A stretch of DNA of 30,437 nucleotides. Source: a virus. The notes below the pieces were generated by a model that had not been told where the DNA came from, ran no database searches, and saw only the letters and a program-made list of their open reading frames with translations. Of the stretch, positions 1 to 30,437 are shown in pieces. Made by a program: the position numbers and the translations under genes. The stretch spans positions 1-30,437 of IMG/VR virus record IMGVR_UViG_3300031772_000190; one strand, given 5' to 3'. Within the stretch, counting starts at the first letter, position 1. Every line of letters starts with the position of its first letter.

Positions 1-474
1 TCCCGTGCCGGAGACAGCCACGGCCACGAATACATCGTTGCCGTAGGCTACGCCACGCCAGTTGTTGTCTTCCGCGCTGGTGCGGATCGTCCAGGTGATC
101 CCGTCCGGGGAGGTCATCACCCGGTTTGCCGCGCCGGTGGAGGCCACGGCCACGAATAGCCCGTTGCCGTAGGCCACGGAGGTCCAGGCGTTGTCTGCCG
201 CGCTGGTGCGAATCGTCCAGGTGATCCCGTCCGGGGAGGTCATCACCCGGTTTCCCGTGCCGGAGACAGCCACGGCCACGAATAACCCGTTGCCGTAGGC
301 TACGCCACGCCAGTTGTTGTCTGCCGCGCTGGTGCGAATCGTCCAGGTGACCCCGTCCGGGGAGGTCATCACCCGGTTTCCCGTGCCGCTGGAGGCCACG
401 GCCACGAATAGCCCGTTGCCGTAGGCCACGGAGATCCAGCCGTTGTCTGCCGCGCTGGTGCGAATCGTCCAGTT
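1..474 (-). repeat. 126-bp (42-aa) tandem repeats inside the tail fibre gene
   Basis: There are three full units (1-126, 127-252, 253-378) and a partial one (379-474), nearly identical at the nucleotide level and in frame. Each unit encodes TSPDG(I/V)TWTIRTSA followed by VAYGN..FVAVA. Units 253-378 and 1-126 share NNWRG and VSGTG, whereas 127-252 has NAWTS and STGAA and the partial unit has NGWIS and SSGTG. Types therefore alternate, giving a higher-order period near 252 bp. The array reaches base 1 at a unit boundary, so the total copy number is unknown. Confidence 0.9.
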
Positions 475-1143
475 GGAAGCGATCAGTGCCGCCAAGAGGC
501 TACCAATCCCCAGGGTGGTTTGAGCGGCGGGAGCGGTCGGGTCGTCCAGCAGCGTCTTGATGAACGCGCTAATCCCGAGGGTGGTTTGGGCCGCGCTCAG
601 GTTCAGGTCGTCCAGTAGTGTCTGTGCCCAGGTCGTTGCTGGCACTCCTACCGGCTGCCCCACCAGCACATCCCCTTCTGCGTCGAATCCCAGGAACTGC
701 GACGCCCGCACCGTGGCCTCCGGGATCTCGGAAAGTGGCTCCTCGTCGGTGATGGATCCCTGCAGGGTCCGGGCGATCCGTTCATCAATCTGCTGCATCC
801 GTGCGGTGGCCCGGTCGAAGTCCTGCTCGAGCAGGTCCATGTCCACGGCCTCGCCGTTGCGGTAGTCGGTCTGCTGGTCGATTTCCAGCAGCCGGTAGAT
901 CGTCAGCCGGATGGCGTCGTGGTCCCAATCGTTCAGCCGGGTGAGCGTGCCGGTGTCCCCGGGAGCGGTCAGGGAGAAATCGGTGTTGAGCACCAGGGGC
1001 AGGTCGGCCTTTCCGGTGGCGACGGGGAAGGAAAGGACGGCGTGGATCTCCGCGGCTAGCCAGTACTTGAAAGTCACCTGGAACGTGTTTCCAAATGGGT
1101 AGTTGATCGTGTATTGCACCTTGTTCGTCGTAGAGGTCAGCAT
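1..1143 (-). CDS. Tail fibre protein, T7 gp17-like N-terminus with beta-propeller-type repeats (3' end beyond window)
   Basis: The reading frame is open from ATG at 1143 to the window edge: 381 codons and no stop. The stop of the giant upstream gene abuts the ATG (TAAATG), and AAGGAG lies 9 bases before it. Residues 1-128 look like the virion-attachment domain of T7-type fibres: VQYTINYPFG at 9-18, DFSLTAPG at 55-62, LTIYRLLEIDQQTDYRNGEA at 80-99, then a helical segment. Residues 175-190 and 197-212 are two copies of a TLLDD...AAQTTLG repeat common in fibre shafts. From residue 224, repeats containing TSPDGxTWT and VAYGNGLFVAVA follow, resembling BNR/Asp-box beta-propeller blades. It should bind the host surface and attach to the tail through its N-terminus. 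The fibre role is firm; the fold of the repeats and the receptor are inference. Confidence 0.88.
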   Translation of the reverse strand, partial: MLTSTTNKVQYTINYPFGNTFQVTFKYWLAAEIHAVLSFPVATGKADLPLVLNTDFSLTAPGDTGTLTRLNDWDHDAIRLTIYRLLEIDQQTDYRNGEAVDMDLLEQDFDRATARMQQIDERIARTLQGSITDEEPLSEIPEATVRASQFLGFDAEGDVLVGQPVGVPATTWAQTLLDDLNLSAAQTTLGISAFIKTLLDDPTAPAAQTTLGIGSLLAALIASNWTIRTSAADNGWISVAYGNGLFVAVASSGTGNRVMTSPDGVTWTIRTSAADNNWRGVAYGNGLFVAVAVSGTGNRVMTSPDGITWTIRTSAADNAWTSVAYGNGLFVAVASTGAANRVMTSPDGITWTIRTSAEDNNWRGVAYGNDVFVAVAVSGTG

Positions 1144-4100
1144 TTACTTCTTCTCCTTCGGGGGTCCGCCTACCAGTTCCCAGGGGTCGCCCGTGTCGAT
1201 GGTCTTGTAGATCCGGCGGGCCTGCACGACCGGCAATCCCGCGGTGCCGCCCAACGTGAACAGCGCGTTCTGTAGATCCCGCATCACCTTCTCTGTCTCC
1301 GCCTGGTTGGCGATGTCGTAAAAAATCTTCCCCACCTGGTAAGCCCCGCCGAAGGGGTTGAGGGCGTCCCTCGAGGGTTCCCCTCGGATGGCCGCTTCGA
1401 AGGCGTTTCCGATGAAAGGGGTGTTGCCCAGGAGCAGGTTGAGGAAGTCCTGCAGCAACCCCTCCTTCGTCATCACGCCTTTACGGGCGATTAGACCCAT
1501 TCCCACGGCGCCGATCAAGAGGCCGGTGGTGTTCATGGCCGCGTCGATCAACGCGCCGGGCTCCCCGCGGAAGCCGGCGGCGATCTTTTGTGGAATGTCG
1601 AAGGTCAGGATGTTCCACTGCTGGTTGGTCTGGTTGGAGAACATCAGAAACCAGCTCAGGCCGGGACTGCGGTAGATGGCGGCCAGGTCCTTGGCGCGCG
1701 CCGCGGGGCGCTTGCGGAGGATGAAATCCCGGGCGGTGTTCCGGGCGACCGTCTCGTTGCCGGTGCGGCGAAGGGTTTTGTTGTACATCGCCTTCCAGCC
1801 GATCACGTTGGTGACTGTGTCCATAGCCTTCAAGACCGCGAAGCCGGTCTCGCCGGCGCCGCGGACCACGCGCTCGTAGGCGTTGCGGTCCAACAGCTTC
1901 ATCTCCTCGATGAAGCGGTCGTAGCTGCGGCGCTTGAGCTGCGGGGCCTTCTCCCAGACTTCCTGGATGGCCTTGCGCGGATTGGCCAGGAATTCCGCCG
2001 CGGCACGGATCCCGTCGACGGGCCCAGCCATCATCATGATCTGCGGGATGTCCGGGATCTGCCGGAGGATGGTCAGCACGTTGTGGCCCAGCAGGCTCAG
2101 GCCCACGTTGCTGCGCAAGATCCGGGCAAACTCCCCGTAGTCCTCGAAGGCCCGGTAGATGTTGGGGTTGGTGTACTGCGCGATATATTTCTGCACCAGC
2201 GGCTCCATGGCGTCGCCGAAGCGATCCAGCATTGCGGCCTTGACCTCCCGGCTGTCGAAGATGCGGGTCATCCGTTTGATGGTCATGGCGTTGGCAATGT
2301 AGAACTCCCGCTTGGCGATGTGGTCCATGAAAACAGCCGGACCATCCAGGCGCATCGGGGGGAAGGAAACGCCTGGGGTGCGTTCCATGCGGCTGCGCAG
2401 GAATCCCTGCCGCGGCCGCGGCTTGCTGGTCTTGCCAGCCATATCCAGGAGCTCGCGGGCCAGCTCGCTCAGGAGAGGGTTGCCTGACATACCCTGGCGC
2501 TGGATCGGGAAATAGCGGGGAAGGCGGTCCATGCGTTGGTTGGAAACGCTCAACTGCACGGCCTGCAGCCGGTCGAAATCCGCGTCGGAAGAGAGGGTTT
2601 CGATCATCCAGTCCCCGTACTTCTTCTCCTCCGGGCTCAGGGCTTTGATGATGTTGGCGATCGAGCTCTGGGCGATCCGGTTGTCCTCCTGCAGGGCGAA
2701 TAGCGAATCCTCGAATTGACTGTAGATATAGACGCCAATCATCTCCGCACGCGTCATCTTCAGCCCATCGATGTTCTCCTGGCGGCCGAAGGTGCGTGCG
2801 GTGAGCGCCAGTTCGCGCAACTTCTCCTCGTTGACATTGGTGTAGGCGTCCACCCTGCGGATCGTCTCGTCGGTGTTCTCGTTGATGGTGTCCCAGAGCC
2901 AGCGCGTAGCCGGGCCGCCGGCGCGGTGATCCATGATTTCTGCGATCCGGTTCATCCGCCAGGTGGCCCACATCATCTTCTTGATTCCGGGGGTCCGCAC
3001 CTGCCGCCGGGCCCCGCGAGTCCCCAGGCCGGCCAGGTCCTTGGGCTTCTGTCCCCCCATGATGGAGGTAGTGACCTCTTTGATCTGGCTATCCATGTAC
3101 TGCCGCTCGCCCAGCAGCGCCGCCATGCGGTTCTTCCGGCCCTTCGTGCGCAGGATCTTGACCTGGTCGTAGAGCTGCCGCATCTCCGCGGCGGTGATCA
3201 GCTTCGGGCTGCGGGCCTCGATCATCTGCACCAGCGCCGGTGGGAGCGGGGCGGTGGGATGCTGGCGCCGCCATTCGCGCAGGCGGTTCTTCAGGCTCTC
3301 GTTGACGTCTGCCGGGTCGTATTCGATCCGGCTCTGGATGTCTTCGATCTGCCGGGCCTCCAGGTCCGCGATGCCGGCGTTCACTGGCCGGTTGATGTAC
3401 TCCGCCCATTTCTCCACCTGGCGCATCTGCCGCTCGGCGATCAACTTCTGTTTGCCGACATCCCGGACCTGGCGGATCTTCGCCTTCAGGGCGGCCCGCT
3501 CCTCATTGGCCCGCTCTTGCAGCTCTTCGATCCTCTTTTTGTCGAGTTGACGCCGGATCACGTCCGTGATGATGATTTTCTTTTTCTGCTCCTCCTTGGC
3601 CTCTCTCATCCGCTCCTTTAGGCGCTGGCGGCCGTCGACGATCTCCGCCTCGTAGCCGGCTTGCTTTTCGGAGAGAGTGCGAACGTGGCGGTTCAGGTCC
3701 GCGATCGTGACCTGCGATTCCCTGGCAGCGAGTTTCATCTGCTCGAGATGAGAGGCGACCTCCCGGCGCAGCCGGGTGTTCTCTGTCAGCAGGCGCATCT
3801 CCTCTGTCTCGGGGGCTCGCTCGAGCTCCGCCTGTAACTGGCGCATCATCACCTCGTCCCCGGTGGCCACGGCGTACAGTTCCCGGTACAAGGTGATGTT
3901 CTTGCGGACCTCTTTCAGCGCCTGCCAGTGGCGGCTGCCGGCGATGTCGTAATCCAGTTCCGTCTCGACGCGGCCGGCTAGCCGGGCGAGGGTCTTGTTC
4001 TTCCCTTCCAGCTCATCGGATCCGACTGTGAGCAGGAAATGGACCATCTGCTTGGGGTCCTGCAGATTGTCGGTGAATCGCTCGTTGGCGACTTTGGGAA

Positions 4101-7100
4101 TGACGGGCACGAAGTCCGGTAGATCCGCGGCGTCCAGGGAAAGCTTGAGCTCCTGCTTCAGGTCGTCGGGCATGGCGTCCCCGAGGATCCGCCGCCAGCG
4201 GGCCGGCTCCGCGTCGATCTGCGCCTTGACCTGGACCTCCAACTCCGGATCGCGCACCCCGTCCAGGATCTTCGTCCCGTAGCTGAACATCTCCGGGCTC
4301 AGAGCCTCGATGGCCGCTTGGTCGACGTCGCCTTTGGTCAGGAAGATCGAGCCGAGGGCGTGGTGAATGGCGTCCCCGTCCATCGCGTCCTTGAAGTGCT
4401 GGTCGGCGAGCTCGGAGGGGGCGGCCGTCTCGCGGGAGCGGTCCCAGATCAGCCGGTAGTAGCTTTCATTGGGCATGGTCCCCTGGTGGCTCTTGGCCTG
4501 CCAATCGAAGAACTCCTCGAAGGTTTCTACCTGGCGGGCGGCGCTGGTGAGGTAGTCCCGGACGTCCAGCTCGGTACGGGCCCACTCCCTGTCCCCGTAC
4601 TCGCGCAGGACCTTGTAGGGCACCGGCATCTGTTTCTCCACGGCCTGGTGGACACTCTCTTCGTGGGGGCTGGGTTCATAGAGGATCTTCCGGGTAGGCC
4701 CTTCGGGCGCCGGGAAGGCGGCCTGGGCGCGCTCGCGCTGGGCTTCCTCGGCCCAACTTCGCTCGAACCCCTGCCGGGCCACTTCATAAGAGCGCTCCTG
4801 CAGGTCCTGCGTGGCATCGGCCTCCAGGCGTGCGCCGGCCTGGTCCGCTTCCTGCCGGCTGTCGTACCACTCGATCTTCTCGCCGTTGCGGGTCAGGTAA
4901 TAGACCGGCTGGCCGGATTCGTCGGTGCCTTCCTGCACGTCGAATCGCGGCCGCTCCTTGTCCGCTCTCTCAAAGATCGTCTGGGCCCGCTGTGCGGTCT
5001 CCTCCTCCCGGAAACGCTCCATCTCCGCGCGGAGGACCTCCTCGGAGGGCTTGGCCGGCTGGATCTCGACGGTTTCCATTCTGGGCTGAACGACTCCCTC
5101 GGGGGTCTGGTCGGTTTCCCAGGAGCGGCCGGTGGCCATCTCGTAAGTGAGGCCTGTCTGCTGCACGCGGCCGAGGCCGGTATCCATCCGGCCTTCTGGG
5201 TGCTCGGCAATCGGATACACCCAGGCGAGAACCTTTTGCTCTGCCCACTTCGCGGCGGCGGTGCGGCGGTGGCCGTCGATCACACGCAGGGTGCCGGCCT
5301 CCGTCTCGAGGACCATGATCGGGGGCGGGGTCTTGCCCTCTTTCATCCAGGCGGCGTAGCGGCGGGCGTCATCGCCCCGTCCCTCGAAGTTGGGCTCCTT
5401 CGTGTAGTCGGGTTCCTGCAGCTCCAGCTTGTAGGGATCCAGCCAGCGGAGCTGGGCGAGTTCATGGCCATGGATCCCCTTGAACTGGTCATCGACCATC
5501 CACATGCCTTCCTGCAGTCGGAGGGCGGAGAGCTCGGCGGGCTGCAGCCGGGAGGAGACGGCCTGGTTGCCGTTCTCGTCGTAGTAGAACCGCTTCCAGG
5601 CGGCGTGGAAATCGCTCGAGCGCAGGACGTTGTCGGTGGTCAGGTCCGCGGGGTCCCCCGGCTCGGGCCCCTCGCCGGGCCGGGTTTCGAAGAGCACGTT
5701 GACGTCTCCCGGGATGCTCTCGGTGGGCGCGTGGACCTGGCCGGAGAGGGCCTTGTTGTACAGCTCGATGATGTCGGGGCTGATCTGCCATTCTACGCTG
5801 GCCCCCTCGTAGACCTGATTGACCCAGCGGGTGAAGCGGGCGAAGACCGGCGCCAGTTCTTGGTTAGGGGCGAGGCCCTTCGCCATGTAGGCCACGGCTG
5901 TCTGGGCGAAGGTTTCTTTGTTCTTCTCGCTCCAAGCTCCGGTAATCCCCAGCCAGCGCTCTACGGTGCCGCGCTCGATGGGGGTCAGGTCCGTCTCGAA
6001 CTGATGGGTGAGCTCATGGACCCAGGTAACGAAATCGGAGCGGGTGGTGGTGTAGAAGATCCTCTTGCCGGCGTTGGTCCAGGCGATGGCGCCGCGGTGG
6101 CCGGCGGCCTCCAACTCCGCGGCCTTCTCCGGGGAAAAGACACCCTCGATGAATCGCTTCCCGATGTACTGGCCCAGGCTCTCGCCGATGTGGCTCGCCA
6201 ACAACTTGGCGTAGAGTGCGGCTCCCTGCGCCTGTGGGATGGTCAGATTCGGGAGGCCACGGCGAATGGTGGCGACGACCGGACTACCCTGCGACAAATC
6301 GTTTTCGGACTGGATTAACTGCTCCACATGGGTTAACATTGATGTGGAGGACGGGATGGCTGCTTTTATTCCCTGGGTGGTTTCAAGAAGCGATGATGGC
6401 CGTATTTCGGCCGGCTGCCCTGCCTTCTCTCTGATCAAGGACGACGCCGGCTGGGACGTGGGTGCCCCCACCCCGGACGATCTCAAGGACAACTGGTCCC
6501 GGGTCGGCTCCAACACCAGGCCCTCGAGCGAGGCGGTCAAGTTCTTCCAAGAAGCCAAAGCTGCATTCCTGTCGGTCCCCAATCTGCGCATGGCGTTCGA
6601 GAAAGCCTCCTCATAAGAATTCCAGGACGTGTCCAGATCTGCGTAGTATTCCCGGGCCCGCTCCGGATCCCGAATCACTTCGTTGATGTCCTTGCTCCGC
6701 CACTTTTCGAATAGGGCGTGATTCCCCGCCTTCTTGGCGGCCTCTACTTCGGCCAGCGGCGTGTAGAACTCGACGAGCTGGCCGTTGGGCATTCGCAGGT
6801 CGGCGCCGGCGAAACGCCAACCCCATTCCTTGGGCTCGAACATCTTCGCGGTGTCCAGCTCGACCACCTGGGCGCCGGTTTTCTCCAGCATCAACCGGAG
6901 GCTGTTTCCGAAATCCTCCAGGGTGTTGGAGATGACCTTGAAGCGCAGGGCATCCCGGATGTGCTCTACGTCGTGCCAGGGACGCTCCGCCAGGATGATC
7001 GGACGGGTGGCCTTCTCGATGATCCGCTCGGGCAGCTTGTAGGAGGATTTCCCTTCCAGGCCAAGCTGTCCCTTGATGGCCGCCAGGCCGGCGTCGAGGA

Positions 7101-8952
7101 TCGGCTTGTTCTCATCGCTCAGGACTTTCAGGGCCCGGACCTTCTCTGAGGTGGAAACGTCCCGGGGGATAGGGTTTACGATGTCCTGCTCTCTCAGGGT
7201 GGCCCCAGGAGTGCCCTTCGCTGTTGAGCGTAGGGCCTCCGCTGCGACGTTCGTCGCCTGGCCGGGCATTCTCCCGATTTCGGCTTGCTGGCCCCTCTGG
7301 CGGGCCGTTTCGATAGTTTCCTGTTCCCCCCGGGTCCTCTGCCAGGCCTGGTCCGGGGCCCGGGCCTCCGCGTCCTGCTTCAGGCTCTCCAGGTACTGGA
7401 TCTCGATCTGGTTGTTGCGGTGCGTCTCGATCTTCTTCTGCAGGTCCCGGCCGATATCCGCGGCCTCGGTGATCGCCTCCAGCTCGGGGCCCAGCTTCTC
7501 CTGTTCCTTGCGGAGCTCCTCGAGGCGGGTATCGATCTCCACGGCGCGCTGCTGCAGGGGCCTGGCGGTGTCACTCATTTCTTCGAGTTTGCCCAGGCGA
7601 GCCTTTACCGCGGCGGTCTGCTCTTGGACGAGCAGGCCCCTTACTCCGCGGCGGGCTTCCCCGATGGATCCGGGTAGCGCGATCAACAGACTGGTTTCGA
7701 AGGCCCCTGGGAGGCCCTGCAGCGCCAGACGGGCGTAGTCCTTCACTGTGAATGCCTTGACCTGCTCGATCGGGGACGGCTGGCCCGGGGCGGTCGGCGG
7801 TCCTACGATCTCCCCTTCCGCGGCGATCGCGTTGGCGGCTACCTGTTGCACCAGGATTTCCAGGTCCATCATGGTCATTTGGGTTCCGAGGTTCTTCCCG
7901 TACTTCTGCAGCATCTGCCCGATGAAGCCGCGGAACACGCCTTGCTCCCCGGCCCTGCGGATCGCGCCCAGGCCCATGTCCTGCATGAGCTGGGGAAGGC
8001 GGCCGATCATGCTTTCAAAGGCGATACCGCTGGCCACGCCGGTCAGGACGCCGCCGGCCAAGCCGGTCTTCTGCGCGAGGGCCCAGAGTTCCTCCGGGTC
8101 CCGGACCACCTGGTAGAGCGGCTTGCCTGTGTTGGGATCCGGGTAGGTCATGGCGTCCATGAAGATCTGCGCGGCATCGAGGCGGGTGCCTTCCGCCAGG
8201 CCGCCGAGTCGCCGGCCCCAGAGGAATCCCTTGGCTGCGCCCGCGGGGCCCGCGGCCAAGCCGCCGATGCCGGCCCCCACGGTTCCGACGACCAGCTCGG
8301 CCAAGCCCATGTCCAGGAGGTAGGGGGCCTGGGCCAGGGCCCGAGCCGGTACGCGCTTTACGAAATTCCAGAGGGCGCCCTGGTCCCGGGTGACCATCTC
8401 CGGCGGGATCTTGTCGAGGGTAGCCTGCAGCGCGTCGAGCTTCTCCCGGTTGAAAGGTCCCAGCATCATCTCGCTGGCCTGGTTGGTGGCCGCGTACAGC
8501 CTGAATGCCCGCTCTGCCTCGTTTTTCATGTAGCCGGCGTAGGTGGCGGGCATCTCGGTGCTCTTGAAGTAGGTTTCCGCGTAGGGGTTGCGGCCTTGCG
8601 AATCCCAGCCTCCGTAGACGTCTTCGGCCGGCACGTTGAGTCGGTCGCCGATGTAAAAGGAGAGCTGGATCTTCTGCATCTCCTCCTGCTGCTTCTCGGG
8701 GCGGTCCTTGTACTGGACCTCTGCCATGCTCTTCATGACCTGGTAGCTTTCCGCGTAGCGACTGGCGCGATACTCCGCCCAGAAGGGATCCGCCTGGGCT
8801 GCGCCGGCGCTGGTCATCGTGCGCAGGTCTGTGGGCGCGGCCTTCGCCCATATCTTGTTGGGATCCTCTTCGGGGAGTTCCGGCGGTCGGTAGATCCCGG
8901 CCCCGAAAGTGGAGAGATCGGTCGGTTTGGCGCGTTCCCAGATATCGGCCAT
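1144..8952 (-). CDS. Giant internal virion (ejection) protein with polyvalent-protein domains, T7 gp16-like position
   Basis: This 2602-residue protein is about twice the size of T7 gp16 and holds the last internal-virion slot before the fibre. The start at 8952 has GGAG 6 bases upstream, 3 bases after the preceding stop. Visible parts: a duplicated IWxxAxPTDL motif (residues 4 and 34); Gly/Ala-rich hydrophobic segments near 215-250 and 295-315; a RelA/SpoT-like region at about 610-755 (IRDALRF 665-671, RMPNGQLVE 720-728); a zinc-metallopeptidase motif HELTH at 979-983 with a possible third ligand in NKETF; a ParB-like DGHRRT at 1226-1231; long charged coiled coils at about 1715-1950; and a C-terminal part with LPRYFP and a hydrophobic stretch near 2465-2490. 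This resembles phage polyvalent proteins fused to an ejection protein delivered into the host on infection. Domain calls are by motif. No transglycosylase motif was recognised. Confidence 0.85.
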   Translation of the reverse strand: MADIWERAKPTDLSTFGAGIYRPPELPEEDPNKIWAKAAPTDLRTMTSAGAAQADPFWAEYRASRYAESYQVMKSMAEVQYKDRPEKQQEEMQKIQLSFYIGDRLNVPAEDVYGGWDSQGRNPYAETYFKSTEMPATYAGYMKNEAERAFRLYAATNQASEMMLGPFNREKLDALQATLDKIPPEMVTRDQGALWNFVKRVPARALAQAPYLLDMGLAELVVGTVGAGIGGLAAGPAGAAKGFLWGRRLGGLAEGTRLDAAQIFMDAMTYPDPNTGKPLYQVVRDPEELWALAQKTGLAGGVLTGVASGIAFESMIGRLPQLMQDMGLGAIRRAGEQGVFRGFIGQMLQKYGKNLGTQMTMMDLEILVQQVAANAIAAEGEIVGPPTAPGQPSPIEQVKAFTVKDYARLALQGLPGAFETSLLIALPGSIGEARRGVRGLLVQEQTAAVKARLGKLEEMSDTARPLQQRAVEIDTRLEELRKEQEKLGPELEAITEAADIGRDLQKKIETHRNNQIEIQYLESLKQDAEARAPDQAWQRTRGEQETIETARQRGQQAEIGRMPGQATNVAAEALRSTAKGTPGATLREQDIVNPIPRDVSTSEKVRALKVLSDENKPILDAGLAAIKGQLGLEGKSSYKLPERIIEKATRPIILAERPWHDVEHIRDALRFKVISNTLEDFGNSLRLMLEKTGAQVVELDTAKMFEPKEWGWRFAGADLRMPNGQLVEFYTPLAEVEAAKKAGNHALFEKWRSKDINEVIRDPERAREYYADLDTSWNSYEEAFSNAMRRLGTDRNAALASWKNLTASLEGLVLEPTRDQLSLRSSGVGAPTSQPASSLIREKAGQPAEIRPSSLLETTQGIKAAIPSSTSMLTHVEQLIQSENDLSQGSPVVATIRRGLPNLTIPQAQGAALYAKLLASHIGESLGQYIGKRFIEGVFSPEKAAELEAAGHRGAIAWTNAGKRIFYTTTRSDFVTWVHELTHQFETDLTPIERGTVERWLGITGAWSEKNKETFAQTAVAYMAKGLAPNQELAPVFARFTRWVNQVYEGASVEWQISPDIIELYNKALSGQVHAPTESIPGDVNVLFETRPGEGPEPGDPADLTTDNVLRSSDFHAAWKRFYYDENGNQAVSSRLQPAELSALRLQEGMWMVDDQFKGIHGHELAQLRWLDPYKLELQEPDYTKEPNFEGRGDDARRYAAWMKEGKTPPPIMVLETEAGTLRVIDGHRRTAAAKWAEQKVLAWVYPIAEHPEGRMDTGLGRVQQTGLTYEMATGRSWETDQTPEGVVQPRMETVEIQPAKPSEEVLRAEMERFREEETAQRAQTIFERADKERPRFDVQEGTDESGQPVYYLTRNGEKIEWYDSRQEADQAGARLEADATQDLQERSYEVARQGFERSWAEEAQRERAQAAFPAPEGPTRKILYEPSPHEESVHQAVEKQMPVPYKVLREYGDREWARTELDVRDYLTSAARQVETFEEFFDWQAKSHQGTMPNESYYRLIWDRSRETAAPSELADQHFKDAMDGDAIHHALGSIFLTKGDVDQAAIEALSPEMFSYGTKILDGVRDPELEVQVKAQIDAEPARWRRILGDAMPDDLKQELKLSLDAADLPDFVPVIPKVANERFTDNLQDPKQMVHFLLTVGSDELEGKNKTLARLAGRVETELDYDIAGSRHWQALKEVRKNITLYRELYAVATGDEVMMRQLQAELERAPETEEMRLLTENTRLRREVASHLEQMKLAARESQVTIADLNRHVRTLSEKQAGYEAEIVDGRQRLKERMREAKEEQKKKIIITDVIRRQLDKKRIEELQERANEERAALKAKIRQVRDVGKQKLIAERQMRQVEKWAEYINRPVNAGIADLEARQIEDIQSRIEYDPADVNESLKNRLREWRRQHPTAPLPPALVQMIEARSPKLITAAEMRQLYDQVKILRTKGRKNRMAALLGERQYMDSQIKEVTTSIMGGQKPKDLAGLGTRGARRQVRTPGIKKMMWATWRMNRIAEIMDHRAGGPATRWLWDTINENTDETIRRVDAYTNVNEEKLRELALTARTFGRQENIDGLKMTRAEMIGVYIYSQFEDSLFALQEDNRIAQSSIANIIKALSPEEKKYGDWMIETLSSDADFDRLQAVQLSVSNQRMDRLPRYFPIQRQGMSGNPLLSELARELLDMAGKTSKPRPRQGFLRSRMERTPGVSFPPMRLDGPAVFMDHIAKREFYIANAMTIKRMTRIFDSREVKAAMLDRFGDAMEPLVQKYIAQYTNPNIYRAFEDYGEFARILRSNVGLSLLGHNVLTILRQIPDIPQIMMMAGPVDGIRAAAEFLANPRKAIQEVWEKAPQLKRRSYDRFIEEMKLLDRNAYERVVRGAGETGFAVLKAMDTVTNVIGWKAMYNKTLRRTGNETVARNTARDFILRKRPAARAKDLAAIYRSPGLSWFLMFSNQTNQQWNILTFDIPQKIAAGFRGEPGALIDAAMNTTGLLIGAVGMGLIARKGVMTKEGLLQDFLNLLLGNTPFIGNAFEAAIRGEPSRDALNPFGGAYQVGKIFYDIANQAETEKVMRDLQNALFTLGGTAGLPVVQARRIYKTIDTGDPWELVGGPPKEKK

Positions 8953-8955
8953 GCG

Positions 8956-11280
8956 TTACTCCAGCACCTGGATGCCTTGGCTGCGCAGGATCCCGTAGGC
9001 GGAGGCCTCCGAGATTCCGGTCTTCTTCGCGGCGGCGCGGACGTCCTCGGCGGTGGCCTGCTTAGTGCGGAACTGCCGCGGCAGCAGAGTCTCCAGCCGA
9101 TAGAGGGCCTCTCCGGGACTCGTGCCCAACTCGGCGCCGATCGCGGCCATGCCCAGACGTTCGGGTGTGGTGCCCAGGCGCTGGGCTTCGCGTTTGACGT
9201 CCGCGATGGTCTTTACCGCGGCCGCGGCCCTGCGGATTTCCTCCTCCTTGGCCGCGCTTTCCCGCCGCTTGAGCTCGAGGTTCTCGCGGGCGATCTGTTC
9301 CTTGGTCTTGATCGGAGCCGGGATGAACTTCGGCGGGATGCTGTCGTCTTCGAACTCGAGCTGCTGATTGCCCTTCGGATCCAGCCCGAAACGGTAGGTG
9401 TAGGGCTTCTTGGAATCCCGCGGATTGAGTCCGGTGATCGCGAAAACGGTCCGGCCTCTCTCGTCGACCGCCGTGCCCACGATCTGCACGGTGCCCTCCC
9501 CTACTCCGTACAATTCCAGCAGCGCCTCTCTGTCGTACTCCGCCAGGGAGGAGCGCTCTTTGTCGGTGATCCAGCGCGTTTCGCTCTCGCGCCGCAGGCG
9601 GGCAGCCCGGGTGCGGCGGTCGAGGCGGCCGGCCTCGTCGGGCGCCGGGGTGATCTCTTTCTTGTAGGGGTTCAGCAGGCCGTCGACCATGTCCTCAACG
9701 TCCGTATCCTTGGGGGCCTTCGTGGCCTGGTAGACTGTCTGCAGCTTCTTGGAAAAGGCTTCTTTCACCTGCTGGCGGGTGAGGGTCATGTCCTTACCGC
9801 TGTTCTTCTCCGCGGCATCGAAGAACTTGTCGATGCGCTCCAGGGAATCAACGACCACCGGCTGGTAGTACACATCGGAGTTGGCGTAATTGAGGTAGCG
9901 GTTCATCACGGTTGGGCCCACCCAGAATTCTCCGGTGTCGGGATCCCGGAGCTGACTGATCCGCTGAAAGGCTTTGATCTTGTCGCTCTTCGTCTGCCAG
10001 GGCCGGCGCAGGACCTCGTCCATGGCCCGCAAGCCGGCGGGGGTGGTGCCATCATCTTCTCCGCCCCTACCCTCGGCGGCCATCAGGCGGTTTCCGTAAT
10101 TCTCCCAGAAAGTATAGGTCGAGGTGGTCATTCGGCCGGCGTAGTTATTCTCGCGATTGTACAGCGCTTTCAGCAGCGCCGCTCCGTTCTTGGGCTGGAC
10201 GTTGTTGATGATCAGCATCTCCTTATCTGCTTTCTCGTCTTCGATGCGGAGTTTCTCGTTGTAGTCGGCACGCACCATCTTCTCGGTCTGGCCGCGGTAG
10301 GGCATGGGGACGGCCTGCAGCACCGATTGCATGGCGGCCTCCGGGTCCTTGCCCCCGGTGATCTGCTCGTAAAACTGGGTCGTGGCCTGGTCTTGGAAAG
10401 TGGAGGCGACCTGGCCGGCAGCGCCGAGAGCTACCTTGCGGAAGTTCTCGGCCTGCTCTGCGTTGACCTCGCTGGCGCCTTCCCAGGAGGAGATCAGGTC
10501 CATGCCGGCGGCATAGCCCTGCGCCCCGACCGTCTCGCGCAGCCGCTTGCCCTGGATGCCCAGATCGTACTGTAGGAGGAGATCTCCGCGCATCGCGTTT
10601 TTTATGTCGGGGGTCAAACTCTGGGATCCGGATAGGGCGGCATCGACCAGGGCAAAGTTTTCATGCCGGATGGCCTGGTCCACCGAATGGGTGATGGACT
10701 GCTGGTCGATGCGGGAGATGTCCTGCAGGGCCTTGTTTTCGAGGGTATCGGTGGCGACGCGCTTGGCCGTGTCGTAGCTGGCATACAGTTGATCGAGAGC
10801 CCAGGATTTGATCTTGGGAAACATCTTGTATTCTTCCTCGATCTCCTGCTGCTGGGTGTTGAACCAGGCATCGAAGTCCCCTGTCTTCGCTCCGAGTTTC
10901 AAGGATCGATATTCTGTTCTTGTGGAAAGTTCCGCGGCCTGCTGTCCCTCCCCAGAAGAATAGGGGATCTCGGGACGACCCGGAATCGGTGTGCTGATGA
11001 TTTCGTAATCGTTATTGAAGACGAGCTCCCGGGCTTTCTGTTGGGCCACCTGATCCCTGGCCATAGCTCCTTTCTTGGCCTCTGCGAGTTTCACCCCGGT
11101 GACGGCCGCGACGATGGCCTCGCCGATCATTTCCGCGCCTTCGAGGACGAAACCGAGCGCCGCGACGCCGACGTCCTCCTTCCGGTGTTTCTCCGCGAGT
11201 TGCGTTCCCTTGGCCCCGCGCAGGGAATTGAAAGCGGAATAGATCGGGCTATAGTCGACTTGGAAAATTGGCAGCGCCAT
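8956..11280 (-). CDS. Internal virion protein, T7 gp15-like
   Basis: This 774-residue protein is close in length to T7 gp15 (747) and sits between a small gp14-like and a giant gp16-like protein, the usual order of the T7-type ejectosome. Its ATG shares one base with the stop of the upstream gene (TAATG). It is largely helical and charged, with an Ala/Gly-rich amphipathic segment at about 37-66, Gln-rich helices such as NTQQQEIEEEYK, a basic stretch at about 545-570 (RLDRRTRAARLRRESE), and a C-terminus with two HTH-like or helical-hairpin segments (AQRLGTTPERLG and AAKKTGISEASA). It should be packaged in the head and ejected to help form the DNA-translocation channel. The assignment rests on position, size and composition; I see no diagnostic catalytic motif. 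Confidence 0.7.
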   Translation of the reverse strand: MALPIFQVDYSPIYSAFNSLRGAKGTQLAEKHRKEDVGVAALGFVLEGAEMIGEAIVAAVTGVKLAEAKKGAMARDQVAQQKARELVFNNDYEIISTPIPGRPEIPYSSGEGQQAAELSTRTEYRSLKLGAKTGDFDAWFNTQQQEIEEEYKMFPKIKSWALDQLYASYDTAKRVATDTLENKALQDISRIDQQSITHSVDQAIRHENFALVDAALSGSQSLTPDIKNAMRGDLLLQYDLGIQGKRLRETVGAQGYAAGMDLISSWEGASEVNAEQAENFRKVALGAAGQVASTFQDQATTQFYEQITGGKDPEAAMQSVLQAVPMPYRGQTEKMVRADYNEKLRIEDEKADKEMLIINNVQPKNGAALLKALYNRENNYAGRMTTSTYTFWENYGNRLMAAEGRGGEDDGTTPAGLRAMDEVLRRPWQTKSDKIKAFQRISQLRDPDTGEFWVGPTVMNRYLNYANSDVYYQPVVVDSLERIDKFFDAAEKNSGKDMTLTRQQVKEAFSKKLQTVYQATKAPKDTDVEDMVDGLLNPYKKEITPAPDEAGRLDRRTRAARLRRESETRWITDKERSSLAEYDREALLELYGVGEGTVQIVGTAVDERGRTVFAITGLNPRDSKKPYTYRFGLDPKGNQQLEFEDDSIPPKFIPAPIKTKEQIARENLELKRRESAAKEEEIRRAAAAVKTIADVKREAQRLGTTPERLGMAAIGAELGTSPGEALYRLETLLPRQFRTKQATAEDVRAAAKKTGISEASAYGILRSQGIQVLE

Positions 11281-11792
11281 TATCGAACCCCCACTCTTCC
11301 CGGCCCAGAGACCTTCGATCCAATGGACGGCCGCCCGCCCAATCCCAGGACGTCTTCATAGGCTTCCTTGGCCACGTCCAAGTTCTCCAGGGTCGTGCCG
11401 TAGATATCGATCTGGCGCTGGGCGATCTCCTTCTGCGTCTCCACGAATCCTCCCACCTGCTGCTCCGCCTCCCCGCCGAGGGCCTGGCTGGTGGCAGCTC
11501 CTACCTGGCCGGTCAGCCCAGCGAGCACGTTGATGTTGCCGTAGTTCTGCAGCAGGGCGCGGTATTGAGTGTCAAATTCGATATCCCCGGTAGTGCCTCC
11601 CTGGATGGGTTGCAGCGCGGTGGGCATCTTCGCCAGGAATCCCTCGAGGGCGCCCTTCTTGGCTCCGGCTTCCGCGAGTTGGATATTAGTTTCTCCCAGG
11701 CCCAAGGTGGCCTGCAGCTTGAGTTCTTCCTTGCGCTGCTTTTGTTCTTTTCCGAACTTGAAGATGTTAAATGCCAGGTCCAGCAGACCCAT
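11280..11792 (-). CDS. Internal virion protein, T7 gp14-like
   Basis: A 170-residue protein (T7 gp14 is 196) located directly after the nozzle gene and before the two larger internal virion proteins. The N-terminus is hydrophobic (MGLLDLAFNIFKF) and followed by a basic, Lys/Gln-rich helix. The middle is Ala/Gly/Gln-rich and lacks Cys. Such a small amphipathic protein would fit the outer-membrane component of a T7-type ejection channel. The ATG at 11792 lies 1 base after the nozzle stop and is preceded by GGAGG within the end of the nozzle gene, suggesting coupled translation. The C-terminal codon overlaps the next gene by one base. Function is inferred from synteny. Confidence 0.65.
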   Translation of the reverse strand: MGLLDLAFNIFKFGKEQKQRKEELKLQATLGLGETNIQLAEAGAKKGALEGFLAKMPTALQPIQGGTTGDIEFDTQYRALLQNYGNINVLAGLTGQVGAATSQALGGEAEQQVGGFVETQKEIAQRQIDIYGTTLENLDVAKEAYEDVLGLGGRPSIGSKVSGPGRVGVR

Positions 11793-11793
11793 C

Positions 11794-13557
11794 TCATGCC
11801 TCCACCGGTGCTAAGCGCGTGATCATGCCCAGCACCGTCAGCGGAAATGGTTCATCTTGCACGATCGTGATCGTGCCGTCCGGGCTGATATTGCCGGCCA
11901 GGGGAATCTCATAGTCTCCGGTAAACGGCGCCGGCCCTTCTCCCAGCGGCTGGTCCGGGAGGCCCGTATAAACGATCTTCTGCAGGCTGTCGAGGTCCGC
12001 GCCCACCTTGCCGGCGTAGCTGTTGTACATCCGCAGGATGGTCTGTACGACCTGCTTCTTCTTTCCTTGCCAGGTGAAGTTGGCCTGCAGCTCGGGCCGG
12101 GTGGGGGTGACTTCCATCGCGCCGCTGCCGACCGGCAAGGGCAGGCCGACATGAATCTTGGTAAAGGTCTTGGCGTAGACGGCTTGGCCGCCGGAAACCA
12201 CAACTGCCGGCATGCTGGCGCCGTCCGCGATCGCGTGAACGGTCTTTCCCTCCAGGTGCCCCAGGCCGCTGACGGTGTCGGTCTCGGCGCCGACCCAGCG
12301 GATCCCGGAATCGACGTAATGGATCTCGCTAAAATCGTCGTCTTCCAGGATCCGGATGTGCTCGATGCAGTACTTCGTGCCGCGTTTTATTTCCAGCCAC
12401 AGGATGTCTCCGGAGGGGGTGCGCATGACCGCGGCGCTCTCTAAGGTTCCGCTATCGGCAGGGTACTGCCGACCAAATCCCACATAGGTGGTCCCGGCCT
12501 GCTCCTGGTCGAAGGTGGCGCTGACCAGTACTCCATCCGTGCGAACGGCAAAGAGGATGCTGTGGGGGCTGATCATCGCGGCGAGCTGCTTCACGCCGGG
12601 TTTCAGGATGTGATCGTGTTCCCGGGTGACGTCGACGTCCATCAAGCCGCCTCCCTCCTGCGAGTAGGCCAGAAGATGAAGGCTGGGCGAGGGCGCCCCG
12701 ACATAGAGGACGTAGTTTTTCAACTTCGCTGCCTGCAGGGTCGCAACGCCTTCGTAGCCGATGGCGTCCAGGTAGAAACTGCCGGCGGTGGGGAAGCCTC
12801 CCGCGTCGGCGTAGGTGCTTTGGTCCAACCCTGCCACCACACGTTTGTGGGCCTCCGCCCAGCGGATCCGGCTGCCCAGGCCGTCGGTGGCGAATCCTAT
12901 AATGGCGTCGTCGGGGTTGGTCCCGGTAGTGAAATCCGTCAGGCGATAGATTCCAGTAGCCGCATTCGGGGCCCGGCTCACGAAATAAGTCTCTGTTTCG
13001 TTGTCCGTAGCTGCCAACATCAGCCGGGCAGCGACGACTGCGATCACCGATGGGTAATCCCCGGTCGCCGAGAAGGTGCGAGCCCCGGTGAAGGTCGGGG
13101 TACTGATAGCCAGGGGGGCCGGGCTGCTCTCGGCGATCTTCTGCACCAGATGGTTGTGGTGGACGATCCACAGCTCCCCGTTGATCACTTTCATCTGGGC
13201 TTCGAATAGTTCCGCCTCAAGAAGGGTGTGGGCCAGGGTGAAGTCCGCGGCCGAGTATTGCAGCTTGGTAAAATCGGATTTCCAGAACTGGACGATCAGG
13301 TTGCTGAACTCACAGGTGTAGATGGCTCCACTCTTGGCTGGGAAAAAGAACAGCAGGCCTTTCTTCGTGCCGCTCGAGTAGCCGTAGCCGTCGAAGTAGG
13401 TCCCCGGAAAGCGCCGGAAGCCTCCCCCCGGCATGGGGAGGGCGTTCTTCATGGTGCGGCATCCGGTCTGGTAGGCGATGCTGTCGACTCGGGCTTCCTG
13501 TTTCGGACTGATCTCCCCGGATCCCAGGTTATTAGTGAGCGTGGTGAGCTGCTGCAT
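11794..13557 (-). CDS. Tail tubular protein B / tail nozzle protein, T7 gp12-like
   Basis: This 587-residue, beta-rich protein follows tail tubular protein A, as in T7-type phages. The N-terminus (LGSGEISP then a Cys-containing NALPMPGGGFRRFPGT) matches the start of podovirus nozzle proteins, where the chain describes surface properties and uses FRRPGT-like motifs. Near residue 430 there is GLGHLEGKTVHAIADG, the conserved signature of this family, followed by a T7-nozzle-like C-terminal domain containing VGLP. It would form the distal tube through which DNA leaves the tail. It is shorter than T7 gp12 (794). The ATG is 3 bases after the upstream stop and has GAGG in register. I am confident of the family, less so of the exact subgroup. 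Confidence 0.85.
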   Translation of the reverse strand: MQQLTTLTNNLGSGEISPKQEARVDSIAYQTGCRTMKNALPMPGGGFRRFPGTYFDGYGYSSGTKKGLLFFFPAKSGAIYTCEFSNLIVQFWKSDFTKLQYSAADFTLAHTLLEAELFEAQMKVINGELWIVHHNHLVQKIAESSPAPLAISTPTFTGARTFSATGDYPSVIAVVAARLMLAATDNETETYFVSRAPNAATGIYRLTDFTTGTNPDDAIIGFATDGLGSRIRWAEAHKRVVAGLDQSTYADAGGFPTAGSFYLDAIGYEGVATLQAAKLKNYVLYVGAPSPSLHLLAYSQEGGGLMDVDVTREHDHILKPGVKQLAAMISPHSILFAVRTDGVLVSATFDQEQAGTTYVGFGRQYPADSGTLESAAVMRTPSGDILWLEIKRGTKYCIEHIRILEDDDFSEIHYVDSGIRWVGAETDTVSGLGHLEGKTVHAIADGASMPAVVVSGGQAVYAKTFTKIHVGLPLPVGSGAMEVTPTRPELQANFTWQGKKKQVVQTILRMYNSYAGKVGADLDSLQKIVYTGLPDQPLGEGPAPFTGDYEIPLAGNISPDGTITIVQDEPFPLTVLGMITRLAPVEA

Positions 13558-13560
13558 GCT

Positions 13561-14139
13561 CTACCTCTGCTCGTCCCAATACTGGGGCGGTTCTTCCTGC
13601 TGTCTGGCCGATGCATCCGCGGCCTCGGCCAGGTCTCTCTTGTCTTTCCAGAGCGCCAGGACGATTGCCTTGCGCTCGTCGGAGCTGGCCAGGGGAATGC
13701 TAAGGAGTATGGCCAGCCAGACCTCGATGGCCTGGCGCAGGTAGGCTGGCAGCTTGCTGGGATCCGCCGGCCGGGCGATGTACCGCAGAAAGGCTTCCTC
13801 CGCGTCAGTGGCCAGGCGGTCCTGTTCGATAGCCCAGGTGGCGCCGCCCACGTCAACGGAATCGCGGACCATCATGCGGATGTAATCGCCGGGGAGCTGG
13901 TAATAGTAGGCGAAGCCGTAGGCTGGCGCTTCAGTCAGGCGTTCCAGCTTCAGCCGCTTCGTGGCCGCCTGCCAATCGATTACGCCGTAGACGTCTTCGA
14001 TGGCGCGGCCCATGAACTGCTGGCAGGAATTGGCCAGGGCGCTCCCGTCCAGGAGGTTGTTGATCCTTTTGCTTCCCAGATGTGAGAGCGCCTGATTGGC
14101 GACGTCCGTCCAGCCCGAAGGGTAGACGAAATCAGCCAT
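13561..14139 (-). CDS. Tail tubular protein A / head-tail adaptor, T7 gp11-like
   Basis: This 192-residue protein is almost the same length as T7 gp11 (196). The N-terminus SGWTDVANQALSHLGSKRI at residues 8-26 and the later YYYQLPGDYIRM at 78-89 match the helical adaptor family in which about 12 copies form a ring between portal and nozzle. The C-terminus is charged and Gln/Glu-rich. It sits just upstream of the nozzle gene (3-base gap) and 12 bases after the preceding gene. Its own ribosome binding site is weak (GGAA), so translation may depend on readthrough from upstream or on coupling. Confidence 0.85.
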   Translation of the reverse strand: MADFVYPSGWTDVANQALSHLGSKRINNLLDGSALANSCQQFMGRAIEDVYGVIDWQAATKRLKLERLTEAPAYGFAYYYQLPGDYIRMMVRDSVDVGGATWAIEQDRLATDAEEAFLRYIARPADPSKLPAYLRQAIEVWLAILLSIPLASSDERKAIVLALWKDKRDLAEAADASARQQEEPPQYWDEQR

Positions 14140-14151
14140 GGTGTTCCGGCT

Positions 14152-14625
14152 TTAGGCGCCGGGTGCGGCCTGCGCCAGCTTCTCGGCGATCTGTGCCTTG
14201 GTGAGGCCCGTGGTCTTGATGCCCTTCTTCTCGGCCAACGCCTCGAGTTCCGATCGGGTAACGGGCTTAGCCTGGCCCTCCGTGGCGGGCCCGCTGTAGG
14301 GCGGTGTGCCGGATTGGGTGGCCGCCTCTGTGGTCTTGTCCGCTTCCGCCACCTTCTCCTCCTTGGCCTGCTCCAGTTTGTGCAGCCGATCGCTCAGGCC
14401 CTCACGCTCCTCGGCGTTCAGGTTCGTGAGGTTCTTGGCCAGCTCATCCAGGGGATCCGCGCTCGGCGCGGAGGGCTCCGCGAGCTCGGGTTGCAGGGCG
14501 CGGAGGTGGTGCATCTGCCGGCTGGCGGTGATGCGCTTCACTTCGGAGGGTTCCAGGTCATAGACTTCGCCCTCGTAGTACAGGCGGTCGTTGAAGAATC
14601 TGTCGTTGCAAAGATAACGTGCCAT
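14152..14625 (-). CDS. Unknown phage protein with C-terminal HeH/SAP-like motif
   Basis: A 157-residue protein. The start at 14625 (MARYLCNDRF) is chosen because AAGGAG lies 6 bases upstream; the frame is open far beyond it, but the upstream part would read through the terminator and the cement gene. Residues 1-45 are aromatic and charged (RFFNDRLYYEGEVYDLEPSE). Residues 55-105 are a likely coiled coil with Asn, Glu and Lys. Residues 124-153 (RSELEALAEKKGIKTTGLTK and following) resemble a HeH/SAP-type helix-extended-loop-helix, often DNA-binding. It is the first gene after the terminator downstream of the capsid pair and precedes the head-tail adaptor, which hints at a head-completion or connector role. 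That role is inference. Confidence 0.7.
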   Translation of the reverse strand: MARYLCNDRFFNDRLYYEGEVYDLEPSEVKRITASRQMHHLRALQPELAEPSAPSADPLDELAKNLTNLNAEEREGLSDRLHKLEQAKEEKVAEADKTTEAATQSGTPPYSGPATEGQAKPVTRSELEALAEKKGIKTTGLTKAQIAEKLAQAAPGA

Positions 14626-14640
14626 AGGGGTCTCCTTCTG

Positions 14641-14671
14641 TAAAAATGCCCCGGGCGTCATTGCCCGGGGC
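14641..14671 (-). terminator. Rho-independent terminator after the capsid genes
   Basis: On the minus strand a perfect 9-bp stem (GCCCCGGGC / GCCCGGGGC) closes a 6-base loop and is followed directly by ATTTTTA. It lies between the probable cement protein and the tail genes. Partial readthrough would give more capsid than tail transcripts. On the plus strand the hairpin is followed by a T-rich but interrupted run, so it may act weakly in that direction too. Confidence 0.9.
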
Positions 14672-14696
14672 TTGTTCTCTTTCTTCCGGCTCCTCT

Positions 14697-15143
14697 TTAC
14701 ACGTTGTCGATCGGCCCATACTCGAGGTGAGCGTGGACCACTTTCGCCGTGAAGGTGCCGGAACTCTTCGGGGTGGCGCCTGCGCGCATGTACCGGGACC
14801 AGTAATGCGGCAACGGGAGCACCCAGGCCACGCCCTTTACGGGCGCGACGCCCAGCACGGTATCGACCTGGGGGCCGGTGATGTGCTTGGTCGTGCTGTT
14901 TATGGTCGGATCGCTCGTGACGAAGGGGATGAACCCATCGGTCGAGACGAAATCGGCCTTTGCGGTGAACACTACCTCCGGACCTTCCATGGAGCTCCGG
15001 TGAAACAGGGTAACCCCCGCGTTCGCTTTGAACCGCAGGGCCCTGGCGTCGATGGTGTTCCAATCCAGCTCGTCGGCGCTGTAAACGTCGGTGTCCTTGG
15101 TGGCGAGGGAGATATCGCCGAATCCTTCCAGTGTGCTTCTCAT
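14697..15143 (-). CDS. Probable capsid cement/decoration protein
   Basis: A 148-residue beta-rich protein directly downstream of the major capsid gene (12-base gap), with GGAGG 7 bases before ATG. Residues near 30-40 (IDARALRFKANAGV) and the C-terminal part with GVAWVLPLPHYWSRYMRAG, then FTAKVVHAHLEYGP, resemble capsid decoration proteins of the Bbp16 type encoded beside the BPP-1 capsid protein. It would stabilise the expanded head. Its location between capsid and a strong terminator implies high expression. The structural role is likely; the exact family is moderately sure. Confidence 0.65.
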   Translation of the reverse strand: MRSTLEGFGDISLATKDTDVYSADELDWNTIDARALRFKANAGVTLFHRSSMEGPEVVFTAKADFVSTDGFIPFVTSDPTINSTTKHITGPQVDTVLGVAPVKGVAWVLPLPHYWSRYMRAGATPKSSGTFTAKVVHAHLEYGPIDNV

Positions 15144-15155
15144 GGCCTTTCCTCC

Positions 15156-16127
15156 TTATGCCGCCACCGTGGCTTCGGTGTCGATCAGGGCCTCCATCAT
15201 CCGTAGCGGGATGCCCGCGATCCGGGTGATGGGCCCGTAGCCCTCGAGTTCGACGACGCTGAACCAGACGTTGGTCTTGGCATAGGCGTCGTTGTCGATC
15301 TGGGCTTTCAGGGTGCGGTTGCAAAAGGCCACGGCGTTCTGCCCCACCATGGGCAGATAGTTCTTCGCCTTGATGAAGGTAGCGGGGCTGAAAATGTTGG
15401 AGGCCCCGGCCGTCTCGATGTTGGCGATGCGCTGCAGCGCCCGGTCGTCCCGGAGCACCATCGCGGCCCAGATCTCGTAGTGCCGGCACCAGGCCCACAT
15501 GCTGCCGGTTCCCGTGGGGATCGGAACCAGATGCCTGCCGCGGTCCTCGTTGACCAGGCCAACGGCCGCGTCCTGCGGATATGCCAGGAAGAAGCCGCGC
15601 TTGGAGAACTCGAACAGCAGGATGGAGCTGGTATCTCCGCCAGATCCGCCGGCTGCCCAGGTTCTACCGGCGACGAGCTTGTTTCTCCGGCGGGTGATGC
15701 TCTTGAAGGAATCGGGATAATCGCCCTCGTTGTTGTACACGAGTTGCGTCATCCAGTCCTGCGTGAGCCCTTCCAGGTTCATCGCGTCCTCGGAATCCCG
15801 GACCTTATAGGCGTCCTGCACTCCGCGGAAAACGCGCTCATCGACCTGGCTGTCGCCCTCGTACATCTTGACGGGCTCCGTGATCAGGTCGGCCTGGCTG
15901 GCGATTGCGGTGATCGCAGCATACGCCTTGGAGAAGGCGCCTTTGCCCAGGCGTTTGGCCTGGAGCTGCTTGTTGTAGATACCGTGCGTGGAGGGATACC
16001 AGGGGACTTCGTCGATGAATTCGTTGATCTGGCCGAGCTCCCCAAGAACCGCGGCCGCGTCGTCGAATCCCTCTCTCTTGGCAGTTTCCGCCCACGTCAG
16101 GTTCTGGTTGTTGACAATGACACCCAT
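15156..16127 (-). CDS. Major capsid protein
   Basis: This 323-residue protein starts MGVIVNNQNLTW. ATG at 16127 is chosen over ATG at 16133 because AGGAG (16134-16138) lies 6 bases before the former and directly abuts the latter. The N-terminal pattern NLTWAETAKR, then INEFIDEVPW, is typical of the major capsid proteins of BPP-1-like and related podoviruses, and the gene follows the scaffold in the usual order. The middle carries GLTQDWMTQLVYNN and FSKRGFFLAYPQD; the C-terminus carries NYLPMVGQNAVAFCNRTLK. It should form the HK97-fold shell. It has its own non-coding leader with hairpins and is followed by the cement gene and a terminator. Confidence 0.88.
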   Translation of the reverse strand: MGVIVNNQNLTWAETAKREGFDDAAAVLGELGQINEFIDEVPWYPSTHGIYNKQLQAKRLGKGAFSKAYAAITAIASQADLITEPVKMYEGDSQVDERVFRGVQDAYKVRDSEDAMNLEGLTQDWMTQLVYNNEGDYPDSFKSITRRRNKLVAGRTWAAGGSGGDTSSILLFEFSKRGFFLAYPQDAAVGLVNEDRGRHLVPIPTGTGSMWAWCRHYEIWAAMVLRDDRALQRIANIETAGASNIFSPATFIKAKNYLPMVGQNAVAFCNRTLKAQIDNDAYAKTNVWFSVVELEGYGPITRIAGIPLRMMEALIDTEATVAA

Positions 16128-16133
16128 TGCCAT

Positions 16134-16138
16134 CTCCT
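16134..16138 (-). promoter_or_regulatory. Ribosome binding site deciding the capsid start
   Basis: AGGAG on the minus strand is immediately followed by ATGGCA and then ATG. Zero spacing rules against the first ATG, and 6-base spacing supports the second, so the capsid protein should begin at 16127. Confidence 0.75.
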
Positions 16139-16280
16139 GACTTCAAGTGTGGTGCGGGTTCGGGTCTGGCGGGTTCGGCCGTCCTGTCCCCTGGTCGGGT
16201 GTCCCCTTACTCCCTGCCCGGTTTCGTGGGACGGCTCGTATCAGGTCTATTTTCGGCGCGTCCGTTCCCAGCCTTCCGCT

Positions 16281-16303
16281 GGTCACTGGCGCGTGACCTT
16301 TTT
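16281..16303 (+). terminator. Terminator-like hairpin oriented on the plus strand
   Basis: GGTCAC and GTGACC form a perfect 6-bp stem around a 6-base loop and are followed on the plus strand by TTTTT. In the direction of the genes the same hairpin is preceded by AAAAA and has no U tract, so it would not terminate late transcription. The stem is short, so this is only a candidate for stopping antisense transcription. Confidence 0.35.
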
Positions 16304-16341
16304 GGAGGAGGGACCGCTCAACGAGCGGCTGTCCCCCCTCC
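16304..16341 (-). other. Long bulged hairpin upstream of the capsid gene
   Basis: On the minus strand an 11-bp arm (GGAGGGGGGAC / GTCCCTCCTCC, one mismatch) encloses a 3-base bulge and a perfect CGCTC-GTT-GAGCG inner hairpin. No T tract follows. One arm contains a ribosome-binding-like GGAGG that would be buried in the stem. It could be an RNase III-type processing site or a stabilising structure. Confidence 0.65.
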
Positions 16342-16349
16342 GGCTAACG

Positions 16350-16382
16350 TATCGTCATCTCGTCCTATCAGAGGTGACGATA
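16350..16382 (-). other. 12-bp inverted repeat just after the Pro/Ala-rich gene
   Basis: The arms TATCGTCATCTC and GAGGTGACGATA (plus strand) flank a 9-base loop and pair at 11 of 12 positions, with the twelfth a U-G wobble in a plus-strand RNA and a C-A mismatch in a minus-strand RNA. It starts 5 bases after the TGA of the upstream gene. No T tract follows in either direction. It could be a protein-binding operator or an mRNA hairpin. Confidence 0.6.
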
Positions 16383-16387
16383 ACTTG

Positions 16388-16618
16388 TCAAGTCTTGCGC
16401 TCACCGAATGTTTTCTTGAACTGATCGCCATAGGTGTGGATGGTCTTGCCTGCGGGTTTCTGTGGCAACGGTTTGCCGTCTTCTCCCAGGGCCGGGGCGG
16501 CTGCGGGTGGCGTGGCCGGGGGAGTCGCCGGCGGAGTGATTGGGGGCGCTGCCGGCGGGGTGTTCGGCGCGGGCTTGGGAAGATGGGCGAGAATGTCGTC
16601 GAGTAGGTCCATCATCAT
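16388..16618 (-). CDS. Small Pro/Ala/Thr-rich protein between scaffold and capsid
   Basis: A 76-residue protein starting with three Met codons (ATGATGATG); the first overlaps the scaffold stop as ATGA. Residues 4-14 form an acidic amphipathic helix (DLLDDILAHL). Residues 15-45 are a Pro-rich linker with repeats of TPPA, and the C-terminus is basic (FKKTFGERK). The scaffold also ends in a basic segment with TFGKRPQKG, so the two C-termini look alike. A head-assembly accessory role, perhaps a second capsid-binding scaffold-like protein, is a guess from position and this tail similarity. Confidence 0.65.
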   Translation of the reverse strand: MMMDLLDDILAHLPKPAPNTPPAAPPITPPATPPATPPAAAPALGEDGKPLPQKPAGKTIHTYGDQFKKTFGERKT

Positions 16619-17463
16619 GCTCCTTTCTGTGGGCGCTTGCCGAAGGTCGCCTGGAACTCTGGGCTGTAGTGGCCCTGGCCGCCCTGCGGCTTGGGCGCGG
16701 CCTCGCCGGCCCCGCCACCGCCCTTGACCATCTTCTCCTCGCCCAGCATGCTTGCGATCTCCGCGGTGACCAGAGCGAAGGTGGGGTCGTAGAGCAGGCC
16801 GCTATCGGCGATCTTCCGCATCAGCGCCTCCCCTTTCCCCTTACCCAGCTTTTCCGCGTTCGTACCCAACCGGATCATGTGGGAGCGGAGGAGGTTCTTG
16901 GCCGCGGTCGCTTTCGCCTCCTCCTTGCCCACGGCCTCCAGCAGCCTGGCGTCGTAGCTCTCCGCGGCATCCTTCCGGGCCTTGAGCACCTGGTCGCGTC
17001 CGGCATTGCTCATGCCCATCAGGGTATCCAGCAGCTTCTGGGCCTGGGTTTTGGAGAGGCTCATGTCCAGGGCCCGCTCGCGGACCACCTTGACGATTTC
17101 CTCCATGCCCTGAACGTCTTTATAGGCAGCGGTGTTCAGCGGATAGTCCTCCGGCTTATCCGGCAGGCCCATGGCCTCGCGGAAAGTTTTCATCTCCGCC
17201 GCATCCGGCTTCTGCGCGTTGGGCACGACAATCGCGCGCGCCAGACGCTGCTGGCCCTCGTCCCAGGAGCGCACCAGGTCGCTCATGCGGGGGTGCGCCT
17301 TCAGGGCCCCCATGAGCCGCTCGTCTTTGCGCTGCTCCGGAGAGAGCTGCGAAGCGTAGGCGACCGGGACCTGGTCGCCGGGCTTCGGAGGCCCTCCCGG
17401 GGACGGGTCTGGGGGTGGATCTCCAAACCACTGCAGGTGAACGTTGAACTTTTCCGGATCCAT
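16615..17463 (-). CDS. Capsid scaffolding protein
   Basis: A 282-residue, strongly helical and charged protein one gene upstream of the major capsid protein. The start has GGAGG 5 bases upstream. The N-terminus NVHLQWFGDPPP is typical of phage scaffold or head-assembly proteins, followed by a Pro-rich linker. The middle contains LPDKPEDYPL and long Lys/Glu/Ala helices, including SKTQAQKLLD. The C-terminus is Gly-rich then basic (TFGKRPQKG), matching the common layout in which a basic C-terminal helix contacts the capsid protein. It would direct procapsid assembly and be removed before or during DNA packaging. Confidence 0.8.
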   Translation of the reverse strand: MDPEKFNVHLQWFGDPPPDPSPGGPPKPGDQVPVAYASQLSPEQRKDERLMGALKAHPRMSDLVRSWDEGQQRLARAIVVPNAQKPDAAEMKTFREAMGLPDKPEDYPLNTAAYKDVQGMEEIVKVVRERALDMSLSKTQAQKLLDTLMGMSNAGRDQVLKARKDAAESYDARLLEAVGKEEAKATAAKNLLRSHMIRLGTNAEKLGKGKGEALMRKIADSGLLYDPTFALVTAEIASMLGEEKMVKGGGGAGEAAPKPQGGQGHYSPEFQATFGKRPQKGA

Positions 17464-17476
17464 TCGATCCTCCTCG

Positions 17477-17920
17477 TTATTTTTCTGCGGCCTTGCGCAG
17501 CGCGTTGAGATCGTCGTTGTTCGATGCCTCCAGTAGCTTCTCGGTGATCACGTATAGGTTGGCGTCCTGCGTCTCATGGATCACTCCAAGTTCTACCAGA
17601 AGACGGTTGCCCAATGCAATCAGCTCCGGGTGGACCGCCTTGGGGTCGGTCGCCCGCATTCCGCATTCGTTGAGAAACCAGGTCACCAGGATCTTGCCGT
17701 CTTGCGTGTTCGCAGCCCGGATGAATATCTGGCGCCGGCGCTCCTTCTCCTGGATAGCGGCGAGTTGGTCTTCTTTGTCCTGTTGGTCTTCGCGGGTCAG
17801 CGGGGGCGCCGTATGTGCCTCCTGTCTTGTCGGATCATGCCGCGGATTATCTTCTTGGCCTGCTCGAGGATCTCCTGGATCCCGCGGCGGTCCTTCGTTG
17901 TGTCGATAACGATGTTGCAC
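17477..17920 (-). CDS. Bbp19-like phage protein (start uncertain)
   Basis: The C-terminal 80 residues (QIFIRAANTQDGKILVTWFL, then LGNRLLVELG and NLYVITEKLL) resemble the short Bbp19-type domain found near head genes of BPP-1-like phages: an aromatic helix, a Gly-containing turn and an NR/ER..G element. The only standard start is GTG at 17920, with no clear ribosome binding site. Its first 40 residues are Pro/Arg/His-rich and look like a shadow of the overlapping gene. An alternative is initiation at CTG (17800), overlapping the stop of the upstream gene as CTGA, or an internal restart. The frame is -1 relative to the upstream gene. The gene ends 13 bases before the scaffold. Confidence 0.6.
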   Translation of the reverse strand: MQHRYRHNEGPPRDPGDPRAGQEDNPRHDPTRQEAHTAPPLTREDQQDKEDQLAAIQEKERRRQIFIRAANTQDGKILVTWFLNECGMRATDPKAVHPELIALGNRLLVELGVIHETQDANLYVITEKLLEASNNDDLNALRKAAEK

Positions 17921-17991
17921 TGGCGCTCATGCCAGAGCACGGCCACGATAGCCTTGGGGTCTGCGTTACTCGTCGGCTGAAATGAGGACAA
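17797..17991 (-). CDS. Small unknown protein with TTG start
   Basis: A 64-residue protein. ATG at 18063 would place 24 extra residues inside the upstream gene; TTG at 17991 is preferred because AGGAGG (17998-18003) stands 6 bases upstream. It overlaps the 3' end of the Gln-rich gene by 26 bases. The sequence has a beta-like segment (AIVAVLWHERQCNIVIDTT), then a helix (IQEILEQAKKIIRGMIRQ), and ends in a very basic tail (RRHIRRPR). I do not recognise the family. It lies with the repeat protein and the Bbp19-like gene in the head block. Confidence 0.6.
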   Translation of the reverse strand: MSSFQPTSNADPKAIVAVLWHERQCNIVIDTTKDRRGIQEILEQAKKIIRGMIRQDRRHIRRPR

Positions 17992-18871
17992 GCAATTCCT
18001 CCTCTTCGCTTTCGCGCTTTGAAAACCCGCCGCCGGGTCCCTTGCGGGATACCCGGATAGCATCCGGCTGGCGAGCCGGCGAGCTCGCGGCCGGTCTTGC
18101 CGGGGCCTTTCGGAACGCCGGCGGCGGTTGAAGTCGAATCGCTTCGGGTTTGAATGCTTCCGGCTGGTAGTCGAACGGTTCCCAGCCCTGCGCGGTCTTC
18201 GCCTGGCCCTGCTGCTCTTGTCGGGCCTGCTCCTGGTCGACCGCGCAGTCGATGCTCACTTGCAAAGGCGGCAGGATCTCGGAGGTCGTCTCCGGCCATT
18301 TCTCCGGCCAGCTCAAGCCGTGCGGGATCTTCTGCGGCTTGGCCTTCTTCTTTCGTTCAGGCTGCCGGCGCGTGTCCGGCAGAACGCGGGTGCTGTAGTA
18401 GCCGCCGGAGACGGGTACCGCGGGGGCCTGGGGCTCGAGAACGCCGCTCTGCTGCTGTTCGGCTTGGTCCTGGGCAACCGTGACGTCCGTGGAGATGATC
18501 GGATCGTGGACGTCCGCCTCAGCATCCTGCTCCTGTCGCTCCTGCTCCTGGGCTACGACTGCAGCGGCTCCGGTGACAGCATCCGAATCCTGCTGCTGCG
18601 GGTCTTGAGTCTGCGCTACGATGATCGGCGTGACGGTGACCGCGCTGGCCTGCTGTTGCTGCGGATCCTGCGCCTGGGAGCCGACGACAGGCATGGCGGT
18701 GATCGCGTCGGCATCCTGCTGCTGTTTGGCCTGCGCCTGGGCGACGGTGACTGCGGTGGATCCGGCTCCGCCGGCGGGCTGGATATTTTCTTGGTCGTAC
18801 CAGCCCTCTGTGATAACGAGAGGATCAAACCAGCCTTCGACGCGAAGGAGAGGACTGAACCAGCCTATCAT
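17966..18871 (-). CDS. Gln-rich repeat protein, probable virion-associated protein
   Basis: A 301-residue low-complexity protein whose ATG overlaps the stop of the glycine-rich fibre gene (ATGA). Residues 3-27 are three 10-residue repeats of the form GWFxPLxxxE. Residues 43-143 hold five copies of a roughly 21-residue VAQxQxxQQQxxDAxT unit, and a sixth diverged copy lies near 214. The middle has a basic Lys/Arg stretch (PERKKKAKPQK), a Trp/Pro-rich piece (LSWPEKWPE), and the C-terminus is acidic (SEEEELLVLISADE). Proteins with GWF repeats next to a fibre gene occur in related podoviruses, but I know no function. An extended or disordered surface protein is plausible. Repeat-driven length change is likely. 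Confidence 0.75.
   Translation of the reverse strand: MIGWFSPLLRVEGWFDPLVITEGWYDQENIQPAGGAGSTAVTVAQAQAKQQQDADAITAMPVVGSQAQDPQQQQASAVTVTPIIVAQTQDPQQQDSDAVTGAAAVVAQEQERQEQDAEADVHDPIISTDVTVAQDQAEQQQSGVLEPQAPAVPVSGGYYSTRVLPDTRRQPERKKKAKPQKIPHGLSWPEKWPETTSEILPPLQVSIDCAVDQEQARQEQQGQAKTAQGWEPFDYQPEAFKPEAIRLQPPPAFRKAPARPAASSPARQPDAIRVSRKGPGGGFSKRESEEEELLVLISADE
17998..18003 (-). promoter_or_regulatory. Ribosome binding site for a TTG start
   Basis: AGGAGG lies inside the last codons of the Gln-rich gene, 6 bases before TTG at 17991. It is the strongest initiation signal for this frame and is the reason the TTG start was chosen over the distant ATG. Confidence 0.6.
18443..18745 (-). repeat. About 63-bp Gln-rich tandem repeats
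   Basis: Five degenerate copies of a unit of about 21 codons with the core VAQ.Q...QQ...A.T, encoded by runs of CAG/CAA codons. Spacing between cores is 20-26 residues. A detached sixth copy (VDQEQARQEQQGQAK) lies further downstream. Confidence 0.8.
18785..18865 (-). repeat. Three tandem 10-residue GWF repeats
   Basis: The N-terminus of the Gln-rich protein reads GWFSPLLRVE, GWFDPLVITE, then GWYDQENIQP: three tandem copies of a 30-bp unit, the third diverged. Confidence 0.8.
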
Positions 18872-19887
18872 GCGTACTCATCCACGACGATCACGCCAGC
18901 GGTTCCGTTGCCTCCGGTGCGCACCGTCGATGCTCCCGTAGCCGCACCGCCGCCGCCAGATCCGAATCCGATAGCGGCAACTCCGGCACCCACGGCCGTA
19001 ATACCTATTCCGCCTCTCCCGAATGGGCTGCTTCCACCCTGGCCAGAACCAATAACGGGTGTAGCCACAATCAATGTTTTGCCGCCATCCCCGCCCGCAC
19101 CTGCACCGTTGAGATCTCCATTTGTGGCAATTGCCCCCCCGGCACCGCCCGCATAGGCCGTGAGCGCCGTGGAAGCTGTAGCCACAGGACCGCCGGTTCC
19201 TCCCGGCGCTGTGACTGTAGTGGCACCGACTGCGAAAGTTGTGCTGCCTCCGTTGCCTCCCGCCGCGCCTGACGCGCCAGCTCCCAGCGCGCCGATGGCA
19301 TAGGTGTAGTTGGTATTTGGAGTGACTGTGAAAGTTTTCTCGGCATAGGAGCCGGCACCTCCGCCGCCGGCAGCAGAGGCGGCGCTGGCAACAGAAGTGC
19401 AACCTCCACCTCCGCCGCCTCCTCCCAGTAGGCGTACAAAAATAGTCTTCGTCTCTGGCCCTGTGGTGAACGTAGTCCCCGCGCTCAGTACCGTCGTCTT
19501 GAGCCATCGACCCGATCCGCTCTGCGCGACCTTGACCGCTCCGTTGGCATCCCGGACCTGGAATCCTACACCATCGAGATAGGATAGCGTCTCGCCGGCC
19601 TGCAGCGTAGCCTTGAACAATTCATAGGTCGTGGCGCTGCGGTTCAGAACGACCGTCAGGTCGTCACTCGAAGCGCCCTTATTCCGCGCCAGCAGGCTTT
19701 GTAGGTTGCGCTGCCCGGAGGCCGGCGAGGCGACGATGTCCGTGGTGGTGGCTGTACTGATCGCCGTGACTTGCGGGTTCTGCGGGGTCGGTGGAGTTCC
19801 GCTGTCTACAAAGTGCGCGGTAACGTCAATGGCGATTGCGGCACTGGTGACGAGCTGCAGCTTATCGGTGGTTCCCAGTAGTAGCAT
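18868..19887 (-). CDS. Glycine-rich fibre/structural protein
   Basis: A 339-residue protein. Residues 1-125 form a beta-rich head module (LLLGTTDKLQLVTSAAIAID at 2-21, later LNRSATTYELFKATLQAGET) that is common at the N-terminus of phage head and tail structural proteins. From residue 150 it becomes a glycine-rich domain: Gly8 at 155-162, then AAGGGGAGSYAEKTFTVTPN and many GGAGG and GGNGG runs, ending VIVVDEYA. This architecture is typical of phage fibres that form polyglycine-helix tips. It lies between portal and scaffold rather than in the tail block, so a head-attached fibre is as likely as a tail fibre. The start follows the upstream stop by 4 bases. Confidence 0.75.
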   Translation of the reverse strand: MLLLGTTDKLQLVTSAAIAIDVTAHFVDSGTPPTPQNPQVTAISTATTTDIVASPASGQRNLQSLLARNKGASSDDLTVVLNRSATTYELFKATLQAGETLSYLDGVGFQVRDANGAVKVAQSGSGRWLKTTVLSAGTTFTTGPETKTIFVRLLGGGGGGGGCTSVASAASAAGGGGAGSYAEKTFTVTPNTNYTYAIGALGAGASGAAGGNGGSTTFAVGATTVTAPGGTGGPVATASTALTAYAGGAGGAIATNGDLNGAGAGGDGGKTLIVATPVIGSGQGGSSPFGRGGIGITAVGAGVAAIGFGSGGGGAATGASTVRTGGNGTAGVIVVDEYA

Positions 19888-19891
19888 CGCC

Positions 19892-20305
19892 TTAGCCCTT
19901 GGTCACGGTGTGGGTGAAGTTCGAGCAGGTGACCTCCTGGCCGACTACGATCGTAGTCGTGGGCATCTCCAGGTCGAATCCTCCCGCTGTGACGCCGCAG
20001 GTGCCATCTCCGATCACCGTGGTGCCGTCGCTCTCCAGGCTCCTGTACCACTGCGCCGTTCCGCCGGCGGGCGCGGAATCCTCTTTGGTCAGCGCGTTCA
20101 TGGTGATCAGGCCGTTGACCTGGCTGGCGTAGGCGGTGGCCGCGAAGCGGAGTTCCGCCAGGAGGGTGGAGGCACCGATCCCATCATCCGCACTGGCCGG
20201 TTTGGTGCCTTGATAGATGCGCAGATAGCCGTTGTTGAATCGGACCTTTGCGGCATCCGCTTCGATGTTCACGAAGTTGTTACTGATCTTCAGGTCCTTA
20301 GCCAT
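19892..20305 (-). CDS. Conserved phage structural protein of unknown function
   Basis: A 137-residue beta-rich protein. ATG at 20305 overlaps the portal stop by 8 bases and has GGAGG 9 bases upstream; a longer start at 20332 lacks this. NGYLRIYQGTKP (25-36), TLLAELRFAATA (47-58), AQWYRSLESDGTTVIGD (84-100) and a C-terminal TTTIVVGQEV...FTHTV are the hallmarks of a small family frequently found next to portal, head or tail genes in tailed phages. It is probably a virion component, perhaps a decoration or connector accessory. No enzymatic motif is present. Confidence 0.75.
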   Translation of the reverse strand: MAKDLKISNNFVNIEADAAKVRFNNGYLRIYQGTKPASADDGIGASTLLAELRFAATAYASQVNGLITMNALTKEDSAPAGGTAQWYRSLESDGTTVIGDGTCGVTAGGFDLEMPTTTIVVGQEVTCSNFTHTVTKG

Positions 20306-22085
20306 TGCCTTGTCCCTCCGTGATCTGGGCACCGACCATCTCGCCCTGTGGGTTGCGCCGGATGGCGATGTTGCGGGTGGCCGCGGGGCTGCCCGGGGCG
20401 GCCGGCTTGGTGCTCGCCGCGTAGACCTTGGCCTGAGCCTGGGCCTGTTCGTTCTGCATCTGCTGCTGCAGCATCTGGGCCTTCAGGACGGCGCGGCCCT
20501 GCTGGATCCGCTTTACATCGGCCAGGTTTCGGAGGACGCGTTGGTCGATGTGATAAATATCTGCGGCGTTCCGCAGGTAGTTGTTGATGTCGACGTTGTC
20601 CAACCCCTCCGGGTAAATCTCCGCCAGGGCGATGACCTCCTGCAGGAAGCGGCGGGTGTTGTCCAGAAGCAGGTAGCGTTTCTGGAGCTGGGCCAGGGGG
20701 CTCACCAGGTCGACCTTGATCATCTGACCCCGGAGGATCCTCGGGGGCGGTGGCGCTCGGCCGGTGGCCAGTTCGATGGCGACCAGGTCCTCAATCGAGG
20801 GTTCGATGTACTCCGTGGAAAGCCGGCCATGAAATGACGTCATCATGGCAACCTGCTCGGCCTGGATCAGCTCCGCTTCCGTGGCGGTTTTCAGGCGCTC
20901 GATGTTCGCCGAGAAGATCAAGAATAGATCCGCGTGGTAGCCGGTGCGGACTTCTTTCTGAACCTCCTTTACCATCTCCCAGGCGCCCTCGATGTTGCCG
21001 GTGGCCAGGGCCGCGGTGAAATCCTCTCCTGGCTTCAAGAAGGTGATGCCATTGGGCTCCAGCCGGATCCGGCCCTGCAGGCGATCGGTGGCCTTCAGGG
21101 GCGGCTGGGCCGCGCGTTGGCGGAGACGGCTGATGTCGCGCCGCATGCCGTTGAGCTGCTTCACGTTGGATAGCTGGTGGTAGCCCGGTCCGTCGCCTCC
21201 GTATGGGCTGCCGTCCGGGTTGCGGCTGTGGCGCCAGGCCCAGAAAGGCCGGCGCTCGTAACCGCCTGCGCGGATGGCACGCTTCTCCTGCTGGCAAGTG
21301 TACAGGGAATAGATCGGCATGCCGCGGAGGCTCTTCTCGTCGATGTCCAGGTCGAACTTGCCGAATGGGAAAATGAACTGTTGAAACAACCATTTCTTCA
21401 CCTTGTTGGTCCGGTAGGCGTCGGCGACCCTGGGGGGCACGTTGTCGATGCCGAACTCCGCGACGGCCTCAAAGGGCGCAAGCCATAGGTCCCGGATCAG
21501 GGTGTCTACCTCTCCCCAGCGGTTCTCCATAAGCAGGCAGTGCTTCAGGTGAAGGTTCTTGTAGCTGGGAATGCCGCGCTCGACGTTGTTCTCCCGCAAC
21601 ATCACCGCCGTGGAGAAATCGGCGCCAGTGCGCAGGAGGCTGCGCCCCTCGGTATAGTAGTTGCTCTGATTGGTCTGCCGGTAGCAGTGGCGGTCCATGG
21701 CCTGCAACCAGAGGCGTACTTCGTGTAGCTCGTTGAGGCGATCCTCCTCCATCAGCAGCCGCAGCCAGGGGGCGGTGCGACTGAAGGCGTTGGCCTGCAC
21801 CCCGTCCGCGAAATCGCTTGATGCCGTTGGTCCGGTCATGTCGTAAAGGCTGCGGAAGTCGGGCTGGGGCTGGCTCTCGTCGCTGTCTTCTCCCCAATCC
21901 GCCATCGCCGGGTTGATGTAACTGGCGATGTCCTGCCACCTGGGGATCAAGGGTTGAACGCGGATCTTCTCCTGGGCCCGAATGCCGAAGAGCGCATTGG
22001 TGGCGCTCTCTGAAATCCGCGGGGCTCCCTCAAACAACTCCGTGTTGGCCCAATCGGTTTTCGGTTTTACAGGCGCGATCGGCAT
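20298..22085 (-). CDS. Portal (head-tail connector) protein, T7 gp8-like
   Basis: A 595-residue protein. ATG at 22085 follows GAGGAGGGG by 4-5 bases and lies 11 bases after the terminase nuclease stop; an upstream ATG at 22121 is inside that gene. The N-terminal half (PLIPRWQDIASYINPAMADW, SLYDMTGPTASSDFADGVQA, then a segment with RSLLRTGADFSTAVMLRE) and the later GYERRPFWAWRHSRNPDGSP and GPGYHQLSNVKQLN are typical of podovirus head-tail connector portals. The C-terminus is Gln/Ala-rich (MLQQQMQNEQAQAQAK), the expected barrel or crown helix. It would form the dodecameric ring at the packaging vertex that docks the terminase and the tail. Confidence 0.92.
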   Translation of the reverse strand: MPIAPVKPKTDWANTELFEGAPRISESATNALFGIRAQEKIRVQPLIPRWQDIASYINPAMADWGEDSDESQPQPDFRSLYDMTGPTASSDFADGVQANAFSRTAPWLRLLMEEDRLNELHEVRLWLQAMDRHCYRQTNQSNYYTEGRSLLRTGADFSTAVMLRENNVERGIPSYKNLHLKHCLLMENRWGEVDTLIRDLWLAPFEAVAEFGIDNVPPRVADAYRTNKVKKWLFQQFIFPFGKFDLDIDEKSLRGMPIYSLYTCQQEKRAIRAGGYERRPFWAWRHSRNPDGSPYGGDGPGYHQLSNVKQLNGMRRDISRLRQRAAQPPLKATDRLQGRIRLEPNGITFLKPGEDFTAALATGNIEGAWEMVKEVQKEVRTGYHADLFLIFSANIERLKTATEAELIQAEQVAMMTSFHGRLSTEYIEPSIEDLVAIELATGRAPPPPRILRGQMIKVDLVSPLAQLQKRYLLLDNTRRFLQEVIALAEIYPEGLDNVDINNYLRNAADIYHIDQRVLRNLADVKRIQQGRAVLKAQMLQQQMQNEQAQAQAKVYAASTKPAAPGSPAATRNIAIRRNPQGEMVGAQITEGQGNG

Positions 22086-22096
22086 GGTTCCCCTCC

Positions 22097-22825
22097 TCAT
22101 AAATAATCCATGGGATCCCACTCGGCGGTTCGCTTCCCGCTCCGGGCGGGTGGCTGGTCGGGAATTATATCGTCCTTATACAACCGCGTAAACCACCATG
22201 CGCCCATCAGGTAGGTGGTGACCATGTCGTCGTGAACCTCCGTCTCGTCGGCTTCCCAGGTCTTGCGCCTCTTCCCGTCTGGCGGCTTGAAGTGCTTGAG
22301 TTGCTTTTCGAACTCCTCCCGCCAGCGCAGGGCCTGGGCGATGCGGCAGCGGTTCTGCTGCAGGACGATCTGCCCGGCGGAGACCAGGTCCTTCTTGGGC
22401 ACGTGGATCTCGGCCAGGCCGATGGCCGGCTGCAACTTGCCGGCCTGGGCCGGCTGCAACTGTCCGAAGCCCGCTTTGATCTCCTTGATCTTCTCCCCGC
22501 CGGTGGCGAGGATAGAAATGGGATTGAGCAGCTTGGCGCGCATCATGTCAATGACCGGCTCCCCGACGCCGGCGCCGTCCACCAGCAGGTCGTGGTTGTT
22601 GGCCAGCTCCTTGGTCCCGCAGAGAGTGACCGCGTTGTCGACCAGCTCCTCGTAGCTGCGCCTCAAGAACTTGTCGATGAAGACGATATCCATCAGGAAT
22701 CGCAGGCGGTCGACGTTACCTATGGGCAGGGCCTTCTCGACGATCAAGCCGGTGTGCTTGGCGACCATGAAGATGGCGGAATCCCGGCGCTTGCCCGGGT
22801 CGCAGAGCACGGCGTACTCGTTCAC
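22097..22825 (-). CDS. Large terminase, nuclease (RNase H-fold) subunit as a separate gene
   Basis: A 242-residue protein equal to the C-terminal half of a normal large terminase. It starts with GTG, overlapping the stop of the ATPase gene as GTGA, with GGAGGT 6 bases upstream. The first strand begins at once (YAVLCDPGKRRDSAIFMVAK, D9), followed by LLVDGAGVGEPVIDMM (D83) and EVHDDMVTTYLMGAW (D199/D200): the three acidic positions of an RNase H-like metal site. It should cut concatemeric DNA during packaging. No frameshift scar is visible; both genes have good start signals, so the split looks natural. Confidence 0.85.
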   Translation of the reverse strand: MNEYAVLCDPGKRRDSAIFMVAKHTGLIVEKALPIGNVDRLRFLMDIVFIDKFLRRSYEELVDNAVTLCGTKELANNHDLLVDGAGVGEPVIDMMRAKLLNPISILATGGEKIKEIKAGFGQLQPAQAGKLQPAIGLAEIHVPKKDLVSAGQIVLQQNRCRIAQALRWREEFEKQLKHFKPPDGKRRKTWEADETEVHDDMVTTYLMGAWWFTRLYKDDIIPDQPPARSGKRTAEWDPMDYL

Positions 22826-23877
22826 CTGTGAACCTCCAGGACTGGGATATCGGCGATCTCCGGAAGACCGAAGCTCATCGGCTGCACCGCGTCGCTGAAT
22901 GCTCGCTCGATATGGTCATAAGCGAAGACCTGCATTTCCGGCTCCACGAACTCCACCAGGTACTCTTGCCTGAATAAGCGCGGGCCCATCTCCTCGAGGT
23001 TATCGAGCTGCTCTTTCTGATCCAGGTGCCGCGGGCTGTGGAACGCCTGGATCCCCTTCTTCGCTCGCAGGGCCTGGTACTGTGCCTCGCTGAGCGCTGC
23101 CGGCAGCAGATCCCAGGCTTGATCGTCCACATCCCATGGCGCCCGGATCTCGTATTTCTCCCACTGCTCGCTCGCCTGGGCGCGGTAGAAAAATCCCTCC
23201 CGGCCGTTCGGGGTGCTGATGGCGAGGAGCTCGCACCAGGGGTTGTCCGTCAACATGGGTCGGATGCCGGAGCGATAGACGCCATCCTCGATGCGGGCGG
23301 CCTCGTCCAGGATGATCAGGTCGATCTTCCGGTTGCCGGTGATGTCCGGGTTGGAATAGCCGCGGGCGCCCTTCTCTGTGGCCGGGACCACCAGGATGCG
23401 CGTGCCGTGCTCCGTCTCGAGGAGGGAATCGGAGTCGCGGACGATCCGTGGGTAGTGGGGATCCCGGCTGATGTAGTCCTTGATTTTTTCCATGTCCTCG
23501 GTGGCCTGCTTTTCGGTGGCCCCGACGACGATGGCCATGCAGCCGTAGAAGAATCGGCCCAGGTGGGCGGGCTTGGCGGCGATGATGGTGCTCTTCCCGG
23601 ACTGCCTGGCGCCGTTGATCAGTTTCCGCTTGTGGGTGCTGGCCAGGACGCGTTGCTGCCAGAGAAAGCGGTTGGGTGTCAGGCCCAACGTGTAACGCAG
23701 AGGGTCGAGCTGGTTGGCCAGGTCCTCGAGGCATCCTCTGGGCAGTGGACTGTAGTGTTTCCTCACCCTGAACTGCCGCTGCAATAGCGCCGGCTGCTCC
23801 TGCTTGGGCGGCTCCATCTTGGATCTTCCCGGGGCGTTGAGAAAACGGATCAAGTCCTCGTAGCTGCTTCGGCTCAC
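22822..23877 (-). CDS. Large terminase, ATPase subunit as a separate gene
   Basis: A 351-residue protein with the packaging-motor ATPase: Walker A GARQSGKST (89-97), Walker B LIILDEA (187-193, with D191 and catalytic E192) and coupling motif AISTPNGREGFFY (219-231), followed by a linker ending near FRQEYLVEFVEPE. The nuclease domain that normally continues in the same chain is encoded by the next gene. The start is GTG overlapping the small terminase stop as GTGA, with GGAGG 4 bases upstream. Both junctions suggest stoichiometric, coupled translation of small subunit, ATPase and nuclease. Confidence 0.92.
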   Translation of the reverse strand: MSRSSYEDLIRFLNAPGRSKMEPPKQEQPALLQRQFRVRKHYSPLPRGCLEDLANQLDPLRYTLGLTPNRFLWQQRVLASTHKRKLINGARQSGKSTIIAAKPAHLGRFFYGCMAIVVGATEKQATEDMEKIKDYISRDPHYPRIVRDSDSLLETEHGTRILVVPATEKGARGYSNPDITGNRKIDLIILDEAARIEDGVYRSGIRPMLTDNPWCELLAISTPNGREGFFYRAQASEQWEKYEIRAPWDVDDQAWDLLPAALSEAQYQALRAKKGIQAFHSPRHLDQKEQLDNLEEMGPRLFRQEYLVEFVEPEMQVFAYDHIERAFSDAVQPMSFGLPEIADIPVLEVHR

Positions 23878-24410
23878 GCTTCCTCCGCGTCGACGGGTAT
23901 GGCCGCCTCAACTTGCTTGACGATGCGCGCGCGGACCTCCGGCTGGTCCATGGTGGCCCGGAAGATCGCCGTGCGAATGTAGGCGAATATCTGCACCAGA
24001 GCCCCGCCCTCCGCTACCTCTGCCCCGCTCGGGGCGCCGTCGCTTTTCTCGATCAGATACTTCATGGCGATCAGGTCCCCATCCTGGATGGCCTTCGAAT
24101 AGAGTTTGTCGACGACCGCCCGGCGCCTGGTGATCTTCCGGCCGTCCCTTGTGTCGACGTCCTTCGCCTCCGCGAGCTCGCGGATCATCTCCGCATAGGC
24201 TTGGCCGCTGGGTGGCCGCCCCTTCCTGTTGATGCGCGGGTCGTTCGTCCCGAAAGGCCGGCCGGTAGCCGGTCTGCCCTTCGGAGGGCCCGACTTCTTA
24301 TGCGGCAGCGGCTTCCTGCGCGATTTCCGGGGCGGACCTGGCTTCTTGTGGCGCCCCAGTTTCTTACGCGATTTCCGGGCAGAAGCGGCGCCACTCGAAC
24401 GCCTTGCCAT
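23874..24410 (-). CDS. Putative small terminase subunit (DUF5681-like)
   Basis: A 178-residue protein directly upstream of the terminase ATPase. ATG at 24410 has GGAGGT 8 bases upstream and overlaps the methyltransferase end by 47 bases. Residues 11-50 are a very basic Pro-rich tail with a duplicated HKKPGPP / HKKSGPP element. GRPFGTNDPRINRKGRPP (50-67) matches the DUF5681-type signature. The rest is helical (AYAEMIRELAEAKD, then VVDKLYSKAIQDGDLIAMKY). Position and DNA-binding composition support the packaging-site recognition role of a small terminase. The family is less certain than the role. Confidence 0.65.
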   Translation of the reverse strand: MARRSSGAASARKSRKKLGRHKKPGPPRKSRRKPLPHKKSGPPKGRPATGRPFGTNDPRINRKGRPPSGQAYAEMIRELAEAKDVDTRDGRKITRRRAVVDKLYSKAIQDGDLIAMKYLIEKSDGAPSGAEVAEGGALVQIFAYIRTAIFRATMDQPEVRARIVKQVEAAIPVDAEEA

Positions 24411-25848
24411 TCCGCGTCACCTCCGGCTCGAGGTGCCGTGCGTGGATCCACAGGCACCAGCGCTTTACTATCAGGTCCACGAAGCGCTTGTCTATCTCGA
24501 TGCCGCGGAACAGCCTGCCGGTCCTTTGGCAACCGATCAAGGTGCTGCCGCTGCCGGCGAACATATCCAGCACGATCTCCCCGGGCTCGGTGTTGTTCAG
24601 GATGGCGCGCTGCGCGAGTTCCACGGGTTTCTGGTTGGGATGAAGGTAGTCGGCCTTGGTGTCGGGCCTGGCCTCCCAGACGTCCGATCCCTGCAGGGTG
24701 GTGAGCAGCAGCGACTCGCCGGGCTCGAGCATCATGCTGCGGTGTTTCTTACTGCGCGGCGGATCGTGCTGCAGGTAAAGATGGTTGCCCTCCGGGTCGG
24801 CCAGCAGGATCCCCTCGGCCAGCACTGCGAACGCCTGCGCCTTCTTGCGGACGGCCACGGTCCAGGTGGTGCTCTGGGTGCGGTCCCCGGTCCACCGCGG
24901 CGTGGTTTGGCCCTTGCCGGCGTAAAAACAGGGCTCATGCTGGTAGTGGTAGTTTCCCCGGCCCATGACGATCCAGGGCTTCAGCCAGATGATGTACTGC
25001 CGCTCCATCAGGCCGGCCGCGGTCAGGGCTCGCTCGAAGTACTTCCGGCTCACTGACGCATGCCAAATGTAGAAGGCTGCTTCGTCGAGGGTGTGCGCCA
25101 CGGCCTGGCGGAATGCCGGCGCGAGTACTGTCTTCTCGAGCTCCGCGCCTCGTTTCTCGTCGTTGGAGATTCCGCCCAGATACTTGGCCTCCCCGCGGCT
25201 ATCGTAGTCCACGCCGTACGGCGGATCGGTGAAAACGAGCTGCGCGCGCTCCTCGGCCAGCAGGGCCGTGTACGATGCGCGGGCCCTGTTGTCGCCGGCC
25301 AGGATGCGGTGCGGCCCCAGGCCCCACAGGTCCCCGTCCTTGGAGATCTTCGGGGCCCCGCCTGGCAGGTCGTCATCTCCTCTCTCGTCCCTGGTCGGCC
25401 GCACCGTCTCGAGGCGGATCTCCCCGGAGGGCAGCCGCAGGTCGGCGTCCAGCTTCATGCCGGCGCTGAAATCGCGGAGGCCCTCGAGGGTGAATTCCCC
25501 GTACTGGCTGGATATGCCCAGTAGCGCGTCCTTGGCATCCTCGATGTCCTTCGCCTCGATGATATCGTAGGGTAGCCGATCGGGGACGGGGTGGCCCTGG
25601 GCCTCTAACTCCATCAGCGCGAGGGTGCGCTGGTGGCCGTCGAGGATGTAGCTGGCACCCTGCTCGTCGATCCAGACGTGATAGGGCACGTTGAATCCCT
25701 TTTTCAGGATCCGGTTCTTCAGCTTCTCGAGGTTCTTGCGGCTGATCTTCTTGAGGTGGCCTTGCAGGGCGATGAGCTGCTTGCGGGCGATCAGGCCCTT
25801 CCCGGAGCAGGTGATCCGGATGGGCGTCTTCTCAGCCTTGGTTGGCAT
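24364..25848 (-). CDS. DNA methyltransferase with N-terminal ParB-like domain
   Basis: A 494-residue protein. ATG at 25848 overlaps the previous gene by 17 bases and has GGAGG 10 bases upstream. Residues 1-110 are ParB-like (YILDGHQRTLAL at 67-78). The methyltransferase follows with GDLWGLGPHRILAGDN (172-187), catalytic DPPYGVDY (208-215), HPNQKPVEL (403-411) and SAM-binding LDMFAGSGST (427-436), then GIEIDKRF. Motif IV precedes motif I, the beta-class order, and DPPY suggests N6-adenine or N4-cytosine methylation. A segment of about 60 residues between QSTTW (325-329) and SDVWEA looks inserted. No restriction enzyme is nearby, so it is probably a solitary enzyme that protects phage DNA or regulates expression. 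Confidence 0.9.
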   Translation of the reverse strand: MPTKAEKTPIRITCSGKGLIARKQLIALQGHLKKISRKNLEKLKNRILKKGFNVPYHVWIDEQGASYILDGHQRTLALMELEAQGHPVPDRLPYDIIEAKDIEDAKDALLGISSQYGEFTLEGLRDFSAGMKLDADLRLPSGEIRLETVRPTRDERGDDDLPGGAPKISKDGDLWGLGPHRILAGDNRARASYTALLAEERAQLVFTDPPYGVDYDSRGEAKYLGGISNDEKRGAELEKTVLAPAFRQAVAHTLDEAAFYIWHASVSRKYFERALTAAGLMERQYIIWLKPWIVMGRGNYHYQHEPCFYAGKGQTTPRWTGDRTQSTTWTVAVRKKAQAFAVLAEGILLADPEGNHLYLQHDPPRSKKHRSMMLEPGESLLLTTLQGSDVWEARPDTKADYLHPNQKPVELAQRAILNNTEPGEIVLDMFAGSGSTLIGCQRTGRLFRGIEIDKRFVDLIVKRWCLWIHARHLEPEVTRNGKAFEWRRFCPEIA

Positions 25849-26200
25849 GCCGGTATAACCTCCGTTGGGTATGGCAGGCGGTGCCCCCGCGTTTGAACAG
25901 CCGGCAGGCGTCGGGCCGGGTTTCGTATATGTTGCAGTGGCCGCTGCCAGGCAGGAAGGGGCAATAGAAATTCCAGGTTGGGCTTTTTCCGTAGGTCTGC
26001 CCATCGTCTGCCCTTTTCCTGGGCATTAGTCGGTACTTGGCGGGCTCGTACTCCTCCGCCGCGAGCGCTGCCTTTATGTTCCGGCCCAGGTCCTGCGGCT
26101 TCAGCTTGAGCACCAGGTGGTGGCAGCAGGCATGGCACGCGATGCAGGATTCGCCAATCAACCGCTGTTCCACGGCTGTTTTGCTGGGCTTTTTCACCAT
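25832..26200 (-). CDS. YkgJ-like Cys-cluster (zinc/iron-chelating) protein
   Basis: A 122-residue protein with ATG at 26200 overlapping the upstream stop by 7 bases. The Cys pattern CIACHACC (C19, C22, C25, C26), then YCPFLPGSGHCNIYETRPDA (C80, C89) with C99, matches the UPF0153/YkgJ family, whose cysteines are predicted to bind zinc or an iron-sulfur cluster. C109 is extra. Length is normal for the family. Biochemical function is not established. Phage copies occur near DNA-modification genes, and here the next gene is a methyltransferase, but a functional link is a guess. Confidence 0.8.
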   Translation of the reverse strand: MVKKPSKTAVEQRLIGESCIACHACCHHLVLKLKPQDLGRNIKAALAAEEYEPAKYRLMPRKRADDGQTYGKSPTWNFYCPFLPGSGHCNIYETRPDACRLFKRGGTACHTQRRLYRHANQG

Positions 26201-26472
26201 GGCTTCCACCGGGTGATCTCGTCGACCATCTTGCTGGTGGGTTTCCAATCGTGAACCGTGATCCCCTGTGCGCTGTGGTAAACCGCGTAGGGATCCCCGC
26301 GCAGGGGCTTCACCAGATCAACATAGAAAGTCCCGCGGGCGATCGTGATCGTGATGGGGCGCTCGGTGATGGCCTTCTCCATACGGCTGCGCCTGGCTGC
26401 CTCCCACCAGTCGGGTCTGCGGGTGGTGTGCTCCTGGGAATCTGCAATCTGTTTGAGGTGTTTTTCGTCCAT
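26194..26472 (-). CDS. Unknown 92-aa protein
   Basis: A 92-residue protein starting 3 bases after the MazG-like stop, with only a weak AGAGA signal, so probably translated by coupling. The N-terminal half is charged and helical (KHLKQIADSQEH, then WWEAARRSRMEKA). The C-terminal half is a likely beta-sheet (PITITIARGTFYVDLV, YAVYHSAQGITVHDW) ending in WKPW. No Cys is present and no family is recognised. It sits between the MazG-like and Cys-cluster genes in a tightly packed cistron. Confidence 0.7.
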   Translation of the reverse strand: MDEKHLKQIADSQEHTTRRPDWWEAARRSRMEKAITERPITITIARGTFYVDLVKPLRGDPYAVYHSAQGITVHDWKPTSKMVDEITRWKPW

Positions 26473-26475
26473 AGC

Positions 26476-26751
26476 TCATTCTCTCTTTCGCAACATGGCA
26501 ATCAAAAAACGGATAGCCATCGCGCCGGTTTGTGCAATTTCTTTGATCAGGTCTCCCTTGCATCCGCGGCCATAGTAGAGATCAAGAGCAGCTCTCACGG
26601 CCTCTCCGGCTTCCTCTGCCATAATGCCGGCGCCGTGTACTGGATCCACGGGCCAGCCAGGGAATTTGATTTCTGCCTTCTTGAGTTCTTCAAAGATGAT
26701 ATGAATCGCAGATTCGTCCGCGGCCTGATATTTCAGCTCTATTTGCTCCAT
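26476..26751 (-). CDS. MazG-like nucleotide pyrophosphohydrolase
   Basis: A 91-residue all-helical protein with AAGGAG 6 bases before ATG. The pattern PVHGAGIMAEEAGEAVRAAL (37-56, EEAGE at 46-50), then LIKEIAQTGAMAIRFL (68-83), matches small all-alpha NTP pyrophosphatases in which the first helix gives the EExxE metal-binding acids and a later helix gives ExxQ or ExxD plus the AMAxR segment. It would hydrolyse non-canonical or surplus dNTPs, or possibly (p)ppGpp-like alarmones as proposed for some phage MazG proteins. The substrate cannot be read from sequence. Confidence 0.8.
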   Translation of the reverse strand: MEQIELKYQAADESAIHIIFEELKKAEIKFPGWPVDPVHGAGIMAEEAGEAVRAALDLYYGRGCKGDLIKEIAQTGAMAIRFLIAMLRKRE

Positions 26752-26760
26752 GGATTCTCC

Positions 26761-26889
26761 TTACGGTCGGCAGCGTAGCTGCCAGATGATCTTGTTCTTA
26801 CCTTGCAGCTTAGACATGCGGCTGAACTTTCGCCTCGCCTTTGCCAGCTCCCGTTCCCAGGCTGATGGCGGCGGCTTTTTTTTCTCCAT
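26761..26889 (-). CDS. Small basic 42-aa ORF overlapping a longer gene
   Basis: ATG at 26889 follows GGAGGAG closely (8-9 bases) and opens a 42-codon frame ending TAA at 26761, immediately before the MazG-like ribosome binding site. The product is basic (KKKPPPSAWERELAKARRKF near the start, then IIWQLRCRP at the end). Its first 80 bases overlap the 3' end of the 133-aa gene in the +1 frame, at a run of eight A. An independent small gene is the simplest reading. A +1 slip at A8 joining the two frames is an alternative. Confidence 0.55.
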   Translation of the reverse strand: MEKKKPPPSAWERELAKARRKFSRMSKLQGKNKIIWQLRCRP

Positions 26890-27211
26890 CGCTTGCTCCT
26901 CCGGATTTCTTGATAGCCCTGGCTTCTTTGTTCATCTCGTCAATCATCCGCTTGTGCCGGCGCAGAAGGATGCCGCCCAGGATCTTGCTTTGCTCGCACA
27001 TGGCCTGCAGGGCGATCAGGTCGGCGAGCGTTTGGATGATTTCCTTCCGGCTCTCGACCACGGCCGCGGCGACTTCCAGGTCCGTGGCCTTCAGCTTCTG
27101 GCGTTCCGCGTAGCCGCCCATACAGCGCTGCAGAAAGAAGGCGTCTTCGAGGCGCTTGAGCCCCACGCCGGCGCGGGTCTTCACGAACTGCTTCAGTTCC
27201 TTGGTCTTCAT
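26810..27211 (-). CDS. Unknown helical 133-aa protein
   Basis: A 133-residue protein rich in Lys, Glu and Ala, mostly helical, including DLEVAAAVVESRKEIIQTLA and ALQAMCEQSKILGGILLRRH. The N-terminus MKTKELKQFVKTR is basic. ATG overlaps the stop of the 20-codon ORF (ATGA) with GGAGG 4-6 bases upstream inside that ORF. The C-terminal 22 residues overlap the 42-aa gene. No family is recognised. A DNA-binding or structural accessory role is possible but not supported by any motif. Confidence 0.7.
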   Translation of the reverse strand: MKTKELKQFVKTRAGVGLKRLEDAFFLQRCMGGYAERQKLKATDLEVAAAVVESRKEIIQTLADLIALQAMCEQSKILGGILLRRHKRMIDEMNKEARAIKKSGGASDGEKKAAAISLGTGAGKGEAKVQPHV

Positions 27212-27270
27212 CGCTCCTCCTGATGGAAAGATCGCCGGCGCCGTTTGCGCAGCGCCGGCATCGTGGTCAT
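27208..27270 (-). CDS. 20-codon basic ORF linking two genes
   Basis: ATG at 27270 overlaps the stop of the upstream gene as ATGA, and its own stop overlaps the next start as ATGA. It encodes 20 residues, including LRKRRRRSFHQ. The ribosome binding site of the next gene lies within its last codons. It may be a real microprotein or a coupling element that carries ribosomes from one gene to the next. There is no strong ribosome binding site of its own. Confidence 0.4.
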   Translation of the reverse strand: MTTMPALRKRRRRSFHQEER

Positions 27271-27626
27271 GTTTTCTCCGGCCAGTGCCAGGTGCCCGGC
27301 TTCAATTCTGCGTCGAACAGCACCGAGCTGCGCCAAGCGATCCCGCGATCGCATTCCTCCACGTTCGGTCCACAATACTTGTCGTTGCTCCCGTCCAGGA
27401 AAACCTGGAGGTTGCAACTTCCCCTGGGCGTGTGCCAGTTGCGCACGATGATCGCAGCGCGGTGGCCGCCGACTTCCGGCACGTAGTGAACGATGCGCCC
27501 TTCGGTGAGACCCGGCATTTCCGCGGGTTTCTGCTCCTGCATGAGCTCGGGCCCCTTCATGAATGCCCCGCTGCCGAGGGTTGCCTGTCCTTTGTTTCGT
27601 TCTGTTGGTCCATTCTGTTGGTCCAT
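27267..27626 (-). CDS. Conserved small phage protein, unknown function
   Basis: A 119-residue protein. GRIVHYV (43-49), GGHRAAIIVRNWH (53-65), CNLQVFLDG (71-79), WRSSVLFD (98-105) and KPGTWHWPE (109-117) match a small beta-rich family that is widespread in tailed phages and always of unknown function. The first 40 residues are a polar, likely disordered extension. ATG at 27626 has AGGAG 7 bases upstream and sits in a 13-bp duplication that also repeats the ATG in another frame; internal Met codons 23 and 29 are alternatives. It is the first gene after a terminator. Confidence 0.75.
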   Translation of the reverse strand: MDQQNGPTERNKGQATLGSGAFMKGPELMQEQKPAEMPGLTEGRIVHYVPEVGGHRAAIIVRNWHTPRGSCNLQVFLDGSNDKYCGPNVEECDRGIAWRSSVLFDAELKPGTWHWPEKT

Positions 27627-27629
27627 TCT
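27604..27629 (-). repeat. 13-bp tandem duplication spanning a start codon
   Basis: Two exact copies of AGAATGGACCAAC lie head to tail, so ATG occurs twice, 13 bases apart and in different frames. The first leads into the 119-aa protein; the second reaches a stop after about 19 codons. Confidence 0.85.
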
Positions 27630-27660
27630 GTTTCTCCTCTCTCCTTCGTGATGATTTATG

Positions 27661-27692
27661 AAAAGCCGACGCCGGTTGCGGCCAGCGCCGGC
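27661..27692 (-). terminator. Rho-independent terminator ending the ParB-side block
   Basis: On the minus strand an 11-bp GC-rich stem (GCCGGCGCTGG / CCGGCGTCGGC, two G-U wobbles) with a 6-base loop is followed by TTTTCATAAAT. A second GGGCCC inverted repeat (27695-27717) lies just upstream. It separates the ParB-to-59-aa genes from the next cistron; a promoter between 27627 and 27660 would be needed if termination is complete, and I see none that is convincing. Confidence 0.75.
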
Positions 27693-27769
27693 CCGGGCCC
27701 AGCCTCTTTGCGGGCCCTTGGTCCTTCGCGGGTTTTACTTCATCGGCGCCCCCTTCTCCCCTCCTGCGT

Positions 27770-27949
27770 TCAGGTGAGCCACCTTGCTACCTGGTCCCTC
27801 AACCCCCGGATCTTGGCCTGCAGTCCTCGGCAAAGGGCTGCCTCCATTTCCAGGCGGTAGATGAGCCAGCCTTTGTCTCCGTCAGGATTCCCTTGCTCGT
27901 CGTGGCGGGCTTTGATCAGCTCCAAGCGTTTTAGTTGGGCAGCGTTCAT
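27770..27949 (-). CDS. Unknown 59-aa protein
   Basis: A 59-residue protein from ATG at 27949, chosen because AGGAG lies 7 bases upstream; ATG at 27988 lacks this. It is a charged helical protein (LKRLELIKARHDEQGN, then LEMEAALCRGLQAKIRGLRD), likely a short coiled coil. It is the last gene before a terminator. No family is recognised. Confidence 0.65.
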   Translation of the reverse strand: MNAAQLKRLELIKARHDEQGNPDGDKGWLIYRLEMEAALCRGLQAKIRGLRDQVARWLT

Positions 27950-28000
27950 GGTCTTTCTCCTGGTAGTGGAAATCTGCAGAACCGCCATTCGCCCACGGTC

Positions 28001-28231
28001 TTACTCCTTTTCCTCGTCCTCGAAATATTGGTCGAGGATTGCGGCCTTGCCATACTCCAGCAGGCCCAGGGCCGTGATGGCGTCGAGGTTCGTCCAGTGG
28101 GTCTGATTGGTCTTGTTCTTCATTCGCACGACCATCACGCAGTTATCGATCTCGTTGGCGATGTAAAGCGCCTCGGACAGCAGCTCCTGCGGCGACGTCG
28201 GGCGGCCGTCTGGCTTATCGCTAAATGGCAT
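28001..28231 (-). CDS. Unknown 76-aa protein
   Basis: A 76-residue protein from ATG at 28231, selected by GGAGG at 28239-28243 (7-base spacing); a start at 28249 lacks this. It overlaps the previous gene by 11 bases. It contains a helix (SPQELLSEALYIANEIDN), a beta strand (CVMVVRMKN), a second helix (NLDAITALGLLEYGKAAIL) and an acidic C-terminus (EDEEKE). This resembles a small family of acidic phage proteins with a DNAITALGLLE-like core, of unknown function. An acidic DNA-mimic role is speculative. Confidence 0.7.
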   Translation of the reverse strand: MPFSDKPDGRPTSPQELLSEALYIANEIDNCVMVVRMKNKTNQTHWTNLDAITALGLLEYGKAAILDQYFEDEEKE

Positions 28232-28505
28232 CGATCGGCCTCCATGCATCGCATACGTTTCGCCCCCGGATGTCTGTCGCCGATGAGGCGCCGAGGCCTA
28301 CCAGGCGGCATTTGTAGTAGCGGCCCAGATGCCGGAACATCTCGGCGCAGGTCTTGCGGCAGATCTTCCGGTCGAAGCTCCGGCGATAGTGGTACTTGCC
28401 CAGGGCCCGCTGGATCCGGGTCCTGGGGATGGGCAGCAGGTCGGCCTCGTAGACGAAGGAGCCGAAAAGGTCCTGGCCTACAATCGCGCCGCGGTCGATG
28501 TTCAT
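28221..28505 (-). CDS. Unknown basic 94-aa protein
   Basis: A 94-residue protein whose ATG overlaps the preceding stop as ATGA, with AGGGG 3 bases upstream. It is basic (RRSFDRKICRKTCAEMFRHL) with four cysteines spread as C-x3-C and two later singles, which could bind a metal but do not match a standard finger. No family is recognised. It overlaps the next gene by 11 bases. Confidence 0.65.
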   Translation of the reverse strand: MNIDRGAIVGQDLFGSFVYEADLLPIPRTRIQRALGKYHYRRSFDRKICRKTCAEMFRHLGRYYKCRLVGLGASSATDIRGRNVCDAWRPIDAI

Positions 28506-28924
28506 TGTCCCCTGTTCCGCCCCGCCGGCCTTCCGCGGATTTTCGCCTCGTAACGCAGCGAGATCGTGTCGCCGCCCCCCAACAAGAAGCCCACGTCAGG
28601 CCGGTCTTCGCTCTGGAGTGGATGAATACAGAGATGCTGCCAGCGCACCGTGAATCCGTACTTGCTGGCCTGGAAGAAGAAAACGAAACGGGCGTCGTAG
28701 GGGGCATACTGCCAGCCCAGCGTGTCGGCAAAGAATATCTGAGCCGATCCGCCCACCTGCAGGAAATCGAACAGCTCCCCGGCGGCCTCCAGCGTGACGT
28801 AGGGAGATTCGATCTGGTAGCCGGCCTGCAGGCTTCCGCCGTCCCAGCCGGGCGCCGTGAACATCAATTCGCTCTGCGCGTGAAAGCCCGCCTCCAGGGC
28901 GAAGATGAAAGCCAGCCAGCTCAT
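28502..28924 (-). CDS. Predicted beta-barrel-like envelope protein
   Basis: A 140-residue protein whose ATG overlaps the ParB-like stop as ATGA. The N-terminus MSWLAFIFALEAGFHAQSE resembles a short, uncharged signal or anchor segment. The remainder alternates hydrophobic and polar residues in strands (SLQAGYQIESPYVTLEAAGE, FDFLQVGGSAQIFF, FVFFFQASKYGFTVRWQHLC, DTISLRYEAKI), the pattern of an outer-membrane beta-barrel. IHP after WQHLC is a motif seen in similar small phage proteins of unknown role. An envelope role such as exclusion of superinfecting phages is inference. The C-terminus is basic. Confidence 0.6.
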   Translation of the reverse strand: MSWLAFIFALEAGFHAQSELMFTAPGWDGGSLQAGYQIESPYVTLEAAGELFDFLQVGGSAQIFFADTLGWQYAPYDARFVFFFQASKYGFTVRWQHLCIHPLQSEDRPDVGFLLGGGDTISLRYEAKIRGRPAGRNRGQ

Positions 28925-30437
28925 GGGGAGGCCTCCGCCTTCTTTGCCTGCGGCTTCTTCGCCGGCGCCCTCTTCTTGGCCTTCGGCTTGCCCGCCTTCT
29001 TGGCGCGCTCCTCCCTCGCCTTGGCTTTCTCGGTGAACTCCTTCCGGACCTGCGCCGCGATCGCGTCGATGTCCAGCTTGTAGATCGCGGCTACCTCCTT
29101 CATCCGCCGACATTCGGTGCCGTGCCAGCCAGGCCCGATCAGGTCCTGGGCCAGGGTGACGGTCAGCATGAACTGGAGTAGCTCGTCGCTTTCGTACTTG
29201 GCGATCCGTGTCCTGCCCATGCGCTCCCAGGGGTAGCCGTATTCCCCCGACTGCCTGGGCAATTCCTTCCAGCCCATCGCCTGGCAGTAGGCCCCTTGAA
29301 TATCGCTCAGGGTCCGCTGCCATAAGTTCTGCGCAATCATGCGCAGCAGCTCGGCCGACATCGCCTTGAATACCTTCTTGGTCTCGAGCACCCGGATCAC
29401 CGCGTCCCAGGTCCTCTCCCGGATGGCCACCTGGATCTTCGCCTCGAGGAGTTGTTTCTTGCGGGCGGTCTTCTCCGCGGCGGTGGGCTCGGAGCGGCCA
29501 TAGCGGTTTTGCTTGCGCTCCCGGCCGTAGGTCAGCCGGCCCGGGTTGTCGCCGGCGACTACCAGCGCCGGCACCGCGTCCTCGTCGCTCTTCTTGCATT
29601 CCTCCCAGGCGGAGGATTCTTTTACGCCGGCTTTCTTTAGCCGCTGTTGCTCCTTCCAGTCCAGGCCATAAGCTCCCCGGTCCAGGACCTCGAGGTGCTT
29701 CTGGCCCTTGAGCTCCTGCCGGCGCCGCTGCACCAGGGCCTCCAGCTTGCCGTGGAAGCAGGGCGGGTCTGTGCAGTAGTCCTTCTTGCCGCCGTTGCAG
29801 ACGTCTGCAAAAAGCGCCGGCTGGTAGCCGGTGCGCTTCGGGCAGGTGGTGCAGGGCCCGGCCTTCGGGTCCAGCTCCGCGTCGTCTCTCTTGAAGGCTG
29901 CCCTGCTCAGCTCCAGCAGGATGTGCTGGCGGATGTAGACGTCGATCTCGCGCACCGAGATCTCCTCGCCCCGCTGGAACAGGAAGCAGCCGAGGATCTC
30001 CTTCTGCTGGGCCGGTTGCAGGCGGGCGATCAGGATGGCGTGGCCAGCCTGGATCTTGCCTTCCTCGAGCTGCTTCTTCGCGGGCGGGATCAAGTCCTGC
30101 AGCTTGAGGCGTTGGTAAATGTAACTCGGGCTGCGGCCTACCTCCTTCGCCAGGAGTTCCACATCGTAGTCGCCTTTGGCGATCAAGCGGGCGTAGCCCT
30201 CCGCCTCGTCCAGGGGATGGATGTCCTCGCGTTGCAGATTTTCGATGGTCGCGATCTTCATCAGCGTGGCGTCATCGATCTCGCGCACCACGCAGGGAAG
30301 GGTGGCCAGGCCGGCCAGGCGGGCGGCCTTCCAGCGGCGCTCGCCGGCGACCAGCTCGTTGGGCTCATCGGCGTGGGGGTTGACGGGGTTCAGTCGCACC
30401 AGCGCGGGATGAAGGACGCCGACTATCCTGATTGATT
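28921..30437 (-). CDS. ParB-like protein with Cys cluster (5' end beyond window)
   Basis: The frame is open to the right edge. GTG at 30399 is not the true start, because the codons before it (IRIVGVLHPALV) continue a normal ParB N-terminus. Counting from that GTG: ELVAGERRWKAA (15-26) is the conserved arginine-rich nucleotide-binding motif, ENLQREDIHPLDEA (53-66) the next conserved box, and DVELLAKEVGRSPSYIYQRL (79-98) the helix-turn-helix. A Cys cluster (C183, C186, C201, C209, C214) suggests a zinc site. Residues 460-492 are a Lys/Ala/Pro-rich histone-like tail. No ParA is visible. Roles could be phage DNA maintenance, transcription control or nucleoid-like DNA binding. Confidence 0.88.
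   Translation of the reverse strand, partial: SIRIVGVLHPALVRLNPVNPHADEPNELVAGERRWKAARLAGLATLPCVVREIDDATLMKIATIENLQREDIHPLDEAEGYARLIAKGDYDVELLAKEVGRSPSYIYQRLKLQDLIPPAKKQLEEGKIQAGHAILIARLQPAQQKEILGCFLFQRGEEISVREIDVYIRQHILLELSRAAFKRDDAELDPKAGPCTTCPKRTGYQPALFADVCNGGKKDYCTDPPCFHGKLEALVQRRRQELKGQKHLEVLDRGAYGLDWKEQQRLKKAGVKESSAWEECKKSDEDAVPALVVAGDNPGRLTYGRERKQNRYGRSEPTAAEKTARKKQLLEAKIQVAIRERTWDAVIRVLETKKVFKAMSAELLRMIAQNLWQRTLSDIQGAYCQAMGWKELPRQSGEYGYPWERMGRTRIAKYESDELLQFMLTVTLAQDLIGPGWHGTECRRMKEVAAIYKLDIDAIAAQVRKEFTEKAKAREERAKKAGKPKAKKRAPAKKPQAKKAEASP

Follow-up and report, generated by a model that had tools for sequence, protein, structure and literature searches.

The window analysed here is an entire linear viral record of 30,437 bases. 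At its first base lies the cut end of a tail-fibre-like gene, read from the minus strand, which passes from an N-terminal base into a tandem repeat array. The features of this region are as follows.

1..1143, minus strand: tail-fibre-like gene, 381 codons present (open reading frame with an ATG start at 1143; 3′ end lost at the contig edge)
472..1143, minus strand: N-terminal fibre base and linker, residues 1-224, with an LGI-SAFIKTLLDD type motif (31-35% identity to six other fibre bases)
346..471, minus strand: repeat unit 1 (WTIRTSAADNGWISVAYGNGLFVAVASSGTGNRVMTSPDGVT), from the sequence
220..345, minus strand: repeat unit 2, key residues N11 R13 G14 V27 S28, from the sequence
94..219, minus strand: repeat unit 3, key residues A11 T13 S14 S27 T28, from the sequence
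1..93, minus strand: incomplete repeat unit 4, truncated at the contig edge, key residues as in unit 2, from the sequence
220..471, minus strand: copy one of the 252-bp period, units 1-2 (TRF period 252, 95% matches)
1-219, minus strand: copy two of the 252-bp period, units 3-4 (95% identity two units apart)
433..441, minus strand: variable codons 11 and 13 of unit 1, on either side of Trp12 (found at equal offsets in units 2, 3 and 4)
388..393, minus strand: the variable pair of codons 27 and 28 of unit 1 (found at equal offsets in units 2, 3 and 4)
346..363, minus strand: Asp-box of unit 1, S-P-D-G-V-T, with the following unit's Trp after it (from the sequence; also in units 2 and 3)
1144..8952, minus strand: 2,602-residue gene directly upstream of the fibre gene, probably for an ejection protein (from its size and its position between the tail genes and the fibre)

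The array is in frame, runs over window positions 1-471 (minus strand) from residue 225 of the protein, and holds three complete 126-bp (42-residue) units and 31 of the 42 residues of a fourth. Because the contig edge at base 1 cuts it, its copy number is unreadable from the window. The opposite end of the contig interrupts a ParB-like gene (28921-30435, minus strand), so both ends of the contig are breaks.

Profile searches placed a terminase, a portal (head-to-tail connector, E 2.5e-79), a major capsid protein GP7 and tail tubular proteins among the neighbouring genes, a set that identifies the phage as a podovirus; the portal is nearest to those of Pelagibacter phages and epsilon15 (25-27%). 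The 2,602-residue protein matches only phrog_9880 (function not assigned, E 8.8e-23) and a ParB-like stretch, and by its size and position it is probably an internal virion (ejection) protein. It has almost no relatives besides Dolichospermum phage Dfl-JY45. A relative of this gene was sought to recover the complete fibre; none was present in viral_contigs, and the array is cut in the sole copy. The ParB-like stretch, embedded at residues 1166-1245, also has a 41.6% match in Dfl-JY45. Elsewhere in the window, a Gln-rich protein (17966-18871, minus strand), without a match in a Pfam search, carries a diverged 63-bp (21-residue) repeat at 18587-18724 of the type VTVAQAQxxQQQDADAI. A second fibre-like protein (18868-19887, minus strand) has a glycine-rich tip (Gly_rich_2 and tail-fibre profiles) and lies at a distance from the propeller fibre, and the phage may therefore carry two kinds of fibre. 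A DNA methylase (N6_N4_Mtase) is encoded at 24364-26004, minus strand.

Residues 4-128 of the fibre gene give weak matches to tail-protein profiles (phrog_1640, E 6.8e-6; phrog_13893, E 1.6e-3), and the structure predicted for the fibre base by AF2 is of low confidence (pLDDT 37). The six loci with a related base (L076, L077, L079, L080, L083 and L091) are among 26 fetched with the base as query, and the propeller repeat is absent from all 26; in L079 the base bears instead a tip read from its sequence as collar-type. Since loci with a related fibre base bear other C-termini, the propeller would be a swappable tip. The same propeller module occurs in other phages behind tail-fibre, tail-spike, major-tail-protein and baseplate-like N-termini. 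The gene has the three features of a phage tail fibre, i.e., a fibre-base N-terminus (by weak profiles), a swappable C-terminal tip and a position among virion genes. The tail profiles, the podovirus neighbours and the exchange of tips on a common base support its assignment as a putative tail fibre, and receptor binding is a likely role for the tip.

The initial annotation described the array as near-identical 126-bp repeats of two alternating types, with a 252-bp higher-order period. The repeat is borne out both by the reading frame and by TRF, which scores the array at 711 for period 126 and 867 for period 252, far above chance. The longer period is likewise real in the DNA, with 95 and 95% identity between units two apart as against 88, 88 and 80% between neighbours; the longest exact repeat is 44 bp. 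In their scaffold DNA the units of the window are 95.5-97.3% alike, and at most 83% alike to any unit elsewhere. Alternation of two types thus holds for the DNA, but it is only half right for the protein: units 2 and 4 have N, R, G, V and S in common at the key positions (three changing codons and one silent codon differ), while units 1 and 3 differ at six codons, every one of them amino-acid changing, with all silent sites alike. Given four units in two pairs, the 1-3/2-4 pairing has a one-in-three chance; in strength, the alternation of the window ranks in the top 0.7% among 872 four-unit stretches of relatives. A single two-unit (252-bp) duplication followed by coding change would account for it. 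L036 contains a comparable duplication of two units, likewise local, with an exact repeat of 208 bp. As a rule of the family, alternation was rejected: the 13|24 pairing was best in only 253 of 871 four-unit stretches, and identity two units apart exceeded that of neighbours in just 34 of 96 viral arrays.

The fold was predicted on L003, a relative with seven units that shares 83% identity with the units of the window; 39 relatives were aligned for this. The AF2 model of this array (pLDDT 96.8, pTM 0.93) has 28 strands, four in each of seven units, with the Asp-box between strands 3 and 4; the array opens with an outer strand and closes with a third strand, the usual closure of such rings. The best Foldseek match in the PDB was YCF48 (TM 0.70-0.74), and VIA-align returned virginiamycin B lyase (Z 32.9, 2.3 A, 276 residues) and the highly repetitive propeller 2ymu (Z 28.8, 2.5 A, 269 residues). 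Among viral predicted structures, the matches (56-63% identity) included proteins of uncultured phages and a collagen-like protein of a Hokovirus. The latter, from Hokovirus HKV1 (BFVD A0A1V0SF56), is a giant-virus collagen-repeat protein whose propeller shares 60% identity with that of the phage.

At the level of motifs, SPDG[IV]TW recurs at residues 261, 303 and 345 of the fibre protein. The Asp-box consensus, as given in two earlier reports, is SxDxGxTW (S/T-x-D/N-x-G-x-T/S-W/F/Y; PMC9218822, PMC2716378); the repeated motif is Asp-box-like and not a letter-perfect match, since its D and G are adjacent, one residue fewer than D-x-G. Pfam gave EPTP at 29.8 bits (above the cut-off of 21) and DUF6242 at 20 bits (below the cut-off of 29), and no BNR or YCF48-like family exceeded its curated cut-off. 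A sequence-profile search of the PDB matched no chain. The reading of the repeats as propeller blades is well supported for the close relative L003 by the model and its fold matches, and a seven-bladed, YCF48-like propeller is predicted with high confidence for that array.

Among units at least 85% alike, amino-acid change gathers at codons 11, 13, 14, 27 and 28. This was quantified as pN/pS, counted over related pairs rather than by a tree-based codon model, with arrays resampled, in 39 viral arrays (the window left out) and in an independent set of 45 arrays from bacterial contigs. Codons 11, 13 and 27 reached 2.12, 2.77 and 2.66 in the viral set (95% intervals from 1.6 up) and 1.75, 1.93 and 1.73 in the bacterial set, against 0.23 and 0.19, respectively, for all remaining codons pooled. 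Values were 1.53 (viral) and 1.10 (bacterial) at codon 28, and 1.27 and 0.46 at codon 14. Trp12, flanked by the variable codons 11 and 13, is nearly invariant. The 11 amino-acid-polymorphic columns of the window include all five of the family-wide variable columns (P = 5e-4); pN/pS in the window alone is not significant, the signal being family-wide. By the strand topology of the L003 model, the variable residues lie in loops 4-1 and 2-3, on one face of the antiparallel blade. The earlier proposal that differences between units cluster at surface-like positions is strengthened by these results, as codons 11, 13 and 27 exceed the silent rate in two sets and share one face. Fast change on a single face is as expected of a surface adapting to new targets, and the putative face formed by residues 11, 13 and 27 most likely binds a host surface molecule, multivalently.

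The same pattern could arise if the blade were newly amplified and its loops were under relaxed rather than diversifying selection, in a propeller with a structural or generic binding role. Single blades have been amplified repeatedly in all major lineages, viruses too, according to a propeller survey (PMC9218822), and for codons 28 and 14 an excess over 1 is not robust across both sets. Relaxation, however, would raise pN/pS to about 1, and codons 11, 13 and 27 are well above that value in two independent sets and adjoin the nearly invariant Trp12, which makes this explanation unlikely, though it retains some weight.

Unit number was examined in 74 viral loci found with the partial protein of the window as query; units were counted with a unit profile, and blocks touching contig ends were left out. 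Seven units were present in 62 of 93 distinct uncut blocks and fourteen in a further four, across wide sequence divergence. The other 27 blocks had different counts and were mostly very uniform or very divergent arrays; counts below seven came from the most uniform arrays, and from highly divergent ones in which the profile misses blades. Seven units were also found in 90 of 109 arrays from bacterial contigs, a set fetched with a seven-unit query, so that this count is biased against shorter arrays and is no main evidence.

A rival explanation is that short-read assembly of near-identical units, by collapse or by chimeras between co-occurring strains, made the array, its alternation or its count, the contig having broken for the same reason. 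Contigs of relatives end inside arrays beyond chance (17 of 74, with 9.3 expected, P 0.005), and among the uncut viral arrays with 3-6 units are the most uniform of all (L043, L061, L026, L009, L024 and L002, each with a mean identity >0.9). In a fungal parallel, repeats of 126 bp could not be rebuilt from Illumina assemblies (PMC12222747). An artefact would nevertheless have to explain an open frame in which the units carry many linked silent and coding differences and share no exact repeat longer than that given above, and also the recurrence of seven units in many separate assemblies, named isolates among them (e.g., Flavobacterium lacus, Alpinimonas psychrophila and Synechococcus phage B23). 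This origin is regarded as rather improbable. In the last of these isolates (L102 3920-4888, + strand), the frame of the seven-unit propeller is unannotated, and two hypothetical genes are annotated over it on the opposite strand.

The initial annotation also suggested that copy number may vary between virions, with comparison to related phages as a check. As a general property this is mostly not supported, since a count of exactly seven prevails in uncut arrays, which argues that blade number is constrained rather than freely variable. The comparison did reveal two near-identical pairs that differ, in copy number or through assembly: L010 has seven units and L012 six, with flanks 98-99% identical, and L021 has nine and L022 seven, with flanks 98% identical. 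In fungal arrays, too, gain and loss of repeats is frequent (PMC2873952). Against these stand the near-identical or related pairs with equal counts (L003/L004, L006/L007, L018/L020 and L027/L028), and the two exceptions may be assembly effects. An array whose blade number changes often, and by doing so tunes receptor binding, thus has a low probability. The window shows 3.7 units, and by extrapolation its whole array presumably had seven.

Mutation of the variable codons by a DGR is very improbable: phage receptor-binding proteins are DGR targets (PMC10743442), but no reverse transcriptase (PF00078) was found in the window and 29 related records (30 in all, many of them fragments), third-base purines are frequent at codons 13 (40%) and 27 (34%) and do not give the NNY pattern of AAY templates, and the changes between units 1 and 3 of the window are not adenine-specific.

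In our assessment, the array is probably where a seven-bladed Asp-box beta-propeller begins; this propeller, diversified on one face, would be an exchangeable tip at the distal end of a podovirus tail fibre. Each 42-residue unit would correspond to one blade, one strand out of register, with the last blade completed by the first strand. New blades would come from single units or pairs of units by duplication or conversion, with the scaffold kept nearly identical, and a two-unit duplication of this kind would have produced the 252-bp period of the window. Seven blades would be kept by selection because the ring must close. Selection would meanwhile diversify residues 11, 13 and 27 (28 weakly) in each blade, on a single face, and this face, at the fibre tip, would bind a host surface molecule. 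Both the location of the array at the fibre tip and the recombination mechanism are inferences. Concerted evolution across the whole family was considered and rejected: the nearest scaffold neighbour lay within the same array for just 52% of units, and homogenisation is clear only for the window and some other arrays.

Several known systems resemble this one. The seven-bladed YCF48 and Asp-box (BNR) propellers share an Asp-box-like S-x-D-x-G-x-T-W motif in each unit and the predicted number of blades; YCF48, however, shares only ~15% identity with the model and has a photosystem peptide as its ligand, whereas the blades described here are near-identical in DNA and belong to a putative phage fibre. 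In mode of action the array comes closest to the fungal HET WD40 repeats, a likeness drawn by analogy for which homology is not claimed. In the HNWD genes (het-d, het-e and het-r) the units are also of 42 residues (126 bp) with high DNA identity within an array, and each has two clusters of positively selected codons on one face, one pair of which flanks a conserved residue (PMC1805685, PMC2873952). The selected codons are 7, 9 and 25, 27 in HNWD (PMC1805685, PMC2873952) and 11, 13 and 27, 28 here. HNWD proteins differ in being fungal immune receptors with WD40 rather than Asp-box repeats, typically 11 in number, and in their strong repeat instability, whereas here seven dominates; a Pfam search of the window gave no match to the WD40 family.

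The highly repetitive propellers surveyed by Pereira and Lupas (PMC9218822) are alike in their recent blade amplification, with the Asp-box lineage and viruses included. In its accessible part that survey covers amplification and blade counts, with no mention of phage fibre tips or of rapidly evolving residues on a face. Caulobacter phage KSC gp039 is, similarly, a podovirus fibre encoded right after an internal virion protein, and matches the repeats of the window at 42.9% over 89 residues; its blade-like stretches are, in contrast, scattered and divergent, without a uniform array.

The propeller family occurs frequently in bacterial contigs from many phyla as well, and some of these may be prophages. 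It is therefore not specific to phages or to host binding, and it may serve in other kinds of recognition. L011 (1-12106, with eight blocks of seven) and L005 (9271-21681) encode giant proteins in which separate seven-unit propellers are strung together. In L010 (5658-6950) a propeller is fused to a major-tail-protein-like domain, and because of this fusion it may decorate the tail tube and not a fibre tip. That amplified propellers exist, Asp-box and viral ones among them, was already known (PMC9218822); among the open-access papers searched, none was found that describes this family of phages and bacteria, with its rule of seven units and its fast codons on one face. We suggest, tentatively and with rather less confidence than we place in the tail-fibre reading, that the propellers on phage fibres and in many bacteria together form a widespread recognition repertoire, in which recombination homogenises the seven interchangeable blades and 3-4 face residues of each blade diversify, as a prokaryotic parallel to the fungal HET WD40 proteins.

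Short-read assemblies break in such arrays or shorten them, with the result that fibre tips are absent from many viral contigs. A large and mostly unannotated set of phage and bacterial proteins can be recognised by a signature that is simple to count (seven units; codons 11, 13 and 27 evolving fast; a nearly invariant Trp12), which also points to the probable binding face of each.
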